Notes under the pieces: model-generated
Told to the model about the DNA's origin: nothing
Database searches by the model: none
What the model saw: the letters and a program-made list of their open reading frames with translations, nothing else
Program-made: the position numbers and the translations under genes
Part shown: in pieces, positions 1 through 64,000 of the stretch
How positions within the stretch are numbered: the stretch's first letter is position 1
Layout: the number at the start of each line of letters is the position of its first letter
NCBI GenBank assembly: GCA_017503735.1
Contig: JAFVSN010000006.1
Span: 1 to 64,000 of the forward strand
DNA from: Lachnospiraceae bacterium
GTDB taxonomy: Bacteria > Bacillota > Clostridia > Lachnospirales > Lachnospiraceae
DNA: 64,000 bases
Reading direction: 5' to 3'

Positions 1-1901
1 AAACGTCTTGCGCCCTCAACACCCTGCTGACTCCACGGCTTGGAAACTTCCAGCGGTCCCATGAACATCTCGTACAAACGAAGGGTGTCCGCACCGTAAT
101 CTCTTACGATATCGCTCGGATTTACAACAAATTCCGGGAATCTCTTACCCATCTTAATACCGTTGGAGCCTAAAATCATACCCTGGTGAACCAGCTTCTT
201 AAACGGCTCCTTCACCGGAGATAATCCCTTGTCATACAGGTAACGGTTCCAGATACGGGAATACATCAAGTGTCCTACCGTATGCTCCGGTCCGCCGATG
301 TATAAGTCAACCGGCATCCAGTGCTTTAACAATTCATAGTTTGCAAATTCCTTATCGTTGTCCGGATCAATGTAACGAAGGAAATACCAGCTGGAACCTG
401 CGCTACCCGGCATGGTAGAGGTCTCGCGGGTACCCTTTACACCGTTTACATCATACTGCTTCCACTCGGTTGCGTTCTCAAGCGGTGCCTTGCCGTTCTT
501 TCCCTTGTAATCGGAAAGCTCCGGAAGGATTAACGGAAGCTCTGCATCGTCCAATACATGAATCTCTCCGTCTTCCTTATATACTACCGGAACCGGCTCG
601 CCCCAGTAACGCTGTCTTGCGAAAATCCACTCACGGAAGTGGTAATTTACTTTTCTACGGGCAACTCCCATTGCTTCTAACTTCTTCGTAATTGCTTCCT
701 TTGCGTCCTCTACCACAAATCCTGTGAACTCTTCGGAATTCATAAGCTTGCAACCTTTGCCGAGGTAGTCATACTTTTCAAATGCTTTCTCGGATACATC
801 GCCGCCGTCGATAACCTGAATCATCGGGATATTGTGTACGATCGCATACTCGAAGTCACGCTGGTCATGAGACGGAACCGCCATTACCGCACCGGTACCG
901 TAGTTTGCAAGTACAAAGTCACCGATGAAAAGCGGCACTTCCTTGCCGTTTACCGGGTTAATGGCATAAATTCCCTTTAAGCAGCAACCGGACTTAGTCT
1001 TATTCAGCTCGGTTCTGTCCATATCATTCTTCTTTAAAGTCTCGGCAATGTACGCCTCTACCTCTTCCTTATTCTCAATACGCGGCATCAAATCCTTTAC
1101 AATCTGTCCGTCCGGAGCAAGTACCATAAAGGTAATACCGTAAATCGTTTCGATACAGGTGGTATAAATAGAGAAGCTTCCTCCGCCTACAATCTTGAAA
1201 TCCACTTCAACGCCCTCGGAACGTCCGATCCAGTGACGCTGCATCTCCTTGGTAGACTCCGGCCAGTCAATCTCATTTAAGCCCTCTAACAACTTATCGG
1301 CAAAAGCAACCTGGTCAATCACCCACTGCTTCATATTCTTACGAACCACCGGATAACCGCCACGCTCGGACTTACCGTCAATCACCTCGTCGTTGGAAAG
1401 AACGGTACCAAGCTCTTCACACCAGTTTACCGGCATGTCGATGTACTTTGCATAACCGTCCAAATATAACTGCTTGAAGATCCACTGGGTCCACTTATAG
1501 AACTTCGGATCACTGGTAGTTAACATCTTGGTCCAGTCATAGTCAAAACCAAGTTCCTTTAACTGCTTGGAAAATGTCTCGATATTCTGCTCGGTAAAAC
1601 CGTTCGGATGATTCCCGGTGCTGACCGCATACTGCTCTGCCGGAAGACCGAAGGAATCGTAGCCCATCGGATGCAATACATTGTAGCCCTGCATACGCTT
1701 CATACGGGACATAATGTCCGTAGCGGTATAGCCCTCCGGATGACCTGCATGAAGGCCTACACCGGACGGATACGGGAACATATCCAAAGCATAATACTTC
1801 GGCTTACTAAAATCCCAAACATCGGTTTTAAAGGTCTGATTCTCTTCCCAGTATGCCTGCCATTTCTTTTCTATGACACTGGGATTGTACGTTTTTTCCA
1901 T
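1..1901 (-). CDS. leuS: Leucyl-tRNA synthetase, 3' end outside window
   Basis: This class I aminoacyl-tRNA synthetase charges tRNA-Leu in the cytoplasm. Only about the first 630 codons are present; the C-terminus lies beyond the window start. The translation begins MEKTYNPSVIEKKWQ and carries the HIGH-type motif as PYPSGVGLHAGHPEGYT near residue 45. An editing-domain region with GTGAVMAVPSHDQRD follows, then FREWIFARQRYWGEP. The KMSKS loop reads NGIKMGKRFPEF, so the usual second S-K-S is G-K-R. The start is supported by AAAGGAG about 10 nt upstream of the ATG. A leucine-type T-box precedes the gene and is expected to control it by charged-tRNA sensing. Identity is certain; only the variant loop is noteworthy. 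Confidence 0.97.
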   Translation of the reverse strand, partial: MEKTYNPSVIEKKWQAYWEENQTFKTDVWDFSKPKYYALDMFPYPSGVGLHAGHPEGYTATDIMSRMKRMQGYNVLHPMGYDSFGLPAEQYAVSTGNHPNGFTEQNIETFSKQLKELGFDYDWTKMLTTSDPKFYKWTQWIFKQLYLDGYAKYIDMPVNWCEELGTVLSNDEVIDGKSERGGYPVVRKNMKQWVIDQVAFADKLLEGLNEIDWPESTKEMQRHWIGRSEGVEVDFKIVGGGSFSIYTTCIETIYGITFMVLAPDGQIVKDLMPRIENKEEVEAYIAETLKKNDMDRTELNKTKSGCCLKGIYAINPVNGKEVPLFIGDFVLANYGTGAVMAVPSHDQRDFEYAIVHNIPMIQVIDGGDVSEKAFEKYDYLGKGCKLMNSEEFTGFVVEDAKEAITKKLEAMGVARRKVNYHFREWIFARQRYWGEPVPVVYKEDGEIHVLDDAELPLILPELSDYKGKNGKAPLENATEWKQYDVNGVKGTRETSTMPGSAGSSWYFLRYIDPDNDKEFANYELLKHWMPVDLYIGGPEHTVGHLMYSRIWNRYLYDKGLSPVKEPFKKLVHQGMILGSNGIKMGKRFPEFVVNPSDIVRDYGADTLRLYEMFMGPLEVSKPWSQQGVEGARR

Positions 1902-1966
1902 AATAATCAAAACTCCTTTCTTATCATTGCGTGCAGTACGGTGCTTCGCACCATTCACCCTCACGC

Positions 1967-2230
1967 AAACAAAAGGCTTTCGCCTCCCAAAAGAGACGAA
2001 AGCCAAATCTTCCGCGGTACCACTCTCATTCAAAGGCACACGCCTTTGCACTTTCTCATCCGATAACGTGGATGAAACGTTGTCACCTACACAAAGCAAC
2101 ATCAAATGTTACTCCTTCCGCAACAAAGCTCCGAGGGGAGTTCCACAAAGCCATCTATCGTCTCACACCGGCCGACGACTCTCTGAAAGTCTGACTGCAT
2201 GTACTGGTCCTCATCCTTGCAAATTCCATA
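1967..2230 (-). ncRNA. T-box riboswitch (leucine type) with terminator
   Basis: Read on the minus strand, the leader of leuS contains the T-box signature GAGTGGTACCGCGG (2012-2025). It is followed by a terminator with stem GGCTTTCG / CGAAAGCC (arms 1997-2004 and 1975-1982) and a T-rich tail ending near 1967. Upstream is a stem I-like region containing GGAACTCCCCTCGGAG. The CTC at 2140-2138 is the likely specifier codon, matching a leucine synthetase downstream. T-boxes of this layout bind uncharged tRNA at the specifier and at the T-box bulge to favour antitermination. The exact 5' end is inferred from the promoter. Confidence 0.95.
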
Positions 2231-2238
2231 TACATTTT

Positions 2239-2266
2239 ACTATATCAAAAAATTGGAATTTGTCAA
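2239..2266 (-). promoter_or_regulatory. Promoter of the T-box/leuS transcript
   Basis: The minus strand shows TTGACA (2266-2261), a 16-nt spacer and TATAGT (2244-2239). This places the transcript start just upstream of the T-box stem I. Confidence 0.75.
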
Positions 2267-2286
2267 GTAAAAAGACAAAAACACAA

Positions 2287-2327
2287 AGAAAAGAAAGGCT
2301 CTGTACCATTAAAACGTACCGAGCCTT
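2287..2327 (-). terminator. Rho-independent terminator after the acidic anchored protein
   Basis: On the minus strand, AAGGCTC (2327-2321) pairs with GAGCCTT (2301-2295), extended by an inner GTAC/GTAC pair. It is followed by TTTCTTTTCTTTG. It lies directly downstream of the gene ending at 2353. Confidence 0.85.
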
Positions 2328-2352
2328 CCTTCTGATTTGTTACAAACCTATT

Positions 2353-4293
2353 TTAGTACCAGTCTTCCCCCCATGCGGAATAGTCATCATCGTACCAGTA
2401 GTCATCATAGTACTCATCATCGTAATACTCGTCATCATACCAGTAGTCATCCTCATCATACCAGTAGTCATCGTAGTAATCATCATATCCAAACACTTCA
2501 TCGTACATATCTTCAACGAAGTCTTCAATCTCCCAAAGAGAAATATCACCGGATACGATATCATCTATAACCTCTAACAGTTCGTCATCCAGCTTTCCTT
2601 CCAAGCTCTCCAAGAACTCATCGAAATCAATCTCACCTGCCCAGTCAAGAAGGTCGTCCTCATCTTCTACCATTACAACTTCTTTCTTGCCCGGGAACTT
2701 AATCTTATCGGCTTTTCCGGTCTCGGCAATTACAAAAAGGGAACCTAAAAAGCTGTCTTTCTCATAAAGTGCGAACTTCACGTCAGACTTATTCTTGCTG
2801 CTGGTAGCGTCAATCTCGAATACAAAATCCCCAAGGTCAATCGGTAACTCATCCATTTCATCTTCGATTGCATCTACAACCGCAGAAGCCAAAGAGAACC
2901 GAATCTTACCGTTAAGATATCCTTCTTCCAAATCCTTTACCTTAAGATCCGTTACGGTAATATCCGCAAGCTTCATTCCCACAGCCTTTAACTTGAAGTC
3001 ACCGTTCAACTTAGTGCTGCTTAACTTACCTTCACCTTCAAAGGAAGCCTTCACGCCGTTTACTTTTCCCGCCAGCTCATAAGCAAACTTTCCGCCCTTA
3101 TGAACCATAAGACTGGATATCTCTGCATTTAAGTCCTCCACTTCAACCTCTACGCCGTAAATCTTACCTTCGTTGTCCACATACAACTTCAGTACTGCTT
3201 CGAACTTCACATCATCCAAATCGTCAATGAAATCTTCGGAATCCTCTAATGCATCTAAAAACTCATCATATACATCATCAAAGTCAATCTCATCCTGAGT
3301 GGATAAAATGTCTTTCAAAATATTCTTAACATCTTTATCCTTCTTCAGTTCTTCTACCATCACTTCCATCATTGCCTGTAACGTACCTTCGTCAATGGTA
3401 GCTTCCAATACGGTATAAGAATCAGTAAGTTCTCCTACCGTTACTTTCTCCTTGTCCTGTTCAACATCCTCAATACAGGAAATTGCCAAAGAAGAATAAC
3501 GCTTCATCACCTTTTCAAGCTTGGATTTATCCGGTAATGACTTATAAACATCATCAAGCATTGCCTTGGCTTCGTTCAAATCGTCCATATCCATACCGGT
3601 CATATCGAACAATTCTTCCAGTTCCATACCAAGGTAAGTATCATTCAACTCCGGAACTTGTAAATAGCCAACCTTTTCTTCCATATCTGCCATTACAAGC
3701 AGACCGAGCAACTGCTTTCCGTTTAAAGAGAATCCGGCATTTGCCTGCATTGCATCCTTTTTAGTGTCCGCACCTACGTTAAAAGATACCTTTTCCATCC
3801 ATCCGAAATCTACGGAAGTAGCATCCTCTAACATGTCACGCACATCTTCCCCGACTTCTACACCAACCTCTACCTTTGTGCTCTTATCATCAGAAAAAGC
3901 CGTAGAAAGTGTTTCATCGTATGTATCGGCAATTTTTTCGATTGCCTTGTCAGATTCTTTCTCTAAAATGTGCTGAAGATAACCGGCCGGGGAAGTAAAC
4001 AACTTTACTGCCGCATTTCCGATCTTCGGAGCATTTGCAATTACCAAAACAGCTGCAACCGCTGCCGCAGCAATCACAATAAGTTTCTTACTTCCTTTTG
4101 CCTTCGGAGCCTTTTTCTCAGCCGTCTTTTTCTCCTCAGATACAGCCTCTTCTGCCGGTGCCGGAGTGTCTTCCTGTACCGTAGTATCCTCTGCCACAGA
4201 AGCTTCTGCAGATTCCTCGGTTACGTTTGTTTCTTCCACATCAACCGTCTCTACGGTTTCTTCCGTGGTCTTATTTTCCATTTCCTCGTTCAT
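2353..4293 (-). CDS. Anchored acidic protein with Tyr/Asp-rich C-terminal tail, function unknown
   Basis: I do not recognise a named family. The protein (646 aa from the chosen start) opens with an acidic Glu/Val/Thr-rich cytoplasmic stretch. A basic patch and one hydrophobic segment (KKLIVIAAAAVAAVLVIANA, about residues 70-90) follow, then a long extracytoplasmic domain of roughly 500 residues. It ends in a tail made almost only of Y, D, W and E (units such as YDDYWYDED and YDDEYYDD). The topology suggests a single-pass membrane-anchored surface protein. The start at 4293 (MNEEMENK) has AGAAAGGG 7 nt upstream; the longer frame would overlap the promoter -35 box. It is transcribed alone, with its own promoter and terminator. 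The tail could bind metal or polysaccharide, but that is a guess. Confidence 0.85.
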   Translation of the reverse strand: MNEEMENKTTEETVETVDVEETNVTEESAEASVAEDTTVQEDTPAPAEEAVSEEKKTAEKKAPKAKGSKKLIVIAAAAVAAVLVIANAPKIGNAAVKLFTSPAGYLQHILEKESDKAIEKIADTYDETLSTAFSDDKSTKVEVGVEVGEDVRDMLEDATSVDFGWMEKVSFNVGADTKKDAMQANAGFSLNGKQLLGLLVMADMEEKVGYLQVPELNDTYLGMELEELFDMTGMDMDDLNEAKAMLDDVYKSLPDKSKLEKVMKRYSSLAISCIEDVEQDKEKVTVGELTDSYTVLEATIDEGTLQAMMEVMVEELKKDKDVKNILKDILSTQDEIDFDDVYDEFLDALEDSEDFIDDLDDVKFEAVLKLYVDNEGKIYGVEVEVEDLNAEISSLMVHKGGKFAYELAGKVNGVKASFEGEGKLSSTKLNGDFKLKAVGMKLADITVTDLKVKDLEEGYLNGKIRFSLASAVVDAIEDEMDELPIDLGDFVFEIDATSSKNKSDVKFALYEKDSFLGSLFVIAETGKADKIKFPGKKEVVMVEDEDDLLDWAGEIDFDEFLESLEGKLDDELLEVIDDIVSGDISLWEIEDFVEDMYDEVFGYDDYYDDYWYDEDDYWYDDEYYDDEYYDDYWYDDDYSAWGEDWY

Positions 4294-4330
4294 ATCCATA
4301 CCCTTTCTGAAATGTAATAAAATCATCACA

Positions 4331-4359
4331 ATTGTACATTTTTTGACATAGTTTGTCAA
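4331..4359 (-). promoter_or_regulatory. Promoter with dyad over the -35 box
   Basis: The minus strand has TTGACA (4359-4354), exactly 17 nt, then TACAAT (4336-4331). The -35 box is one arm of an inverted repeat TTGACA-N5-TGTCAA (4343-4359), a possible repressor site. It drives the Tyr/Asp-tail protein gene. Confidence 0.8.
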
Positions 4360-4394
4360 GTACCCTCAACTCTGCCTGTTTTCCTCTTTCGCAC

Positions 4395-5852
4395 TCACTC
4401 TGCCTTCTCAGATAATCTATTGGTTTCTATGAGTTCATATGCATGCAACATTGCTTCATCATCCGTCACGGAAAAACCGAACCATTTCCCATTCTGCTTT
4501 TTCACCAGAACAAAATACTTTGCGTCCTTATCCATCATGGCCTTCCCGTTTCCATATCCCTTAAAATGGAAATCACCCATGGCAAAACGATCTGTCCCGG
4601 TTCCCCATACACGGGAACTTTCCGGTGGCTCCGTAAGTAAATGCACCTCCGTTACATCTGTGAATTCCAGTGTTTCCTTATAGTACAGGCAACCTTTCAG
4701 TTCAACATATTCCTCCCCCACCTGCATCTTCAGCTTTCCGAAATCAATGGGTAGCATAGCAAGCCCTATGCCGATACACATAATAAAGGTTCCAATCAGT
4801 ATCCATTTGGTTATCGGTCCCCAATGGGTCGCCATATTCGTAGTAACTCCATAGCCGCGACTTTCCACAAAGGTATTGGTATCGTTGGGATTGTAGTAAT
4901 AACCGTTCCTCCAATAGGCATCCTCATCCTCCGCATAGGAAAAGTCTGCCGCGGCCGCCAGCTCCTTCTTTGCCTGCTTCACTCGGTTTGCCGCCGAAAA
5001 GAACACTGCAAATATCAGTACCATCGAACCTACCGTGCTACCAATAAACCCTATCCAGAACCCTGTCATATCCTCTATTCCTGCCGACATATCCTTCATA
5101 TAAGAATGAAGCAACAACGTCGCGACAAAATGATATCCGCAAAGCAAACTTGCTTCCCAAACCACACAGCCGGTCCATGCCTTTTTTGCAGTACGATTCA
5201 ATGCATAATTAATTTCCGAATCCTCGCTATACACCTTTAATCTCCCGTGAGCCATCCGGTGATACATATAGCAAAATAAAACAAATGCCGTCACATTGGT
5301 GATAAGTAATATCAAAAGTACTTTATACTCCGTAGCACAGGAAAACCACCACACAAAAGAACCGATACAAATCCATGCAGGAATTGCCAACCAAATTTCC
5401 GACACTGGCATGGACTTTTTCATGCGACTGACCACCGTATCCACCGTTAAGTCGGACTGTTTCGGCGGATTGCCCCAACCCTTGCTGATTTTTAACTCAT
5501 ACATACGGTTGGTATATTTGCTTGTTACCTTAAATTCCCACAAAATCAGTGCTATTAACCAAACTGTAAAATACAACATATATAAGGCATTAATTTCCTT
5601 CGGGAGAAAAGAAAACAAAAAGTATCCTCCTGCCGCTATAAATAACACCACATTCATCCGCCAATATTCGTTCTTAAACTTCTGTACCAACTGCTTAACA
5701 TCCACATCTTCTCTCTGCTCCCCACGAATAGTCATGCAAAGCAGATACTCCGCATTTTTACCTACAAGAAACTTGTAAATTAGCAACATGCAAAGTTGCG
5801 TAAACCACATTGTCCCCGCAAAAGACCACGCCAATGCCCAATCAAAATCCAT
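4395..5852 (-). CDS. Multi-pass membrane protein with DUF5808-type segment
   Basis: The 485-residue protein has several hydrophobic segments: about residues 5-28, 70-110, 155-200, 235-290 and 345-370. Between the last two membrane segments lies a motif with YWRNGYYYNPNDTNTFV, which matches the DUF5808 pattern (W..G..YYNPND...FV..R.G.G...N). The C-terminal part (KLKMQVGEEYVELKGCLYYK onward) looks like a small extracytoplasmic or cytoplasmic beta domain. The family's biochemical function is not established. The start follows a strong GGAGG. It sits 21 nt downstream of a GntR/YtrA-type regulator gene. Regulator plus membrane protein is a recurring pairing in Firmicutes, often linked to envelope stress or transport. 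Co-transcription from the promoter at 6339-6367 is inferred. Confidence 0.85.
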   Translation of the reverse strand: MDFDWALAWSFAGTMWFTQLCMLLIYKFLVGKNAEYLLCMTIRGEQREDVDVKQLVQKFKNEYWRMNVVLFIAAGGYFLFSFLPKEINALYMLYFTVWLIALILWEFKVTSKYTNRMYELKISKGWGNPPKQSDLTVDTVVSRMKKSMPVSEIWLAIPAWICIGSFVWWFSCATEYKVLLILLITNVTAFVLFCYMYHRMAHGRLKVYSEDSEINYALNRTAKKAWTGCVVWEASLLCGYHFVATLLLHSYMKDMSAGIEDMTGFWIGFIGSTVGSMVLIFAVFFSAANRVKQAKKELAAAADFSYAEDEDAYWRNGYYYNPNDTNTFVESRGYGVTTNMATHWGPITKWILIGTFIMCIGIGLAMLPIDFGKLKMQVGEEYVELKGCLYYKETLEFTDVTEVHLLTEPPESSRVWGTGTDRFAMGDFHFKGYGNGKAMMDKDAKYFVLVKKQNGKWFGFSVTDDEAMLHAYELIETNRLSEKAE

Positions 5853-5873
5853 ATCCTCCGCCTCCTATCGTCT

Positions 5874-6266
5874 TTACACAGTTTCGAGCTTCGACACACG
5901 CATCCCGTCATACACCTTCTCGCAAAGTTCCATAAACTCACTCTTTTCCACACCTCGTACGGTAGCCTCTGCAATCAAAAGCAAAAGCTCCTCCTCTGCC
6001 TTCTCCCGGAACACACCGAACTTATCCTTCTGCGGATTCACCCTGGCACCGTTCCTGCGGTCAATCTCAATAAATCCCTCATTCTTCAAAATCCCGTAGG
6101 CTTTATTTACCGTCATGGTATTGACCCCTAAATCCTCTGCCATTTGTCGTACCGTGGGAAGCCCTTCTCCCGGCGTAAGCTCTCCTTTACCGATTCCCAC
6201 AACTACCGCATTTCGAAGCTGTACATAAATCGGCACATCACTTGCCATGTCTAACCTGATAATCAT
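5874..6266 (-). CDS. GntR family transcriptional regulator, YtrA-like
   Basis: This 130-aa DNA-binding protein is of YtrA-subfamily size. An N-terminal winged helix carries the GntR signature: PIYVQLRNAV, then GEGLPTVRQMAEDLGVN and TVNKAYGILKNEGFIE, about residues 10-80. A short helical C-terminus of about 50 residues follows, too small for a ligand-binding FadR- or UTRA-type domain. It heads a two-gene unit with the membrane protein gene downstream. A perfect 8-bp inverted repeat overlaps its -10 box, so autorepression is likely. The ligand is unknown. Confidence 0.95.
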   Translation of the reverse strand: MIIRLDMASDVPIYVQLRNAVVVGIGKGELTPGEGLPTVRQMAEDLGVNTMTVNKAYGILKNEGFIEIDRRNGARVNPQKDKFGVFREKAEEELLLLIAEATVRGVEKSEFMELCEKVYDGMRVSKLETV

Positions 6267-6327
6267 ACGCGCGCCCTCCTGACTCTGTCTTATATGCTCA
6301 TCTTTAAAAAAACAATTTAAGTATAAT

Positions 6328-6367
6328 TTGTATTAGTTATTATAATACAAGTGTGACCAAATGTCAA
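6328..6367 (-). promoter_or_regulatory. Promoter and inverted-repeat operator of the gntR operon
   Basis: The minus strand has TTGACA (6367-6362), 17 nt, then TATAAT (6344-6339). The inverted repeat TTGTATTA-N7-TAATACAA (6328-6350) covers the -10 region. This is the layout expected for a self-repressing YtrA-type regulator; binding itself is inferred. Confidence 0.85.
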
Positions 6368-6388
6368 TTAAAACCTTTTTTTATTCAA

Positions 6389-6709
6389 GGGGCTGTCGCA
6401 TGAATGAATGCACAATGAAATTAAGTATCGCGAGTTCTTGCTTTTTCATGCAAATATCTACAGCAAAAGCCGAGTAATCATATATTTGATTTTTGCTTTT
6501 CCCGAAGGGTCGCGTACTTAGCGTAGTCGATATCACCTCTTAACGGTTCTACGTCTCGAGGCCACACCCGAGAGACGTTTAGAACCGGTTAGAGGAAGAT
6601 TGACGGAGCGTTGCGACTTGCAAACAATCAAATATATGATTACTCGGCTTTTGAAGGTATACCCGCCAAAAAGCAAGAGCGGGACTGCGCACTTTCATGC
6701 GACAGCCCC
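6389..6709. repeat. Large nested palindromic element, copy 1
   Basis: The outer arms GGGGCTGTCGCATG (6389-6402) and CATGCGACAGCCCC (6696-6709) are perfect complements. Inside, AAAAGCCGAGTAATC... (6465-6491) pairs perfectly over 27 nt with 6626-6652. A 117-nt core (6499-6615) holds CCCGAAGGG, a hairpin from CCTCTTAACGGTTCTA...TCTCGAG and its complement CGAGAGACG...GGTTAGAGG, and GACGGAGCGTTGCG. The core is nearly the same in copy 2. No coding frame is credible here. It fills the gap between the esterase stop and the gntR promoter. It is not a family I recognise. Confidence 0.9.
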
Positions 6710-6717
6710 GCTTCATT

Positions 6718-9101
<2,384 letters not shown>

Positions 9102-9121
9102 GCAATATATCTCATTTTGTT

Positions 9122-10843
9122 TTATGCCAAAGCCATAAGCGCGTCCGTTAACGCTTTAAGCTTTGCGTCCGCATCTGCATTATCCGTACCCTTTACACCG
9201 ATGTAGAACTTAATCTTCGGCTCGGTACCGGACGGACGAACGCATACCCATGCATCATCGGTCAAGTCAAAGTACAGTACATTGGAATTCGGAAGACCGG
9301 TGGTCGTCACCTTGCCGGTAGCAAGGTCAAGCACCGTATCCTTCTTGTAGTCACGGAAGGATACCACATCGTAAGCCCCCAGCTTCTTCGGCGGGTTTGC
9401 ACGGAAGCCGTCCATAATTGCCTGAATCTGAGCCACACCGTCTGCGCCCTTTAAGGTCATGGTCTGGATTCCTTCCTTGAAGAAACCGTACTTTTTGTAA
9501 ATGTTCTGCATCTGATCCCAAAGGGTCAGCCCCTTGGTTCTGTAATATGCAGCAGCCTCACAAAGCATCATAACCGCTACGATTGCATCCTTATCTCTTG
9601 CGTGAGTACCTACAAGACAGCCGTAGCTTTCTTCAAAACCGAATTCGTAATGGCCTACGCCCTTTTCCTCGAACCACTTAATCTGCTCTCCGATATATTT
9701 AAACCCGGTTAATACTTCGATTAACTTCACATTGTACTCTTCGGCAACCTTATCGGTCATATTTGTAGATACGATGGTCTTAATAATCGCACCGTCCTCA
9801 TGGATTCTGCCAAGAGCCTTACGCTGGCTCATCAGGTATTCACAAATAAGAAGACCGGACATATTACCGGTAAAGGACATATACTCACCGGTTACGGAAT
9901 CCTTCGCATACACACCGAGACGGTCTGCATCCGGATCGGTCGCCATAATAACATCCGCATCCACCTTCTTTGCAAGAGCAAGTGCCAAAGCAAATGCCTT
10001 CTCATCCTCCGGATTCGGATAAGACACCGTGGAGAAATTACCGTCCGGCTGCTCCTGCTCCGGAACCACGTATACCTTTTCAAATCCCAGTTCTTTCAGC
10101 ACGCGCTGTACCGGAAGATTACCGGTACCGTGAAGCGGAGTGTACACAATCTTAAGTTCCTTCCCCTGCTCACGAATCATATCCGGATAAATAATCTGGG
10201 TCTTTAACGCTGCAACATACTTATCATCAATATCCTTGCCGATAATGGTTAACAGTCCTTTTGCCTCTGCATCCGCACGGGACATGGTCTTTACAGTCTC
10301 ATATCCTTCCACTGCATTTACTTCCGCAATAATCTGAACATCCTTCGGCGCGGTAATCTGTGCACCGTCTTCCCAGTATACCTTATAACCGTTATACTCT
10401 GCCGGGTTATGGCTGGCGGTAATTACAATACCGGAAATACATCCAAGCTCACGCACCGCAAAGGAAAGCTCCGGCGTCGGTCTTAAGGAATCGAACAAAT
10501 AACTCTTGATACCGTTTGCGCAAAGGCAAAGTGCGGCAGCTTCCGCAAACTCCGGAGACATATTTCTGGAATCGTAAGCGATCGCAACACCCTTAGCCTG
10601 TCCGTTCTCTTTTAAAATGAAATTAGCCAGACCCTGGGTTGCCTTACTTACGGTATAAAAATTCATACGATTGGTACCGGCACCGATGACACCGCGAAGC
10701 CCTGCGGTACCGAACTCCAGCTCACGATAGAAGCGGTCCTTAATCTCCGCATCATCACCCGCAATCGCCTTAAGCTCGGCTCTGGTTGCCTCGTCGAAAT
10801 AGGCATTGTTACACCATTCTTCATACACTTTCATGTAATCCAT
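9122..10843 (-). CDS. pgcA: Phospho-sugar mutase (phosphoglucomutase type)
   Basis: It interconverts glucose-1-phosphate and glucose-6-phosphate (or the mannose equivalents), linking glycolysis with glycogen and cell-wall precursors. The 573-aa length fits the clostridial/Bacillus PgcA group. All four active-site loops are visible: phosphoserine loop VITASHNPAEYNGYK (about residue 144), metal loop DPDADRLG (about 304), sugar loop GFEESYGC, and phosphate loop RPSGTEPKIKFY (about 538). The start follows AGGAGG with a 9-nt spacer. A consensus-like promoter lies at 10910-10938. The substrate preference (glucose or mannose) cannot be set from sequence alone. Confidence 0.96.
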   Translation of the reverse strand: MDYMKVYEEWCNNAYFDEATRAELKAIAGDDAEIKDRFYRELEFGTAGLRGVIGAGTNRMNFYTVSKATQGLANFILKENGQAKGVAIAYDSRNMSPEFAEAAALCLCANGIKSYLFDSLRPTPELSFAVRELGCISGIVITASHNPAEYNGYKVYWEDGAQITAPKDVQIIAEVNAVEGYETVKTMSRADAEAKGLLTIIGKDIDDKYVAALKTQIIYPDMIREQGKELKIVYTPLHGTGNLPVQRVLKELGFEKVYVVPEQEQPDGNFSTVSYPNPEDEKAFALALALAKKVDADVIMATDPDADRLGVYAKDSVTGEYMSFTGNMSGLLICEYLMSQRKALGRIHEDGAIIKTIVSTNMTDKVAEEYNVKLIEVLTGFKYIGEQIKWFEEKGVGHYEFGFEESYGCLVGTHARDKDAIVAVMMLCEAAAYYRTKGLTLWDQMQNIYKKYGFFKEGIQTMTLKGADGVAQIQAIMDGFRANPPKKLGAYDVVSFRDYKKDTVLDLATGKVTTTGLPNSNVLYFDLTDDAWVCVRPSGTEPKIKFYIGVKGTDNADADAKLKALTDALMALA

Positions 10844-10909
10844 AGAAAAAACCTCCTGCTATTTTTTACTGATAAAACGTCAGTTTTCAAATCGTTTGTC
10901 TTACCTTTT

Positions 10910-10938
10910 ATTATATAATAAAATCACCTCAAAGGCAA
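10910..10938 (-). promoter_or_regulatory. Promoter of phosphoglucomutase gene
   Basis: The minus strand shows TTGCCT (10938-10933), 17 nt, then TATAAT (10915-10910), about 70 nt upstream of the ATG. Confidence 0.75.
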
Positions 10939-10968
10939 GTTTTTTTGTGTATTAAACAAGTATGACGA

Positions 10969-11286
10969 TGTCGCATATTTTGAATTGCAACGGCATCGGG
11001 CGTGGCGAACTCTTGCGATTCATAACATACTATTGCATAAAACAGTTACGGAATATTCTGTTTATTTTTGATTTCCCGAAGGGGCGCGCTTTTAGCGCAG
11101 TCGAAATCGCCTCTTAGCGGTTCTAAGTCTCGAGAACGCTCCCGAGAGACGTTTAGAACCGGTTAGAGGAAGTTTGACGGAGCGTTGCGCTCTAAAAAAT
11201 AAACAGAATATTCCGTAACTGTTTTAATAGAATGCCGTAATCGCAAGAGTGGGGCTGCGCATTCAAAGCATGCGACAGCCCCACTC
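10969..11286. repeat. Large nested palindromic element, copy 2
   Basis: The 117-nt core (11073-11189) has exactly the same length as in copy 1 and differs at about 14 positions by hand count. The stem around it is different in sequence: 11039-11069 (AAAACAGTTACGGAATATTC...) pairs perfectly over 31 nt with 11195-11225. The outer arms TGTCGCATATTTTGAATTGC (10969-10988) and GCATTCAAAGCATGCGACA (11259-11277) pair imperfectly. CTCTTGCGATT and AATCGCAAGAG also pair. The right end forms its own hairpin GAGTGGGGCTG / CAGCCCCACTC. It lies just beyond the pduL stop. No gene is seen in it. Confidence 0.9.
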
Positions 11287-11296
11287 GTTCTCATTC

Positions 11297-11875
11297 TTAT
11301 AAAGACTTTAAAATTTCACCCATCATGTTCGGGGTTGCACCGATTGCATTGGACTCATCGGTATCAATGTGCATTGCATCTGCGAAGGTCTCACTGACGC
11401 GAACCACAACATCACCAAGCACTGCCTGTCTTCCGTCGGTGTCCATCTTCACCCAAACCACATCCTTATTCTTTAAGCCAAGCTTTTCAGCGGTTTCCGG
11501 AACCATATGGATGTGACGCTTTGCAACAATAACGCCCTCGGAAATCTCAACCTCACCGCACGGTCCCACGATCTTACATCCCGGTGTTCCGGCAATGTCA
11601 CCGCTTTCTCTTACTACTACCGGTACGCCGATGGAACGGGCATCCGTTGCAGAAAGTTCAACCTGGGTCGCCGGTCTTTCCGGTCCGAGAATCGAAACAT
11701 TGGCAAGGGACTTCTTCGGTCCTACAATCGTAACTCTTTCCTCACAAGCATACTGTCCCGGCTGGGAAAGATCCTTCTTCTTGGTAAGGGTTGCACCTGC
11801 ACCGAACAAAATCTCCAAATGTTCCTTCGTCACATGAATATGGCGAGCGGAAGTCTCCACTAAAATCTGAGCCAT
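11297..11875 (-). CDS. pduL: Phosphate acyltransferase, PduL family
   Basis: It exchanges CoA and phosphate on acetyl or propanoyl groups. In clostridia without Pta it makes acetyl-phosphate for acetate kinase. The 192-aa protein has two similar halves, each with a metal-binding His motif (SARHIHVT near residue 10 and VAKRHIHM near 115). These are the zinc-binding signatures of PduL. No N-terminal encapsulation peptide for a microcompartment is obvious, and no microcompartment genes are nearby, so it is probably the free, housekeeping form. An acetate kinase gene lies at 49439-50629. It is followed by palindromic element copy 2. Confidence 0.95.
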   Translation of the reverse strand: MAQILVETSARHIHVTKEHLEILFGAGATLTKKKDLSQPGQYACEERVTIVGPKKSLANVSILGPERPATQVELSATDARSIGVPVVVRESGDIAGTPGCKIVGPCGEVEISEGVIVAKRHIHMVPETAEKLGLKNKDVVWVKMDTDGRQAVLGDVVVRVSETFADAMHIDTDESNAIGATPNMMGEILKSL

Positions 11876-11946
11876 GATATTATCCTCCGTAATGAAATAA
11901 TTATTTGCCTCCCATTATACACCCGTCCGGATAAAAAATCCAGTCC

Positions 11947-13158
11947 CTATTCTCCTTTTCTGTCAAATGTAATTGTATATTCTCTCGGAACATATTCGCC
12001 TTCTACCCGTTCCTGTACCGTTACCGTACCCTCGGAACCTCCTCGGATATATCCCAAAACCTCTTTTAATTGTTCCATCGTTTCCACTTCCATGTCATTT
12101 ACTTCCGTAATGACACTGTAAAGAGGAATTCCCGCCTCTTCCGCTGCGGAATCTTTCGTGTAGGCTGAAATATATACTCCCCTCGGAATGTTTAACGCCG
12201 CGGAAAGACTTTCCGTTACATCCTTTCCTTCAATTCCAAGAACTGCAGAATCTTCATAAGGAATCTCTTCCCGATTAACCAACCGGTTAATCAAAGAAAG
12301 TACATTGGAAACCGGAATGGAGTAACCCACTCCTTCCACCTTTGTCGCTACTAATTTCGCATTATTAATCCCGATCAGCTCTCCTTTGGCATTCAGTAAA
12401 GCACCGCCGCTGTTTCCCGGATTAATGGCTGCATCGGTCTGAATTAACTTCATGGAAACGCCTTCAATTTCCACCTCCCGGTCAACCGCACTGACATAAC
12501 CTACGGTAAGTGACTGACCGCCTCCCGCCGCATTTCCGATTGCGATTACCATTTCACCACCGGTCAGGGCATCGGAGTCTCCGATGGTTGCTACTCTGAT
12601 TTTTTTAAGCGTCTCTTCGTCTAAATCAGAAAAATCTACGGATAGAACCGCAATATCTTCCTTGGCATTCGACCCCTTTACCACTGCCGGTGCCGTGCTG
12701 CCGTCTACAAAAGTAATCTGGATTGCCGTTGCACCGTCAATCACGTGATGATTGGTTACTAAAAATAATTCGTCGGACTGACCGATAATAATACCGGTAC
12801 CGCTGCCTTCGCTTTCTTCTTCATAAACATGACCGAAAAAATCGTACGTCTCTATTTGTTTTGTGTCAATCACTACCATAGCGGGAATAACATTATCCCA
12901 AACCACGGAAACGTCATATACCGACGCAATTCTTGCACCTTCCGGCTCCGTTATCTGTTCGGTCGTCTCCACCGTTTCTTCCTTCGAAGGAAGGGGTTCT
13001 TCCGTTCTTTTCCCGTTCTCTTCCTTTTTCTGATCTATCCGGGATTTCAAAAAAGAATATCCCATTGGACCTCCTGCGAGTACGGCACCGCAGAGTACTC
13101 CGCAAATAATTGCAACTGCTAACTTTTTTCCGAACCTTCTATTCTTTTTCTCCGCCAT
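11947..13158 (-). CDS. HtrA/DegP-type serine protease with PDZ domain
   Basis: This membrane-anchored envelope quality-control protease has about 403 aa. The start MAEKKNRRF is chosen because AGGAGG lies 6 nt upstream. A single N-terminal membrane segment (about 12-32) is followed by an E/T/P-rich linker and the trypsin-like domain. The catalytic His is in VTNHHVIDG (about 133), Asp in KEDIAVLS (about 167) and Ser in NPGNSGGAL (about 248). A C-terminal PDZ domain spans about 305-395, including GVYISAY and GSEGTVTVQ. It is of the single-PDZ Firmicute type. It lies after pheA on the same strand but with a separate upstream TATAAT near 13205. Confidence 0.96.
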   Translation of the reverse strand: MAEKKNRRFGKKLAVAIICGVLCGAVLAGGPMGYSFLKSRIDQKKEENGKRTEEPLPSKEETVETTEQITEPEGARIASVYDVSVVWDNVIPAMVVIDTKQIETYDFFGHVYEEESEGSGTGIIIGQSDELFLVTNHHVIDGATAIQITFVDGSTAPAVVKGSNAKEDIAVLSVDFSDLDEETLKKIRVATIGDSDALTGGEMVIAIGNAAGGGQSLTVGYVSAVDREVEIEGVSMKLIQTDAAINPGNSGGALLNAKGELIGINNAKLVATKVEGVGYSIPVSNVLSLINRLVNREEIPYEDSAVLGIEGKDVTESLSAALNIPRGVYISAYTKDSAAEEAGIPLYSVITEVNDMEVETMEQLKEVLGYIRGGSEGTVTVQERVEGEYVPREYTITFDRKGE

Positions 13159-13258
13159 GACAAACCTCCTGTAAAACATCCCCACCGATTGAAATCATAC
13201 TTCTATTATATCCGTAAAGTTTGTCTAATTTGTGATGACTCTTTTAAGAAACTTTGAT

Positions 13259-14395
13259 TTATACAAAAGCTTTATAGCATCCCAACACCTTTAACCTGGA
13301 AGCCTCTTCCTTAATCCCCGTAAGGGCATTCTGTACCGCAGGCTCGGATAAACTTCCGTCAAAATCCACAAAAAAACGATACTCAAACTGCTTTCCCGGA
13401 ATCGGTCTGGACTCTATTTTTGTCATGTTTAAATTATTGTAAATCAAATGACTTAAAATCCGATACAAAGAACCGGACTCATGGGCAATTTCAAAACAAA
13501 TACTGACTTTATCCGCTTCGGACGTAAATACCGGTTCTTTGGAAAGTACTAAAAACCTTGTTGAATTTACATTCTCATTATTCAACCCCCTGCGCAATAT
13601 TGTAAGACCATATCGCTTTGCCGCAATTTCCGACGCAATGGCAGCTCTTGTAATATCTCCGCTTTGGGATACTTCCATGGCACAGCCCGATGTACTGGAG
13701 CAGGCTCTCTGTAATAACCCGGGACGTTTTGCAAAATAACCGCTACACTGAAGCAATGCCTGCGGATGGGAATATACCTCTTTGATTCCTTCCTCCGTCG
13801 CTCCTTCCGGTGCCGCCAGCACATGTTCAATCTTAATCACCTGCTCTGCCACCGGATACACCGATCGTTCTGCCATAAGATCATATAAATCGGAAATGTC
13901 CCCTGTAGTTGTATTCTCAATCGGTACAACACCAAACTTTACTTTACCGTTTTCTACCGCTTCCACAACGGCTGCAAATGTTGGGCAAGACATTCTTTCA
14001 CACTGTTCCCCCAGTGCACGCATCAACGCTTGTTCCGTATAAGAACCCGGTTCTCCGAAAAATGCAACAACCTCTCCGTTTTCACAACCAAGCTCCCTTA
14101 TCTCTTCAAATCCGTTCTGTCCTTTATCAGCCAACATTGTATACTGATACTTTCGGCTTAAGGACATGATTTGAGAAAAAAGTTCCTTTAATCCTCTTCC
14201 GAAATATTCATTGGTTGCCATTTTCTCAATGGCTTCCAGCTTTTCATCTTCCCGTTGTTTGTCAAACACTTTTTTCCCGGAAACCCGTTTATACTCCGCA
14301 ACCTCTGCTGCAATTTCCATTCGTTTTTGAAAAAGAGATGTCATTTCCTTATCTATTATATCAATCTCTTCTCTGCACTGCCTCAGTTCTTTCAT
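13259..14395 (-). CDS. pheA: Bifunctional chorismate mutase / prephenate dehydratase
   Basis: It carries out two steps of phenylalanine synthesis: chorismate to prephenate, then prephenate to phenylpyruvate. Domains in the 378-aa protein are an AroQ chorismate mutase (about 1-85, with LRQCREEIDIIDKEM), a prephenate dehydratase (about 108-285) and an ACT regulatory domain (about 295-375, with ESRPIPGKQFEY). The dehydratase shows GEPGSYTEQAL, IENTTTGDI and the catalytic NSTRFLVL. The ACT domain normally mediates feedback inhibition by phenylalanine. The start follows AAGGAG with an 8-nt spacer. It is divergent from the DUF5050 gene. aroA of the same pathway starts far away at 62908. Confidence 0.97.
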   Translation of the reverse strand: MKELRQCREEIDIIDKEMTSLFQKRMEIAAEVAEYKRVSGKKVFDKQREDEKLEAIEKMATNEYFGRGLKELFSQIMSLSRKYQYTMLADKGQNGFEEIRELGCENGEVVAFFGEPGSYTEQALMRALGEQCERMSCPTFAAVVEAVENGKVKFGVVPIENTTTGDISDLYDLMAERSVYPVAEQVIKIEHVLAAPEGATEEGIKEVYSHPQALLQCSGYFAKRPGLLQRACSSTSGCAMEVSQSGDITRAAIASEIAAKRYGLTILRRGLNNENVNSTRFLVLSKEPVFTSEADKVSICFEIAHESGSLYRILSHLIYNNLNMTKIESRPIPGKQFEYRFFVDFDGSLSEPAVQNALTGIKEEASRLKVLGCYKAFV

Positions 14396-14476
14396 ACCGA
14401 TCGCTCCTTTTCTTAACTCCCCCTCTGGTTTTCACAATGATTATACTTTGTTGTTCTCAAAAAAGCAACGCATTTC

Positions 14477-14504
14477 TTGACATTCCCTCACAGAATGATA
14501 AAAT
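14477..14504 (+). promoter_or_regulatory. Promoter of the DUF5050 gene
   Basis: TTGACA (14477-14482), 16 nt, then TAAAAT (14499-14504), in the divergent gap between pheA and the plus-strand gene at 14555. Confidence 0.65.
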
Positions 14505-14554
14505 AAACTTAGAACGGTCGGTTCAACAATTTTCTGCGGAGGACTCATTACCCT

Positions 14555-15592
14555 ATGAACAAACGAGTAAAAAACATTTTTTTGTTTCTGATTGTTTTAT
14601 CTCTCATTACCATTGTGGTATTACTTCTAAAAATCACATCCAGGCTTCCGGAAAATCCTGCGGATTACGTGGGCAACACTGCCGGCAACCTTTACAACCG
14701 CGGACTTTTTGCCGAGGACGAAAACTACATTTATTTTGCCAATGTAGCCGATAACTTCCGTCTCTATCGTACCGACCATGCCTTGGAAGATGTGGTTTGT
14801 TTAAATAAGGATTCTGTCGAATACATAAATCCGGACGCCTCTTCTTCCTATCTTTACTACTCTCGTATCAACTATCGTCAGAACACCTACGGCAATACCG
14901 TTTTCGATATTTTAGACACCGGTATTTATCGTTTTGATTTAAAAAGGAAGGGACTTACCCGTCTTTATCCCGACGCCTGCGGTTCTGTATTGCTTGGCGG
15001 CAATTCATTAATTTATCAGGCCTACGGCGACGACGGAAATTTTGATACCTGCTCCCTTGCCGTTAATAAAAAGTCCGGAAAACCACAACTAATTACCGCC
15101 GACTATATCGAACCGGTCAACTACCGGTACGGTCAAATTTTTTACTCCGGCGTTTCCGAGGACCATGCATTGTACTCTCTTGTTCCCGAAACGAAGCGTT
15201 CCACCCTTGTGGCTGACCTGGATTGTTATCAGCCCATTGTCACTTCAAACGGTACCTACTTTTTATCCTTAAAGCATAACTACGCATTATTTTATTTACC
15301 GGACACCAGCGATACCGCCACCCTGATTACCGGCAATCGGGTTTCTGCATACAACCTTTCCACCGACGAACGCTACCTCTTTTATCAGGTAGACAACGGG
15401 GATGACAGCCGACTTTGTAGCTATGATCTTGTTACCGGGAATGAAACGGAATTATTATCCGGAAATTATAAAAACCTTAATACGGTATCCGGCTATCTGT
15501 TTTTTACGGATTTCCACGAAACACTTTGCTATTGCTATGATATTTCCTCCAAAAACATTTATAGCTTTATGCCTACCGATTCGGATTCTTAA
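14555..15592 (+). CDS. DUF5050-type membrane-anchored beta-propeller protein
   Basis: A single N-terminal membrane segment (about 8-27) is followed by GNTAGNLYNRGLF. The rest is repeated blades of the form IYFAN...LYRTD, LYYSRI, IFYSGV, LFYQV and YLFFTD. This is the pattern of the DUF5050 family, predicted to fold as an extracytoplasmic beta-propeller. Its cellular role is not known. The start is preceded by GGAGG at a rather long spacing of about 12 nt, so translation may be modest. The gene stands alone between its promoter and a bidirectional terminator. Confidence 0.85.
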   Translation: MNKRVKNIFLFLIVLSLITIVVLLLKITSRLPENPADYVGNTAGNLYNRGLFAEDENYIYFANVADNFRLYRTDHALEDVVCLNKDSVEYINPDASSSYLYYSRINYRQNTYGNTVFDILDTGIYRFDLKRKGLTRLYPDACGSVLLGGNSLIYQAYGDDGNFDTCSLAVNKKSGKPQLITADYIEPVNYRYGQIFYSGVSEDHALYSLVPETKRSTLVADLDCYQPIVTSNGTYFLSLKHNYALFYLPDTSDTATLITGNRVSAYNLSTDERYLFYQVDNGDDSRLCSYDLVTGNETELLSGNYKNLNTVSGYLFFTDFHETLCYCYDISSKNIYSFMPTDSDS

Positions 15593-15640
15593 CATTTTCT
15601 TGGTATTTTACTCAGTAAAAATGTAACTTCCCATAATCAC

Positions 15641-15678
15641 AAAAACAGGTGCTGTTTACATCAGCACCTGTTTTATTT
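15641..15678. terminator. Bidirectional terminator overlapping the folC stop
   Basis: ACAGGTGCTG (15645-15654) pairs with CAGCACCTGT (15662-15671), with T-rich tracts on both sides. It serves the converging DUF5050 and folC genes. The folC stop codon (15656-15658) lies in the loop, so the right arm encodes the last folC residues. Confidence 0.85.
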
Positions 15679-16930
15679 CCCCCACCAGATAAAGCGAACC
15701 GATTATTACAATAATCTCTTCCTCAGATTCTTTTTCCAGAAAAGAAAGGACATCCGTAATCTTCGGGCAAACAACAAACTCCGTTCCCGGAACACACAGT
15801 TTTTCACACAATAAAAGCAACTGCTCCGGTGCCTCTGCACGTGGCATGGAAGGTGCCGTCAGATACACCTTCTTTGCTAACGGCAAGAACAAGGGAAGCA
15901 TCACATCCAGTTCTTTATCCGACATTGCCCCGAACACAAACTGCAATCGCTTCTCTGGAAAATATTGACGCAGACTTTCCACCGTAGCTGCCATCCCTTG
16001 AGGATTATGGGACCCGTCTGCCAATAAAAGCGGTTTCTCCCGCAATACTTCCAGTCTGGCCTGCCATTGCACCTGACAAAGACCCTTCCTTACCGCCGAT
16101 TCCGGCAATGCAACTCCTTGCAATCGCAATTGCTTCACTGCTTCCAACACCAATGCGGCATTCTTTTGCTGATACAATCCCCGAAGCGCCAGAATCATCC
16201 CTTTCCACTGTTTGTAAGAAAACCGTTGACACTCCTTTAACGAACCGACAGACTCACAAACAAGCTCCGAAAAATCCGGCATGGAAAATGTTGCTCCCAA
16301 CGTTTCGCAACACTGCCGCACCACCGCTTCCCCTTCTTTGTTGTTCCCGTAAAACACCACCGGGACACCGGATTTTATGATTCCGGCTTTCGCTTGCGCG
16401 ATTTCTGTCATGGTATTCCCCAGTTGTGCGGTATGGTCAAATCCCAAAGCGGTAATCATACATAACAGCGGATGCTCAATCACATTCGTGGAGTCAAAGG
16501 TTCCGCCTAACCCGGTCTCCAAAATCACCAAATCACAATTTTGTTCTTTAAAATATAAAAATGCCAGTACCGTACCGAACTCAAACTCACTGGGCGGTAC
16601 CTCCATTTGTTCTGCCAAGCCTGCCAAATACTCCGTAAGCCTTACCAGCGCTTCATCCGGGATTTGTTTTCCTTCCACCTGTATCCGTTCATTATACCGG
16701 ACAATATACGGTGAAGTATACAATCCTGTTTTCATTCCGGCACACCGGCAGATGGAATCCAACATAGCTGCCGTGCTTCCCTTCCCGTTGGTTCCCGCAA
16801 TATGTATGCATTTCAGTTCCCGTTCCGGATGCCCGCATAACTCCAGTAATTCTTTTGTTTTTAAAAGCCCACTCTTTTTTCCCCGCCAATACAGGCTATG
16901 GATATAGTCCAATGCTTCCTTATAGGTCAT
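15656..16930 (-). CDS. folC: Folylpolyglutamate synthase / dihydrofolate synthase
   Basis: It adds glutamate to dihydropteroate or tetrahydrofolate, keeping folates in the cell. The 424-aa protein has the P-loop HIAGTNGKGSTAAML (about residue 43). It also has the Mur-ligase features ETGLGGTFDSTN and ALGFDHTAQLGNT, a central ATPase domain, and the C-terminal ligase domain with LLADGSHNPQGM. It lies 23 nt downstream of the folate ECF transporter gene folT. Both are expected to share the tetrahydrofolate riboswitch upstream, so import and retention of folate would be controlled together. Confidence 0.96.
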   Translation of the reverse strand: MTYKEALDYIHSLYWRGKKSGLLKTKELLELCGHPERELKCIHIAGTNGKGSTAAMLDSICRCAGMKTGLYTSPYIVRYNERIQVEGKQIPDEALVRLTEYLAGLAEQMEVPPSEFEFGTVLAFLYFKEQNCDLVILETGLGGTFDSTNVIEHPLLCMITALGFDHTAQLGNTMTEIAQAKAGIIKSGVPVVFYGNNKEGEAVVRQCCETLGATFSMPDFSELVCESVGSLKECQRFSYKQWKGMILALRGLYQQKNAALVLEAVKQLRLQGVALPESAVRKGLCQVQWQARLEVLREKPLLLADGSHNPQGMAATVESLRQYFPEKRLQFVFGAMSDKELDVMLPLFLPLAKKVYLTAPSMPRAEAPEQLLLLCEKLCVPGTEFVVCPKITDVLSFLEKESEEEIIVIIGSLYLVGEIKQVLM

Positions 16931-16953
16931 CTTTTTACCTTTCCCGCATTCTG

Positions 16954-17643
16954 CTACATTTCGTCATTCATTCCGTTCTTTTCCGTAGTTTTCTTCTCCG
17001 GTGCTTTTTCCCAATGAAGTAACCGCGGCAACAAAATCTTCCCGTCATTGATCATCGGCCGTAATACCGGAATTTCGCGTACCGCCGTCAGGAAAAAGTA
17101 TACACCGAATACATTAATCGGATACATAATCGCATTTTTCACAAACCTTCCGCCAAAAATTGCGGCAAATTTCAACCGAAAACTTTCCCAGGCCGCAGCA
17201 CTGTCACGGAAGAACAAACCGAAGTCTTTCACTCCGTACTGAATGGAAATCCAACCGGTGGTCATACAAAGATTTACAACCACCGTAACAGTAGCCAGTG
17301 CAGCCATAACTCTCCATATGGTCAGTTTTTCCCTCCGGTAAAAGAAACAACCGTAAATAAATCCTGCCACCATACTGTCTAAGGTATAGCCCGGAAAAAA
17401 CGGTCCCGTCGGTTTTAACACAAACCCGATTAAATCTGCGGCGCCTCCCATTGCAAGTCCCGGAATCGGGCCGAACATCATACATGCAACGGTCGTCGGG
17501 AAAATGGTAAAACCGATTTTAATGCTCTCCGTAAGTTGAATGTTGGTTACATACCCCAGTGCCAGTCTGAGTGCCAGTAACATTGCCATGGCAACCAATG
17601 ATTTTGTGTTGCCGAATTCCTTTGCCGATCTTTTCATACGCAT
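16954..17643 (-). CDS. folT: Folate ECF transporter substrate-binding subunit FolT
   Basis: This membrane S-component binds folate and works with the shared EcfA-A'-T module, which is not encoded nearby. The start MRMKRSAKEF at 17643 is chosen because AAAGGGGA sits 8 nt upstream; a longer frame runs back into the leader. The 229-aa protein has about six hydrophobic helices and the FolT phrases LALGYVTNIQLTESIKIGFT, FGPIPGLAMGGAADLIGF and PGYTLDSMVAGFIYG. A tetrahydrofolate riboswitch lies 109 nt upstream. It is the first gene of a folT-folC unit. Confidence 0.95.
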   Translation of the reverse strand: MRMKRSAKEFGNTKSLVAMAMLLALRLALGYVTNIQLTESIKIGFTIFPTTVACMMFGPIPGLAMGGAADLIGFVLKPTGPFFPGYTLDSMVAGFIYGCFFYRREKLTIWRVMAALATVTVVVNLCMTTGWISIQYGVKDFGLFFRDSAAAWESFRLKFAAIFGGRFVKNAIMYPINVFGVYFFLTAVREIPVLRPMINDGKILLPRLLHWEKAPEKKTTEKNGMNDEM

Positions 17644-17751
17644 AAAAAAATCCCCTTTCGTTGTATTTGTCGCAATCACAGAAAAGAACACCGCCCGTCT
17701 CACGGCACGGTCGTCCTGCAACAGCTACAACAATAGGGGATTCCTATTTGT

Positions 17752-17850
17752 AGCAGCGGGATGCGGAATCTGCACCGCAAGATTTCTCTTTTCGTTCCAT
17801 CGACAACTCCCCGTCCGACAGACACTTAACGCGCAAATTCCTACTCTGCT
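17752..17850 (-). ncRNA. Tetrahydrofolate riboswitch
   Basis: On the minus strand, the leader reads AGCAGAGTAG, then GCGCGTTAAGTGTCTGTC, and ends with TCTTGCGGTGCAG and GCATCCCGCTGCT. The terminal AGCAG/CTGCT helix, the GCGTTAAGTGT segment and the CGGTG...GCATCC segment match the THF aptamer consensus. Downstream, the hairpin arm AATCCCC (around 17737) is complementary to the folT ribosome site GGGGATT (17649-17655). Control may therefore be translational. The neighbouring folT and folC genes support the ligand. Confidence 0.95.
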
Positions 17851-17874
17851 TCTCTTTTGATTTTTGACGTACCA

Positions 17875-17903
17875 ATTCTAGCACATGCCCATGGTTTTGT
17901 AAA
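17875..17903 (-). promoter_or_regulatory. Promoter of the folT-folC operon
   Basis: TTTACA (17903-17898), 17 nt, then TAGAAT (17880-17875) on the minus strand, 25 nt before the THF aptamer. Confidence 0.75.
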
Positions 17904-17919
17904 GCGTATTTTTTTATTT

Positions 17920-19191
17920 CTATTCCGCAGTATAAAGTCCTGCATCCACATACGCATCCAAAACTTTATAATATGCCAGTTTCGGAAGCTTCATCGTCTT
18001 AAACAGTAACGGTTTTTCATCACCGCGCCAGGAATAAATATCCGCCAGTCCCCACAAGGTAATTCCGGTAATATTTCCTCCGTTCTGCTTCTTCTCCAAG
18101 AGACCTTTCATGATGTCATAATAATATAAGCCCTGCATAAGGTCATTACTGTTTCCGACGTCTAACTCCGTAATCTGTACTTCATATCCTTCATCCAAAA
18201 ACTTCTGTACGGTATACAAATAGGAAGACGCGGACGGATAGGAAGTTTTTAAATGAGACTGCATTCCGATTCCGTCGCAAATCTTTTCATTTGCATTAAT
18301 GAAAGTCACCAACTTCAAAATAGCTGACGTATCCGAATAGGTATTAAAATCATTGTATAGCAATGATACTTTATCCCGAAGTTCGTACTGCTTCAGTACA
18401 TCGTCCGCAATTTCAAAAGCCAGTCTTGCAAAGCTCGGCTCCAGCCCTTCATTGCCGTACACTTCTTTCCATCCGTGACCGTCGGCATGAACGTACTCGT
18501 TTACCACATCCCAAGAGTAAACCAAATCACCGTTTTCCTGGTCGTACACATGGCCCATTACGGTACGAATATAAAACTCCAGACGGGCATCCATTACTTC
18601 CGGGGTTACCACTTCTCCCTGAGAAGTATATCCTTCACGGAAAAACCACCCCGGCGTCTGGGAATGCCATACCAGCGTATGTCCGCGAAGCCCCAAATCA
18701 TGTTTTACGCAAAACTCAATGGCTCTGTCGGTATAACGGAAGTTCAATTCCGGTACGGTATCTTCTTTATAATTTTCCGGAATGACATACCCGAGTGCCT
18801 TTGCTTCATCTAGGGTAATAAGTTTACTGCTATTTCCGAGAATCGCATCCGGCTTCATCTCGTTTTCCAGTGTAATACTGTTATATTGCTCATCAATTAC
18901 CTTCCATGCACTGATATCGCTTAACTGGTTTGCATTGAAACAGGTACCGATACGACCGAAGGTTTCCCCGTAGGTATTCTTTAAATTGATTCCTTCCGGA
19001 AGATGTGCTCCCATCGGCGTCGGGCTCGGTGCTTTCGTCGGTTCCGGTGTTGCCGTCGGTTCCGGTGTTACCGTCACTTCCGGTGTCGGTGACAACGCTT
19101 CGGTCGGTTCCGGTCCTTCTTCTTTTCCGCATGCTCCGAATAAAAGCATTCCTAACAAGATCAAAACGGAATAAAACAAACTTTTTCTCAT
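17920..19191 (-). CDS. Endo-1,4-beta-xylanase, GH10, lipoprotein
   Basis: It cleaves internal beta-1,4 links of xylan at the cell surface. The 423-aa protein has a lipoprotein signal with lipobox LLFGAC (Cys about 21). A Pro/Thr/Glu linker follows (about 25-60), then a GH10 barrel. Family motifs are HTLVWHSQTPGW, acid/base WDVVNEY (Glu about 229), ITELDV with the nucleophile (Glu about 341) and GITLWGLADIYSW near the end. There is no carbohydrate-binding module. AAAGGAG precedes the ATG. It is the last of four minus-strand xylan genes and lies 15 nt after the secreted GH43-CBM6 gene, so co-transcription is likely. Confidence 0.96.
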   Translation of the reverse strand: MRKSLFYSVLILLGMLLFGACGKEEGPEPTEALSPTPEVTVTPEPTATPEPTKAPSPTPMGAHLPEGINLKNTYGETFGRIGTCFNANQLSDISAWKVIDEQYNSITLENEMKPDAILGNSSKLITLDEAKALGYVIPENYKEDTVPELNFRYTDRAIEFCVKHDLGLRGHTLVWHSQTPGWFFREGYTSQGEVVTPEVMDARLEFYIRTVMGHVYDQENGDLVYSWDVVNEYVHADGHGWKEVYGNEGLEPSFARLAFEIADDVLKQYELRDKVSLLYNDFNTYSDTSAILKLVTFINANEKICDGIGMQSHLKTSYPSASSYLYTVQKFLDEGYEVQITELDVGNSNDLMQGLYYYDIMKGLLEKKQNGGNITGITLWGLADIYSWRGDEKPLLFKTMKLPKLAYYKVLDAYVDAGLYTAE

Positions 19192-19206
19192 GTGATGCTC
19201 CTTTCT

Positions 19207-20883
19207 TTACTTAAACTGCCAGTAATCCATGGTATAGCCTTCGCCCATGAAAACAAAGAACAAATCGTGTACGCCCGTAATACGTCTTAGTAAACTGGTC
19301 GTTACTTCTTTGTACGCTTCATTTTCACCGGAATTTAACTTCATATATCCGATCACTTCACCATCCACACCGTCGGCTCCGTCAATCCGGATTTGAATCG
19401 TTCCGGACTGTCCGTCCGCAGCTTTTACCGCAGCGGTAAATTGTGTGGTTCCGGTTTCCCCGAAATCCACGCCGTATAATGCAACCCAGTCTCCGGTCTG
19501 AATATCCGATAATGCCATATTACCGGAACCGTACTGCTTACTTATCTCATCGGCCTGAGTCGTATTGACGCCTCCCATGGTAGCGATGGTTTCCGCTTCC
19601 ACTTTTTCATACGGATTCAGATACTTTATCTGTTTCAGAGAAGCGCGATCCGTTCTTTGTACCGTATCGAACAGTCCGTCTTCGTTCACCGTAATTTTTG
19701 TAATATGAGGAGAACGATAATTCAAACCCTTTAATCCCATTCCCTGCTCAAGTACCCGGGTATGGTAGGTAATATACCATTCCCCGTTGAATTCAAAAAT
19801 CGCATGGTGATTGTTGTTATGGTCTCCCGCAAAATAGGTTCCCGGATGCTTTAACACAACCCCCTGATAAGTAAACGGTCCCAATGGATGATCCGCAGTC
19901 ATATAGGCAATATTGGCATTGGTAAATCCGTACTTTTGTGTAGCTTCCGTCGATACATTCCAGTTGGTACAATAGGAATAAATATAGGTATCTCCGACCT
20001 TATTAATACCGGAGTCCTCAAACAAATACGGAATCTCCATTGCCACCGGGTCACCGGCAAGACTGATCATATCGTCTCCCAGCTTTGCACAACGTCCGGT
20101 TCCCGGGTTTTCATTGGACTCTCCCGGTCCGCCGCCGAAATAAATGTACGCACTTCCGTCATCGTCCACCAGAACCGCCGGATCAAACAGCCAGGAAACA
20201 CTTCCGCAATTCGGTGTTGAACGACTAATCAATTGTGTTCCCAGCGGATCTACAAACGGTCCCGTCGGACTGTCTGATGTAAGAACACCGATTCCGCTGC
20301 CGTTATCCGCAAAATACAGGAAAAACTTCATTTGTCCGTCGATTTCCTTACAAGCCGCTGCCGGTGCCCAGGAATTCTTACTCCATTTTGCCGCACCGCT
20401 TTTCCCCGCCGCATAAACACTTCCGTGGTCGGTCCAATTCACCAAATCATCGGATGAAATTACGTTGATTTTATTGACCATGGAATAGCTGTTCTCTTTC
20501 GGCTTCTTAAAGCTATACTCAACCGTATCCGCCGTCATATAAATATAAACCCTGCCGTCATAAACCAGTGCACACGGGTCCGCACCGAACCGTTGCGTCA
20601 TCAATGGCGCATCGTAACCGATATTCTTTAGCGTTTTTGTCAAAATCAACTCATCGAACTGTTCCTGCAATGTTTTCGGCTTTGGCGTCGGTTCCGGCGT
20701 TGCGGTCGGTTCCGGACTCGGGGTCGGCTCCGGGGTTACGGTCGGTTCCGGCGTTACCTCCGGTGTTTCTGTTACCGCCGGCGCTTCCGTCGGTTTCACG
20801 TCCTCCTTCTTCGGCCCGCATGCCGCAAACAGCATTGCAGTCAACGTTAATGTTGCCATGAATACTTTACTTTTTCTCTTCAT
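19207..20883 (-). CDS. Secreted GH43 glycosidase with CBM6-like domain
   Basis: This is a probable xylosidase or arabinofuranosidase acting on xylan outside the cell. The 558-aa protein has a lipobox LFAAC (Cys about 21) and a P-T-E-P repeat linker (about 25-67). A five-bladed GH43 catalytic domain (about 85-410) follows, with a C-terminal CBM6-like module (about 420-558: YEKVEAETIA, TTQADEISKQYG, DYWQFK). Likely GH43 acidic residues are in RFGADPCALV, LFDPAVLVDDDG and YLFEDSGIN. It is a close paralogue of the next gene upstream, which has no signal peptide. The exact GH43 subfamily and product are not assigned. Confidence 0.93.
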   Translation of the reverse strand: MKRKSKVFMATLTLTAMLFAACGPKKEDVKPTEAPAVTETPEVTPEPTVTPEPTPSPEPTATPEPTPKPKTLQEQFDELILTKTLKNIGYDAPLMTQRFGADPCALVYDGRVYIYMTADTVEYSFKKPKENSYSMVNKINVISSDDLVNWTDHGSVYAAGKSGAAKWSKNSWAPAAACKEIDGQMKFFLYFADNGSGIGVLTSDSPTGPFVDPLGTQLISRSTPNCGSVSWLFDPAVLVDDDGSAYIYFGGGPGESNENPGTGRCAKLGDDMISLAGDPVAMEIPYLFEDSGINKVGDTYIYSYCTNWNVSTEATQKYGFTNANIAYMTADHPLGPFTYQGVVLKHPGTYFAGDHNNNHHAIFEFNGEWYITYHTRVLEQGMGLKGLNYRSPHITKITVNEDGLFDTVQRTDRASLKQIKYLNPYEKVEAETIATMGGVNTTQADEISKQYGSGNMALSDIQTGDWVALYGVDFGETGTTQFTAAVKAADGQSGTIQIRIDGADGVDGEVIGYMKLNSGENEAYKEVTTSLLRRITGVHDLFFVFMGEGYTMDYWQFK

Positions 20884-20933
20884 TTTCTTTCTCCGTTACT
20901 CTTTATTTCTATCATTTTACTAAATACTCGAAG

Positions 20934-22412
20934 TTATTGGAACTTCCAGTAATCCACATAATAGTTTTCACCGTAGAATACAAAAATCAAATGATGTACG
21001 CCGGTTACCTTCTTTAATAACTCTGCCGTAACTTCACCAAACTTATCACCGGTTGCTTCACTTATGTCGAGATATCCCACAACCTCGCCGTCAAGGGCAT
21101 CCAGACGAATCTGTATTGCACCCTCACCGCCTGTCGCATTCTTTACTGCTGCGGTAAACTTTGTTGCGCCATCCGCGCCGAAATCCACACCGTACAACGC
21201 CAGCCAGGAACCGGACTTCATGTCACACAACGCCATATTACCGGAGCCGTATTTCATACTCACTTCATCTGCCTGAGTGGTGTTAAGGCCGCCCATGGTA
21301 GCCATAGTCTCTGCCTCTACTCGCTCATACGGATTTAAATACTTCTGCTGTACTAAAGAATGACGGTCAACACTCGGAAGTGTCGGAAGGCTTCCGTCTT
21401 CCGCTACCGTAATTTTTGAAATTGCGGTACTGCGGTAACCGCCGGAGATGCCCATCATCTTCTCTAAAATCTGCGTATGATATGCGATGTACCACTCTCC
21501 GTTAAACTGAAACATACAGTGATGATTGTTACCGTAGCAACCGTAATAAGTACCCGGATTGCGCAATACAACACCCTTGTATTCAAACGGTCCCAACGGA
21601 TTCTTGGATGTCATGTACGCAATATCCGCATTATAGAAACCAAACTTCTTCGTACCCTCTTCGTCTACATTCCAGTTGGTACAATAGGAATAATAGTAGG
21701 TATCCCCAATCTTATTGATCCCGGAATCCTCGAACAAGTACGGAATATCCATAGTTATGGCTTCACCGTCAATACTGATCATGTCCGCACCCAGCTTTGC
21801 ACAGCGTCCGGTGCCCGGTTCCGCATAGGATTTACCCGGACCGCCGCCGAAGTAAATGTATCCGCAACCGTCCTCATCCACAAATACGGCCGGATCAAAC
21901 AACCAGGATACCGTTGCGCAGTTCGGCGTCTGACGGGAAATAAGAGGTGCGTCAAGCGGATCCACGAACGGACCTACCGGACTGTCGGAAGTTACCACAC
22001 CGATTCCGTTTCCGCTGTTTGCGAAATACACAAAAAACTTCATTTTCCCGTCAATTTCCTTGTAAGCCACTGCAGGAGCCCAGGAGTTATTTCCCCACTT
22101 AGCCGCACCGGTTTTGGAAGCCGCAAAAATCGTACCATGGTCGGTCCAGTTCACAAGGTCATCGGAAGAAATCACGTTTAACTTGTTAATAAGCTGATAA
22201 CTGTTCGGTTTCAGAGCCCCGTTTTCATCGTACTCATAAATATCACCGGTCATATACAAATACACTCTGCCCTCGTACACAATGGCATACGGGTCTGCAC
22301 CGAGACGCTGCATCATTACCGGCGTATCCAGACCGATTTCCTTTAAGGTATCGGCTAACGTCAGCCCTGCAAACTTTTCTTCCCATTTTACTTTTAATTC
22401 TGAATTCGTCAT
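20934..22412 (-). CDS. Cytoplasmic GH43 glycosidase with CBM6-like domain
   Basis: This 492-aa protein has the same GH43 plus CBM6 layout as the gene ending at 19207. Shared motifs are RLGADPYAIVYEGRVYLYMT, SWLFDPAVFVDEDG, YLFEDSGIN, VEAETMATMGGLNTTQADE and a YWKFQ end. It starts directly with MTNSELKVKWEEKF and has no signal peptide or linker. The start at 22412 is set by GGAGGATAGGAAA-ATG; the longer frame is not supported by a ribosome site. It is predicted to work on imported arabinoxylan oligosaccharides. The adjacent secreted and cytoplasmic paralogues suggest local duplication followed by a change of location. Confidence 0.93.
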   Translation of the reverse strand: MTNSELKVKWEEKFAGLTLADTLKEIGLDTPVMMQRLGADPYAIVYEGRVYLYMTGDIYEYDENGALKPNSYQLINKLNVISSDDLVNWTDHGTIFAASKTGAAKWGNNSWAPAVAYKEIDGKMKFFVYFANSGNGIGVVTSDSPVGPFVDPLDAPLISRQTPNCATVSWLFDPAVFVDEDGCGYIYFGGGPGKSYAEPGTGRCAKLGADMISIDGEAITMDIPYLFEDSGINKIGDTYYYSYCTNWNVDEEGTKKFGFYNADIAYMTSKNPLGPFEYKGVVLRNPGTYYGCYGNNHHCMFQFNGEWYIAYHTQILEKMMGISGGYRSTAISKITVAEDGSLPTLPSVDRHSLVQQKYLNPYERVEAETMATMGGLNTTQADEVSMKYGSGNMALCDMKSGSWLALYGVDFGADGATKFTAAVKNATGGEGAIQIRLDALDGEVVGYLDISEATGDKFGEVTAELLKKVTGVHHLIFVFYGENYYVDYWKFQ

Positions 22413-22480
22413 TTTCCTATCCTCCGTTTCTTTTCTTCTATTTCTACCGATTCTTTCTTTAAAAACCGGCAACCTTTCCG

Positions 22481-24061
22481 TTATTCTGTTTTTGTTCCCA
22501 CATGCTCTGCGTCATATCGAAACTTCGAAAACTCCGCCACGCCTCCGGGTTCCTTCGTGGAAAACAGGAACAACCCAAACCGGCATCCCACAAAATGATC
22601 CAGTTTAAAATACAGCTTATGCTTCTCTCCCAGTTTCTGAAACGCTACCGGTGTGCCGTCCGTTTCCGTTGCAAAGAAAAACTCTGCCGTGTCCTTTCCC
22701 TGCGTAAAATCGCATTTTGCACGAAGTCTTACCGTGTCATTTTCTACCGGAATCTTTGCAACGATTTTTCCCGGCTCTTTGTCCACACTTCCCATGCCGG
22801 CATACCCGGCAACCGGTTCTTTTTCCGCCATTACAAGAAACGTCTGCCCCGCTTCTTTTGTCATGGCGATAAATCCGTAATCCCCCTGCAAAGTACAAAG
22901 TCCTGCGTAATCTCCGTCTGACAATTCACTGCCGCAAAGGGTAACCTCGGCCCCGCACCGCGGTCCCATGGTACGCTGGGTCAGGGTATTTACTGCCTGC
23001 ACAAGATTTATACTCTGTTTTCCGGAACGAAGTCTAAGTGTTCCGGGCTTTTCCGTCACAGACCATAACCGATTGTCCGGATTATGATTCCACTGCCACG
23101 GCTTTTTTAAGGTAACCTTCCCACCGGCATCCGGTATATAAGAAAAATCATCGTCACACCAAAGCGGCTCATACTCGTACTCCCCATTCTCTGTCTTTAC
23201 CGTCAATGTCTTCGGTGCAATCCCATCGCCAAACACCGGAAAATCATTTTCCCATGTCACCGGCACCAACACCGGAATCCGGCCCACCGCACCGTGGTCC
23301 TGAAACATGACGGAATACCATTCTCCCTCCGGCGTATCTACGATACCGCCTTGAGCCACTCCGCTGCGAATCCCGTCCAAATCATAGGAAAGTACATCGC
23401 CACCCTTAAACTCACCCAACAGCGAATCCGCACAAAAACATGCTTCGGTACGAAGTCCTCCTTTCGGCCAATGGATAAAGAACAAATAATACGTTCCGTT
23501 TATCTTGTATAAATGTGCCCCTTCATAACCGAGAATCACGTCTCCCGTGTCCTTTACCGCCATCCGGTGCAAACCACCTTCCTTTGGTGCGGTCAAATCC
23601 TCATTTAGTTCGGTTATGTAAATCTCCCTATTTCCATAGGCGATATATACCCGTCCGTCATCATCAAACAACAACGAATTGTCATGAAAGAACCCTTCGA
23701 TGGTATTCTTTTTCCACGGTCCCGTAATATCCGTTGCCGTATACAAATAGGTCTTTCCGGTATCGTTTGCCACAAAGCAAACATAAAAGGTTCCCTTATG
23801 ATAGCGGATTGATGCCGCCCACATGCCTTTGCCGTAAACCCCTTTATCGTCCGCAAGACGTTGTCCCGGCGTATCATCCAAAGTCTCATATACATAAGAT
23901 GCAATTTCCCAATGAATCAAATCATAGGAGCGCAAAATCACACCGCCCGGCATAAAATGCATGGTGGTACTGACCATATAATAGCAATCCCCGACACGAA
24001 TGATATCCGGGTCCGGGTAATCTGTATAAAGAATCGGATTGGTACCTGTTACCTGTCCCAT
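22481..24061 (-). CDS. GH43 beta-xylosidase with C-terminal beta-sandwich domain
   Basis: It probably releases xylose from the non-reducing ends of xylo-oligosaccharides in the cytoplasm. The 526-aa protein has no signal peptide. The catalytic domain opens with NPILYTDYPDPDIIRVGDCYYM (catalytic Asp in YPDPD). It continues with DNSLLFDDDGRVYIAYG and VILGYEGAHLYKING, whose Glu is the probable acid. A C-terminal concanavalin-like domain (about 310-520) is typical of the GH43_11/12-like xylosidases. The ATG follows GGGAAGG. It is the first gene of the minus-strand xylan run and is divergent from the AraC regulator. Confidence 0.94.
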   Translation of the reverse strand: MGQVTGTNPILYTDYPDPDIIRVGDCYYMVSTTMHFMPGGVILRSYDLIHWEIASYVYETLDDTPGQRLADDKGVYGKGMWAASIRYHKGTFYVCFVANDTGKTYLYTATDITGPWKKNTIEGFFHDNSLLFDDDGRVYIAYGNREIYITELNEDLTAPKEGGLHRMAVKDTGDVILGYEGAHLYKINGTYYLFFIHWPKGGLRTEACFCADSLLGEFKGGDVLSYDLDGIRSGVAQGGIVDTPEGEWYSVMFQDHGAVGRIPVLVPVTWENDFPVFGDGIAPKTLTVKTENGEYEYEPLWCDDDFSYIPDAGGKVTLKKPWQWNHNPDNRLWSVTEKPGTLRLRSGKQSINLVQAVNTLTQRTMGPRCGAEVTLCGSELSDGDYAGLCTLQGDYGFIAMTKEAGQTFLVMAEKEPVAGYAGMGSVDKEPGKIVAKIPVENDTVRLRAKCDFTQGKDTAEFFFATETDGTPVAFQKLGEKHKLYFKLDHFVGCRFGLFLFSTKEPGGVAEFSKFRYDAEHVGTKTE

Positions 24062-24242
24062 ACTACCTTCCCTTCCTGTTACGGAACCATTTCTCCCGCC
24101 TGCTGTCCTTACCGGATAGGAAAAACTTCCGCTGCTTCTGCCACTTCACCTTTCCCATCCAGTTTAGCATCTTGCAAATCCTTTTACAATGGTGTATAAT
24201 TGCAATTAATTGATTTATAATTTTGTTATGGAGGTGATTTTG

Positions 24243-25025
24243 ATGTACATTCACTTCGTTTCCTTAAATAACGCACAGGAGCCGGACTTTATCCAAGAAC
24301 GCAAACACGGCATCATCGACTTCCTCTTTTTGCGTTTCCATGCAAAAACCACGCTGATGCTAGGGGATAAAACATATACTCTTACGAAGCCCTGTATGTT
24401 TTTAATCGACTCCTACACCCCATATAAATACTTCTCCAACAGTGAAAACTATACCGATGATTATTTGCACTTTTCCACCGAAAACCGGCAGCAATTCTTG
24501 AGTGAATTGACTTTTCCTTTGAACACTCCGATTTACTATTCAAACGATAGTGCAATTTCAGATCTTTTGCAGTTAATCCAAGCGGAACATGCAGAGAAAA
24601 ACCGTCTTGCAGCCAAGTCCATTGACTTGCTGATTCGTTGTCTCTTTGTAAAGGTTTCGGAGGTTTGGCTACAAAGCCAGCAAATCAACACCTCCGTCCC
24701 TCACTATTACGATTTACTACAGGTGCGGGATGCCGTTCTCTCCGCACCGGAACACCCATGGAAAATAGAAGAATTGGCGGACTTGGCTCATCTGTCCCCT
24801 TCCTATTTTCAAGTAGTCTACAAAAAAGCCTTCGGCATTACCTGTATGACGGAGGTAATCAACGCAAAACTGGAACAGGCGAAACTATTACTCACTTCCA
24901 CCGAACTTCCGGTCAGTGCCGTAGCCACCGAGGTAGGATACAACGAAGTGTATCATTTCATAAGGCAATTCAAAAAAAGCACCGGAATGACTCCCGGGGC
25001 CTTCCGAAAAAAAGTGGCATTATAA
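24243..25025 (+). CDS. AraC family regulator of the xylan cluster
   Basis: This 260-aa transcription factor has an N-terminal cupin-like sensor part (about 1-150) and a C-terminal double helix-turn-helix AraC domain (about 165-258). The latter has WKIEELADLAHLSPSYFQVVYKKAFG and VSAVATEVGYNEVYHFIRQFKKSTGMTP-type residues. The start at 24243 is set by GGAGGTGATTTTG-ATG. It lies between, and divergent from, the GH43 operon, and convergent with GH8. A role as activator responding to xylo-oligosaccharides is inferred from position only. Confidence 0.93.
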   Translation: MYIHFVSLNNAQEPDFIQERKHGIIDFLFLRFHAKTTLMLGDKTYTLTKPCMFLIDSYTPYKYFSNSENYTDDYLHFSTENRQQFLSELTFPLNTPIYYSNDSAISDLLQLIQAEHAEKNRLAAKSIDLLIRCLFVKVSEVWLQSQQINTSVPHYYDLLQVRDAVLSAPEHPWKIEELADLAHLSPSYFQVVYKKAFGITCMTEVINAKLEQAKLLLTSTELPVSAVATEVGYNEVYHFIRQFKKSTGMTPGAFRKKVAL

Positions 25026-25027
25026 AG

Positions 25028-25070
25028 CACGGGGCTGTCGCATCAAGATGTGCGACAGCCCCTCGTTTTT
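25028..25070. terminator. Bidirectional terminator with the GGGGCTGTCGCA stem
   Basis: GGGGCTGTCGCATC (25031-25044) pairs with GATGTGCGACAGCCCC (25047-25062) and is followed by CGTTTTT. It separates the converging araC and GH8 genes. The stem is the same sequence as the outer arms of palindromic element copy 1 (6389-6402), but with no insert. Confidence 0.9.
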
Positions 25071-26223
25071 ACCACGCTCTGTACTTTCCGGACAATGCTA
25101 ACATTGCAAATAAATACAGACAATTGTCATAATATCTTCTGTCACCGGTGCGAAGCGGTGTGTTCCAAAACTTCATAACAAAGTCTTTCGCATGCGGTCC
25201 CTTGGCAGCTAAAGAAGCCTGGGCATTGGTTGCCAGAAGTCCTACCGGATGAAGTGCCGGGCGATCAAGTACCGTACCGTCAATCTCATAGGTCATGTCC
25301 GGCTGATCCTTTACGGTCTCCGCAAAGAACTTCTGCTGTTTGTCCGCTACCCCGCGCAGGTCTTCATCTACACCGTACCACTCATAATCCAGTGCAATGT
25401 TGGCAATGGTACGGTACGCATCACTGTAAAACCAGTCGTGTCTGTGGCCAAACCGCTTCCACTGTTCTTCGGTCATTCTCTTCGGGGAACCGTCGTACTC
25501 CGCATACTCTGCGTTCAGTCCGGTCACCGGATGACACGCCTTCTTTAAATACTCTCTGGAAGCCTTTGCCGTTTCCTTCCAAAGCTCTCTGTCTTCCTCG
25601 TTTGCATATTCCGCAAACAACTCATAAAAATGCGGCAAATGATAGGACGGATCGGAATATCCGCAACCTACCACAAACTGAATCAGCTTATTTGCCGGGT
25701 CCCACATCGGACCGCCCTCTTCTCCGTTCTCCCCCTTATGTATGCAGGTATGAAGAAGCTCTCTTGCTTCCTTGGAGTAATTAAAGATCCCCTCGCCGTC
25801 GCCCCAACGTTTGGACGCAAAGAACAACGCCATAGCATAAAATTCTTCTCCGTCCGGAGCCGCACCGTAGGCGTTCTTTTTTCCGTCCGGTGCACAGGAC
25901 CATGCAAAATAGCCGGAATTCCAGCCCTCTTCCATGTACATATAGGTCTTGGACCACTTCCAAAGGCGATCAAACTCTTCTTTCTTATCAAGCTGTACAC
26001 ACATCATCATACCGTAGGACATGCCCTCGGTACGTGCATCATGATTTCCCGTATCCTCCATGTAGCCCATATCATCCCCTACTTCATGAAAAATACGTTC
26101 CTCTTCACTACCGTGAAACATAATCTGAAAAGTCTCTTCCACTCTCTTGTCAATCTCTTCCTGCGGAATTCCGCACTCCGCAAACACATTGCGGTACTTT
26201 CCTGTTGCCACTGCTCCTGCCAT
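25069..26223 (-). CDS. GH8 reducing-end xylose-releasing exo-oligoxylanase
   Basis: It most likely removes single xylose units from the reducing end of xylo-oligosaccharides (Rex type), in the cytoplasm since no signal peptide is present. The start MAGAVATGKY at 26223 follows AAGGAG with a 7-nt spacer. The 384-aa (alpha/alpha)6-barrel shows HDARTEGMSYGMMM with the general acid Glu (about 64). It also has WAPDG-like WSCAPDGKKNAYGAAPDGEE, and HRHDWFYSDAYRT with the probable base Asp (about 268). The xylan gene neighbours favour Rex over cellulase or chitosanase, the other GH8 activities. Confidence 0.93.
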   Translation of the reverse strand: MAGAVATGKYRNVFAECGIPQEEIDKRVEETFQIMFHGSEEERIFHEVGDDMGYMEDTGNHDARTEGMSYGMMMCVQLDKKEEFDRLWKWSKTYMYMEEGWNSGYFAWSCAPDGKKNAYGAAPDGEEFYAMALFFASKRWGDGEGIFNYSKEARELLHTCIHKGENGEEGGPMWDPANKLIQFVVGCGYSDPSYHLPHFYELFAEYANEEDRELWKETAKASREYLKKACHPVTGLNAEYAEYDGSPKRMTEEQWKRFGHRHDWFYSDAYRTIANIALDYEWYGVDEDLRGVADKQQKFFAETVKDQPDMTYEIDGTVLDRPALHPVGLLATNAQASLAAKGPHAKDFVMKFWNTPLRTGDRRYYDNCLYLFAMLALSGKYRAW

Positions 26224-26433
26224 AAATACACTCCTTCTCAATCTCTGTTCTTATTTGTCAAACCGGAAGCATCATTTCAAAACGTCCGGTCATCCTCCTT
26301 CCAACAACCTTATTTTACCATAATTTTGCCGTCATTTCCAGTAAATTGCATATAATAGTTCTGATTTTCCATGCAAATATGAACTTAAGCGTTCCGCTGC
26401 CTTCCTACCGTCACTCCGGTCTTCGATCTTCCG

Positions 26434-26973
26434 CTACTCCAGACTTCGGAATTCTACGCCGTCCTCCGTCAAAATCACATAGCCGTGTCCCGTATTTTCC
26501 TTCGGAATGGACACGGAACCCGGATTGATGTAACGGTAGGTGTATTCCCCCTTCGGGCCTTTTGCTTTACACAACTCATCCGCCACCACATGGGTATGTC
26601 CGTGCAAAAGTACATCCCCTTCCTTTAAACACGGTGGATTGTCCTTATTGAACTTGTGTCCGTGGGTTGCAAAATACATGGTGTCTCCAACGTAGAATAC
26701 CGCATATTCCGCCATCACCGGAAACTCCAGTACCATCTGGTCCACCTCTGCCTCACAGTTGCCCCGTACGCACAAAAGCTCATCTGCCACCTCGTTCAAC
26801 ATGGCAATGACCTTCTTCGGTGCATAGTCACGCGGCAAATCATTTCTTGGCCCGTGATACAAAATATCCCCCAGAATCACCAGCTTTTCCGCACCCGACT
26901 CCCGGTACGCAGTAAGCATCTTCTCACAATAATACGCGGACCCGTGAATGTCCGACGCCACCATCCATTTCAT
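26434..26973 (-). CDS. yfcE: YfcE/MJ0936-type metallophosphodiesterase
   Basis: This small cytoplasmic calcineurin-like phosphodiesterase has 179 aa. Metal-binding motifs are in order: VASDIHGSAYY (about 5), ILGDILYHGPRN (about 37), CVRGNCEAEVD (about 70) and LLHGHTHV (about 127). The late GSVSIPKE segment is typical of the family. The physiological substrate is unknown. The ATG follows CGGAGGAAGGTAT. It lies 13 nt after the small unknown gene at 26987 and is probably co-transcribed with it. Confidence 0.93.
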   Translation of the reverse strand: MKWMVASDIHGSAYYCEKMLTAYRESGAEKLVILGDILYHGPRNDLPRDYAPKKVIAMLNEVADELLCVRGNCEAEVDQMVLEFPVMAEYAVFYVGDTMYFATHGHKFNKDNPPCLKEGDVLLHGHTHVVADELCKAKGPKGEYTYRYINPGSVSIPKENTGHGYVILTEDGVEFRSLE

Positions 26974-26986
26974 ATACCTTCCTCCG

Positions 26987-27253
26987 TTACTTTACAATAA
27001 CCTTCTTCACTCTCTGCATCACTGCAAAAAACTCCTTGGGACGTTCCTCCGTCAGCTCATACAGCTCGGATAAAAGCTCCTCGAATACCGCTTCCTTGTC
27101 ATCCTCTGCCGGCTTGTCCCCGAACACCGCCTCATAAAAGCCGAAAATATCACTTTCCGGCATATCGTCGTACACGGTTTCCAGATAGTCCGTTACTACG
27201 GTTGGCTCCTCCTTCATGTATTCTGTCATTTCTGTCCATTGGTCTTTGGTCAT
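26987..27253 (-). CDS. Small acidic protein, unknown
   Basis: This is an 88-aa, acidic, mostly helical protein with no signal peptide and no family that I recognise. It has a good ribosome site (GGAGGATTTAT-ATG), and the next gene (yfcE-like) follows after 13 nt. Both points support it as a real gene. No cysteines or obvious ligand motifs are present. Confidence 0.75.
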   Translation of the reverse strand: MTKDQWTEMTEYMKEEPTVVTDYLETVYDDMPESDIFGFYEAVFGDKPAEDDKEAVFEELLSELYELTEERPKEFFAVMQRVKKVIVK

Positions 27254-27383
27254 ATAAATCCTCCTGTATAAAATAACTCTATTTTACATTTCAAAAACGT
27301 TGTTTCTCCATAAAGTCTGAAAGTTTCATGTGTTCAACAAATTTGTACTTATCGAACAGTTAAACGCCTCTAACTCCGCCCCT

Positions 27384-27746
27384 TTACATCGGCGTTCCCA
27401 CTTCAATTAGATTACCATCCAAATCATAAAAGCGGACTACCTTTTGTCCCCAGGCATGAGTCATAAGCCGATTGACGTATTCCACCGACGGATACAATTT
27501 TTCAAGCTTTTCTACAAATCCCTCTATGTCCGGTTCTTCAAAATACAGCTCACAGGAATTGCTTTTCAGAACAATCTCTTTCCGTAAAAATCCACTCCAG
27601 ATTTTTTCATCCTGAAGAACCAGACCTTCCGTTAAAATCATGTTGCCGTCATTGTCCAGTATCATATCCATACCGAACAGGTCATGATAAAACTGTTTTG
27701 ATTTTTCAATATCTTTCACGACAATCAAAATATTTCTTAGCTTCAT
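27384..27746 (-). CDS. VOC (glyoxalase/bleomycin-resistance fold) protein
   Basis: This single-domain protein of about 120 aa shows the vicinal oxygen chelate pattern. An opening beta strand and helix (KLRNILIVVKDIEKSKQFYHDLFG) is followed by a middle strand with LYFEEPDIEGF and the closing RFYDLDGNLIEVGTPM. The fold is typical of small metal enzymes or binding proteins; the substrate cannot be told. GAGGG lies 9 nt from the ATG at 27746; an ATG two codons upstream is also possible. Confidence 0.88.
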   Translation of the reverse strand: MKLRNILIVVKDIEKSKQFYHDLFGMDMILDNDGNMILTEGLVLQDEKIWSGFLRKEIVLKSNSCELYFEEPDIEGFVEKLEKLYPSVEYVNRLMTHAWGQKVVRFYDLDGNLIEVGTPM

Positions 27747-27819
27747 CGACATTCACCCTCTGCATCTAATCCGTCCAATCATACAGACACCGTAAAACTC
27801 ATATTCATATTCAATTCTG

Positions 27820-28554
27820 CTATTCCTCGTATAGTATCTTTCTCGCATCCTCCAACAACTCAGCAGAATAGCTTTGCGACATAACCGAAGCAACAAACTC
27901 CTCCTCTACGGCACCTAGCTCCTTCTTATATATCTCACGAAATCTTTGCGACAAATCCTCATATTCCCCGTATACCGATTTGTATTTTTCTATTCCGTAT
28001 GTTTCAATCAAAAATGCAGTAAACGCTCCCATAATCGGATAAGAAATCCTGTCATCTATCTTATAGAATTCCTCATAATCATCCAAAATCAAAGTCTCTA
28101 CTTTTTCATACTTGTTATCCTCCATGTACACGCGTGTGCATAATTCATTGGGAATCTTCCACCATTCCTTGTCAAAATACATCGCCAAGCCTTCTGCAAG
28201 GGCAATCGAATACGAATATGCATATTGATAGGAAATAGCATGCGCATCTTCATGAGCCCCTACACATTTTACCTCTTCGTTATATACTGCGTAGATGGTC
28301 GGATTCTCAAGGTCAAAAAAAGTTACACCATTGGTCTCGTATTCGAATCCGCTTATACGCATAACCTCTTCTCTCGTATCACAAAGCCAATATATAATTC
28401 TTTTTTCAGGTATGAACTCCAGCTTGTCCGTTATTTCTTTAAAACAGCCCTCCTGTAATTCGATTATATGCTGCATTTCTTTTTCAGCCAGCGAATCCGC
28501 CTTGTAATGAAAAATGTAATGTTCGGTTTCTTTTTCTTTCCATGTTACTTCCAA
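27820..28554 (-). CDS. Putative gluzincin-like metallopeptidase, TTG start
   Basis: About 244 aa, with no signal peptide. It has the zinc-site motif AHEDAHAISYQ (HExxH, about residue 120) followed by ALAEGLAMYFD, whose Glu is placed as a third zinc ligand. This is the layout of the peptidase MA-like group. The start is taken as TTG at 28554, because AAAGGAGG ends 8 nt upstream. The next in-frame ATG upstream would overlap queA with no ribosome site, and the nearby ATG is in another frame. It sits 15 nt after queA. The substrate is unknown. Confidence 0.75.
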   Translation of the reverse strand: MEVTWKEKETEHYIFHYKADSLAEKEMQHIIELQEGCFKEITDKLEFIPEKRIIYWLCDTREEVMRISGFEYETNGVTFFDLENPTIYAVYNEEVKCVGAHEDAHAISYQYAYSYSIALAEGLAMYFDKEWWKIPNELCTRVYMEDNKYEKVETLILDDYEEFYKIDDRISYPIMGAFTAFLIETYGIEKYKSVYGEYEDLSQRFREIYKKELGAVEEEFVASVMSQSYSAELLEDARKILYEE

Positions 28555-28568
28555 AATCTTTTCCTCCT

Positions 28569-29651
28569 TTAACTCAACTCTCCAAAGAAGCACGCATCCC
28601 CAAAGGAGAAGAACCGATATCTCTCCTTCACCGCTTCTTCATATACCTTCAGTACATTTTCCCTACCGGCCAGTGCAGACACAAGCATTAAAAGGGTAGA
28701 CTCCGGCAGGTGGAAGTTGGTAATAAGGCAATCTAACATCTTAAACTTGTACCCCGGATAAATAAAGATACTGGTATCGCCGCTGCCCGCCTGTAAAATA
28801 CCGTTTTCGTCCGTAGCAGACTCCACGGTACGGCAACTTGTTGTTCCGACGCAGATCACTCTGCCGCCTGCCGCTTTCGTTTTATTTATTTTCTCTGCCT
28901 CTTCCGGGAGCACCTGATATGCCTCCGTGTGCATGTGATGTTCCAAAATATTATCTTCCTTCACCGGGCGGAATGTTCCAAGGCCCACATGCAAGGTCAC
29001 GTTGGCAATGGTCACTCCCATAGCCTCGATTTCAGAAAGAAGTTCCGGTGTAAAATGAAGTCCTGCCGTCGGTGCCGCTGCGGAACCGTCGTACTTTGCG
29101 TATACGGTCTGGTAACGGTTCTTATCCTGCAACTTATGGGTAATGTACGGCGGAAGGGGCATCTGCCCCAATGCATCCAAAATCTCCTCAAAGATTCCTT
29201 CATAAGAGAACTGCACGAGGCGATTGCCGTCCGGCAACACATCCACCACCGTTCCCACAAGCTTCCCGTCACCGAAAGAAATCTTCGTTCCGGTCTTCGC
29301 TTTCTTTCCCGGCTTTACCAAGGTTTCCCATGTATCGTTTTCTTTGCGCTTTAGTAAAAGCACTTCAATCTGTGCGCCCTCCGCTCCCGGAGCAAAGCCC
29401 GGCTTAATGTTAGAATAGTCGATAATACGCTCGCCGATTAAACGTGCCGGAATGACTCTCGTATTGTTTAGAACCAAACAATCTCCCGGACGAAGATACT
29501 CCTTAATGTCCCGAAAAATCCGGTGTTCAAAAGCCCCCGTATGCTTGTCCACCGCCAAAAGTCTGGAGGATGAACGGTCCTCTAAAGGGTCCTGGGCGAT
29601 TAGCTCCTCCGGCAAATCAAAATAATAGTCACTCTTTAATAATGCTTCCAT
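28569..29651 (-). CDS. queA: S-adenosylmethionine:tRNA ribosyltransferase-isomerase
   Basis: It transfers the ribosyl part of SAM to preQ1 in tRNA to make epoxyqueuosine, the penultimate step of queuosine synthesis. The 360-aa length is usual. Signatures are [24 protein letters not shown] at the N-terminus, [25 protein letters not shown] and [16 protein letters not shown] near the C-terminus. AAAGGAT precedes the ATG. No other queuosine gene is in the window. Confidence 0.97.
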
Positions 29652-29707
29652 GATTCTATCCTTTCAAAAACCGCATTCCCATACAATACTACAGCCTTTT
29701 TCTACGG

Positions 29708-31369
29708 CTACCGCACGGAAATCCCGGTAAAATAATGTTCTAAAATCTCTGTATAAGTGTAGCCTTTTCCTGCCATGCCGTTGGCTCCCGACTGGCTCAT
29801 TCCGACACCGTGTCCGCTTCCCATACCGGCAAACAAATACTCTCCTGCTTCCGGAGCATAACGCGGATAATTTGTCAGGTTATCTTCACTCAAAACTACA
29901 TATTGGTCTGTCAGACCTTCTGCACTCTGTACCTGTCCGTCACCGCTTATGACATAGCAATCATGAATCGCTGTTTCCTTTGTCCCGGAAGCCCCCTGTA
30001 CCGTCACCTTATCCGGCACCGTTCCCGGTTCCAGCACACGAAATTTCGTTCCGGAAAAATCCAAAACATTCCGAAGGGCATCCGTAGGAAGACCTACGTT
30101 GCCTAACCGGCCGATGATCCGCAAACTATATACTCTTCCGGAAGAAGTGGTAACTTCCTGCAACACCTTTGTAATATCTCCCACTGACTTTTCTTCCGCT
30201 TGCAGCAACCGTTCCAATTCCTCTGTCTTTATGGTAACCTCCCACGGTTTCACGGAAGGATTGATTTCGTAAGTATCCGGTACTCCCTGTAGATACGGAA
30301 TGGTTACCCCCCATACATCTTCCACATTTTCCGTATGTCCCCCACTGGCAGCAAAATAGTACCCGGCCACGGTACGATTTTCATAACACAACGTCTTTCC
30401 TTTCGTGGCATCTACCGCTGCGTTGCTTCTTATATGTTCACGGGAAATCCCGCCGTATACCTGACTTTGTACCGTATCTACCATACGGAATCCACGTCTG
30501 ATATCCGTTTCCGCATGATATCCGGCTTTCATTAAAGCATAACTTCTGGCGCACACCGCTTGGGCTTTTAATGCTTCCATTTGCCAGGATGCCGGCATTT
30601 CGCAAGGAACCACGCCGTACAAATATTCTTCCAACAAAACCACATTTACCGCAGTCACCGTTGCTTTCCCACCGTATCTGCCGATTTCGATCCTCCCCCG
30701 ATAACGGTTTGTCCCTAAATCAACCGCAAACATCCCGTTTTCATTCTGTTCCGTTGCCGCAAACTGCGGATAATCCCCACCCTCTCCGTCGGCAAGTAAC
30801 ACCGTTTCCCCGGTGTCAATCCGAAGCAAATGGACTCTGCTTTTTGCATTTCTATCTATGATAATTCCACATTTTTTCCCTATGGCATCACACAAGGCAT
30901 ATGCGTTTCCGGCAGTTGTTCCGTTTCCGTCTACCGGCAGATAAATTCCTGCTCTTTCTTCCGAAAACAATACCGTGTATGCAATGGCTCCCGCTTCCTT
31001 CAATCGTGCAACCGCCTCTTCTGCTTTTTGTAACGAAAAACTTCCCTCCGCCGCAAAAAACTGCCCTCTTTCAGGAGTTACCTTTATCCCCGTTTCGGAC
31101 TGAAGACGCAGTATTCCAAAGTACTCTCTTCCGTTACAATACCCCAACTCCAGACTCTTGTTGTATAACGTAATACTTTGTTTGTTGGCATAATTACTTT
31201 TTAAACCCACACGGATTTCCTGCACTGTACTGACCCCCGCCGCAAAGCCCTTACACTCCCCGGTCGCGAAAAAAAAGAAAAGCAACCCAAAAAGAAACAG
31301 ATACACGTTACAGCGCAACTGTTTTGTTCGTTCTCTTCTTTCCTCTCTTCTTTGTCTCATCCGGCTCAC
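29708..31369 (-). CDS. spoIID: SpoIID/LytB-domain protein
   Basis: This SpoIID-type peptidoglycan lytic transglycosylase has a single N-terminal hydrophobic anchor (about 22-40). The N-terminal half is SPOR-like (about 50-190: AAEGSFSLQKAEEAVARLKEAG). The SpoIID domain (about 225-540) has VNVVLLEEYLYGVVPCEMPASW, LKAQAVCARSYAL, SGGHTENVEDVWG and GSGHGVGMSQSGANGMA at the end. SpoIID acts in engulfment during sporulation; LytB-like relatives act elsewhere. The start is uncertain: a GTG at 31369 or an ATG at 31360, neither with a strong ribosome site. Confidence 0.9.
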   Translation of the reverse strand: MSRMRQRREERRERTKQLRCNVYLFLFGLLFFFFATGECKGFAAGVSTVQEIRVGLKSNYANKQSITLYNKSLELGYCNGREYFGILRLQSETGIKVTPERGQFFAAEGSFSLQKAEEAVARLKEAGAIAYTVLFSEERAGIYLPVDGNGTTAGNAYALCDAIGKKCGIIIDRNAKSRVHLLRIDTGETVLLADGEGGDYPQFAATEQNENGMFAVDLGTNRYRGRIEIGRYGGKATVTAVNVVLLEEYLYGVVPCEMPASWQMEALKAQAVCARSYALMKAGYHAETDIRRGFRMVDTVQSQVYGGISREHIRSNAAVDATKGKTLCYENRTVAGYYFAASGGHTENVEDVWGVTIPYLQGVPDTYEINPSVKPWEVTIKTEELERLLQAEEKSVGDITKVLQEVTTSSGRVYSLRIIGRLGNVGLPTDALRNVLDFSGTKFRVLEPGTVPDKVTVQGASGTKETAIHDCYVISGDGQVQSAEGLTDQYVVLSEDNLTNYPRYAPEAGEYLFAGMGSGHGVGMSQSGANGMAGKGYTYTEILEHYFTGISVR

Positions 31370-31466
31370 ATCCGTTTTTATGGATTTTCTTTAGTGTAAC
31401 ATATTCCGTTCTCCGCTTCAATCCCGCATTTCAATTTATTTATTGAAAACACATCCTCCGCCTTGC

Positions 31467-31502
31467 AACGATGTGCAACAATCCTAATCCTTGCACATCG
31501 TT
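31467..31502. terminator. Hairpin between spoIID and LysM genes
   Basis: AACGATGTGCAA (31467-31478) and TTGCACATCGTT (31491-31502) are perfect complements. It lies just after the LysM gene stop on the minus strand; no long T run follows, so the terminator role is tentative. Confidence 0.5.
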
Positions 31503-31528
31503 TGCATCTGCAACACGGAGCCCAAAAA

Positions 31529-31894
31529 TTATTCGTCCTCTTCCGTTTCGCTTTCCTTCCGCACCGGTATCTGAAGCTTGGAACCGGCTTGCATCATTAT
31601 ACCGTTTAAATTATTGTATTTCAACAAATCTTCCAGTTCAATTCCGAACCGATTTAAAATATCCAACAAGGTTTCCTCATCTTTTATAATATAAGACATA
31701 AGATAAAAAGGGTTACAAGTCGGACATTTCGGAATACAAATCTGCTCTCCGATCTGTAGATTATAAATATCGATATACGGATTTGCCCGTAAAATCCGTG
31801 CAAGCGGCACCTTAAATCTTCCGCTTAAGGAGTACAGGGTATCTCCTTTTTTTATTGTATAGATTATACCGTTGCAAGTATCAAAAGTTGCCAT
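31529..31894 (-). CDS. LysM-domain protein
   Basis: This 121-aa protein has two LysM-like units: IIYTIKKGDTLYSLSGRFKV...NPYIDIYNLQIGEQICIP, and YIIKDEETLLDILNRFGI...LQIPV. A Cys-containing link (PTCNPFY) joins them. There is no signal peptide. Small double-LysM proteins of this type in clostridia are often spore-coat or morphogenesis proteins that bind peptidoglycan or glucosamine polymers. GGGAG is 6 nt before the ATG. Confidence 0.9.
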   Translation of the reverse strand: MATFDTCNGIIYTIKKGDTLYSLSGRFKVPLARILRANPYIDIYNLQIGEQICIPKCPTCNPFYLMSYIIKDEETLLDILNRFGIELEDLLKYNNLNGIMMQAGSKLQIPVRKESETEEDE

Positions 31895-31995
31895 GTTGCT
31901 CTCCCGAAGCTCTTTTTACCTACAAATTATGCAAAATGCACATCCGTTGTTCTTTTACGTTATGATTTTTTAACAGTTTCATTTCACTTTTTTTC

Positions 31996-32024
31996 TTGCA
32001 TCATGCCGAAAGGTGTCGTATAAT
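31996..32024 (+). promoter_or_regulatory. Promoter of the dehydratase activase gene
   Basis: TTGCAT (31996-32001), 17 nt, then TATAAT (32019-32024), giving a leader of about 105 nt. Confidence 0.75.
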
Positions 32025-32137
32025 AAATAAGTATGTTTATTTTCATTCTTTTAATATAAAGCAAAAAACATCACAAGACCACTCCGTCCGTATACGGACT
32101 TACTTTTTAACGATCTAGAGGCAGAAAGGATTTTACT

Positions 32138-35100
32138 ATGGCTGAGAAACAGAATTTTTATTCTCTGGGTATCGACATCGGTTCCACAACCGTAAAGATT
32201 GCGATTTTAGACCCATCCGGACTTGTTGTGTTCTCGGATTACACAAGACACTTTGCAGACATTCAGGGCACTTTGGCAAACCTTTTGGAAAAGGCAAAGG
32301 AACAGCTGGGTGAATTGAACCTTCATCCGGTCATTACCGGCTCCGGCGGCCTTACCATTGCGAAGCATTTGGATGTGCCGTTTGTACAGGAAGTAGTGGC
32401 TGTCGCTACTTCTCTGGGGGACTATGCCCCTCAGACGGATGTTGCTATTGAGCTCGGTGGCGAAGATGCAAAGATTATTTACTTTACCGGCGGCGTAGAG
32501 CAGCGTATGAACGGTATCTGTGCAGGCGGTACCGGTTCCTTTATTGACCAGATGGCATCTCTTCTTAAAACCGATGCTTCCGGTCTTAATGAGTATGCAA
32601 AAGATTATCAGGCTCTTTATCCGATTGCCGCACGTTGCGGAGTATTCGCAAAGTCCGATATTCAGCCACTCATTAACGAAGGTGCCACGAAACAAGACCT
32701 TGCCGCTTCCATTTTCCAGGCAGTAGTAAACCAGACCATCAGCGGTCTCGCCTGCGGCAAGCCGATTCGGGGTAATGTAGCGTTCCTCGGTGGTCCGCTT
32801 CACTTCTTAACGGAATTAAAGGCTGCCTTTATCCGTACCTTAAATCTGGCTCCGGCTCAGGTTATCGCTCCGGAGCACTCCCACCTGTTTGCTGCCATCG
32901 GTTCCGCCATGAACGCGAAGGAAGAGGCATCCGTTTCCCTTTCTGCCATGACTGACCGTCTGCGTACCGGTATCAAGATGGAGTTTGAGGTTACCCGTAT
33001 GGAACCTCTTTTTGACAACGAAGAAAGCTATCAGAAATTCCTGACCCGTCACGATGCCCACACCGTAAAAAAGGCAGACCTTGCCTCTTACCGCGGAAAA
33101 TGTTTCCTCGGTATCGATGCCGGCTCCACCACCACCAAAGCAGCTGTGGTAGGCGAGGACGGAACGTTATTATACTCCTTCTACAGCAACAACAACGGCA
33201 GTCCGTTAAAGACTACCATTAAAGCAGTAAAAGAAATCTATTCCCTCCTTCCGGAAGGAGCCGAGGTTGTCCGTTCCTGCTCCACCGGTTACGGTGAGGC
33301 CCTGATTAAGGCTGCTCTTATGTTAGATGAGGGCGAAGTAGAGACTGTTGCCCACTATCATGCAGCCGCCTTCTTTGCACCGGATGTGGACTGTATTCTT
33401 GACATCGGCGGTCAGGACATGAAGTGTATCAAGATTAAGAACTCCTCCGTAGACAGCGTACAGTTAAACGAAGCTTGTTCCTCCGGTTGCGGTTCCTTCA
33501 TTGAGACGTTTGCAAAGTCCTTGAACTACGAAGTCGCAGATTTTGCAAAGATTGCGTTATTTGCGGAAAACCCGATTGATCTGGGTACCCGTTGTACCGT
33601 ATTTATGAATTCCAAAGTAAAGCAGGCGCAAAAGGAAGGCGCTACCGTTGCGGATATTTCCGCCGGTCTTGCCTACTCCGTTATTAAAAACGCTCTTTAC
33701 AAGGTTATTAAGATTTCCGACCCGAAGGATTTAGGTAAGAAAGTCGTGGTACAGGGCGGTACCTTCTACAACAACGCAGTATTGCGCAGCTTTGAAAAAA
33801 TCTCCGGCTGTGAAGCAGTACGTCCGGATATCGCCGGTATCATGGGAGCGTTCGGTGCAGCATTACTTGCCCGCGAGCACTATACCGGACAGGAAACCTC
33901 CCTGCTTTCTCCGGCAGCGTTAAACGAGCTGAAATTCGAAACTACCATGACCCGTTGTAAGGGCTGTACCAACAGCTGTCTCCTTACCATTAACCGTTTC
34001 TCCGGTGACCGCCGTTTTATTTCCGGCAACCGTTGTGAAAAGGGTCTGGGCAAGGAAAAGAGCAACGCAGACATTCCGAATTTATTTGCATATAAATTAA
34101 AGCGTTATTTTGACTACGCCCCGTTATCCGAAACCCAGGCAAAGCGTGGTACCGTCGGCATTCCGCGTGTCCTGAATTTATATGAGAACTACCCGTTCTG
34201 GCACACCTTCTTTACGGAGTTGGGCTACCGCGTGGTACTTTCTCCTCTTTCCAGCCGTAAGATTTACGAAATGGGTATTGAATCCATCCCGAGTGAATCC
34301 GAATGTTACCCGGCAAAGCTTGCCCACGGTCACATTTCCTGGCTGATCAAAGAAGGATGCAAATTCATCTTCTATCCGTGTATTCCGTACGAGCGCAAGG
34401 AATTCCCGGAATCGGGCAACCACTACAACTGCCCGATTGTTACCTCCTACGGTGAGAACATTAAAAACAACGTAGAAGAACTTCGCGCTGACGACATTAC
34501 CTTTGCCAATCCGTTTCTGTCCTTGGAAACAAAGGAAATAGCCCAAAAGCGTCTGGTACAGATTATGGCAGAGTACGGCGTTCCGGCAAGTGAAGTTACC
34601 CTTGCAGCAGACAAGGCATGGGAGGAACTGTCCGCAGCAAGATATGACATGCAGAAGGCTGGTGAAGCAGCCCTTGACTATATTAAGAAAAACGGAAAGC
34701 TCGGTATTGTATTAGCCGGCAGACCGTATCATATCGACCCGGAAATCAACCATGGTATTCCGGAACTCATCACTTCTTATGATGTGGCGGTGCTTACCGA
34801 GGACTCCGTCTCCCACTTAGGGAACGTGGACCGTCCGACCCTCGTGGTAGACCAGTGGATGTACCATTCCAGACTGTACGCAGCGGCGTCCTATGTCCGC
34901 ACCCGTACGGATTTGGAAATTATTCAGTTAAATTCCTTCGGTTGCGGTCTGGATGCGGTAACCACCGATCAGGTCAGCGACATTTTGACCGCTTCCGGTA
35001 AAATTTATACCGTCCTTAAGATTGATGAAGTAAACAACCTGGGTGCAGCCCGTATTCGTATCCGTTCCTTACTCTCTGCCGTTGCGGACCGTAAGCGCAA

Positions 35101-36367
35101 GGGAATTGTACCTCACAAGGCTGATGCGGCGCACCATCGTGTCATCTTCACGGAAAAAATGAAAGAGGAATACACCTTACTTGCACCGCAGATGTCCCCG
35201 ATTCACTTCCGTATTCTGGAACCGGCACTTCGTGCTCACGGTTACAACGTTGTTGTTCTTGATAACGACGGAAGAACTGCAGTGGATGTCGGTCTCAAAT
35301 ACGTAAATAACGATGCTTGTTATCCTTCTCTCATGGTAGTAGGACAGATTATGCATGCTCTTCTTTCCGGCAAATACGATTTAAACAAAGTAGCGGTAAT
35401 GATAACTCAGACCGGTGGCGGTTGCCGTGCCACCAACTACATCGGATTTATCCGCCGTGCCCTGCAAAAGGCCGGCATGGGACATATTCCGGTAGTTTCC
35501 ATCAGCACCTCCGGTATCGAGAAAAATCCGGGTCTTACCTACACGCCAAAGATGCTGCTGGGCATTTTACAGTCTGTGATTTACGGCGACGTATTTATGC
35601 GTGTTCTGTATCGTATGCGTCCGTATGAGGTGGAAAAAGGCTCCGCAAATGCATTATACGAAAAATGGAACGCCATCTGTTGCGAAGCGGTAAAGAATCC
35701 GAAGATGTCCGAGTTTAAGAAAAACATCCGTGGCATCATCCGGGAATTTGATGCCCTTCCGATTGACGAGACCTTAAAGAAACCACGCGTTGGTGTTGTC
35801 GGTGAAATTCTGGTTAAATTCCTACCGGCTGCAAACAATTATCTGGTAGAATTATTAGAAGCGGAAGGTGCCGAAGCAGTGGTTCCCGATTTATTGGACT
35901 TTTTACATTACACCATGTACAACGCAAACTTTAAGGCAGATTATCTTGGCAAATCCAAGAAGAGCAAAACGGTAAACAACCTGATTTACTCTTTCTTGGA
36001 AAAGTTCCGCAGCACTGCCCGAAAGGAACTGGAAGCAAGTAAGCACTTTGATGCTCCGGCTCGTATTGATACATTGGCAAGCTACGCAGAAGACATTGTT
36101 TCCACCGGAAATCAAACCGGTGAAGGCTGGTTCCTTACCGCAGAGATGATTGAGCTCATTCATTCCGGCGTACCGAACATTGTCTGCACCCAGCCGTTTG
36201 CCTGCCTACCGAACCACGTGGTAGGAAAAGGTGTCATTAAAGAATTGCGCCGTCGCCATCCGGAAAGCAACATCGTGGCTGTAGACTACGATCCGGGTGC
36301 TTCCGAAGTAAATCAGCTCAATCGTATCAAGCTTATGCTGGCCACAGCAGTAAAACAAATGAAATAA
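32138..36367 (+). CDS. Large 2-hydroxyacyl-CoA dehydratase activase-type protein
   Basis: This 1409-aa protein has two BadF/BcrA-type ASKHA ATPase domains: [13 protein letters not shown] at about residue 8 and [13 protein letters not shown] at about 326. The second ATPase domain contains [15 protein letters not shown], the position of the [4Fe-4S] cysteine in HgdC-type activators. It is followed by DUF2229-type regions with Cys clusters ([10 protein letters not shown], about 607; [23 protein letters not shown]). Activators of this superfamily use ATP to drive an electron onto a dehydratase. The long fused form is common in anaerobes, but its own substrate is not known. No HgdA/HgdB dehydratase genes are adjacent. 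It is monocistronic, with a promoter and terminator of its own. Confidence 0.9.
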
Positions 36368-36390
36368 TAAAACGTAACGAATCAAAAGAA

Positions 36391-36457
36391 AAAAGGCTCC
36401 TGATTTTGCACCGAAACTTCAAACGAATTTCCCGTACAAAGCAGGAGGCTTTTTTTC
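36391..36457 (+). terminator. Terminator after activase gene
   Basis: AAGGCTCCTG (36393-36402) pairs with CAGGAGGCTT (36442-36451), with one mismatch and a long loop, followed by TTTTTT. Confidence 0.75.
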
Positions 36458-36523
36458 AAGACGAATGATATTCCTATTTTCTGACACACTTTACCCCACT
36501 GACTTTTACACAGGAGGTTTCCT

Positions 36524-37177
36524 ATGCAATATGTTATCTCTTTTTTAGAAGGCATTATTACCTTTATCTCCCCCTGTCTTCTGCCTATGATACCGATTTA
36601 TCTTACCTATTTCGCAGGCAGTGGGGAGCGTACCACAAAAAAAACCGTAACCGGTGCTCTTGGCTTTGTATCCGGCTTCACTCTGGTCTTTATTACTATG
36701 GGCGCCCTGGCCGGCAGCATCGGTAGTCTGTTTACAAAGCATCAGCAGATTGTAAATATTGTTTGCGGACTGATTGTTATCTTCTTCGGTTTGAACTTTA
36801 TGGGCGTGTTTAAAATCAATCTGTTCAAAGGGATGAAACAGTCCGTCAATACCGACAACATGAACTTCTTTTCCGCGGTATTATTCGGTATAGTATTCTC
36901 CCTTGGTTGGACGCCGTGTGTGGGTGCATTCCTCGGCTCCGCACTGATGATGGCTTCCCGGGAGGGACAGGCACTGCAAGGTATTTTAATGCTACTGTGC
37001 TACTCTCTCGGTCTCGGAATTCCGTTTATCCTAAGTGCTATCCTGATTGACAGCCTCAAAGGTGCCTTTACTTTTATCAAAAAACATTACAAAATCATCA
37101 ACTTTGTCAGCGGGTGTTTACTCATTCTTGTAGGTATCCTGATGGCAACAGGATCTCTTGGTCGTATTCTTTTCTAA
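36524..37177 (+). CDS. ccdA: CcdA-type thiol-disulfide transmembrane transporter
   Basis: It moves reducing power across the membrane to extracytoplasmic thioredoxin-like proteins. The 217-aa protein has six hydrophobic segments and the two conserved Cys sites of CcdA/DsbD-beta: FISPCLLPMIP (about residue 18) and LGWTPCVGAFLGS (about 130). It lies 9 nt upstream of a TlpA-like thioredoxin gene, its expected partner. Cytochrome c genes are not nearby, so a role in general redox repair or spore functions is as likely as cytochrome maturation. Confidence 0.95.
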   Translation: MQYVISFLEGIITFISPCLLPMIPIYLTYFAGSGERTTKKTVTGALGFVSGFTLVFITMGALAGSIGSLFTKHQQIVNIVCGLIVIFFGLNFMGVFKINLFKGMKQSVNTDNMNFFSAVLFGIVFSLGWTPCVGAFLGSALMMASREGQALQGILMLLCYSLGLGIPFILSAILIDSLKGAFTFIKKHYKIINFVSGCLLILVGILMATGSLGRILF

Positions 37178-37186
37178 GGAGGCAGT

Positions 37187-37867
37187 ATGGGAAATAAAAA
37201 GACTCTGATTATTGTATCTGTATTGTTCGTTGCTCTCATGGTAGGAGCTTCTTTGTTATACTCAAAGCTTGGAACGCATTTGACACCGGATCATTTGCTG
37301 ATACCAAATGATGGCGGCAGCAATGTATCCGATAACGTCACCCCCGGGAATTCTACCGGAAACAATATGTCCGATACTGATATACATTCTGACAAAAACA
37401 ACGAAAACTCCGGTTCTGATACAAACGAATCAACCGACGAAAACACCACCTTTCCGGCACCGGATTTCACAGTCTATGACCGCGCGGGTAACACAGTTCG
37501 CTTGTCTGATTTTCTGGGAAAGCCTGTGGTACTGAACTTCTGGGCAAGCTGGTGCGGCCCTTGTAAAATGGAAATGCCTGACTTTGAAGAAATCTACAAA
37601 GAATACAAAGAAGAACTTCACTTTATTATGGTAAATCTAACGGACGGCTCCAGAGAAACCATGGATACCGCTACAACCTTCCTTGATAGTAGCGGCTACA
37701 CCTTCCCGGTGTATTACGATAAAGACTCCGATGCTGCGTACACCTACCAGGTATACGGCATCCCTGTTACCTATTTTATCAATGCAGAGGGAAATTTAAT
37801 TGCCCAAGGCAGCAGTGCACTGGATGCGGAAACCATAAAGCGCGGTATCGGAATGATTTTAGATTAA
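37187..37867 (+). CDS. TlpA/ResA-like membrane-anchored thioredoxin
   Basis: This extracytoplasmic thiol reductase has 226 aa. An N-terminal anchor (about 7-27) and an Asn/Ser/Asp-rich linker (about 42-80) precede a thioredoxin fold (about 85-226). The active site NFWASWCGPCKMEMPDF lies near residue 123, and the cis-Pro motif YGIPVTYFINAEG near 193. It is paired with CcdA just upstream, which would supply electrons. It has its own GGAGGCAGT-ATG start. Confidence 0.94.
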   Translation: MGNKKTLIIVSVLFVALMVGASLLYSKLGTHLTPDHLLIPNDGGSNVSDNVTPGNSTGNNMSDTDIHSDKNNENSGSDTNESTDENTTFPAPDFTVYDRAGNTVRLSDFLGKPVVLNFWASWCGPCKMEMPDFEEIYKEYKEELHFIMVNLTDGSRETMDTATTFLDSSGYTFPVYYDKDSDAAYTYQVYGIPVTYFINAEGNLIAQGSSALDAETIKRGIGMILD

Positions 37868-38094
37868 CTCACTTCGTGACTTCGTCACTCAGTCGTGGGC
37901 GCGTTCGCATGACTACGCAACTGTTTGCAAGCATGCTCACAACATTTGCTTGCATGCTCACTTTGCCTGTTTTTTTCGTGCAGGCGCACGTTGTGCTTTC
38001 CCACTCACTTCGTGACTTCGTCTCTCAGTCGTGGGCGCGTTCGCATGACTACGCAACTGTTTGCGCGCATGCTCACTTTGCCTGCACGAAAAAA
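37868..38094. repeat. 73-bp direct repeat with an inverted pair, non-coding
   Basis: Two near-identical 73-bp units (37868-37940 and 38004-38076) begin CTCACTTCGTGACTTCGTC and include GGGCGCGTTCGCATGACTAC; they differ at only a few bases. GCATGCTCACTTTGCCTG also recurs at 37952 and 38067. An inverted pair TTTTTTCGTGCAGGC (37971-37985) / GCCTGCACGAAAAAA (38080-38094) encloses the second unit. It sits between converging genes. A frame through it is only a repeat artefact. The hairpin may also help end transcription of the ABC transporter operon. Confidence 0.85.
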
Positions 38095-38149
38095 GAAGAG
38101 CTTCGTAAGAAACCCTTCTTTTTCCAGTTATTAGCAAATTATGATAAAG

Positions 38150-39790
38150 TTACGGGAGCATATCACTGGTACCGAAAGTAGCTTCCCACTTTTCTTTACG
38201 CTCATCCATAATCTTCTGACCGCCGGACTTTAAGTAGTCCTTCATATTGTCATCCCAAACCTTGTCGAAATCAGACGGGGATGCAATTACAGACTTGTCA
38301 AATGCAATGTCTCTCTTATCGCCAAGGGAGGTACCCATACCTTCTTCAGCAGCGATTGCACCAACGTTTACGTTCTTAACGGTAATTGCATCATTAAGAG
38401 CAACTTCGATGGAAGTCTGTACATAAGACGGATCAACACCTGCATAGTTATATGCTGCAGACTTTGCAGTATCTTCTGCATTCATCAGGTTCAAGCCGTT
38501 ACAGGTAATGGTAAGGTCAATATTCTGACCGGAGTTCTGAATTGCATTGCCGGTAGCCGGAATGATGGAAACACCGCCACCCGGTAACTTCGTATGGGTA
38601 ACGCCTTCGTCACCGATCTGTAAGTACTGGATGTTCTCCGGAGTACTGATCCAATCAAGGTAAAGCAGGGATGCAAGCGGCTCGTCATTGGTTGCAGGGA
38701 AGAAAATCTTACGGTCTCCTGCGGAGCTGTAAGCACGCTTAGCATACTCGCCATCGCTGTTTTCAAAACAGTCAATTGCTACGAATGCTGCATCTTCGCC
38801 AACGATTCTCTTTAAGTTAGCCTGAATGCTGTCTTCACCGTTTCTGAACGGATAGTCCCAGTTGTGCATGAATGCACCTACATAACCGGCCTTAATCATA
38901 TCATCCTCGGTGCTGTCACCGCTTCCGTATAATGCGAAATCATCCCACATTAAACCGTCGTTATACCACTTATTTAAAAGACGAATTGCTTCCTTTGTAC
39001 CGTTCTGAGTGTACATTCTGTCGTCAAAGCCGTTTACATAGAATTCCTTATCAGTCATTGCAGGATCGATAAAGGATTCAATAATGTTTGCTGCTCTCCA
39101 ACCTACATCGTAGCTTACGGAGAACGGAATCATCTTGTCTGCATCATCACCAAGCAATAACTTTGCGTTATCCTTGAATGCAACAAGCATCTTTTCAAAC
39201 TCAGCCTTCGTGGTCGGAGCCTTCATGCCAAGCTTATCTAACCAGTCCTGACGAACAAAGGTATTGATTCTCTTGATATCAGCTCTCTTACCTTCGATAG
39301 CCCAAAGCTCGCCGGTGTTCGGATCCTGATCCCAGTAAATGTTGGTATCACCGAGCCAGTTGTAAAGATTCGGCAACTTATCCTTGTGCTGCTCTAAGTA
39401 CTGATTTAACTCGAGAACACCGTCCATACCTGCATAGGTCTGAATGGTCGGATAGTCATAAGTTAAACAAATGTCCGGTGCGGTACCGCCTGCAAGCAGG
39501 TTGTTAATCTGCTGAACTTCTTCCCAACGGGATACAGCAACAAACTCAACCTCTACATTGTACTTTTCCTTCATACCCTTCTTAATGAAGTCGGTATACA
39601 TGTTGTTGGTCGGATCGGAACCGCCATCGTTTCCACGGTCATATACTTCAACGGTAATCTTTACGGTATCTACAAACTTACCGTCCTTGAACTTAGTACC
39701 GCTGGAAACTTCCTCATCCTTCTTGCCACATGCAGCAACAGATAAGCACATGCAACAAGCGAGAAGAGCTGCTAAAATTTTCTTTTTCAT
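38150..39790 (-). CDS. Extracellular solute-binding lipoprotein, LplA type
   Basis: This family 1 substrate-binding protein belongs to a carbohydrate ABC importer. The 546-aa protein has a lipobox SVAAC (Cys about 22) with GKKDEEVSS after it. The body has the usual bilobal pattern, with GGTAPDICLTYDYPTIQTYAG and RRTSST-free segments; the large size fits the LplA/YtcQ group that pairs with LplB/LplC permeases. The substrate is unknown (complex or acidic oligosaccharides are typical). It is the last gene of the lplB-lplC-lplA order; the ATPase is not encoded here and is probably a shared MsmK-like subunit. Confidence 0.94.
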   Translation of the reverse strand: MKKKILAALLACCMCLSVAACGKKDEEVSSGTKFKDGKFVDTVKITVEVYDRGNDGGSDPTNNMYTDFIKKGMKEKYNVEVEFVAVSRWEEVQQINNLLAGGTAPDICLTYDYPTIQTYAGMDGVLELNQYLEQHKDKLPNLYNWLGDTNIYWDQDPNTGELWAIEGKRADIKRINTFVRQDWLDKLGMKAPTTKAEFEKMLVAFKDNAKLLLGDDADKMIPFSVSYDVGWRAANIIESFIDPAMTDKEFYVNGFDDRMYTQNGTKEAIRLLNKWYNDGLMWDDFALYGSGDSTEDDMIKAGYVGAFMHNWDYPFRNGEDSIQANLKRIVGEDAAFVAIDCFENSDGEYAKRAYSSAGDRKIFFPATNDEPLASLLYLDWISTPENIQYLQIGDEGVTHTKLPGGGVSIIPATGNAIQNSGQNIDLTITCNGLNLMNAEDTAKSAAYNYAGVDPSYVQTSIEVALNDAITVKNVNVGAIAAEEGMGTSLGDKRDIAFDKSVIASPSDFDKVWDDNMKDYLKSGGQKIMDERKEKWEATFGTSDMLP

Positions 39791-39850
39791 TACATTTCCT
39801 CCGTTATATAGTTTTTATTTGAATGAATGGATTGTCCTGCATCAACCCAA

Positions 39851-40729
39851 TTATTCCTTTACGCCGCCCAAAGTTACACCGTGAATAAAGTACTTCTGTA
39901 ACCAAGGGTAAATACATAAAATCGGAATGGTGGAAAACATTACAATAGCTGCCTTTAAGGACTCCGAAAGTCCCGGAGAGGAAAATCCCTCCTGCGCCGC
40001 AACGTCCACACTGTTTACGCTGTTCAAAATATTATATAAGAATAACTGCAGCGGATAGAATTCATCCTTCTTAACCGAAAGATACATCAAAGCGTCGGAA
40101 TAACCGTTCCAACGTCCTACCGCATAAAACAACGCCAAAGTCGCAAATACCGGCTTGGACAACGGAATATAAATTCTCCACAAAATCGAGAAATGACTTG
40201 CTCCGTCAATTTGTGCCGCCTCCCGGATACTGTCCGGTATTCCGTAGAAGAAACTTCTCATAATAATCATGTTGTACACACTTAAACAACTCGGAATAAT
40301 CAGAACCAACGGATTATCCAAAAGATGCAGCTTCTGTAACAACAGATAATTCGGAATTGCTCCCGCATTGAAAAACATGGTAATGGTAATCAGGACATTC
40401 ATTACCTTGCGTCCCTTCAAATTCTCAAAAATCATCGGGTACGCACATAAAGTGGTCATGGCAAGGGAAACAAAAGTACAAATCACAGTCAAAATCGTGG
40501 TCCAAATAAAAGACCATATGTATTTCATATCCGTTAGAACCATCTTGTAGGAATCCAGATTCCAACCCTTCGGCCACAGAGTAACTTCCCTCTTAATGAG
40601 TGCCTCTGTCGAACTCAACGATCGCGCCAGAAGATTTAACATAGGCAACAGGCAGATTGCACTGATTATTATGCAGACAAATACAAATACCCAATCCGCC
40701 ACTTTTAATTTTTTTAATCCGCTCTTCAT
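39851..40729 (-). CDS. Sugar ABC transporter permease, LplC type
   Basis: This 292-aa inner-membrane permease has about six hydrophobic helices. The EAA loop (about residues 190-215) reads EAAQIDGASHFSILWRIYIPLSKPV. The C-terminus ends in YPWLQKYFIHGVTLGGVKE, a hallmark of LplC/YtcP permeases. AGGAGG precedes the ATG. It is positioned between the LplB-type permease and the binding protein. Confidence 0.95.
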   Translation of the reverse strand: MKSGLKKLKVADWVFVFVCIIISAICLLPMLNLLARSLSSTEALIKREVTLWPKGWNLDSYKMVLTDMKYIWSFIWTTILTVICTFVSLAMTTLCAYPMIFENLKGRKVMNVLITITMFFNAGAIPNYLLLQKLHLLDNPLVLIIPSCLSVYNMIIMRSFFYGIPDSIREAAQIDGASHFSILWRIYIPLSKPVFATLALFYAVGRWNGYSDALMYLSVKKDEFYPLQLFLYNILNSVNSVDVAAQEGFSSPGLSESLKAAIVMFSTIPILCIYPWLQKYFIHGVTLGGVKE

Positions 40730-40747
40730 CTTTCTATCCTCCTACAC

Positions 40748-41701
40748 TTACCAAATGCCTCGTTCACCCATTTTGCGTGAAATCCAGTTTGCTGATAACA
40801 GGAAGAACACACAAACGATGGACTGGAAGAAGCCGATTGCCGTGGTCAGAGAGAACTTAAGACCCAAAATACCGTTTTTATATACAAAGGTAGATAATAC
40901 TTCCGCTACATCCATAACCAAATTATTCTGCAATGCAAACGGACGGTCAAATCCGCTACCCAAAATATTACCTAAATTCATAATCAACAGAATAATAATC
41001 GTAGATTTGATTCCCGGCAACGTAACATGCCAAATCTTACGCCATCTTCCGGCACCGTCCACTTCCGCAGCCTCGTACAATTCCGGATTAATTCCCGCAA
41101 TTGCCGCAAGATACACAATGGAGTTCCAACCGAAACTCTGCCAAATACCCAAAAATATGTAGGTGAAAATCCAAAGGATTGGGTCATCCAAAAAATGAAC
41201 GGTTTCCATTCCTATCTTATTCAGAAATAAATTCACAAGACCGTTACTCGGTGCAAACATCTGCAATGCCAATCCGTAAATAATAACCCAGGATAGGAAA
41301 TGCGGCATATAAGCGACGGTCTGAACCACACGCTTAAAACGTTTAAATACCAACTCATTTAAAATCAATGCAAAAATAATCGGAATCGAAAAACCGATTA
41401 CTAAATCCAAAAGATTCAGCAAAATGGTATTACGTAATGCTTCCAAAAAATCAGGATTTGAAAAAGCATCTATAAAATATTTAAAACCGTGGTTATCTGC
41501 CCAAGGCATCTCCCAAATGCTTCTGTTGATTTTAAACTTTTTAAATGCAATCTGAATATACGACATAGGCGCATACTTAAATATTGCAAGATATAACAGC
41601 GGAAAAAATAACATAACATAAAGCTGCCAATACTTCTTCATGTAGACTTTGAAGCTCATCTTCCTTTTAGGTACAACAGCTGTGCTTTTCTGCTTCTTCA
41701 T
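40748..41701 (-). CDS. Sugar ABC transporter permease, LplB type
   Basis: This 317-aa permease has a basic N-terminus and about six helices. The EAA loop reads ELYEAAEVDGAGRWRKIWHVTLPGI (about residues 205-230), and NWISRKMGERGIW is at the C-terminus, typical of LplB/YteP. The start is set at the ATG at 41701, 12 nt after GGAAGG; an ATG four codons upstream (41713) abuts the ribosome site and is less likely. It is the first gene of the transporter operon, divergent from an AraC regulator. Confidence 0.93.
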   Translation of the reverse strand: MKKQKSTAVVPKRKMSFKVYMKKYWQLYVMLFFPLLYLAIFKYAPMSYIQIAFKKFKINRSIWEMPWADNHGFKYFIDAFSNPDFLEALRNTILLNLLDLVIGFSIPIIFALILNELVFKRFKRVVQTVAYMPHFLSWVIIYGLALQMFAPSNGLVNLFLNKIGMETVHFLDDPILWIFTYIFLGIWQSFGWNSIVYLAAIAGINPELYEAAEVDGAGRWRKIWHVTLPGIKSTIIILLIMNLGNILGSGFDRPFALQNNLVMDVAEVLSTFVYKNGILGLKFSLTTAIGFFQSIVCVFFLLSANWISRKMGERGIW

Positions 41702-41743
41702 ACCGGATACCATCCTTCCATTTTCATCTGCTTTATTATATTA

Positions 41744-41757
41744 TGTAAGTGCTTACA
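41744..41757. promoter_or_regulatory. Palindrome near the transporter promoter
   Basis: TGTAAGTGCTTACA is a TGTAAG-N2-CTTACA inverted repeat. It lies immediately upstream of a minus-strand TATAAT (around 41735) in the gap between the transporter and its divergent AraC regulator. It is a candidate operator; the -35 box of this promoter is weak, as expected for an activated promoter. Confidence 0.55.
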
Positions 41758-41814
41758 TTTGCCTATCTCATATTGCTAAATAATCTGTCACATATTGCTC
41801 TTGTATAATACTTC

Positions 41815-41843
41815 TTGCAAGAAATGCGATAGTATGCTACAAT
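41815..41843 (+). promoter_or_regulatory. Promoter of the second araC-type gene
   Basis: TTGCAA (41815-41820), 17 nt, then TACAAT (41838-41843). Confidence 0.65.
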
Positions 41844-41949
41844 GAATCCGTGCATTTTGCCTAATTATCACTGCAAAAAGCGTACAAAAACGCCAAATAT
41901 GTACAAATGCACACCACAAGATTCGACATATGAGGAGGAGTTTGACCTG

Positions 41950-42870
41950 ATGCAATCAGAGATCCCATATTTTACACGAGATGTTATCAATCATTTTCGT
42001 ACCATGCAGGATAGAGAATATATCAGAAGAACCGTGACAGGCGAATATGAACCGGTTAATTTCCCACCCAATTCAAGTTTTCGGTTCTGGGTCAATAAAG
42101 AACTCAGAAATTACGAAAAGCACTGGCATGCTTCTACAGAAATTATTGTTCCGATTGAAAACCACATGACAGTACATGTTAAGCAACAAGAATATATTTT
42201 AAATCCCGGAGAAATCTTTATCATTCCCGATGGAGAACTCCATGATTTGATTTGTTCGGAGCCGGGCGTCCGGTTGGTATTTCTGTTCAATTTATCCGCA
42301 TTACAAACAATCAGCGGATTCCCATATTTAGCTTCGACTTTTTCACATCCGGTATTAATCCGGCCGACGGACGCCATTTATCACAAGGAAATGGAACTGT
42401 TGTACCGGATGCTCGAAGATTATTACCGGCAAAGCAGTCTGCGTGAATTGATGATTCTTTCCAAAATGATTACATTTCATGTGGAATATGAGGAGAATCA
42501 CCCATTTCTAAATTCAAGTATACCGAAACAGTATGAAAAAAGTGTCATAGACCGTTTAAATATGGTGTTTTTCTATATCAACCAACACTACACAGAGGAT
42601 ATTCCTTTGGAAAAAGCCGCAGAAATCGCAGGGTTTTCCAAATATCATTTTGCCAGGGTATTTAAAGAATTTTCAGGACAGACCTTTTTTGACTATTTAT
42701 GTCTTCAAAGAATAAAATCAGCCGAGCGGCTTTTGCTGGTTCCGGATAAAGCAATTACGGACATTGCCTATCAGGCCGGCTTCGGCAGCATCTGCGCCTT
42801 CAACCGGGCATTTAAAAAGAAAAATCATTGCACACCGTCGGAGTACCGGACAAAACGCACGGAGGATTAA
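41950..42870 (+). CDS. AraC family regulator divergent from LplABC transporter
   Basis: This 306-aa regulator has an N-terminal cupin domain: WHASTEIIVPIENHMTVHV, then LNPGEIFIIPDGELHDL, about residues 55-110. The C-terminal AraC domain (about 200-300) has IPLEKAAEIAGFSKYHFARVFKEF and ITDIAYQAGFGSICAFNRAFKKK. The start at 41950 (MQSEIPYF) is chosen for the GAGGAGGAG 9 nt upstream; the frame stays open for 36 more codons upstream with no ribosome site. It probably activates the transporter operon in response to a sugar. Confidence 0.93.
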   Translation: MQSEIPYFTRDVINHFRTMQDREYIRRTVTGEYEPVNFPPNSSFRFWVNKELRNYEKHWHASTEIIVPIENHMTVHVKQQEYILNPGEIFIIPDGELHDLICSEPGVRLVFLFNLSALQTISGFPYLASTFSHPVLIRPTDAIYHKEMELLYRMLEDYYRQSSLRELMILSKMITFHVEYEENHPFLNSSIPKQYEKSVIDRLNMVFFYINQHYTEDIPLEKAAEIAGFSKYHFARVFKEFSGQTFFDYLCLQRIKSAERLLLVPDKAITDIAYQAGFGSICAFNRAFKKKNHCTPSEYRTKRTED

Positions 42871-42907
42871 ATTAAAAGAAAGGCGCAGTTTTCTCGAAAG
42901 ACAAACG

Positions 42908-42953
42908 CAGCGTAGGCCACGACCAAACAAAGTCACAACCTACGCTGTTTTCA
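42908..42953 (+). terminator. Terminator after araC-type gene
   Basis: CAGCGTAGG (42908-42916) pairs with CCTACGCTG (42939-42947), followed by TTTTCATTT. Confidence 0.85.
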
Positions 42954-43089
42954 TTTCTATGATGACTCCTTTCTGCTTTTGATGAATTCAGTCTAACATT
43001 CCGTTCCTGGAATCAGAAGAGAACAAACGGATTGTGTTTTTCTCAACCGGAGGTTGTAACCGCTCCTTTTTCAGTCCTTCCGCGGCACT

Positions 43090-43686
43090 TTATTCTCCAA
43101 TAGATTTGACTCTTTCCAGTGCCATCTTCCATACCGGTTCAAAATAGGTCTGATAAAACACCGCTTCTTCACAGTCCGGCTGTTTGACGATACCGTTATT
43201 CAACAATTTCTGCGCCATGTACTCATACAAGTCCCGAATCCGTTCCGGCGCAACCATTTCATATGAAAGCACTTCCAGTTTTCCTTCCTTCTCGTACTTC
43301 ATAAGCTCTTCGTACACATCCGGGATATACCGTACTTCCGTAATCTCTGCATCCTTTTCGCTGTACCACATATCCTCCCAGCCCTCAACCTGACCGAAAT
43401 CCTCTGTATGCGGAATACAATATAAATAACCGGATACCCCTTTATAAAAAGTCTTTAACTGCTCCGGAAACTGCTCCTCATAGTATACCTTTCCGTTTTT
43501 TATAAAACAAGTAACATACTTTCCGGTTCTCTTATTGTGTGTCGCATCCCAAATATAAAAAAGGGCGTACACCGGATTTGCCGTCAAATACACTACCTTC
43601 GTATCTTCTGTTCCATGCAATTTGGATGTCGCATGTAATGTTCCGATTCCCGAAACATGAGAACCGTGAAATAAATAATTTGTCAT
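43090..43686 (-). CDS. Hypothetical protein, possibly ADP-ribosyltransferase-like fold
   Basis: This 198-aa cytoplasmic protein follows a good GGGAG site. It begins MTNYLFHGSHVSGIGTL and has VVYLTANPVYALFYIWD about 30 residues later. A [LY]-F/Y-HGS opening followed by a YLT strand resembles small ART-like domains such as DUF3990, but the catalytic Glu is not assignable with certainty. The rest is charged and without clear motifs. It lies next to a divergent hicAB module; a functional link is speculative. I do not assign a function. Confidence 0.7.
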   Translation of the reverse strand: MTNYLFHGSHVSGIGTLHATSKLHGTEDTKVVYLTANPVYALFYIWDATHNKRTGKYVTCFIKNGKVYYEEQFPEQLKTFYKGVSGYLYCIPHTEDFGQVEGWEDMWYSEKDAEITEVRYIPDVYEELMKYEKEGKLEVLSYEMVAPERIRDLYEYMAQKLLNNGIVKQPDCEEAVFYQTYFEPVWKMALERVKSIGE

Positions 43687-43726
43687 CTTATCTCTCCCAT
43701 CTAATCTCTATTCATCCCTTACTGCC

Positions 43727-43755
43727 TTGACATACGTATTGTTACGTACTATAAT
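43727..43755 (+). promoter_or_regulatory. Consensus promoter and operator of hicAB
   Basis: A perfect TTGACA (43727-43732), 17 nt, and a perfect TATAAT (43750-43755). The spacer holds TACGTA-TTGT-TACGTA (43733-43748), a dyad well placed for repression by the HicB antitoxin or HicAB complex. Confidence 0.85.
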
Positions 43756-43787
43756 GTAAATATAATATGAAAGGAGTTTTATTACAA

Positions 43788-43988
43788 TTGCCACTTACAC
43801 CAAAGAAAATGATATCTCTGCTACAGAAAAACCATTTTGTTATTATCAGCCAAAACGGTTCTCATGTAAAGCTAAACAACCCCGAAACAGGCGTTCAAGT
43901 CATTGTCCCGCTCCACTGCAAAGATTTAAAGAAGGGAATGGAACATGCCATTTTACGCCAAGCAGGAATAAAACCATCCACAAAATAA
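43788..43988 (+). CDS. hicA: HicA-type mRNA interferase toxin
   Basis: This 66-aa toxin is of the double-stranded-RNA-binding-fold HicA family. The chosen TTG start (43788) gives PLTPKKMISLLQKNHF, the standard HicA opening, with AAAGGAG 11 nt upstream; the ATG at 43767 lies within the first few nt of the transcript. The active-site region is NGSHVKLNNPETG, with the conserved His, and VPLHCKDLKKGMEHAILRQAG ends the domain. It is followed 10 nt later by the HicB antitoxin gene. Confidence 0.93.
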   Translation: MPLTPKKMISLLQKNHFVIISQNGSHVKLNNPETGVQVIVPLHCKDLKKGMEHAILRQAGIKPSTK

Positions 43989-43998
43989 GGAGGTACAC

Positions 43999-44394
43999 AT
44001 GAATACGCTATTTTACTTTGCATTATTTCACTCTGCCCCGGAAGGAGGCTTCTGGGTGTCTTTTCCGGATTTCCCTGAATGCTTTACCCAAGGAGAATCC
44101 TTAGAAGAGACCTACGCCATGGCAGTGGATGCCTTAGGCCTTTGTGTCTCGGATTATACATCCAAAGACTTACCGAAACCGTCCCGTCCCTCCGATATCA
44201 CCGTGCCGGAAGGAGCCACTCTTGCCCTTGTCTCCCTTGACTTAGCAGCTTACCGCCGCAAGCACAACACAAAAGCGGTAAAGAAAACCTTAAGCATTCC
44301 GGAATGGTTAAACGAGGAAGCATTATCTCTTGGGATTAACTTTTCTCAGGTATTGCAAGAAGCATTACTTCAAAAAATCGGACAAAAGCAATAA
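43999..44394 (+). CDS. hicB: HicB-type antitoxin
   Basis: This 131-aa antitoxin has an N-terminal HicB fold (about 1-75, with GGFWVSFPDFPECFTQGESLEE and AVDALGL). The C-terminal ribbon-helix-helix DNA-binding part (about 95-128) has LSIPEWLNEEALSLGINFSQVLQEAL. It would neutralise HicA and repress the common promoter. AAGGAGG precedes the ATG. The module is complete and looks intact, with a GC-rich terminator after it. Confidence 0.95.
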   Translation: MNTLFYFALFHSAPEGGFWVSFPDFPECFTQGESLEETYAMAVDALGLCVSDYTSKDLPKPSRPSDITVPEGATLALVSLDLAAYRRKHNTKAVKKTLSIPEWLNEEALSLGINFSQVLQEALLQKIGQKQ

Positions 44395-44410
44395 TATCCC
44401 TTACCGAAAC

Positions 44411-44440
44411 AACGGCGCGCAAAACTGCGCGCCGTTCTTC
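44411..44440 (+). terminator. Terminator after hicAB
   Basis: AACGGCGCGCA (44411-44421) pairs with TGCGCGCCGTT (44426-44436), then CTTC. The stem is very stable although the T run is short. Confidence 0.75.
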
Positions 44441-44486
44441 ATAAACATTCACCAATCAACCGTTCCATCGATTCTATGCTTGGATT

Positions 44487-45353
44487 TTACGGATTTAAAT
44501 CCAACCACAAAGCAGGACGAACACAAATCTTCTCCCACTCATCGCATTCAGTTCCGTACATTGAGAAATAACCTCCGCCGGTCACAACATTATACATAGC
44601 TCCCGGTGTACGAGTCCACCAACCGTTTCCCCCGGTAGCTCTTCCACTTGTATATTTTGTTTTTTCTGCAAGCAGACGGTCATCTTCTGACTTCCACCCC
44701 ATATCACTGGACGTATCCATCAAAAAATAGTCGCGACACTCATTCGTGGAAAGTACAAAAATGTTATCTTCCGTATCATTTCCGCCACCTACAGATTTAT
44801 AGAAATTATTACCGTTCGTTGTCAATTTTGAAAGCTTAATGAACGCTTTTTCATCATCGGTAAAGGCTGTATTGTAAAAATCATTATTTAACCATGTACG
44901 AAGCGTACACTCTTCCCAAGTGATATATTCTACATAATCGGAATGAAACGCTTTTACATCCAACAAATACTTACTGAACAGTAATACTTCATCTCCCTTA
45001 CGATCCAGCACATACCACTGAATTTTTTCTGCACCGTTTCCGGTCTTATTATCCTGCTCGTAGGAACCAAAAAGTACTGTTGCCCCGACCTTTGCATCAC
45101 TTAATTCCACTACTCCTTCGGGAAGTGGCGTTGCCGTCGGCACAGGCGTAGCTGTCGGCTCCGGTGTGGCAGTCGGTACAGGCGTAGCCGTCGGCTCCGG
45201 TGTCACGGTTGCTTCCGGTTCCTCTTCCGGTACCGCGGTAACCGTCGCTTCCGGCGTCTCGGTTACTCCCTGTTTCTCAACATCTTTACTTTCCTGACAC
45301 GCAGCCAGTCCCAGCATAGCAATCATAACAAACAAAAAAACTCTTCTTTTCAT
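44487..45353 (-). CDS. Lipoprotein with P-T-A-T repeats and DUF6273 domain
   Basis: This 288-aa secreted lipoprotein has a lipobox GLAAC (Cys about 19). A linker of PTATPEPTATPVP-type repeats runs from about residue 30 to 80. A C-terminal DUF6273 domain (about 85-288) follows, with VLFGSYEQDNKTGNG, IQWYVLDRKGDEVLLFS, WEECTLRTWLNNDFYNTAF, GGNGWWTRTPG and ICVRPALWL. The domain recurs in clostridial surface proteins and has no known activity. The linker resembles those of the xylanase and GH43 lipoproteins in this window. Confidence 0.9.
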   Translation of the reverse strand: MKRRVFLFVMIAMLGLAACQESKDVEKQGVTETPEATVTAVPEEEPEATVTPEPTATPVPTATPEPTATPVPTATPLPEGVVELSDAKVGATVLFGSYEQDNKTGNGAEKIQWYVLDRKGDEVLLFSKYLLDVKAFHSDYVEYITWEECTLRTWLNNDFYNTAFTDDEKAFIKLSKLTTNGNNFYKSVGGGNDTEDNIFVLSTNECRDYFLMDTSSDMGWKSEDDRLLAEKTKYTSGRATGGNGWWTRTPGAMYNVVTGGGYFSMYGTECDEWEKICVRPALWLDLNP

Positions 45354-45374
45354 GAAATAGGCACCTCCGAATAT

Positions 45375-46049
45375 TTATACATCTTCAATCTGCCAGTCAA
45401 TGGGCTCTATCCCGTTCGCCTGTAAAAAGGCATTCGTCTGGGAAAAGTGCTTACACCCAAAGAACCCTCTGTGAGCAGAAAGCGGACTCGGATGAGGTGC
45501 GGTGAACACCTTATGTTTCGGATTATCTAACATACTCATCTTGCTCTGAGCCGGACGCCCCCAAAGAAGGTATGCAATAGGCCGGTCCTCTGCATTCACT
45601 GCCCTAATAATGGCATCCGTAAACTGTTCCCAGCCTTTGCCCTGGTGGGAGTTGGCCTGATGGGCACGAACCGTCAGTACCGTATTCAATAACAGCACCC
45701 CCTGTTCAGCCCATTTTACCAGATAACCGTTGTTCGGAATCTTGCATCCCAAATCGCTCTGTAGTTCTTTGTAGATATTCACCAAAGATGGTGGAATCTC
45801 TACATCCGGGCGCACAGAAAAGCAAAGCCCGTGTGCTTGTCCTACGTTATGATACGGGTCTTGGCCGATAATTACCACCTTCACCTTAGAAAGAGGTGTT
45901 AAATGTAACGCCGAAAAGATCTCATCCGACGGTGGAAAAACCGCCACCTTGGAGTACTCTTCCTTAACAAACTTGTATAAATCCGCATAATACGGCTTCT
46001 TAAACTCGGCATTTACTGCCGGCAACCAATCGTTATCAATTGCAGCCAT
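45375..46049 (-). CDS. ung: Uracil-DNA glycosylase
   Basis: This family 1 enzyme removes uracil from DNA. The 224-aa protein has GQDPYHNVGQAHGLCFSV with the catalytic Asp (about 62), LLNTVLTVRAHQANSH, LLWGRPAQSK and the Leu-intercalation loop APHPSPLSAHRGF with the active-site His (about 186). AGGAGG precedes the ATG and overlaps the end of rho, suggesting co-transcription. Confidence 0.97.
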   Translation of the reverse strand: MAAIDNDWLPAVNAEFKKPYYADLYKFVKEEYSKVAVFPPSDEIFSALHLTPLSKVKVVIIGQDPYHNVGQAHGLCFSVRPDVEIPPSLVNIYKELQSDLGCKIPNNGYLVKWAEQGVLLLNTVLTVRAHQANSHQGKGWEQFTDAIIRAVNAEDRPIAYLLWGRPAQSKMSMLDNPKHKVFTAPHPSPLSAHRGFFGCKHFSQTNAFLQANGIEPIDWQIEDV

Positions 46050-46059
46050 AAAGCTCCTC

Positions 46060-47718
46060 CTAACGGAATTTCTTAATCATCTGCACAAACTCCGCATTGT
46101 TCTTTGTACTCTGAAAGGTGCGCATAATATTCTCAATAGATTCCTCTGCCTTCGCTCCGTTAAACAAACGGCGCATGAGTGCTGTTGCTTCCTGTTCCTC
46201 CGGGGTCAGAAGCAAATCGTCACGCCGGGTACTGGAACGCGGCAAATCAATCGCCGGGAACACTCTGCGTTCAGAAAGGTTACGGTCCAGCTGAAGTTCC
46301 ATATTACCGGTTCCCTTAAATTCCTCGAACACTACATCATCCATACGGCTTCCGGTATCTACAAGTGCCGTGGCAAGTATGGTCAAACTACCGCCCTCAC
46401 GCATATTTCTTGCCGCACCGAAAAACTTCTTCGGCATATGAAGCGCAGCCGGGTCAAGACCACCGGATAAAGTGCGTCCGCTCGGTGCTACCGTCAGGTT
46501 ATAAGCACGGGCAAGACGGGTAATACTGTCAAGCAAAATTACCACATCCTGCTTCTGCTCTACCAGACGCTTTGCACGCTCGATTACCATCTCGGACACA
46601 CGCTTATGATTCTCCGGAAGTTCGTCAAAGGTGGAATAAATAACTTCTACTTTATCCCCTTCGATGGACTCCTTAATATCCGTCACTTCCTCCGGACGCT
46701 CATCAATGAGCAGAATAATCATATTCATATCCGGATGATTCTTTGTAATTGCTTTTGCAATCTGCTTTAACAAGGTTGTCTTACCGGTCTTCGGCTGTGA
46801 AACAATCATACCGCGTTGTCCCTTACCGATCGGAGAAATCAAATCCACCATACGCATGGAAAGACTGCACCCCGGGGTTTCCAAATGAATCCGCTCATTC
46901 GGAAAAATCGGGGTTAAATCCTCAAAACGTTTCCGTTTCATAATAACTTCAAGCGGCAATCCGTTTACATTCTTAATATATAACAATGCACTGAACTTCT
47001 CGTTCTGCATACGAATCTTCGTATTTCCGCAAATAATATCACCGGTCTTAAGTCCGTATTTGCGAATCTGTGCCGGAGATACATACACATCATTCTCTCC
47101 CGGCAGATAGTTATCACAACGAATAAAACCGAAATTCTCCGACATTACCTCTAAAATACCTACACGGGTCTCACCGCTGTCCATCTTTTTAATATCATCC
47201 GGCGTAGCCTTTTCCGGGTCAAAACGTTGCACGGACTGCTGTGACATATTTTCTGCCGTTTCTTCCGTTATCGGCTTCGTCACTTCTACCCGACGTTCCT
47301 GCTCCGCTTGCGGACGCGATGCTATCGGTCTCTCCGGGCTTCCTTGCGGACGCTGCATTCCCGGACGCTCCGGGCTTCCTTGCGGGCGATGCATTACCGG
47401 ACGTTCCGGGGTTCCTTGCGGACGATGCATTGTCGGTCTCTCCTGTCCCCCCTGAGGACGTTGCATTACCGGACGATCCGGGCTTGCCTGCGAACGTCCT
47501 CCCGCAGGTGCTTCCCCCGTTCCTTGCGGACGTGCCGCCGGCTTTGTCGCCTTTATTGCCGCTTCCTTTTTTTCCTTTTCTTTCAGTGCCAGCATGCGAT
47601 CCGCTGCAGATAAAAGTTCCGCTAATTCCTGCTTTTTCATGGCAGAAACACCTTTTATTCCGCGTTCTTTCGCCACATCCTTCAACTGCGTAATTGTCAT
47701 TTCAAGATACTTTTCCAT
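46060..47718 (-). CDS. rho: Transcription termination factor Rho with repeat insertion
   Basis: This RNA helicase/translocase ends untranslated transcripts. The start [13 protein letters not shown] at 47718 follows AAGGAGG; a longer frame is not favoured. Domains are Rho-N (about 1-45), a low-complexity insert (about 50-160), an RNA-binding cold-shock-like domain (about 180-250) and the RecA-type ATPase. Walker A is in [12 protein letters not shown] (about 312); Walker B is in [16 protein letters not shown]. The insert is made of five or more units of the type RPQGxPERPxM. Such disordered, basic, Pro/Gln/Arg-rich insertions occur in Rho of some clostridia and actinobacteria and change RNA binding or phase behaviour. 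The 552-aa length reflects the insert. Confidence 0.97.
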
Positions 47719-47822
47719 ACATCCTCCTTGTGACACCATATATTAAATAAAAAATTCTTTTCTCTCATCGGGAAAACTATTCATTTTACTCTTAGATGGG
47801 AATTTTTACAGAATCGTATTGG

Positions 47823-47886
47823 AAACGCTACACACATTAGCGTTTTAATTCTTCTATAGTTTACCATAACCTCAAAAAAAAATCAA
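47823..47886 (-). promoter_or_regulatory. Promoter and leader hairpin of rho
   Basis: The minus strand has TTGATT (47886-47881), 17 nt, TAAACT (47863-47858). In the leader, AAACGCTA (47845-47838) pairs with TAGCGTTT (47830-47823), a hairpin that might take part in rho autoregulation. Confidence 0.6.
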
Positions 47887-47987
47887 GCAAAACTACAGAG
47901 AACTGTGTGTCTGCTTTGGATTCCATTCACAAAAAAAAGCAAGACCTACCAAACATCATATTCTTTTCAAACAGATTTACAAATAAA

Positions 47988-48063
47988 GATACGAGAACCG
48001 CAGTCCTCGTATCATCTTCACCTAACGCCTTATCACAAACATTTCATACTGCAGATGAACCAT
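47988..48063 (-). other. Tiny ORF with strong ribosome site and downstream terminator-like hairpin
   Basis: GGAAGGAG is followed after 7 nt by an ATG (48063) and a 13-codon frame, MVHLQYEMFVIRR, ending at 48022. Just after it, GATACGAG (48013-48006) pairs with CTCGTATC (47995-47988), followed by TTTATTTG. It lies in the 490-bp gap between parE and rho. It may be a gene remnant or a short leader. Apart from the rho promoter region, nothing else is seen in this gap. Confidence 0.35.
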
Positions 48064-48228
48064 TTGACATCTCCTTCCGAACTAATGGATTAAGCTAAAC
48101 ACATCAAAATACGGCTATGCAGTTAAATAACAAAAAGCACCCTTCTAACCCTAATAGAATCAATACATTTGCGAAAACTTCGAAACATTGTCGTAAAAAT
48201 ATATCATATACTTGCTATCTGCTTCCTT

Positions 48229-48531
48229 TTACAATCCCCTAATAATATTCAAATAATCCTTCCTTTGATCAACTACCGCATACACGGTGACTACTTTATT
48301 CACTTCATCAATTTTGTAGCAAACAAGATTCTTTTCCAACACCAGTACCTTATATCCCTGCCGACGTAAGATTATGTAGCGTGGGTTAATTCCAGGATAC
48401 GGATTCTCTCCCAACAACAAAATCTGCCCCTCAAGTTCATCCAGTTTTTCCAGAGCAACATCTGCTCCAAACTCCTCTGCAATATAAAGGATGATTTTAT
48501 GAATGTGGGCATCCGCTGTATCCGTTCTCAT
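48229..48531 (-). pseudogene. RelE/ParE-type toxin, N-terminally damaged and without antitoxin
   Basis: The 100-aa frame matches ParE/RelE-like toxins: ADAHIHKIILYIAEEFGADVALEKLDELEGQI, NPRYIILRRQGYKVLVLEKNLVCYKID, then VTVYAVVDQRKDYLNII. The family's opening strand is missing from the ATG; the codons just upstream in frame read NYTV but have no ATG, GTG or TTG before a stop about 17 codons up. The rpmF terminator lies in this upstream stretch. No antitoxin gene is recognisable on either side. It is probably a relic, unless a rare start codon is used. Confidence 0.7.
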
Positions 48532-48563
48532 TACGGTATAGTTATTTTCGATTTTTTGGGCAC

Positions 48564-48602
48564 AAAAAATCCAAGGGCCTTATCTCTAAAGTCCTTGGAT
48601 TT
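48564..48602 (-). terminator. Terminator after rpmF
   Basis: ATCCAAGG (48600-48593 on minus) pairs with CCTTGGAT (48576-48569), followed by TTTTT. It lies 20 nt after the rpmF stop. Confidence 0.85.
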
Positions 48603-48620
48603 ATGCGCTTTTTAAGTGAA

Positions 48621-48803
48621 TTACTCAGCTGCGATGATTTCCTTCTTGTTGTAAGAACCACAAGCCTTACATACTCTGTGCGGCATCATAAGTGCGCCAC
48701 ACTTGCTGCACTTAACAAGATTCGGAGCAGTCATCTTCCAGTTTGCTCTACGACTGTCTCTTCTTGCCTTGGAATGCTTATTCTTCGGACAAATTGCTCC
48801 CAT
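48621..48803 (-). CDS. rpmF: 50S ribosomal protein L32
   Basis: This 60-aa zinc-ribbon ribosomal protein begins MGAICPKNKHSKARRDSRRAN and has two CxxC knuckles (CSKCG and CKACG). It directly follows yceD (DUF177), the classic bacterial pairing. The start is preceded by GGAGG, with 2 nt between the genes. Confidence 0.98.
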   Translation of the reverse strand: MGAICPKNKHSKARRDSRRANWKMTAPNLVKCSKCGALMMPHRVCKACGSYNKKEIIAAE

Positions 48804-48805
48804 GA

Positions 48806-49333
48806 TTACACCTCCTTAAAGTTGTTAAAGATATCTCGGATAACAGACATTCTCGGATCCAGTTCCGTGCGGTCACAACCACACTCGCCCTCGTTCAGAT
48901 TTGCTCCGCAAACCTTGCAGATTCCTTTGCAGTCTTCCTGACACAGAACCTTCATGGGGAACCCAAGCAAGATTTCCTCGCAGACAAATGCGTCCACGTC
49001 TAAATCATATCCGTCTATAAAATTAGTTTCGTCCAACTCGGCAGCTCTTTCCTCTTCACTTTTGGAAAAATCAACTTCCCGTTCCGTTTGGAACGAAACA
49101 GTCTCTGCCACTTCCTTTAGGCATCTGTCACACGGCAAGCTTAACGTCACTTCACCTTCCAGTACAATCTTTACCTTGCGTCCGCCGAGATTCGTTACGG
49201 TCAGCTTCACCGGTTCTTTTTTTAGAATCGGATATCGACCTCCTGCATAACAAAACTCCGCCGGTTCGTACGTAAATTCTTCCTCGAATACTCCGCCCGC
49301 AACCTGCATGGCTTCCGATAAAGATACTGTCAT
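48806..49333 (-). CDS. yceD: DUF177/YceD family protein
   Basis: This 175-aa protein is encoded just upstream of rpmF. YceD relatives are linked to 23S rRNA maturation or ribosome assembly. A Cys pair (LPCDRCL, about residue 76) and a second Cys cluster (CQEDCKGICKVCG...CGC, about 140-160) suggest metal binding. The start MTVSLSEAM at 49333 follows AGGAG with a 6-nt spacer; the longer frame is less likely. A perfect consensus promoter lies at 49396-49424. Confidence 0.94.
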   Translation of the reverse strand: MTVSLSEAMQVAGGVFEEEFTYEPAEFCYAGGRYPILKKEPVKLTVTNLGGRKVKIVLEGEVTLSLPCDRCLKEVAETVSFQTEREVDFSKSEEERAAELDETNFIDGYDLDVDAFVCEEILLGFPMKVLCQEDCKGICKVCGANLNEGECGCDRTELDPRMSVIRDIFNNFKEV

Positions 49334-49395
49334 ACAAAGCTCCTGTCCTGCCAAACGGCATACCTAGGGTATGGTCCCAAAACTCACACTAAACT

Positions 49396-49424
49396 ATTAT
49401 AGTATCCGACAAACTATTTGTCAA
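49396..49424 (-). promoter_or_regulatory. Consensus promoter of yceD-rpmF
   Basis: Perfect TTGACA (49424-49419), 17 nt, perfect TATAAT (49401-49396) on the minus strand. This suits a ribosomal-protein operon. Confidence 0.9.
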
Positions 49425-49438
49425 CAGTTTTTTTTAAA

Positions 49439-50629
49439 TTACAGTAAGTCCTTTGTTTCTCTTGCGATTGCAAGTTCCTCATTGGTCGGGATGGCAAATA
49501 CCTGTACCTTGGAATCGGCACCGGAAATCTTTACTTCCTCGCCACGAAGCTTGTTTGCCTCGTCATCCACAGTCACACCAAGATAACCGAGGTAAGAGCA
49601 AATCTCCTTACGGATGGTTGCATCATTCTCACCTACGCCGGCGGTAAATGCAATCGCATCCACACCGTTCATGGCTGCCACATAAGAACCGATGTACTTT
49701 GCTACACGATATACGAAAGCCTGAATCGCGATATCCGCTCTCTTGTTGCCTTCCTTCTGTGCCTTCTGTACATCACGGAAGTCGCTGGATACGCCGGAAA
49801 TACCGAGTACACCGGACTTCTTATTTAAAATGTCGATTACTTCATTTACAGTCTTGCCTTCCTTGTTGGCAATGTACTGAACCACAGCCGCATCCAGGTC
49901 ACCGCTTCTGGTACCCATGATTAAGCCCTCAAGCGGAGTAAGACCCATGCTGGTATCTACACACTTGCCGTTTACCACTGCGGAAATACTGCCACCGTTG
50001 CCGAGGTGGCAAACGATTACCTTGGAATTATTTACATCAAGACCCGCAACCTCAATCAGTCTCTTGGATACGAAACGATGACTGGTTCCGTGGAAACCGT
50101 ATCTTCTGATATCGTACTTTTCATAGTACTCATACGGAATCGCATACATATATGCCTTCTCCGGCATGGTCTGATGGAATGCGGTATCAAATACAGCCAC
50201 ATTCGGGATTCCCGGCATAGCAGCCTCACAAGCCTCAATACCGATTAAGTTCGCCGGGTTATGTAACGGTCCGAGATCGAAGCAGTCACGTACTACCTTC
50301 TTCACATCCTCGTTTACGATAATGGACTCGCTGTAGTGCATACCTGCATGAAGCACACGATGACCGATTGCGGTAATCTCGTTTACATCGGTAATCACCC
50401 CGTAGGTTGCATCCTGTAATGCATCCAATACAAGCTTAACAGCCACCTGATGATCCGGCATCGGCTCAACCTTTTCCAAAACATCCTTTCCTGCCGGCTT
50501 ATGGGTTAACTTAGAACCCTCGATACCGATACGCTCGCAAAGACCCTTTGCCAAAACGTTCTCGTTCTCCATGTCAATCAACTGGTACTTCAAAGAAGAG
50601 CTTCCGCAGTTAATTACTAAAATCTTCAT
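49439..50629 (-). CDS. ackA: Acetate kinase
   Basis: It transfers phosphate from acetyl-phosphate to ADP, giving acetate and ATP. The 396-aa protein has MKILVINCGSSSLKYQL at the start, AIGHRVLHAG, VAVFDTAFHQTMP, YGFHGTSHRFVS, VCHLGNGGSI and FTAGVGEN, all acetate-kinase signatures. AGGAGG precedes the ATG. The acetyl-phosphate source is probably PduL (11297-11875). It has its own promoter and a long leader of about 160 nt with small palindromes. Confidence 0.98.
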   Translation of the reverse strand: MKILVINCGSSSLKYQLIDMENENVLAKGLCERIGIEGSKLTHKPAGKDVLEKVEPMPDHQVAVKLVLDALQDATYGVITDVNEITAIGHRVLHAGMHYSESIIVNEDVKKVVRDCFDLGPLHNPANLIGIEACEAAMPGIPNVAVFDTAFHQTMPEKAYMYAIPYEYYEKYDIRRYGFHGTSHRFVSKRLIEVAGLDVNNSKVIVCHLGNGGSISAVVNGKCVDTSMGLTPLEGLIMGTRSGDLDAAVVQYIANKEGKTVNEVIDILNKKSGVLGISGVSSDFRDVQKAQKEGNKRADIAIQAFVYRVAKYIGSYVAAMNGVDAIAFTAGVGENDATIRKEICSYLGYLGVTVDDEANKLRGEEVKISGADSKVQVFAIPTNEELAIARETKDLL

Positions 50630-50692
50630 ATCTCTTTCCTCCTATGAACTATTTATTCGTGCGACCTCCGGGAAGCACGCGCGCCGAGTTCG

Positions 50693-50826
50693 GTCACTTG
50701 TGACTTTTTTCCTTACGCACAAGTGCGCCTACACGCAGAAAAGAACCACCATGCATCCGCATGGCAGTCCCATCCGTTACTGTCGGCAATTTCCTATATT
50801 ATAACGCGATTCACGTTCGGAAACAA
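50693..50826 (-). promoter_or_regulatory. ackA promoter and palindromic leader
   Basis: The minus strand has TTGTTT (50826-50821), 17 nt, TATAAT (50803-50798). The transcribed leader contains the perfect palindromes CGCACAAGTGCG (50716-50727) and GTCACAAGTGAC (50693-50704). Confidence 0.65.
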
Positions 50827-50876
50827 GCCCTATTTTTTATTTTATGGAAAATGCTCCTGAAAACTTTCCCGCTTCC

Positions 50877-52181
50877 TTACATGTCATTTCTGACGATATC
50901 TTCTAAAGTCTCACGCTTCACCGCAACCTTTACTTCACCTCTACTAATCATAAGCACCGGCGGCTTCGGTACCCGGTTGTAATTGGAGGACATGGAATAG
51001 TTGTACGCTCCGGTAGCAAGAACTGCCAAAGTGTCTCCTACCTCTGCCGTTTGCAACTTTACTCCTTCGCCCAGCAAATCACCGCTTTCGCAGCATCTGC
51101 CTGCGACGGTCACGACAGAATCCTTTGCCTTGTCTGCCTTATTTGCCATCACAAAATCATACTCCGACTTGTAAAGTGCATAACGAGGATTATCACCAAG
51201 TCCGCCGTCTACGGATACGTAGGTACGGATATTCGGGATTTCTTTGATACCACCCACGGTGTACAACGTAATTCCCGCAGGTGCCACAATGGAACGACCC
51301 GGCTCGATTAAAATAAACGGCAACTTCAAACCTCTCTCCTTACAAAGAGCCTTTACCGTCTCGGATACCTTGTCCATATAGTCCGCATACGGTACCGGCG
51401 TATCGCTTTCTGTGTACTTAATACCAAAACCGCCGCCTAAATTTAATTCCGTAATCTCATGACCAAGCTCCGTCTTTACCTGTTCAATCAGTCCCATCAT
51501 CACATTTGCTGCTTCCACAAACGGTGCAATATCAAAAATCTGGCTGCCGATGTGACAATGAACGCCCACAAACTCAACGTTTTCCAAAGAAAGTGCCTTC
51601 TTGATTGCATCAAATGCCTCACCGGTCTCCAACGCAAAACCAAACTTACTGTCAATCTGACCGGTCTTTACAAAGTCATGGGTATGGGCATCCACCCCCG
51701 GCTTAATGCGGTACATAATACGTGCCTTAATGCCTACTTCCGCTGCCAACTTATTTAAAAGCTCCAGCTCATAAATATTATCGACGATAATTCTGCCTAC
51801 CTTATGCTCAATGGCCATACGAAGCTCAAACTCCGTCTTATTGTTGCCGTGATAACATACCTTGTCCATCGGAAAGTCGACACAAGCCGCGGTATACAGC
51901 TCCCCTGCGGATACCACATCGATACCGATGCCCTCTTCCTTAGCGATACGATACATTGCCTTACAACTGAAAGCTTTGCTGGCATAGCATACCAAGCCTG
52001 CGCCGTCATAATACTGCTCCATGGACTGACGAAAGCTTCTGCAATGCTCTCTGATTAAATCCTCATCCATTACATAAAGCGGTGTGCCATACTCCTTTGC
52101 CAAATCCACCGTATCCAGTCCGGCAATGGTCAAATGGCCCTGTTCATTTACCGCAAGATTCTTTGATACAAATTCACTCAT
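50877..52181 (-). CDS. lysA: Diaminopimelate decarboxylase
   Basis: This PLP enzyme catalyses the last step of lysine synthesis. The 434-aa protein has GTPLYVMDEDLIR, the PLP-lysine site CYASKAFSC (about residue 65), VGVHCHIGSQI, LNLGGGFGIKY, EPGRSIVAPAG and CCESGDLLG, all typical of fold III DAP decarboxylase. It is transcribed alone. A perfect 14-bp palindrome lies about 70 nt upstream. Confidence 0.97.
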   Translation of the reverse strand: MSEFVSKNLAVNEQGHLTIAGLDTVDLAKEYGTPLYVMDEDLIREHCRSFRQSMEQYYDGAGLVCYASKAFSCKAMYRIAKEEGIGIDVVSAGELYTAACVDFPMDKVCYHGNNKTEFELRMAIEHKVGRIIVDNIYELELLNKLAAEVGIKARIMYRIKPGVDAHTHDFVKTGQIDSKFGFALETGEAFDAIKKALSLENVEFVGVHCHIGSQIFDIAPFVEAANVMMGLIEQVKTELGHEITELNLGGGFGIKYTESDTPVPYADYMDKVSETVKALCKERGLKLPFILIEPGRSIVAPAGITLYTVGGIKEIPNIRTYVSVDGGLGDNPRYALYKSEYDFVMANKADKAKDSVVTVAGRCCESGDLLGEGVKLQTAEVGDTLAVLATGAYNYSMSSNYNRVPKPPVLMISRGEVKVAVKRETLEDIVRNDM

Positions 52182-52251
52182 GGTGTTTCCCTCTTGTTAA
52201 TTTTATTTTCTCTGCTATTTTCTTACTATATTTTATAATCGGTTTGCTTTT

Positions 52252-52265
52252 GTATACCGGTATAC
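52252..52265. promoter_or_regulatory. 14-bp palindrome upstream of lysA
   Basis: GTATACCGGTATAC is a perfect palindrome in the lysA upstream region. It is close to a minus-strand TATAAT-like stretch at 52291-52300. Operator function is only a suggestion; no lysine riboswitch is seen. Confidence 0.45.
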
Positions 52266-52313
52266 ACACGATACAAACTACAGAGTAACATTATTATAAT
52301 AAAATGTCAAGAT

Positions 52314-52865
52314 TTACAAGGAAAATCTCTCTTGTATCATCTTCGCAACCTCTGCCGGTTCCAGATTCGCATTATCGATTTTGATATAATTCTCATACGG
52401 TACTTCCCCATCATAACTTTCCAAACGATACTTTTCATCATGGGTAAGAATATTGTTTCTGGAAAACTCCAGATTCCGCTTAGATGCCTTGTTCTTTAAT
52501 CGATTCTCCGTTTCGTTTCGCTTTAAGCGAACCTCCTGAGGTGCCACCAGTTCTACATAATAGACCTCCGCTCCCTGCTTCGTGAAAATGTCAGTGACAT
52601 GCTCTACATAGTCCCAATCCTCCTGTTGGTCAAAGGCCCACATAAACGTAAAAATCATGCCGTAGTTGTCACTCTTTGCGAACTCCTCAAAAACTGCCTC
52701 CCGTATTTTTGTCACCACCGGGCCGTTATAATAGCCGAATACTTCAATGACCGGTTCAATGGACATATGATTGTGGAACAACCGAAGTCCGGTAAGCTTC
52801 ATTAATTCCTGTCCCACGGTCATTTTACCTACTGCGCCGTTGCCGATTAAAAAGACAAGTTTCAT
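52314..52865 (-). CDS. P-loop NTPase/kinase-like protein
   Basis: This 183-aa protein has a Walker A loop FLIGNGAVGKMTVGQEL at the N-terminus and a shikimate/adenylate-kinase-like size. FHNHMSIEPVIEVFGYYNG and a basic lid-like part (ETENRLKNKASKRN) are also present. It is probably a small-molecule or nucleoside kinase; the substrate is unknown. The ATG at 52865 follows GAGGGG. Confidence 0.85.
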   Translation of the reverse strand: MKLVFLIGNGAVGKMTVGQELMKLTGLRLFHNHMSIEPVIEVFGYYNGPVVTKIREAVFEEFAKSDNYGMIFTFMWAFDQQEDWDYVEHVTDIFTKQGAEVYYVELVAPQEVRLKRNETENRLKNKASKRNLEFSRNNILTHDEKYRLESYDGEVPYENYIKIDNANLEPAEVAKMIQERFSL

Positions 52866-53066
52866 CAAAATCCCCTCACTTTCACATAATTCTATTCTGT
52901 AGTGTCATCAATAATTTTCTATCTGTTTTATCACACATCTTTGTTTTTGTCAATATTTTTTCTTACAATTTGATTTTGAATCCTCTCTCCAATCGTTTTT
53001 CACTGGACATTCCCCCCATTTTATGTTACGATAACGCACAGAAGCGGTTTGAAAGGAGATACCACT

Positions 53067-54443
53067 ATGAAACTTTGGGGCGGTCGTTTTACGAAAGAAA
53101 CCAACCAGTTAGTACATAATTTTAATGCATCCATCGGGTTTGACCAGAAATTCTATCATCAGGATATCCGTGGCAGCATTGCCCATGTGACCATGTTAGC
53201 AAAGCAGGGAATTTTAACCGATACCGAACGAGACACCATTATTGCCGGTCTGTCCGGTATTGAAAAAGATATTGAAAACGGTACCTTAGTCATTGACGGT
53301 ACCCAGGAAGACATTCACAGCTTCGTGGAAGCAAACCTTATTGCCCGTATCGGCGAAGTAGGTAAGAAGCTTCACACCGGCCGCAGCCGTAACGATCAGG
53401 TTGCTCTCGATATGAAACTTTACATCCGGGACGAAATTGCCGCTGTGGATGAGCTGTTACTTTCCTTATTGGAAGAATTGCATACTTTAATGAAGAACAA
53501 CGTTACCACCTATATGCCGGGCTTTACCCATTTACAAAAAGCTCAGCCGGTGACTCTTGCCCATCACATCGGTGCTTACTTTGAAATGTTTAAGCGTGAC
53601 CGTTCCCGTCTGGCGGATACCAAGGCACGTCTTAACTACTGCCCGTTAGGTGCAGGGGCTCTTGCCGGTACCACCTACCCGTTGGACCGTGAGTACACTG
53701 CGTCTTTACTCGACTTTACCGGTGCTACCTTAAACAGTATGGATTCCGTATCCGACAGAGATTATCTTATCGAGCTTCTCAGTGCATTTTCAACCATCAT
53801 GATGCACTTAAGTCGGTTCTGTGAAGAGATCATTATTTGGAATTCCAACGAGTACCGTTTCATTACTTTAGATGACGCATACTCCACCGGCAGCAGTATT
53901 ATGCCGCAGAAGAAGAACCCGGATATCGCAGAGCTTGTTCGCGGAAAGACCGGTCGTGTGTACGGTGCCCTCGTTTCCATTCTGACCACCATGAAGGCGC
54001 TTCCGCTTGCGTACAACAAGGACATGCAGGAAGACAAGGAGCTTACCTTTGACGCCATCGACACCGTAAAGGGTTGTCTGGCTCTGTTTACCGGTATGAT
54101 TTCCACCATGACCGTCAATAAAGACAACATGGAGTCCAGTGCAAAGAACGGCTTTACCAACGCTACCGACGCAGCAGACTATCTGGTAAACCACGGCGTA
54201 CCGTTCCGTGACGCTCACGGTATTGTAGGCCAGCTGGTACTGTTTTGCGAGCAAAAGGGAATCGCCCTTGACGATATGACCTTAGAAGAATACAAGGCCA
54301 TCAGCCCGGTATTCGAAGAAGATATTTTCGAAGCCATCCGCATGGAAACCTGTGTTACCAAGAGAAACACCCTCGGCGCACCGGGACCGGCTGTGATGGA
54401 AGAAGTCATTAAGAGAAACGAGGATTATTTAAAGGCAAGATAA
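53067..54443 (+). CDS. argH: Argininosuccinate lyase
   Basis: It catalyses the final step of arginine synthesis, releasing fumarate. The 458-aa protein starts MKLWGGRFTKETN (AAAGGAG 8 nt upstream; a TTG six codons earlier is less likely). It shows HTGRSRNDQVALDMKLY, TYMPGFTHLQKAQPV, the catalytic loop GSSIMPQKKNPD (about residue 277) and NGFTNATDAADYLV. No other arginine gene is adjacent. Confidence 0.98.
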   Translation: MKLWGGRFTKETNQLVHNFNASIGFDQKFYHQDIRGSIAHVTMLAKQGILTDTERDTIIAGLSGIEKDIENGTLVIDGTQEDIHSFVEANLIARIGEVGKKLHTGRSRNDQVALDMKLYIRDEIAAVDELLLSLLEELHTLMKNNVTTYMPGFTHLQKAQPVTLAHHIGAYFEMFKRDRSRLADTKARLNYCPLGAGALAGTTYPLDREYTASLLDFTGATLNSMDSVSDRDYLIELLSAFSTIMMHLSRFCEEIIIWNSNEYRFITLDDAYSTGSSIMPQKKNPDIAELVRGKTGRVYGALVSILTTMKALPLAYNKDMQEDKELTFDAIDTVKGCLALFTGMISTMTVNKDNMESSAKNGFTNATDAADYLVNHGVPFRDAHGIVGQLVLFCEQKGIALDDMTLEEYKAISPVFEEDIFEAIRMETCVTKRNTLGAPGPAVMEEVIKRNEDYLKAR

Positions 54444-54513
54444 TACTTTCTCCTCCGGTGACAAGATGGTTCATCAGATGAGATAACAACAGTTCAACCT
54501 TATACAATTACGA

Positions 54514-54557
54514 AACAGGAACCTGCAATCAAAAGATTGTAAGTTCCTGTTTTTTGA
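54514..54557 (+). terminator. Terminator after argH
   Basis: AACAGGAACCTGCAATC (54514-54530) pairs with GATTGTAAGTTCCTGTT (54535-54551), with small bulges, followed by TTTTT. Confidence 0.85.
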
Positions 54558-54697
54558 GTAACCCACAGCTTTTAAAATAGTCAAACATGATTCGGCAAAT
54601 CTAATTTGACTATTTCACAACTTCTAATTTCCATTATTTAATTCAAAAAAGAATAAGTTTCTCCCTATTGGAAAACCTACCATTAACAATGTAGGCT

Positions 54698-54898
54698 CGG
54701 TCGCGCAAGGCTCATTCTTACGTCAGAAAAACGTCAAATAATCGCCTCGGGATTTTGGATATGGCATTTTGCATTCCCGAAGGGTCGCGCTTTTAGCGCA
54801 GTCGATATCACCTCTTAACACAAGCAAAATAGAATAGCGAAAATTCCAAGGCGATTATTGGCGTGCCTAGAATCCGCAAGAATGAGCCTGTGCGACCG
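54698..54898. repeat. Large nested palindromic element, copy 3 (short core)
   Basis: CGGTCGCGCAAGGCTCATTC (from 54698) pairs with GAATGAGCCTGTGCGACCG (to 54898) around a bulge. AATAATCGCC (54738-54747) pairs with GGCGATTATT (54850-54859). The left part of the core, TTCCCGAAGGGTCGCG...CACCTCTTAA (54774-54818), is nearly the same as in copies 1 and 2; the right half of the core is absent. It sits between the argH terminator and the catalase gene. No gene is seen in the 484-bp gap. Confidence 0.85.
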
Positions 54899-54927
54899 CC
54901 ATTCTCAAAATCCAACGGAGGTATTTT

Positions 54928-55605
54928 ATGTTCAAGCACGAAAAACAACTCTTCCACCCGGTGGAAATCGAAAAACCGAATCCTCAGTACGCCGCGCTCC
55001 TTCAGGAACAGCTGGGTGGCGGAAACGGTGAATTAAAAGCTGCCATGCAGTATATGTCCCAGAGTTTCCGCATCAAAGATAAGGAAATCAAAGATTTGTT
55101 CATGGATATTGCTGCAGAAGAATTAAGTCACATGGAAATGGTGGCGCAGACCATCAACCTGTTAAACGGTCACGAACTGGACGCCGCCAGTGTTCCGGCA
55201 GGTGAAATCCAGACTCACGTACTCCTTGGCTTAAATCCGGGGCTTATCAATGCCTCCGGCTATTCCTGGACCGGAGACTATGTCACCGTCACCGGTGACC
55301 TTTGCGCAGATTTGTTGTCCAACATTGCATCCGAACAACGTGCCAAGGTAGTTTACGAATACCTTTACCGCCAGATTCACGACAAGAAGGTACGTGACAC
55401 CATTGATTTCCTTTTAAACCGTGAAGAAGCCCACAACGCCATGTTCCGGGAAGCCTTTAACAAGGTCCAGAACACCGGCTCCAACCGCGACTTCGGTACC
55501 ACCAAAGCTGCAAAAATGTATTTCAGTATGTCCGAACCGTCCCCGGCAGACAGTCGTTTCCCGGATGCCGAGGTAAGTCCGGTATCCTTCGGCGGAAACA
55601 AATAA
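54928..55605 (+). CDS. Manganese catalase / CotJC-like protein
   Basis: This 225-aa ferritin-fold protein is likely to hold a di-manganese site. Ligand regions are NGELKAAMQYMSQSF (Glu about 35), AAEELSHMEM (Glu and His about 66-70), ASEQRAKVVYEYL (Glu about 135) and NREEAHNAMF (Glu/His about 170). The length and the SGYSWTGDYVTVTGDLCADL segment match the Mn-catalase/spore-coat CotJC group. CotJA and CotJB partners are not adjacent, so free catalase is also possible. CGGAGG precedes the ATG. Confidence 0.94.
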   Translation: MFKHEKQLFHPVEIEKPNPQYAALLQEQLGGGNGELKAAMQYMSQSFRIKDKEIKDLFMDIAAEELSHMEMVAQTINLLNGHELDAASVPAGEIQTHVLLGLNPGLINASGYSWTGDYVTVTGDLCADLLSNIASEQRAKVVYEYLYRQIHDKKVRDTIDFLLNREEAHNAMFREAFNKVQNTGSNRDFGTTKAAKMYFSMSEPSPADSRFPDAEVSPVSFGGNK

Positions 55606-55633
55606 TATCAAAAAGCAGCAACTATCAATACAG

Positions 55634-55667
55634 AAAAAAACAGGCGGGGAATTCCGCCTGTTTTCAT
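55634..55667. terminator. Bidirectional terminator
   Basis: AACAGGCGG (55639-55647) pairs with CCGCCTGTT (55654-55662), with A- and T-tracts on the two sides, between the converging catalase and beta-propeller genes. Confidence 0.85.
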
Positions 55668-55715
55668 CTGTATCGATCTTCTGTTCATAATAAAACTCAT
55701 AATCCGGATGCTTCC

Positions 55716-58178
55716 TTACTCCTCCGTTACCGAAACAATCTTTGCCTCAAAGTTCTCATCCACGGTAATCACATAAACCGTCCGGCGAAGCGGAGCCTTA
55801 CTCTCCCACATTCTTGCGTATTCAAAGGTCACGGTAGTCGTCCCGATATCTTTCACCTCAAAGGTATAACGTTGGGTAATCGGTGTTCCTACAAGCATCT
55901 TGTCATTGCCCGTCGTGACATCTTCTACGCGGGAAAGAGAGACCGAATTGCCTTCTGTCATAGTACTCCAGCTATACCCGGTACTCGGATTTGCCACCAC
56001 TTCAATTACAATCGGTGCCGGATTCTTCTCTTTTATCTGCTCCAACAATGCCTGACGATCTTCCACCTCTTTTATCATACCGACTCTGCCGGTTTGTTCC
56101 CAAGTTTCCATATCATATGACTTTATCTCATAAGCCGGATTTATCATATAAAAGGTATCCCCGATGTAGGCTCCTCTGCAATCGGTAGTAAACAGTTCGT
56201 ACTTGAACTCGTACAAGTCCGCATCATAGCCCATGGCATAACCTTCGGAAAACTTCGGATAAAATCCGTCCGTTTCATCGTAGCCGTATACTACATAGAC
56301 ATTATATTCGCCCATATCCTGATAGCCTCTTACCGGGAAACCGATGATGTCTTTTCCTGCATCAATGAGAGCCGCCTTATGGTCCACTTCCACGCCGGTA
56401 TAGGAAAAATCCGCAAGGCTATGCTTATGCACTTCCTTCACATTGGACGGGTCCGATACATCAAACATGGAAAGTTTCACACACTCTCTCCAACCGGTGT
56501 TTTCATCCGCATCATAACCGATTCCCAGAAGCAGTCCTTCTCCGTACGGATGAAGGTAGGTAGAAAATCCCGGAATCTTTAACGCACCCAGAACCTTCGG
56601 GTTTGCCGGATCGCTTAAATCCACGGAAAACAGCGGGTCCGTCTGACGGAAGGTTACAAAATATCCTACCTTGCCCATGAGTCTCGCCGACTTAATCTGT
56701 TCGTCCGGTGCAAGATTCTCGATACTGCCAATCAACTGCAAACTGCTGTCATAAATATATAAGGAATTATATTCCTTACTTGAACGAATCCACATTCTCC
56801 GGCTGGCCGCTTTATCCTTTTCGGTAATCTTTCCGTCACCGTCGAAATCAAAAACCTCAGACTCTTCCGTCTCGTATTCATATTCGTTTACGGTAGTTAC
56901 TACCCGAAGATTTCCTTCGTATTCATCCATGGAAAACTGGTCGTTCAACGTACCCTTTACCGTCATCTGTCCTGCCGGAGTAATCACGCCGTCCTCATAA
57001 GCAAAACGATATACCTCAGTCCGGTTGTACGGAATCTCACTGTTCTGCCAACGACTTCCTGCTACATAAATGTAGCTGTTGCTGACATAGCATTCGTTTC
57101 CGTCTGCCAATAAAGACTTTACATCAAGATACTGCTCCGGACGTTCCGGAGACATGGAAGTTACCACCAAAAACTCTTCGGATACCGGTTCTTCACTGAT
57201 ATAAATGCAATCCGGTGCCACCGGCTCACCCTCCACGGAAGGAATATACTTTACATACCCCGAGGTTCCGATGTGAGATTTCTCTACGGCTTCATCCAAC
57301 GGCTTAAACCATACATTATAGTCCTGATAGGAAGAAATCACATATACCTTACCGTCCGCACAACGGGAAGTAATCATATGGCCGTCTTGCTCTAAAGAAG
57401 ATAACAGTTGCGGCATAGCCTTATCGGAAATATCATAGGTGAAAATTTTCGTTACCGCGTTCTCTCTGATATACGGAATATGCGCATCCTTTGTATGCGC
57501 AGATTCAGCTTTTTCTGCGGTACGGAAGCCGCTGACCAAAAGCACCAGACGGTTCCCCAACAAATACATCTCTCTTCCGGTTTCATTTCCGTCAAACTCT
57601 TCGGATACCGGTACCGTTGCCGTAAGTTCCATTTCACTGCCCTGCACACTGACAATGTAAATGGAATTCCGATTCAAATCAAACACATAGAAGTACCGGC
57701 CGTCCGTCTTAATGATGTCCGCTTCGTCAATTCCTTCTACCTGTACATTGGTTTCCGAAAAAGACAACCCTCCGGTGCTGTCTCCTCCCATACCGCTACT
57801 TTCGGAATCCACCGATGGTATCATCGGTTCCGTCGGTACAGCCATCTCCATATTGTCCTCTACCCAGAGCTTATCATTCTTATAAAAGATATCGCCCCGG
57901 TAACCGGAAGACTCCTGTACCTTCTGCAATGCATCATATACGGCCTCGTAAGACCCTGCCGGCTTGAGTTTTGCCGAAGTACTCTCGACCGTCGGTACCC
58001 CGGTAGTCTTTTCCGGTTTCGTTGTCACCCCTTGATTTTCTTTTTCCGTCCGCGGTGTCGGTGACGGAAGCAAAACACGGTCACTTCCTCCACTGCAACC
58101 TACGAACAAGCCGGTAAACAATGCTGCTGTCACGGCAACCGCAAAGCACCGTCTTACTTTGTTTGATAAAATACTCAT
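55716..58178 (-). CDS. Beta-propeller lipoprotein fused to chagasin-like (I42) domain
   Basis: This 820-aa surface lipoprotein starts MSILSNKVRRC at 58178 (AGGGGAG 5 nt upstream). The lipobox is LFVGC (Cys about 28). The large body matches secreted beta-propeller proteins: TNVQVEGIDEADIIKTDGRYFYVFD at about 155, IYVAGSRWQ, VGYFVTFRQTDPLFSVDLSDP and HPYGEGLLLGIGYD. After a predicted end of the propeller near residue 720, a 95-residue C-terminal domain has ANPSTGYSW, TFEVKDIGTTTVTFEYARMWE and an RTVYVITV strand. This is the pattern of I42/chagasin-type cysteine-protease inhibitors. The combination suggests a surface protein protected from, or acting against, cysteine proteases; this is inference. 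Confidence 0.9.
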   Translation of the reverse strand: MSILSNKVRRCFAVAVTAALFTGLFVGCSGGSDRVLLPSPTPRTEKENQGVTTKPEKTTGVPTVESTSAKLKPAGSYEAVYDALQKVQESSGYRGDIFYKNDKLWVEDNMEMAVPTEPMIPSVDSESSGMGGDSTGGLSFSETNVQVEGIDEADIIKTDGRYFYVFDLNRNSIYIVSVQGSEMELTATVPVSEEFDGNETGREMYLLGNRLVLLVSGFRTAEKAESAHTKDAHIPYIRENAVTKIFTYDISDKAMPQLLSSLEQDGHMITSRCADGKVYVISSYQDYNVWFKPLDEAVEKSHIGTSGYVKYIPSVEGEPVAPDCIYISEEPVSEEFLVVTSMSPERPEQYLDVKSLLADGNECYVSNSYIYVAGSRWQNSEIPYNRTEVYRFAYEDGVITPAGQMTVKGTLNDQFSMDEYEGNLRVVTTVNEYEYETEESEVFDFDGDGKITEKDKAASRRMWIRSSKEYNSLYIYDSSLQLIGSIENLAPDEQIKSARLMGKVGYFVTFRQTDPLFSVDLSDPANPKVLGALKIPGFSTYLHPYGEGLLLGIGYDADENTGWRECVKLSMFDVSDPSNVKEVHKHSLADFSYTGVEVDHKAALIDAGKDIIGFPVRGYQDMGEYNVYVVYGYDETDGFYPKFSEGYAMGYDADLYEFKYELFTTDCRGAYIGDTFYMINPAYEIKSYDMETWEQTGRVGMIKEVEDRQALLEQIKEKNPAPIVIEVVANPSTGYSWSTMTEGNSVSLSRVEDVTTGNDKMLVGTPITQRYTFEVKDIGTTTVTFEYARMWESKAPLRRTVYVITVDENFEAKIVSVTEE

Positions 58179-58309
58179 CCCGATCTCCCCTTTCACAAGT
58201 TTTGTTTTATACCTTCTGTCTATTAGACGAATTGTTTTTCCGTTCGGTTCCGCATTTTTCTATTTTTTCCATCATATCATATATTAAATTTCAAGTAAAG
58301 GATATCCCT

Positions 58310-59842
58310 ATGCCATTTTATCGTTCTTTCCAGGTAAACGAACCGGCAAAGCCGGAATCCCAAAGAAAAACAAATCCCGTAAATGAAACGACAAACGTTT
58401 CCATTGAACCGACAATTCCGGTACAAAACATAGCACTGACGGAGGAAACCGATCCGACTCCGTTCTCAGAACCGAATCAACAACTTCTGACCGGACATCC
58501 GACCACAGAAATACCGGCACAGGAACCATCTTCTGCCCGGACACAACAAATTCCGGAACCGTCTCCGGCCCAGCCTTCCCGCTTTCCGGCAGATATGTCC
58601 ACCGCATCCTTTGGAGGCTTACGAATCTCTGTAGGAAACATTTCGGACAATTTCCCGATTGACAATGCTACCATTCAGATTTCGGAAACGGTGGGCAATA
58701 CAACGACACTTATCGACGAAATCAACACTACCGCTACCGGTCAAACAAACGTTATCGAATTGCCTGCTCCTCCCCGCGAATACAGTGAAGAAGCAGGCAG
58801 TCCCAAACCCTACGCCGAATACAACCTCACCATCCGGGCAGAAGGCTTCGAGCCGGTGCAAATCATCGGAACGGAGGTGTTGCCGGATGTGGTTGCGTTG
58901 CAACAGGTGCAAATGTTGCCACAAGTACCCGGCAACACAAGGAGTGCCGAATCCTTCGTAATTCCGGACCATACCCTTTACGGCATCTATCCTCCGAAAA
59001 TCATCGAAGAAGAAGTCAAGGAAATGGCAGGAAGCGGTGAAATCGTACTATCTCGGGTGGTCATCCCGGAATTCGTTGTGGTACATAACGGATCTCCCAA
59101 CGATTCCTCCGCACAAAACTACTATGTAAGATACCGTGATTACATCAAAAACGTCGCCTCCAGCGAAATTTACGCAACCTGGCCGGAAGCTACGATTTAT
59201 GCCAACATCCTCGCTATACAATCCTTTACATTAAACAGAGTATACACCGAATGGTATCGCAACAGAGGATATAACTTCACCATCACTTCTTCCACTGCTT
59301 ACGACCACAAATGGATTCCGGAGCGCAACATCTTCGATACCATCAACACCGCTGTGGATAATATCTTTAATAACTTCTTGTCCCGCCCGAATGTGCGCCA
59401 ACCGATTTTAACCCAGTATTGCGATGGTAGACGGGTAACCTGCCCGGGACTCATGTCTCAATGGGGAAGCAAATACTTAGGGGATCAGGGTTATGATGCC
59501 ATCGAAATTTTGCGTAACTACTACGGTGACACCATTTTCATTAACACTACCGAAGAAATTTCAGGAGTGCCGAGTTCTTTTCCGGGAGAAACCCTTCAAG
59601 AGGGTTCCAGAGGCGAAGCAGTCCGCCAGATGCAGGAACAGTTAAATGCCATTGCCGACGTATACTATGTGGTTCCCAGCGTCGCCGCCGACGGTATCTT
59701 CGGTCCGCGAACCGCGGAAGCTGTCCGGGCGTTCCAGCAACAATTTGGTTTAACCCCGAATGGCATCGTTGACTTTACCACCTGGTATAAAATCTCCGAG
59801 ATTTATGTAGCAGTAACAAGAATCGCGGAATATACAAGATAG
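58310..59842 (+). CDS. SpoIID-related, peptidoglycan-binding spore-wall-type protein
   Basis: The 510-aa protein starts MPFYRSFQVNEP at 58310 (AAAGGA 8 nt upstream). The layout is a P/T/E-rich, probably disordered N-terminus (about 1-95), then a carboxypeptidase-regulatory-like beta domain (about 100-215: GGLRISVGNISDN, YNLTIRAEGFEPVQI). A domain with ANILAIQSFTLNRVYTEWY and LTQYCDGRRVTCPGLMSQWGS (about 280-415) resembles a SpoIID-like region. A C-terminal PG_binding_1 domain follows (about 425-500: GSRGEAVRQMQEQLN...DGIFGPRTAEAVRAFQ). There is no signal peptide, so it may be made in the mother cell and act at the spore surface. It is divergent from the beta-propeller gene. Confidence 0.88.
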   Translation: MPFYRSFQVNEPAKPESQRKTNPVNETTNVSIEPTIPVQNIALTEETDPTPFSEPNQQLLTGHPTTEIPAQEPSSARTQQIPEPSPAQPSRFPADMSTASFGGLRISVGNISDNFPIDNATIQISETVGNTTTLIDEINTTATGQTNVIELPAPPREYSEEAGSPKPYAEYNLTIRAEGFEPVQIIGTEVLPDVVALQQVQMLPQVPGNTRSAESFVIPDHTLYGIYPPKIIEEEVKEMAGSGEIVLSRVVIPEFVVVHNGSPNDSSAQNYYVRYRDYIKNVASSEIYATWPEATIYANILAIQSFTLNRVYTEWYRNRGYNFTITSSTAYDHKWIPERNIFDTINTAVDNIFNNFLSRPNVRQPILTQYCDGRRVTCPGLMSQWGSKYLGDQGYDAIEILRNYYGDTIFINTTEEISGVPSSFPGETLQEGSRGEAVRQMQEQLNAIADVYYVVPSVAADGIFGPRTAEAVRAFQQQFGLTPNGIVDFTTWYKISEIYVAVTRIAEYTR

Positions 59843-59870
59843 TTTACAAAATCCCATACTCTTTATAAGC

Positions 59871-59908
59871 AAAAGGAAGTCCTTGTACTTTTACAACGAC
59901 TTCCTTTC
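59871..59908. terminator. Bidirectional terminator
   Basis: AAAGGAAGTC (59872-59881) pairs with GACTTCCTTT (59898-59907), between two converging spore-wall-type genes. Confidence 0.75.
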
Positions 59909-59941
59909 GTCTGATTCGGCATTTTTCCCGCAACTTATGAA

Positions 59942-61237
59942 TTAACTTTCCTCGTACACATTCCGAATGGTAAACATCTGATTCACCACCAGCCAGTTTT
60001 GTGGGAAATACCGCATAATGTTCCAGTAGCTGATACCCTGTAGCGGATAACTTTCATTTAACAGAAGCTTCGAACGAATACTCCTGGCATCCTCAAACCA
60101 TACCACATGAGCTTTGCCGTCCTCCGCCGTATAATAGAAAAACGGGGTTTGCGCCTGCTCATCAAATTGAATCGTTGCCCGGTACCGTTCCGCAATTTCC
60201 ACCGCTTCTACGTTTCCGATGGACCGTGCCATGGATTCTCCCCGTACATAAGGAAGCGTCCAATCATAGCCGTAGTTCGGCATTCCCTGCAAAATCTTTT
60301 CCCGCGGAATTACAGACACACCGTAATCCAGCACTTCCCGCACCTTATTAAGAGGTGCCACCGCGAGCGGCGGCCCATAGGTATAGCCCCATTCGTACGT
60401 CATGATAAGCACCGAATCCGCTACCTCACCGATTGCCGGATAGTCATGGGATTCATACAAAAGCCCCCGTTGCATGCCGGAAGTTTTCGGTGCCAATGCC
60501 ACCACCAAAGGATACCCCTCCGGTTCCAGCCGCGCCTTTAACTCCGTCAGAAACTGCACGTAATTCTCCCTATCCTCCGGCAAAATAAATTCAAAGTCCA
60601 CATCCAGCCCATAATACCCTTTTACCCGCATATTCTCAAGAATCTGGTCAAATAATCGGTTTCTGGCGGCCTCATCGGAAAAAATACGGCTGGCCAGTTC
60701 ATTGCTAAAAGTTCCGTCATCCGTAAGTGTAGACAGTAGCATGAGTGGTGCTACCTGATACTCCTTTGCAATCTGTATCACTTCTTCATCCTCAATCCCG
60801 ATTAAATCACCATTTTCCGTAAACCCGTAAGTAAACAATGTAAGATAGGTCAGGTACGGCAACGTCTTTTGTAATATTTCCCTATCAATATACGGATAGG
60901 CATAGCCGTTGACAGACAAAGGACGTCGCTCCATATTGGTGGCATAATCAATCACAAGGGTCTCTCCCGGATACAGAACCTCCCTTCCGTTTAACGCCGG
61001 ATTATTGGCCAGAAGCTGTTTCGGGCTGATTCCGTACGTCTCTGCGATTCCGAGAAAGGTATCTCCCTCCTGTACCGTATAGGTCATATTCGGCTGTAGT
61101 ACCACAATAGCCTGCCCCGGTACCAATACACTCTCCGCCGTCAATGCATTGTCACGCAAAATCCGTTCTACGTTGCTCCCTGTATTGGCGGCAATTCCCT
61201 GTATGGTATCTCCGGGCTGTACCACATAAATAATCAT
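59942..61237 (-). CDS. Double LysM, GH18 spore-cortex glucosaminidase-type protein (YaaH/SleL-like)
   Basis: The 431-aa protein has two N-terminal LysM repeats: IIYVVQPGDTIQGIAANTG...PGQAIVVL and TYTVQEGDTFLGIAETYG...GETLVIDY. A GH18 domain (about 110-425) follows, with the DxDxE-type active site GYYGLDVDFEFI (Glu about 213), LMTYEWGYTYGPPLA and GISYWNIMRYFPQNW near the end. YaaH/SleL-type enzymes cut spore cortex peptidoglycan during germination and are made in the mother cell without a signal peptide, as here. GGAAG precedes the ATG. Confidence 0.94.
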   Translation of the reverse strand: MIIYVVQPGDTIQGIAANTGSNVERILRDNALTAESVLVPGQAIVVLQPNMTYTVQEGDTFLGIAETYGISPKQLLANNPALNGREVLYPGETLVIDYATNMERRPLSVNGYAYPYIDREILQKTLPYLTYLTLFTYGFTENGDLIGIEDEEVIQIAKEYQVAPLMLLSTLTDDGTFSNELASRIFSDEAARNRLFDQILENMRVKGYYGLDVDFEFILPEDRENYVQFLTELKARLEPEGYPLVVALAPKTSGMQRGLLYESHDYPAIGEVADSVLIMTYEWGYTYGPPLAVAPLNKVREVLDYGVSVIPREKILQGMPNYGYDWTLPYVRGESMARSIGNVEAVEIAERYRATIQFDEQAQTPFFYYTAEDGKAHVVWFEDARSIRSKLLLNESYPLQGISYWNIMRYFPQNWLVVNQMFTIRNVYEES

Positions 61238-61311
61238 AGTAACACTTCCGTTTTTTTCTCCCTATAGTTTATGCGCACTTCCGTACTTCTGCGATTCTCT
61301 TTCCATTCCGA

Positions 61312-61352
61312 CAAAAAAGGATGCGATTTATACTACAGTACCAATCGCATCC
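61312..61352 (-). terminator. Terminator after the phosphatase gene
   Basis: GGATGCGATT (61352-61343 on minus) pairs with AATCGCATCC (61328-61319), followed by TTTTTT. Confidence 0.8.
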
Positions 61353-61392
61353 GTCCCATATATTCTTTCTGTATTTCAACTTCAAACCGGAA

Positions 61393-62025
61393 TCATCCTT
61401 TTGACCACGCATTTCGGCTAAGTTCCGGTTTCCCCTCCAGATGGGATGCATCGTTTAACCGTTCCAGAGAAAAACAAGCCGCCTCCTTCGAATAGTTCAG
61501 TTCCGTTACCGAGGTGTGCTCCAATCCGTCCGCAATACGAAGCATCTTTTCGGCACCCAATCCTAAAAGCCCGGCAACCAGTGCACGAATCACCCCGCCG
61601 TGGGTCACAAATACAACGGTCTCCTCACCGGAAGCAATCGCTTCCTTTACTACCGTCACCGCCCGGTCAAATACTTCTGTGGGACACTCCCCTCCCGGAA
61701 GCCTTAAATTGTCCGCTTTTTTCTTTTTTGCCGAAAAATATTCCGGAAACAATACCGCGTTACGGGAATCCGCTTCTCCGGTCATGTCCCCGAAAGAAAT
61801 CTCGTTGAGCGCTTCCCTCTCCAAAAACGGAAGATCCGCACCGAATAAAATCTCTGCCGTCTGTTTTGCCCGAAGCAGTCCACTGGTATAAATCCGGTCC
61901 GGCTTTAAGTTTTCAAGACGCAAGGCAAGCAATTCTGCCTGTCTTCGGCCAACATCCGAAAGCTCCACATCCACGTTACACAACGGGCTGCTCTGTCTTC
62001 CGTGCCGTATCAATAGTAATCGCAT
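61393..62025 (-). CDS. Histidine phosphatase family protein
   Basis: This 210-aa phosphatase of the phosphoglycerate-mutase-like superfamily has MRLLLIRHGRQS with the catalytic His (about 8), YTSGLLRAKQTAEIL, EISFGDMTGE and VVFVTHGGVIRAL with the second His (about 145). The substrate could be alpha-ribazole phosphate, phosphoglycerate or another; no cobalamin genes are nearby to support CobC. It follows the acyltransferase gene by 9 nt, so the two form an operon. Confidence 0.93.
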   Translation of the reverse strand: MRLLLIRHGRQSSPLCNVDVELSDVGRRQAELLALRLENLKPDRIYTSGLLRAKQTAEILFGADLPFLEREALNEISFGDMTGEADSRNAVLFPEYFSAKKKKADNLRLPGGECPTEVFDRAVTVVKEAIASGEETVVFVTHGGVIRALVAGLLGLGAEKMLRIADGLEHTSVTELNYSKEAACFSLERLNDASHLEGKPELSRNAWSKG

Positions 62026-62034
62026 AATTTCTCC

Positions 62035-62748
62035 CTATTCATTGAAGCAGACATCGTCTCCGAAGATCCGTGTCGCAGATTGGGTAAAGTTCTTCAAATC
62101 TTCCTTCAAAATATCGCCGATATAATCAATCTGACAAGTCAATTTTGTAAACGGAAGCGGGATACGGTACTTATCCCAACGTTTTTTAAAGATAAACATC
62201 CCTTTCTTCTGGAACCGTACGTAAACCATTGCCTTTTCTGCTTCCTGCGCTAACATGAACAGCAAACGCTTCGGTTTCCGGTATGGACCGTTTGGACCAT
62301 CCATCGCTGCCGCCAACGTTAATCCGGACTGTTTGCTGTCCTCCTTTAAATCCTTCAGAAAAGAACGCATTTTAAGCCCGTCCGGCAAACGCATCGGAGC
62401 TCCCCCGTAATGAGAAACCATTTCCGCAATATAGTCACCTCTACGCTCCGAAGTCACAATCACATGTACTTTTTTTTGAAATTTCTTAAGCTCTCTGAGC
62501 AAAAGTTGCATACAAAAACTGTCTTCATGCCAAAAACCCAACATACGATTGGTATCAATATGTTCAATCCCCTGAAATTCTATCTTTGATGTATGTGCAA
62601 CGATTCCGATATAAAAACGATACATCGCTACTACCACATGTTGTGTTCCTCTGCGCATCCACATCGGAAAATATTTTGCAATCCCATCTAAATGCATACC
62701 TTTTTTTCTCTCTTTCGTCAGGTTAAACTCTGTTTCTACGGCGATCAC
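62035..62748 (-). CDS. LPLAT/DUF374-type acyltransferase
   Basis: This 237-aa probable membrane-associated lysophospholipid acyltransferase-like protein has GFWHEDSFCMQ (His-x4 motif, about residue 73). It also has VTSERRGDYIAEMVSHYGG and AAMDGPNGPYRKPK (about 150), as in DUF374 proteins. A GTG start at 62748 is chosen because AAAGGA lies 7 nt upstream; an ATG at 62697 (MHLDGIAKYF) is the alternative. The lipid substrate is unknown. It is the first gene of a two-gene operon. Confidence 0.88.
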   Translation of the reverse strand: MIAVETEFNLTKERKKGMHLDGIAKYFPMWMRRGTQHVVVAMYRFYIGIVAHTSKIEFQGIEHIDTNRMLGFWHEDSFCMQLLLRELKKFQKKVHVIVTSERRGDYIAEMVSHYGGAPMRLPDGLKMRSFLKDLKEDSKQSGLTLAAAMDGPNGPYRKPKRLLFMLAQEAEKAMVYVRFQKKGMFIFKKRWDKYRIPLPFTKLTCQIDYIGDILKEDLKNFTQSATRIFGDDVCFNE

Positions 62749-62805
62749 CGTTTATTCCTTTGCATTATACCTCATTTTATACGCTATGTCAAAAAAATAT
62801 AGAGT

Positions 62806-62843
62806 CTTTTCAAATAAAATCTACTATGCTATAATTTGAAAAG
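62806..62843. promoter_or_regulatory. Inverted repeat in the acyltransferase/aroA intergenic region
   Basis: CTTTTCAAAT (62806-62815) and ATTTGAAAAG (62834-62843) are perfect 10-bp complements. They surround a plus-strand promoter-like TTTTCA-N17-TATAAT, whose -10 is at 62830-62835. It is a candidate operator for aroA or for both divergent genes. Confidence 0.6.
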
Positions 62844-62907
62844 TATCGTTGTTTCGGTTTCGAACAAATTATGATTCAATACATTCATACGACAAAGGAG
62901 ATTATTT

Positions 62908-64000
62908 ATGCCATCCGATTGTTATAAAATAACTCCCCCGCGCTGTCCGGACTCTTTTTCTGTCACGGTACCGGGTTCCAAAAGTATTACCAACCGTGCG
63001 CTGCTCCTTGCCGCCTTATCCGACGGAGCCTGCACCTTAAAAAATGCTTTATTTTCTTCCGATTCCAAAGCTCTCATTACCGCCTTACAGGAACTGGGTA
63101 TCTCCTGTACTGCCGATGAAACCTTAAAAGAAATCAACATTGTCGGTTGTAATGGCAGTCTGCCGAATCAGTCCGCAACCGTCAATGCCATGAGTGCCGG
63201 TACCGCAGCACGCTTTTTAACCGCACTTCTTGCCTTCAGCGACGGAATCTATACATTAGATGCTTCCGAACAAATGAAAAAAAGGCCCATGGCTCCCTTA
63301 ATCGATGCGTTACGTTCCCTCGGCATTTCCATCACGCCTCTCGGAGAAGAAGGACACCTTCCGTTGCGCATCGAAGGCGGACAAAAAAAGCTTACTACCA
63401 CTCCCGCACTCTCGGTTTCCATTGACCAGAGCAGCCAGTTTTTAAGCGCACTTATGATGACGGGGGTTTTGCTTCCAAAGGGACTTACGGTTACGCCTAC
63501 CGGTTCCCGTACTGCCATGTCCTATGTGCACATTACCGAACGCATGATGAAAGAATTCGGTGTCTCACCTATGCTTACTTCACAGGAAAACAAGGGTACA
63601 ACCTATCGGATTCCGGGCGATGTTTCCTATCACAGCCGGAACTATTACATCGAACCGGACCTTTCCGGTGCATGTTACTTTTATGCCGCCGCTGTTTTGC
63701 TAGGCATTTCTGTAACCGTAACCGGCGTTCATAAAGATTCCATGCAGGGCGACTTACGTTTTATACTTGCATTGGAACAATTCGGATGTACCGTTACCGA
63801 TACCCCGGAGGGCATTTGTGTAACCGGTCCGGAAACCAAGCACTATCCGGGACTTGACATTACCATGAGTGATTTTTCCGACCAAACCATGACCATGGCA
63901 GTTTTAGCTTTGTTTGCGGACTCCCCGACCCACATCCGTGGCGTTGGCCACATTCGCTCTCAGGAATGTGATCGTATGACTGCAACCATCAACGAAATCA
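62908..64000 (+). CDS. aroA: EPSP synthase (3-phosphoshikimate 1-carboxyvinyltransferase), 3' end outside window
   Basis: This shikimate-pathway enzyme joins phosphoenolpyruvate to shikimate-3-phosphate. The first 364 codons are present. It starts MPSDCYKITPP after AAAGGAG. Visible motifs are VPGSKSITNRALLLAAL (Lys and Arg for substrate binding, about residues 20-28), NAMSAGTAARFLTA (about 90), SSQFLSALMM (about 172) and DFSDQTMTMAVLALF, followed by SQECDRM close to the window edge. Only the last 60 or so residues are missing. The rest of its operon lies beyond the window. Confidence 0.97.
   Translation, partial: MPSDCYKITPPRCPDSFSVTVPGSKSITNRALLLAALSDGACTLKNALFSSDSKALITALQELGISCTADETLKEINIVGCNGSLPNQSATVNAMSAGTAARFLTALLAFSDGIYTLDASEQMKKRPMAPLIDALRSLGISITPLGEEGHLPLRIEGGQKKLTTTPALSVSIDQSSQFLSALMMTGVLLPKGLTVTPTGSRTAMSYVHITERMMKEFGVSPMLTSQENKGTTYRIPGDVSYHSRNYYIEPDLSGACYFYAAAVLLGISVTVTGVHKDSMQGDLRFILALEQFGCTVTDTPEGICVTGPETKHYPGLDITMSDFSDQTMTMAVLALFADSPTHIRGVGHIRSQECDRMTATINEI

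What the first reader, a model, noticed from the sequence alone, without database searches (positions are those of the whole stretch)
6389..6709. Undescribed family of large nested palindromes with a conserved 117-nt core
Copies at 6389-6709 and 10969-11286 share a 117-nt core of identical length with about 14 differences by hand count; a third copy (54698-54898) keeps only the first 45 nt or so. The core has CCCGAAGGG, a GCGC-TTTTA-GCGC-type hairpin, a long CCTCTTA.../...TTAGAGG hairpin and a GACGGAGCGTTGCG tail. All three lie just 3' of a coding gene (esterase, pduL, argH) and contain no credible frame. The core has the same strand in all three, while the flanking genes do not. I know no Rfam or IS family with this core. 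It may be a structured RNA or a MITE-like DNA element.
Basis: partly seen in the sequence, partly recalled or inferred. Interest (0 to 1): 0.85.

Follow-up and report, generated by a model that had tools for sequence, protein, structure and literature searches.

The report
Interchangeable hairpin cores in mobile palindromes
A conserved folded segment of about 117 bases sits at the tip of a large palindrome at roughly twenty sites in this bacterial genome; the arms differ at nearly every site yet stay self-complementary, and it is likely a mobile element, which matters because an unexplained database "RNA" family, TwoAYGGAY, has the same build.

Summary
The two full window copies share a 117-nt core with exactly 14 differences. 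The core recurs about 20 times in this genome, in 9 of 10 genomes of its genus (own included) and, by covariance model, in 24 of 397 genomes of the family (22 of 334 genera). It matches no Rfam family. Covariation supports its fold: 22 of 28 pairs change on both sides.

The surprise is the arms. They are palindromic in 114 of 116 copies, almost unrelated between sites, and change in concert between orthologous copies. Isolated arm mismatches show no wobble excess (G.T 41, A.C 41); the core shows G.T 34 to A.C 4. So the core looks conserved as a folded single strand, while the arms look kept complementary at the DNA level.

Most copies lie downstream of genes. At one terminator the site is empty in 6 species, holds this core in one and a TwoAYGGAY core (RF01731) in two (one partial). 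A third core sits in a MITE of about 194 bp with an 8-bp target duplication. In some other genera a CGTC tag stands about 30 nt from the core.

Best reading: a MITE/REP-like mobile superfamily with interchangeable folded cores. The transposase was not found.

The parts
6389..6711 (+). Copy 1, whole nested palindrome (element between the esterase and GntR genes)
   Evidence: Same gene pair without element in G004 (L280, by eye); no core hit beside the esterase gene in 6 species in all, but in the others the next gene differs
6499..6620 (+). Copy 1 core (family A), inner hairpin type I
   Evidence: 131 bits with model R1
6464..6494 (+). Copy 1 left inner arm, private sequence
   Evidence: 97% complementary to 6623-6653
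6623..6653 (+). Copy 1 right inner arm
6679..6711 (-). Terminator-like hairpin of the esterase gene; its inverted partner is at 6389-6413
   Evidence: read by eye
10964..11284 (+). Copy 2, whole nested palindrome (between pduL and phosphoglucomutase genes)
   Evidence: empty in 6 of 9 species that have the locus
11073..11194 (+). Copy 2 core (family A), inner hairpin type I
   Evidence: 127 bits with model R1
11038..11069 (+). Copy 2 left inner arm, private sequence
   Evidence: 100% complementary to 11195-11226
11195..11226 (+). Copy 2 right inner arm
10997..11014 (+). Foot motif CGGGCGTGGCGAACTCTT at the base of the left arm
   Evidence: CGGGCGTGGCG on the left flank in 40 of 116 copies, on the right in 3 (<=2 mismatches)
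11249..11284 (-). Terminator-like hairpin of pduL, also present in empty sites
   Evidence: read by eye
10964..10997 (+). Diverged inverted copy of the pduL terminator at the far end of copy 2, not seen in empty sites
   Evidence: read by eye
54698..54898 (+). Copy 3, palindrome with truncated core
   Evidence: full-length orthologues L210 and L192
54774..54820 (+). Copy 3 core remnant (first 45 nt of the family A core)

Best explanation
It is a dispersed palindromic element, a conserved folded core at the tip of self-complementary arms that are nearly private to each site, and it is likely spread as a MITE/REP-like mobile unit by an unidentified transposase supplied in trans. Shown: a covarying core fold; arms that change in concert; presence or absence at an orthologous site; residence mainly downstream of genes; different core types inside homologous arms; and TwoAYGGAY and a third core in the same architecture. 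Inferred: (1) the core is recognised as a folded single strand, RNA or, I think more likely, single-stranded DNA; (2) replication template switching between the arms rewrites one arm from the other, so complementarity lasts while sequence drifts, and this can copy neighbouring DNA such as a terminator into the far arm; (3) cores are exchanged between sites by recombination or re-insertion.
For: Copies: 20 matches in the own genome at E<=1e-6, and 9 of 10 genus genomes positive, own included; 24 of 397 family genomes, 22 of 334 genera, own genus included. Core covariation: 22 of 28 pairs change on both sides; 0 of 500 shuffles reach any of five measures; slid controls give 3-10 pairs. Arms: own-arm alignment median 70 against 18 for swapped arms in 116 copies, 114 above the control's 95%; isolated mismatches G.T 41, A.C 41, transversion 50. 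Concerted change in 45 orthologous pairs: 285 columns against 22 of the crossed control pattern, with 445 single-arm columns; in columns with two unchanged columns on each side, 24 concerted, 14 single, 0 crossed. Likely fresh copies in G009: 8 concerted, 54 one-sided and 1 uncompensated double change in 11 copies. Core, excluding an end pair: G.T 34, A.C 4. Mobility: filled and empty pduL-pgm sites; core-C unit of 193-200 bp, 10 copies, flank identity 0.69 at N=8 against 0.25-0.32 at other N. Shared architecture: TwoAYGGAY arms 67 against 17, 22 of 25 above control 95%. Core types: 16 of 24 orthologous locus groups hold more than one type, and 28 of 39 different-type pairs keep homologous arms (rough typing). 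Location: convergent 53, tandem 49, divergent 8, against 12, 63 and 55 in other gaps. Other genera: CGTC 28-33 nt right of the core in 13 of 16 copies from 11 genomes, shuffled mean 0.37.
Against: No transposase was found. Y1 (PF01797) occurs in 2 of 10 genus genomes, and one of those two has no core; IS66 (PF03050) in 0 of 10; no inverted TIR pair flanking a gene was seen at nine other TIR sites in G009, though no protein search was made there. Over all aligned arm mismatches, loops included, A.C exceeds G.T 219 to 151 (P 0.0005), which is a modest wobble excess on the strand opposite to the core's. The 8-bp TSD is shown only for core C, and there only 6 of 10 copies match at 7 or 8 of 8 positions, 2 at 6 and 2 at none. 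Five G002 core-A copies show flanking repeats of about 5-11 nt by eye, with no common length; the best mean identity at any offset and length tested was 0.54. In genome G359, 8 of 8 copies have a sharp border between a shared inner part and wholly private outer arms, which slow drift alone does not explain. The G.T excess in the core leans on a structure predicted for that strand. The CGTC tag is absent from both window copies and, at that spacing, from all 14 copies fetched from G326 and G359. Many copies persist at orthologous sites, so movement is not frequent.
Confidence: 0.45

Rival explanations
1. Tip insertion: cores with a short flank insert into the apex of hairpins that already exist (terminators, other palindromes), so the outer arms are the two halves of the host hairpin and nesting is the record of successive insertions.
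For: In G359 the shared inner part (77-97% identity) ends sharply and the outer arms are private yet pair with their own partner (26-43 against at most 17 across copies, 8 of 8). A core-C match (85% over 78 nt) with its own arms lies between the two halves of a core-A copy (L267). Cores A and TwoAYGGAY occupy a similar outer frame at pduL in different species (frame read by eye). Inner module swapped inside one outer palindrome (L145/L168).
Against: At pduL the six empty sites show the terminator but not the inner arms (read by eye; no core by BLAST). Apparent recent bursts carry their long arms with them. The terminator is whole on one side and copied on the other, not split.
Confidence: 0.27
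2. A functional structured RNA gene or 3'-UTR element, as Rfam assumes for TwoAYGGAY, that happens to be multi-copy.
For: Core covariation; G.T well above A.C on one strand of the core; over all arm mismatches a modest wobble excess on the opposite strand (219 to 151); many copies kept at orthologous loci; location downstream of genes.
Against: Isolated mismatches in arm stems show no wobble excess (41 to 41; TwoAYGGAY G.T 8, A.C 14). Patchy presence at pduL-pgm. Groups of copies with shared ends, and target duplications for core C. Both orientations relative to tandem genes (35 antisense, 14 sense).
Confidence: 0.17
3. A host-serving terminator or replication/chromosome-structure element, with copies kept because the hairpin itself is useful.
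For: 102 of 110 copies lie downstream of at least one gene; terminator hairpins form part of the outer arms at several loci (by eye).
Against: Empty pduL sites already have a terminator-like hairpin. A conserved 117-nt core is not needed for termination. Distribution is patchy across genera.
Confidence: 0.06

Closest known systems
Rfam RF01731 TwoAYGGAY
   Same: Up to 33 dispersed copies in the same genomes, private palindromic arms (22 of 25 above control), same pduL site in two other species, one partial
   Different: Core sequence and fold differ; family A loci L256 and L146 gave no RF01731 match at E<=1
Prokaryotic MITEs (review PMC10969869, passages seen)
   Same: Short, non-coding, intergenic, inverted repeats; core C shows an 8-bp TSD and shared TIRs
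   Different: Conservation is inside-out: interior conserved across genera while the terminal arms are nearly private to each site; parent IS not found
CGTC-tagged REP elements (PMC3733652, abstract and passages seen)
   Same: Palindrome with a CGTC tag at one foot (13 of 16 copies in 11 other genomes), mainly downstream of genes, no dedicated transposase
   Different: REPs are 20-40 bp; these are roughly 180-320 bp with a conserved core at the tip. The tag lies 3' of the core strand. The window copies and 14 copies of two further genomes lack it at that spacing
RAYT/IS200-IS605 single-stranded DNA transposition (PMC3733652 passages; otherwise recalled)
   Same: Would use a folded single-strand hairpin plus a foot tag
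   Different: No Y1 transposase in 8 of 10 genus genomes
Template-switch maintenance of hairpins (PMC8794818, abstract and passages seen)
   Same: Concerted multi-base changes keep stems perfect
   Different: Described there for RNA genes and their mostly short stems; here for arms of 30-100 bp in a dispersed bacterial element

Membership tests
Rfam families (any) | Score above a family's gathering threshold | tested here: not met
   Window at gathering threshold: only T-box and THF, neither at the copies; 6350-11320 at E<=5: three weak hits, all below gathering score
TwoAYGGAY RF01731 | Match to the covariance model | tested here: not met
   Six loci scanned at E<=1; hits lie on other elements in L173, L186, L252; none in L256 and L146, which carry family A cores
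TwoAYGGAY-like architecture | Core at the tip of private palindromic arms, dispersed copies | tested here: met
MITE | Terminal inverted repeats shared by copies | tested here: inconclusive
   Shared among G002 core-A and G009 core-C copies; both arms similar in only 20 of 843 same-genome core-A pairs
MITE | Target-site duplication of fixed length | tested here: inconclusive
   Core C: 8 bp, 6 of 10 copies at 7-8 of 8 positions. Core A in G002: 5 copies, no common length
MITE | Autonomous parent with the same ends | tested here: inconclusive
   No inverted TIR pair around a gene at nine other TIR sites in G009 (no protein search there); IS66 absent in 10 of 10. Other transposase families were not tested
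REP (CGTC superfamily) | CGTC tag at one end of the palindrome | tested here: inconclusive
   13 of 16 copies of 11 other genomes at 28-33 nt; 0 of 14 at that spacing in G326 and G359, with CGTC at 40 nt in 3; none near the cores of window copies 1 and 2 on the core strand
REP | 20-40 bp palindrome | tested here: not met
   Elements are several times larger
RAYT-mobilised element | Y1 tyrosine transposase in carriers | tested here: not met
   PF01797 in 2 of 10 genus genomes; not tested in other genera
Structured RNA | Covariation of the core | tested here: met
Structured RNA | Transcript of defined ends | not testable with these tools
   No expression data available

The most novel reading that the evidence does not exclude
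A new class of mobile element in which interchangeable folded cores (family A, TwoAYGGAY and core C) are carried at the tip of palindromic arms that are free in sequence and, in some genera, fixed in length, with a tag at the foot. The element moves as a single-stranded hairpin, the arms are rewritten by replication template switching, and TwoAYGGAY is a transposon core rather than an RNA gene.
Probability: 0.32. Interest if true: 0.9.

Novelty: new variant of a known kind. Interest (0 to 1): 0.73.

Why it matters
Bacterial dispersed repeats are usually conserved at their ends. Here the middle is conserved and the ends are nearly private, with strong compensatory change. That is a warning: base-pair covariation, the standard proof of a functional RNA, may arise at the DNA level, and the balance of G.T to A.C mismatches can help to separate the two cases. 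It offers an explanation for the orphan Rfam family TwoAYGGAY and gives a natural system in which concerted palindrome evolution can be measured.

Tried and rejected
Rejected or unsupported: an Rfam family for core A. A Y1/RAYT mobiliser in this genus. A reverse transcriptase: PF00078 matches in 4 of 10 genomes, over the cut-off in 3, not tracking copy number. An IS66 mobiliser, guessed from recalled features (GTAA ends, 8-bp TSD, none). A plasmid or phage vehicle: BLAST of the copy 1 core found nothing in plasmids or phages, and an exact 24-mer pattern nothing in IMG/VR. A genus-only family: searches suggested it, but the covariance model overturned it. Core near-identity as a clock for insertion age: core types differ between orthologous loci with homologous arms.

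A first arm test used loose gap costs and separated poorly (control maximum 119, above many observed scores); one search replaced it. A first within-versus-between arm test was weak: within-copy identity exceeded between-copy in 39 of 70 pairs (means 0.72 and 0.68). One search replaced it with column patterns on 45 of those pairs, chosen for homologous arms. The pairs share genomes and are not independent, and segments replaced outright would count as concerted; therefore repeated the count in conserved context (24 concerted, 14 single, 0 crossed).

Rows dropped: one search used 116 of 138 core hits (the others were truncated or near an edge). One search used 110. One search used 25 of 30 TwoAYGGAY loci (5 not matched by BLAST; 4 of those 5 read, one too short). 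One search left out the truncated window copy. One search used 16 of 30 core-A copies examined from other genera; one search examined the other 14.

Literature: the listings (titles and starts of abstracts; empty) show no description of this core or of TwoAYGGAY as a mobile element. Surveys of stem-loop families (PMC2267715, PMC1590033) were listed but not read. Only open-licence PubMed Central papers were searchable.

Full report
WHAT WAS CHECKED. Copies 1 and 2 carry a 117-nt core with 14 differences, and copy 3 keeps its first 45 nt. Full-length orthologues of copy 3 exist in two other species (L210, L192). Folding is far beyond chance. None of the copies matches an Rfam family at gathering score.

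HOW WIDE IT IS. The own genome (3.08 Mb, 58 contigs) has 20 core matches at E<=1e-6, and 9 of 10 genus genomes, own included, have at least one. An exact 24-mer scan of GTDB species genomes found 52 stretches, all titled Lachnospiraceae MAGs, 40 of them naming deer or water buffalo gut (the own genome may be left out there). BLAST found nothing in 31 genomes of other genera. A covariance model built from 45 cores of the genus then found the core in 24 of 397 family genomes and 22 of 334 genera, own genus included, with at most 9 hits per genome because only 9 candidates were scored. One carrier, G127, is nearly finished (5 contigs).

THE CORE. On 24 aligned cores (12 from this genus, 11 from other genera, plus the truncated copy 3), 22 of 28 pairs change on both sides. 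No shuffle of 500 reaches any of the five measures, and sliding the partner by 1-3 columns leaves 3-10 such pairs. The alignment was fitted to the model, so it leans towards the structure, but the 11 rows from other genera were not used to build it. Excluding one end pair (G.T 21), the core holds G.T 34 and A.C 4; 21 further cells hold other mismatches. This count leans on a structure predicted for that strand; at interior pair 33-151 it is 11 to 1.

THE ARMS. In 116 copies with 300 nt on each side, left and right arms align at median score 70, against 18 for arms swapped between copies; 114 exceed the control's 95% point. Both arms are similar between different loci in only 20 of 843 same-genome pairs. 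Mismatches isolated within stems are G.T 41, A.C 41 and transversions 50 with three matches on each side; with 2, 4 and 5 matches the first two are 56:61, 23:29 and 15:24. Over all aligned mismatches, loops included, they are 151:219, a modest excess on the strand opposite to the core's. A folded RNA should favour G.U strongly on its own strand, so I read the arms as DNA palindromes, with that modest excess unexplained. In 45 orthologous pairs with homologous arms, 285 columns changed in both arms together, against 22 of the crossed control pattern, 445 with one arm changed, 274 shared mismatches and 303 mixed. With two unchanged columns required on each side, the counts are 24 concerted, 14 single and 0 crossed. 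In what looks like a recent burst in G009 (11 copies) the paired cells, arms and core together, show 54 one-sided and 8 concerted changes and 1 uncompensated double change; in G002 (6 copies) 51, 16 and 2. One-sided changes dominate in young copies and concerted ones gain in older comparisons, as expected if one arm is later rewritten from the other. PMC8794818 (abstract and passages seen) proposes template switching for the creation and upkeep of hairpins.

THE SITES. Of 110 copies with both neighbours callable, 53 lie between convergent genes, 49 between tandem genes and 8 between divergent ones; other long gaps in the same loci give 12, 63 and 55 (simple ORF caller). At pduL-pgm, 9 species have the locus. 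The window species holds core A. G006 holds a TwoAYGGAY core (BLAST E 4e-49) and G007 a partial one (44 nt). Six show neither and have an ordinary terminator-like hairpin there; one of these, G009, has a core C on the other side of pduL. In each of the three filled sites the far end carries an inverted, species-matching copy of that terminator, loop letters included (read by eye). At the esterase gene the picture is less clean: the window species holds core A, G009 a mini-core seen by eye only, G006 runs off its contig and 6 species show none, but only G004 has the same next gene.

THE RELATIVES. TwoAYGGAY (RF01731) gives 15-33 hits per genome in 6 of 10 genus members, fewer in 3 and none in 1, and also occurs in G013 (20) and G017 (7). 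Its arms are private and palindromic too: median 67 against 17, 22 of 25 above control 95%, G.T 8, A.C 14. Four copies from G013 and G017 agree, and two of these show a CGTCC tag near the arm's foot by eye. Core C occurs in 8 of 10 genus members, 29 times in G009, where ten copies with both ends are 193-200 bp long with an 8-bp target duplication: 6 match at 7-8 of 8 positions, 2 at 6 and 2 at none. So cores look modular: 16 of 24 orthologous locus groups hold more than one inner-hairpin type, and 28 of 39 different-type pairs keep homologous arms (typing allowed four mismatches and is rough).

THE FOOT. In this genus a motif CGGGCGTGGCG lies at the base of the left arm, a median 78.5 nt from the core, in 40 of 116 copies, against 3 on the right and 1 in reverse (<=2 mismatches). 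TwoAYGGAY copies show it on the left in 3 of 25, with 1 reverse match on the right. In 16 copies from 11 genomes of other genera, a CGTC tag lies 28-33 nt right of the core in 13, against a shuffled mean of 0.37, and the aligned palindrome stops within about 1 nt of a CGTC tag in 8 of the 16. A further 14 copies from G326 and G359 lack it at that spacing (CGTC at 40 nt in 3), and so do the window copies. CGTC tags and missing dedicated transposases are described for a class of REPs (PMC3733652, abstract and passages seen), but those are 20-40 bp and the tag's side appears to differ.

MECHANISM. I favour a MITE/REP-like element moved in trans: supported for core C by target duplications and, by presence or absence, likely for core A. 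Its core would be read as a folded single strand, and its arms would be kept complementary by DNA-level copying. Tip insertion into existing hairpins is the main rival and is favoured by G359, where all 8 fetched copies have a sharp border between a shared inner part and private outer arms, and by a core-C copy lying inside a core-A copy (L267). No transposase was identified, and no expression data were available.

Noticed in passing
window 1989-2226 (-) and 17752-17850 (-): T-box leader and THF riboswitch, both above Rfam gathering score.
   Followed up: no
window 25024-25069: Terminator-like palindrome with the same GGGGCTGTCGCA arms as copies 1 and 2; five matches in the window against 0.18 expected, three of them in copies 1 and 2. 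This terminator sequence seems to be repeated across the genus.
   Followed up: partly
L267 2827-3047: A core-C match (85% over 78 nt) with its own arms lies between the two halves of a family A core: apparently a nested insertion.
   Followed up: partly
L148, L218, L221: A shared extra hairpin (CGCGAC...GTCGCTCGGTCGCGGGCG...) is inserted after CCCGAAGGGTCGCG within the core.
   Followed up: no
L265, L181: Clusters of a further short repeat, TTTACCATGAGAA / CATGGTAAA, in intergenic DNA.
   Followed up: no
window core of copy 1, core positions 42-44 and 91-93; TwoAYGGAY and core C copies: All three core families seem to keep a TTA/TTA (central T.T) mismatch between covarying stem pairs; noted by eye, in core C on the opposite strand.
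   Followed up: no
L020/L266, L022/L268, L285: Mini-cores keep only the CCCGAAGGG and GCGTTGCG parts, without the inner hairpin (by eye).
   Followed up: no
G009 loci L381, L382: What look like core-less remnants of the G009 element, with parts of the left and right arms joined directly (by eye).
   Followed up: no
G326 loci L400-L405: What looks like a recent burst of a shortened core A with shared arms in another genus (by eye).
   Followed up: no
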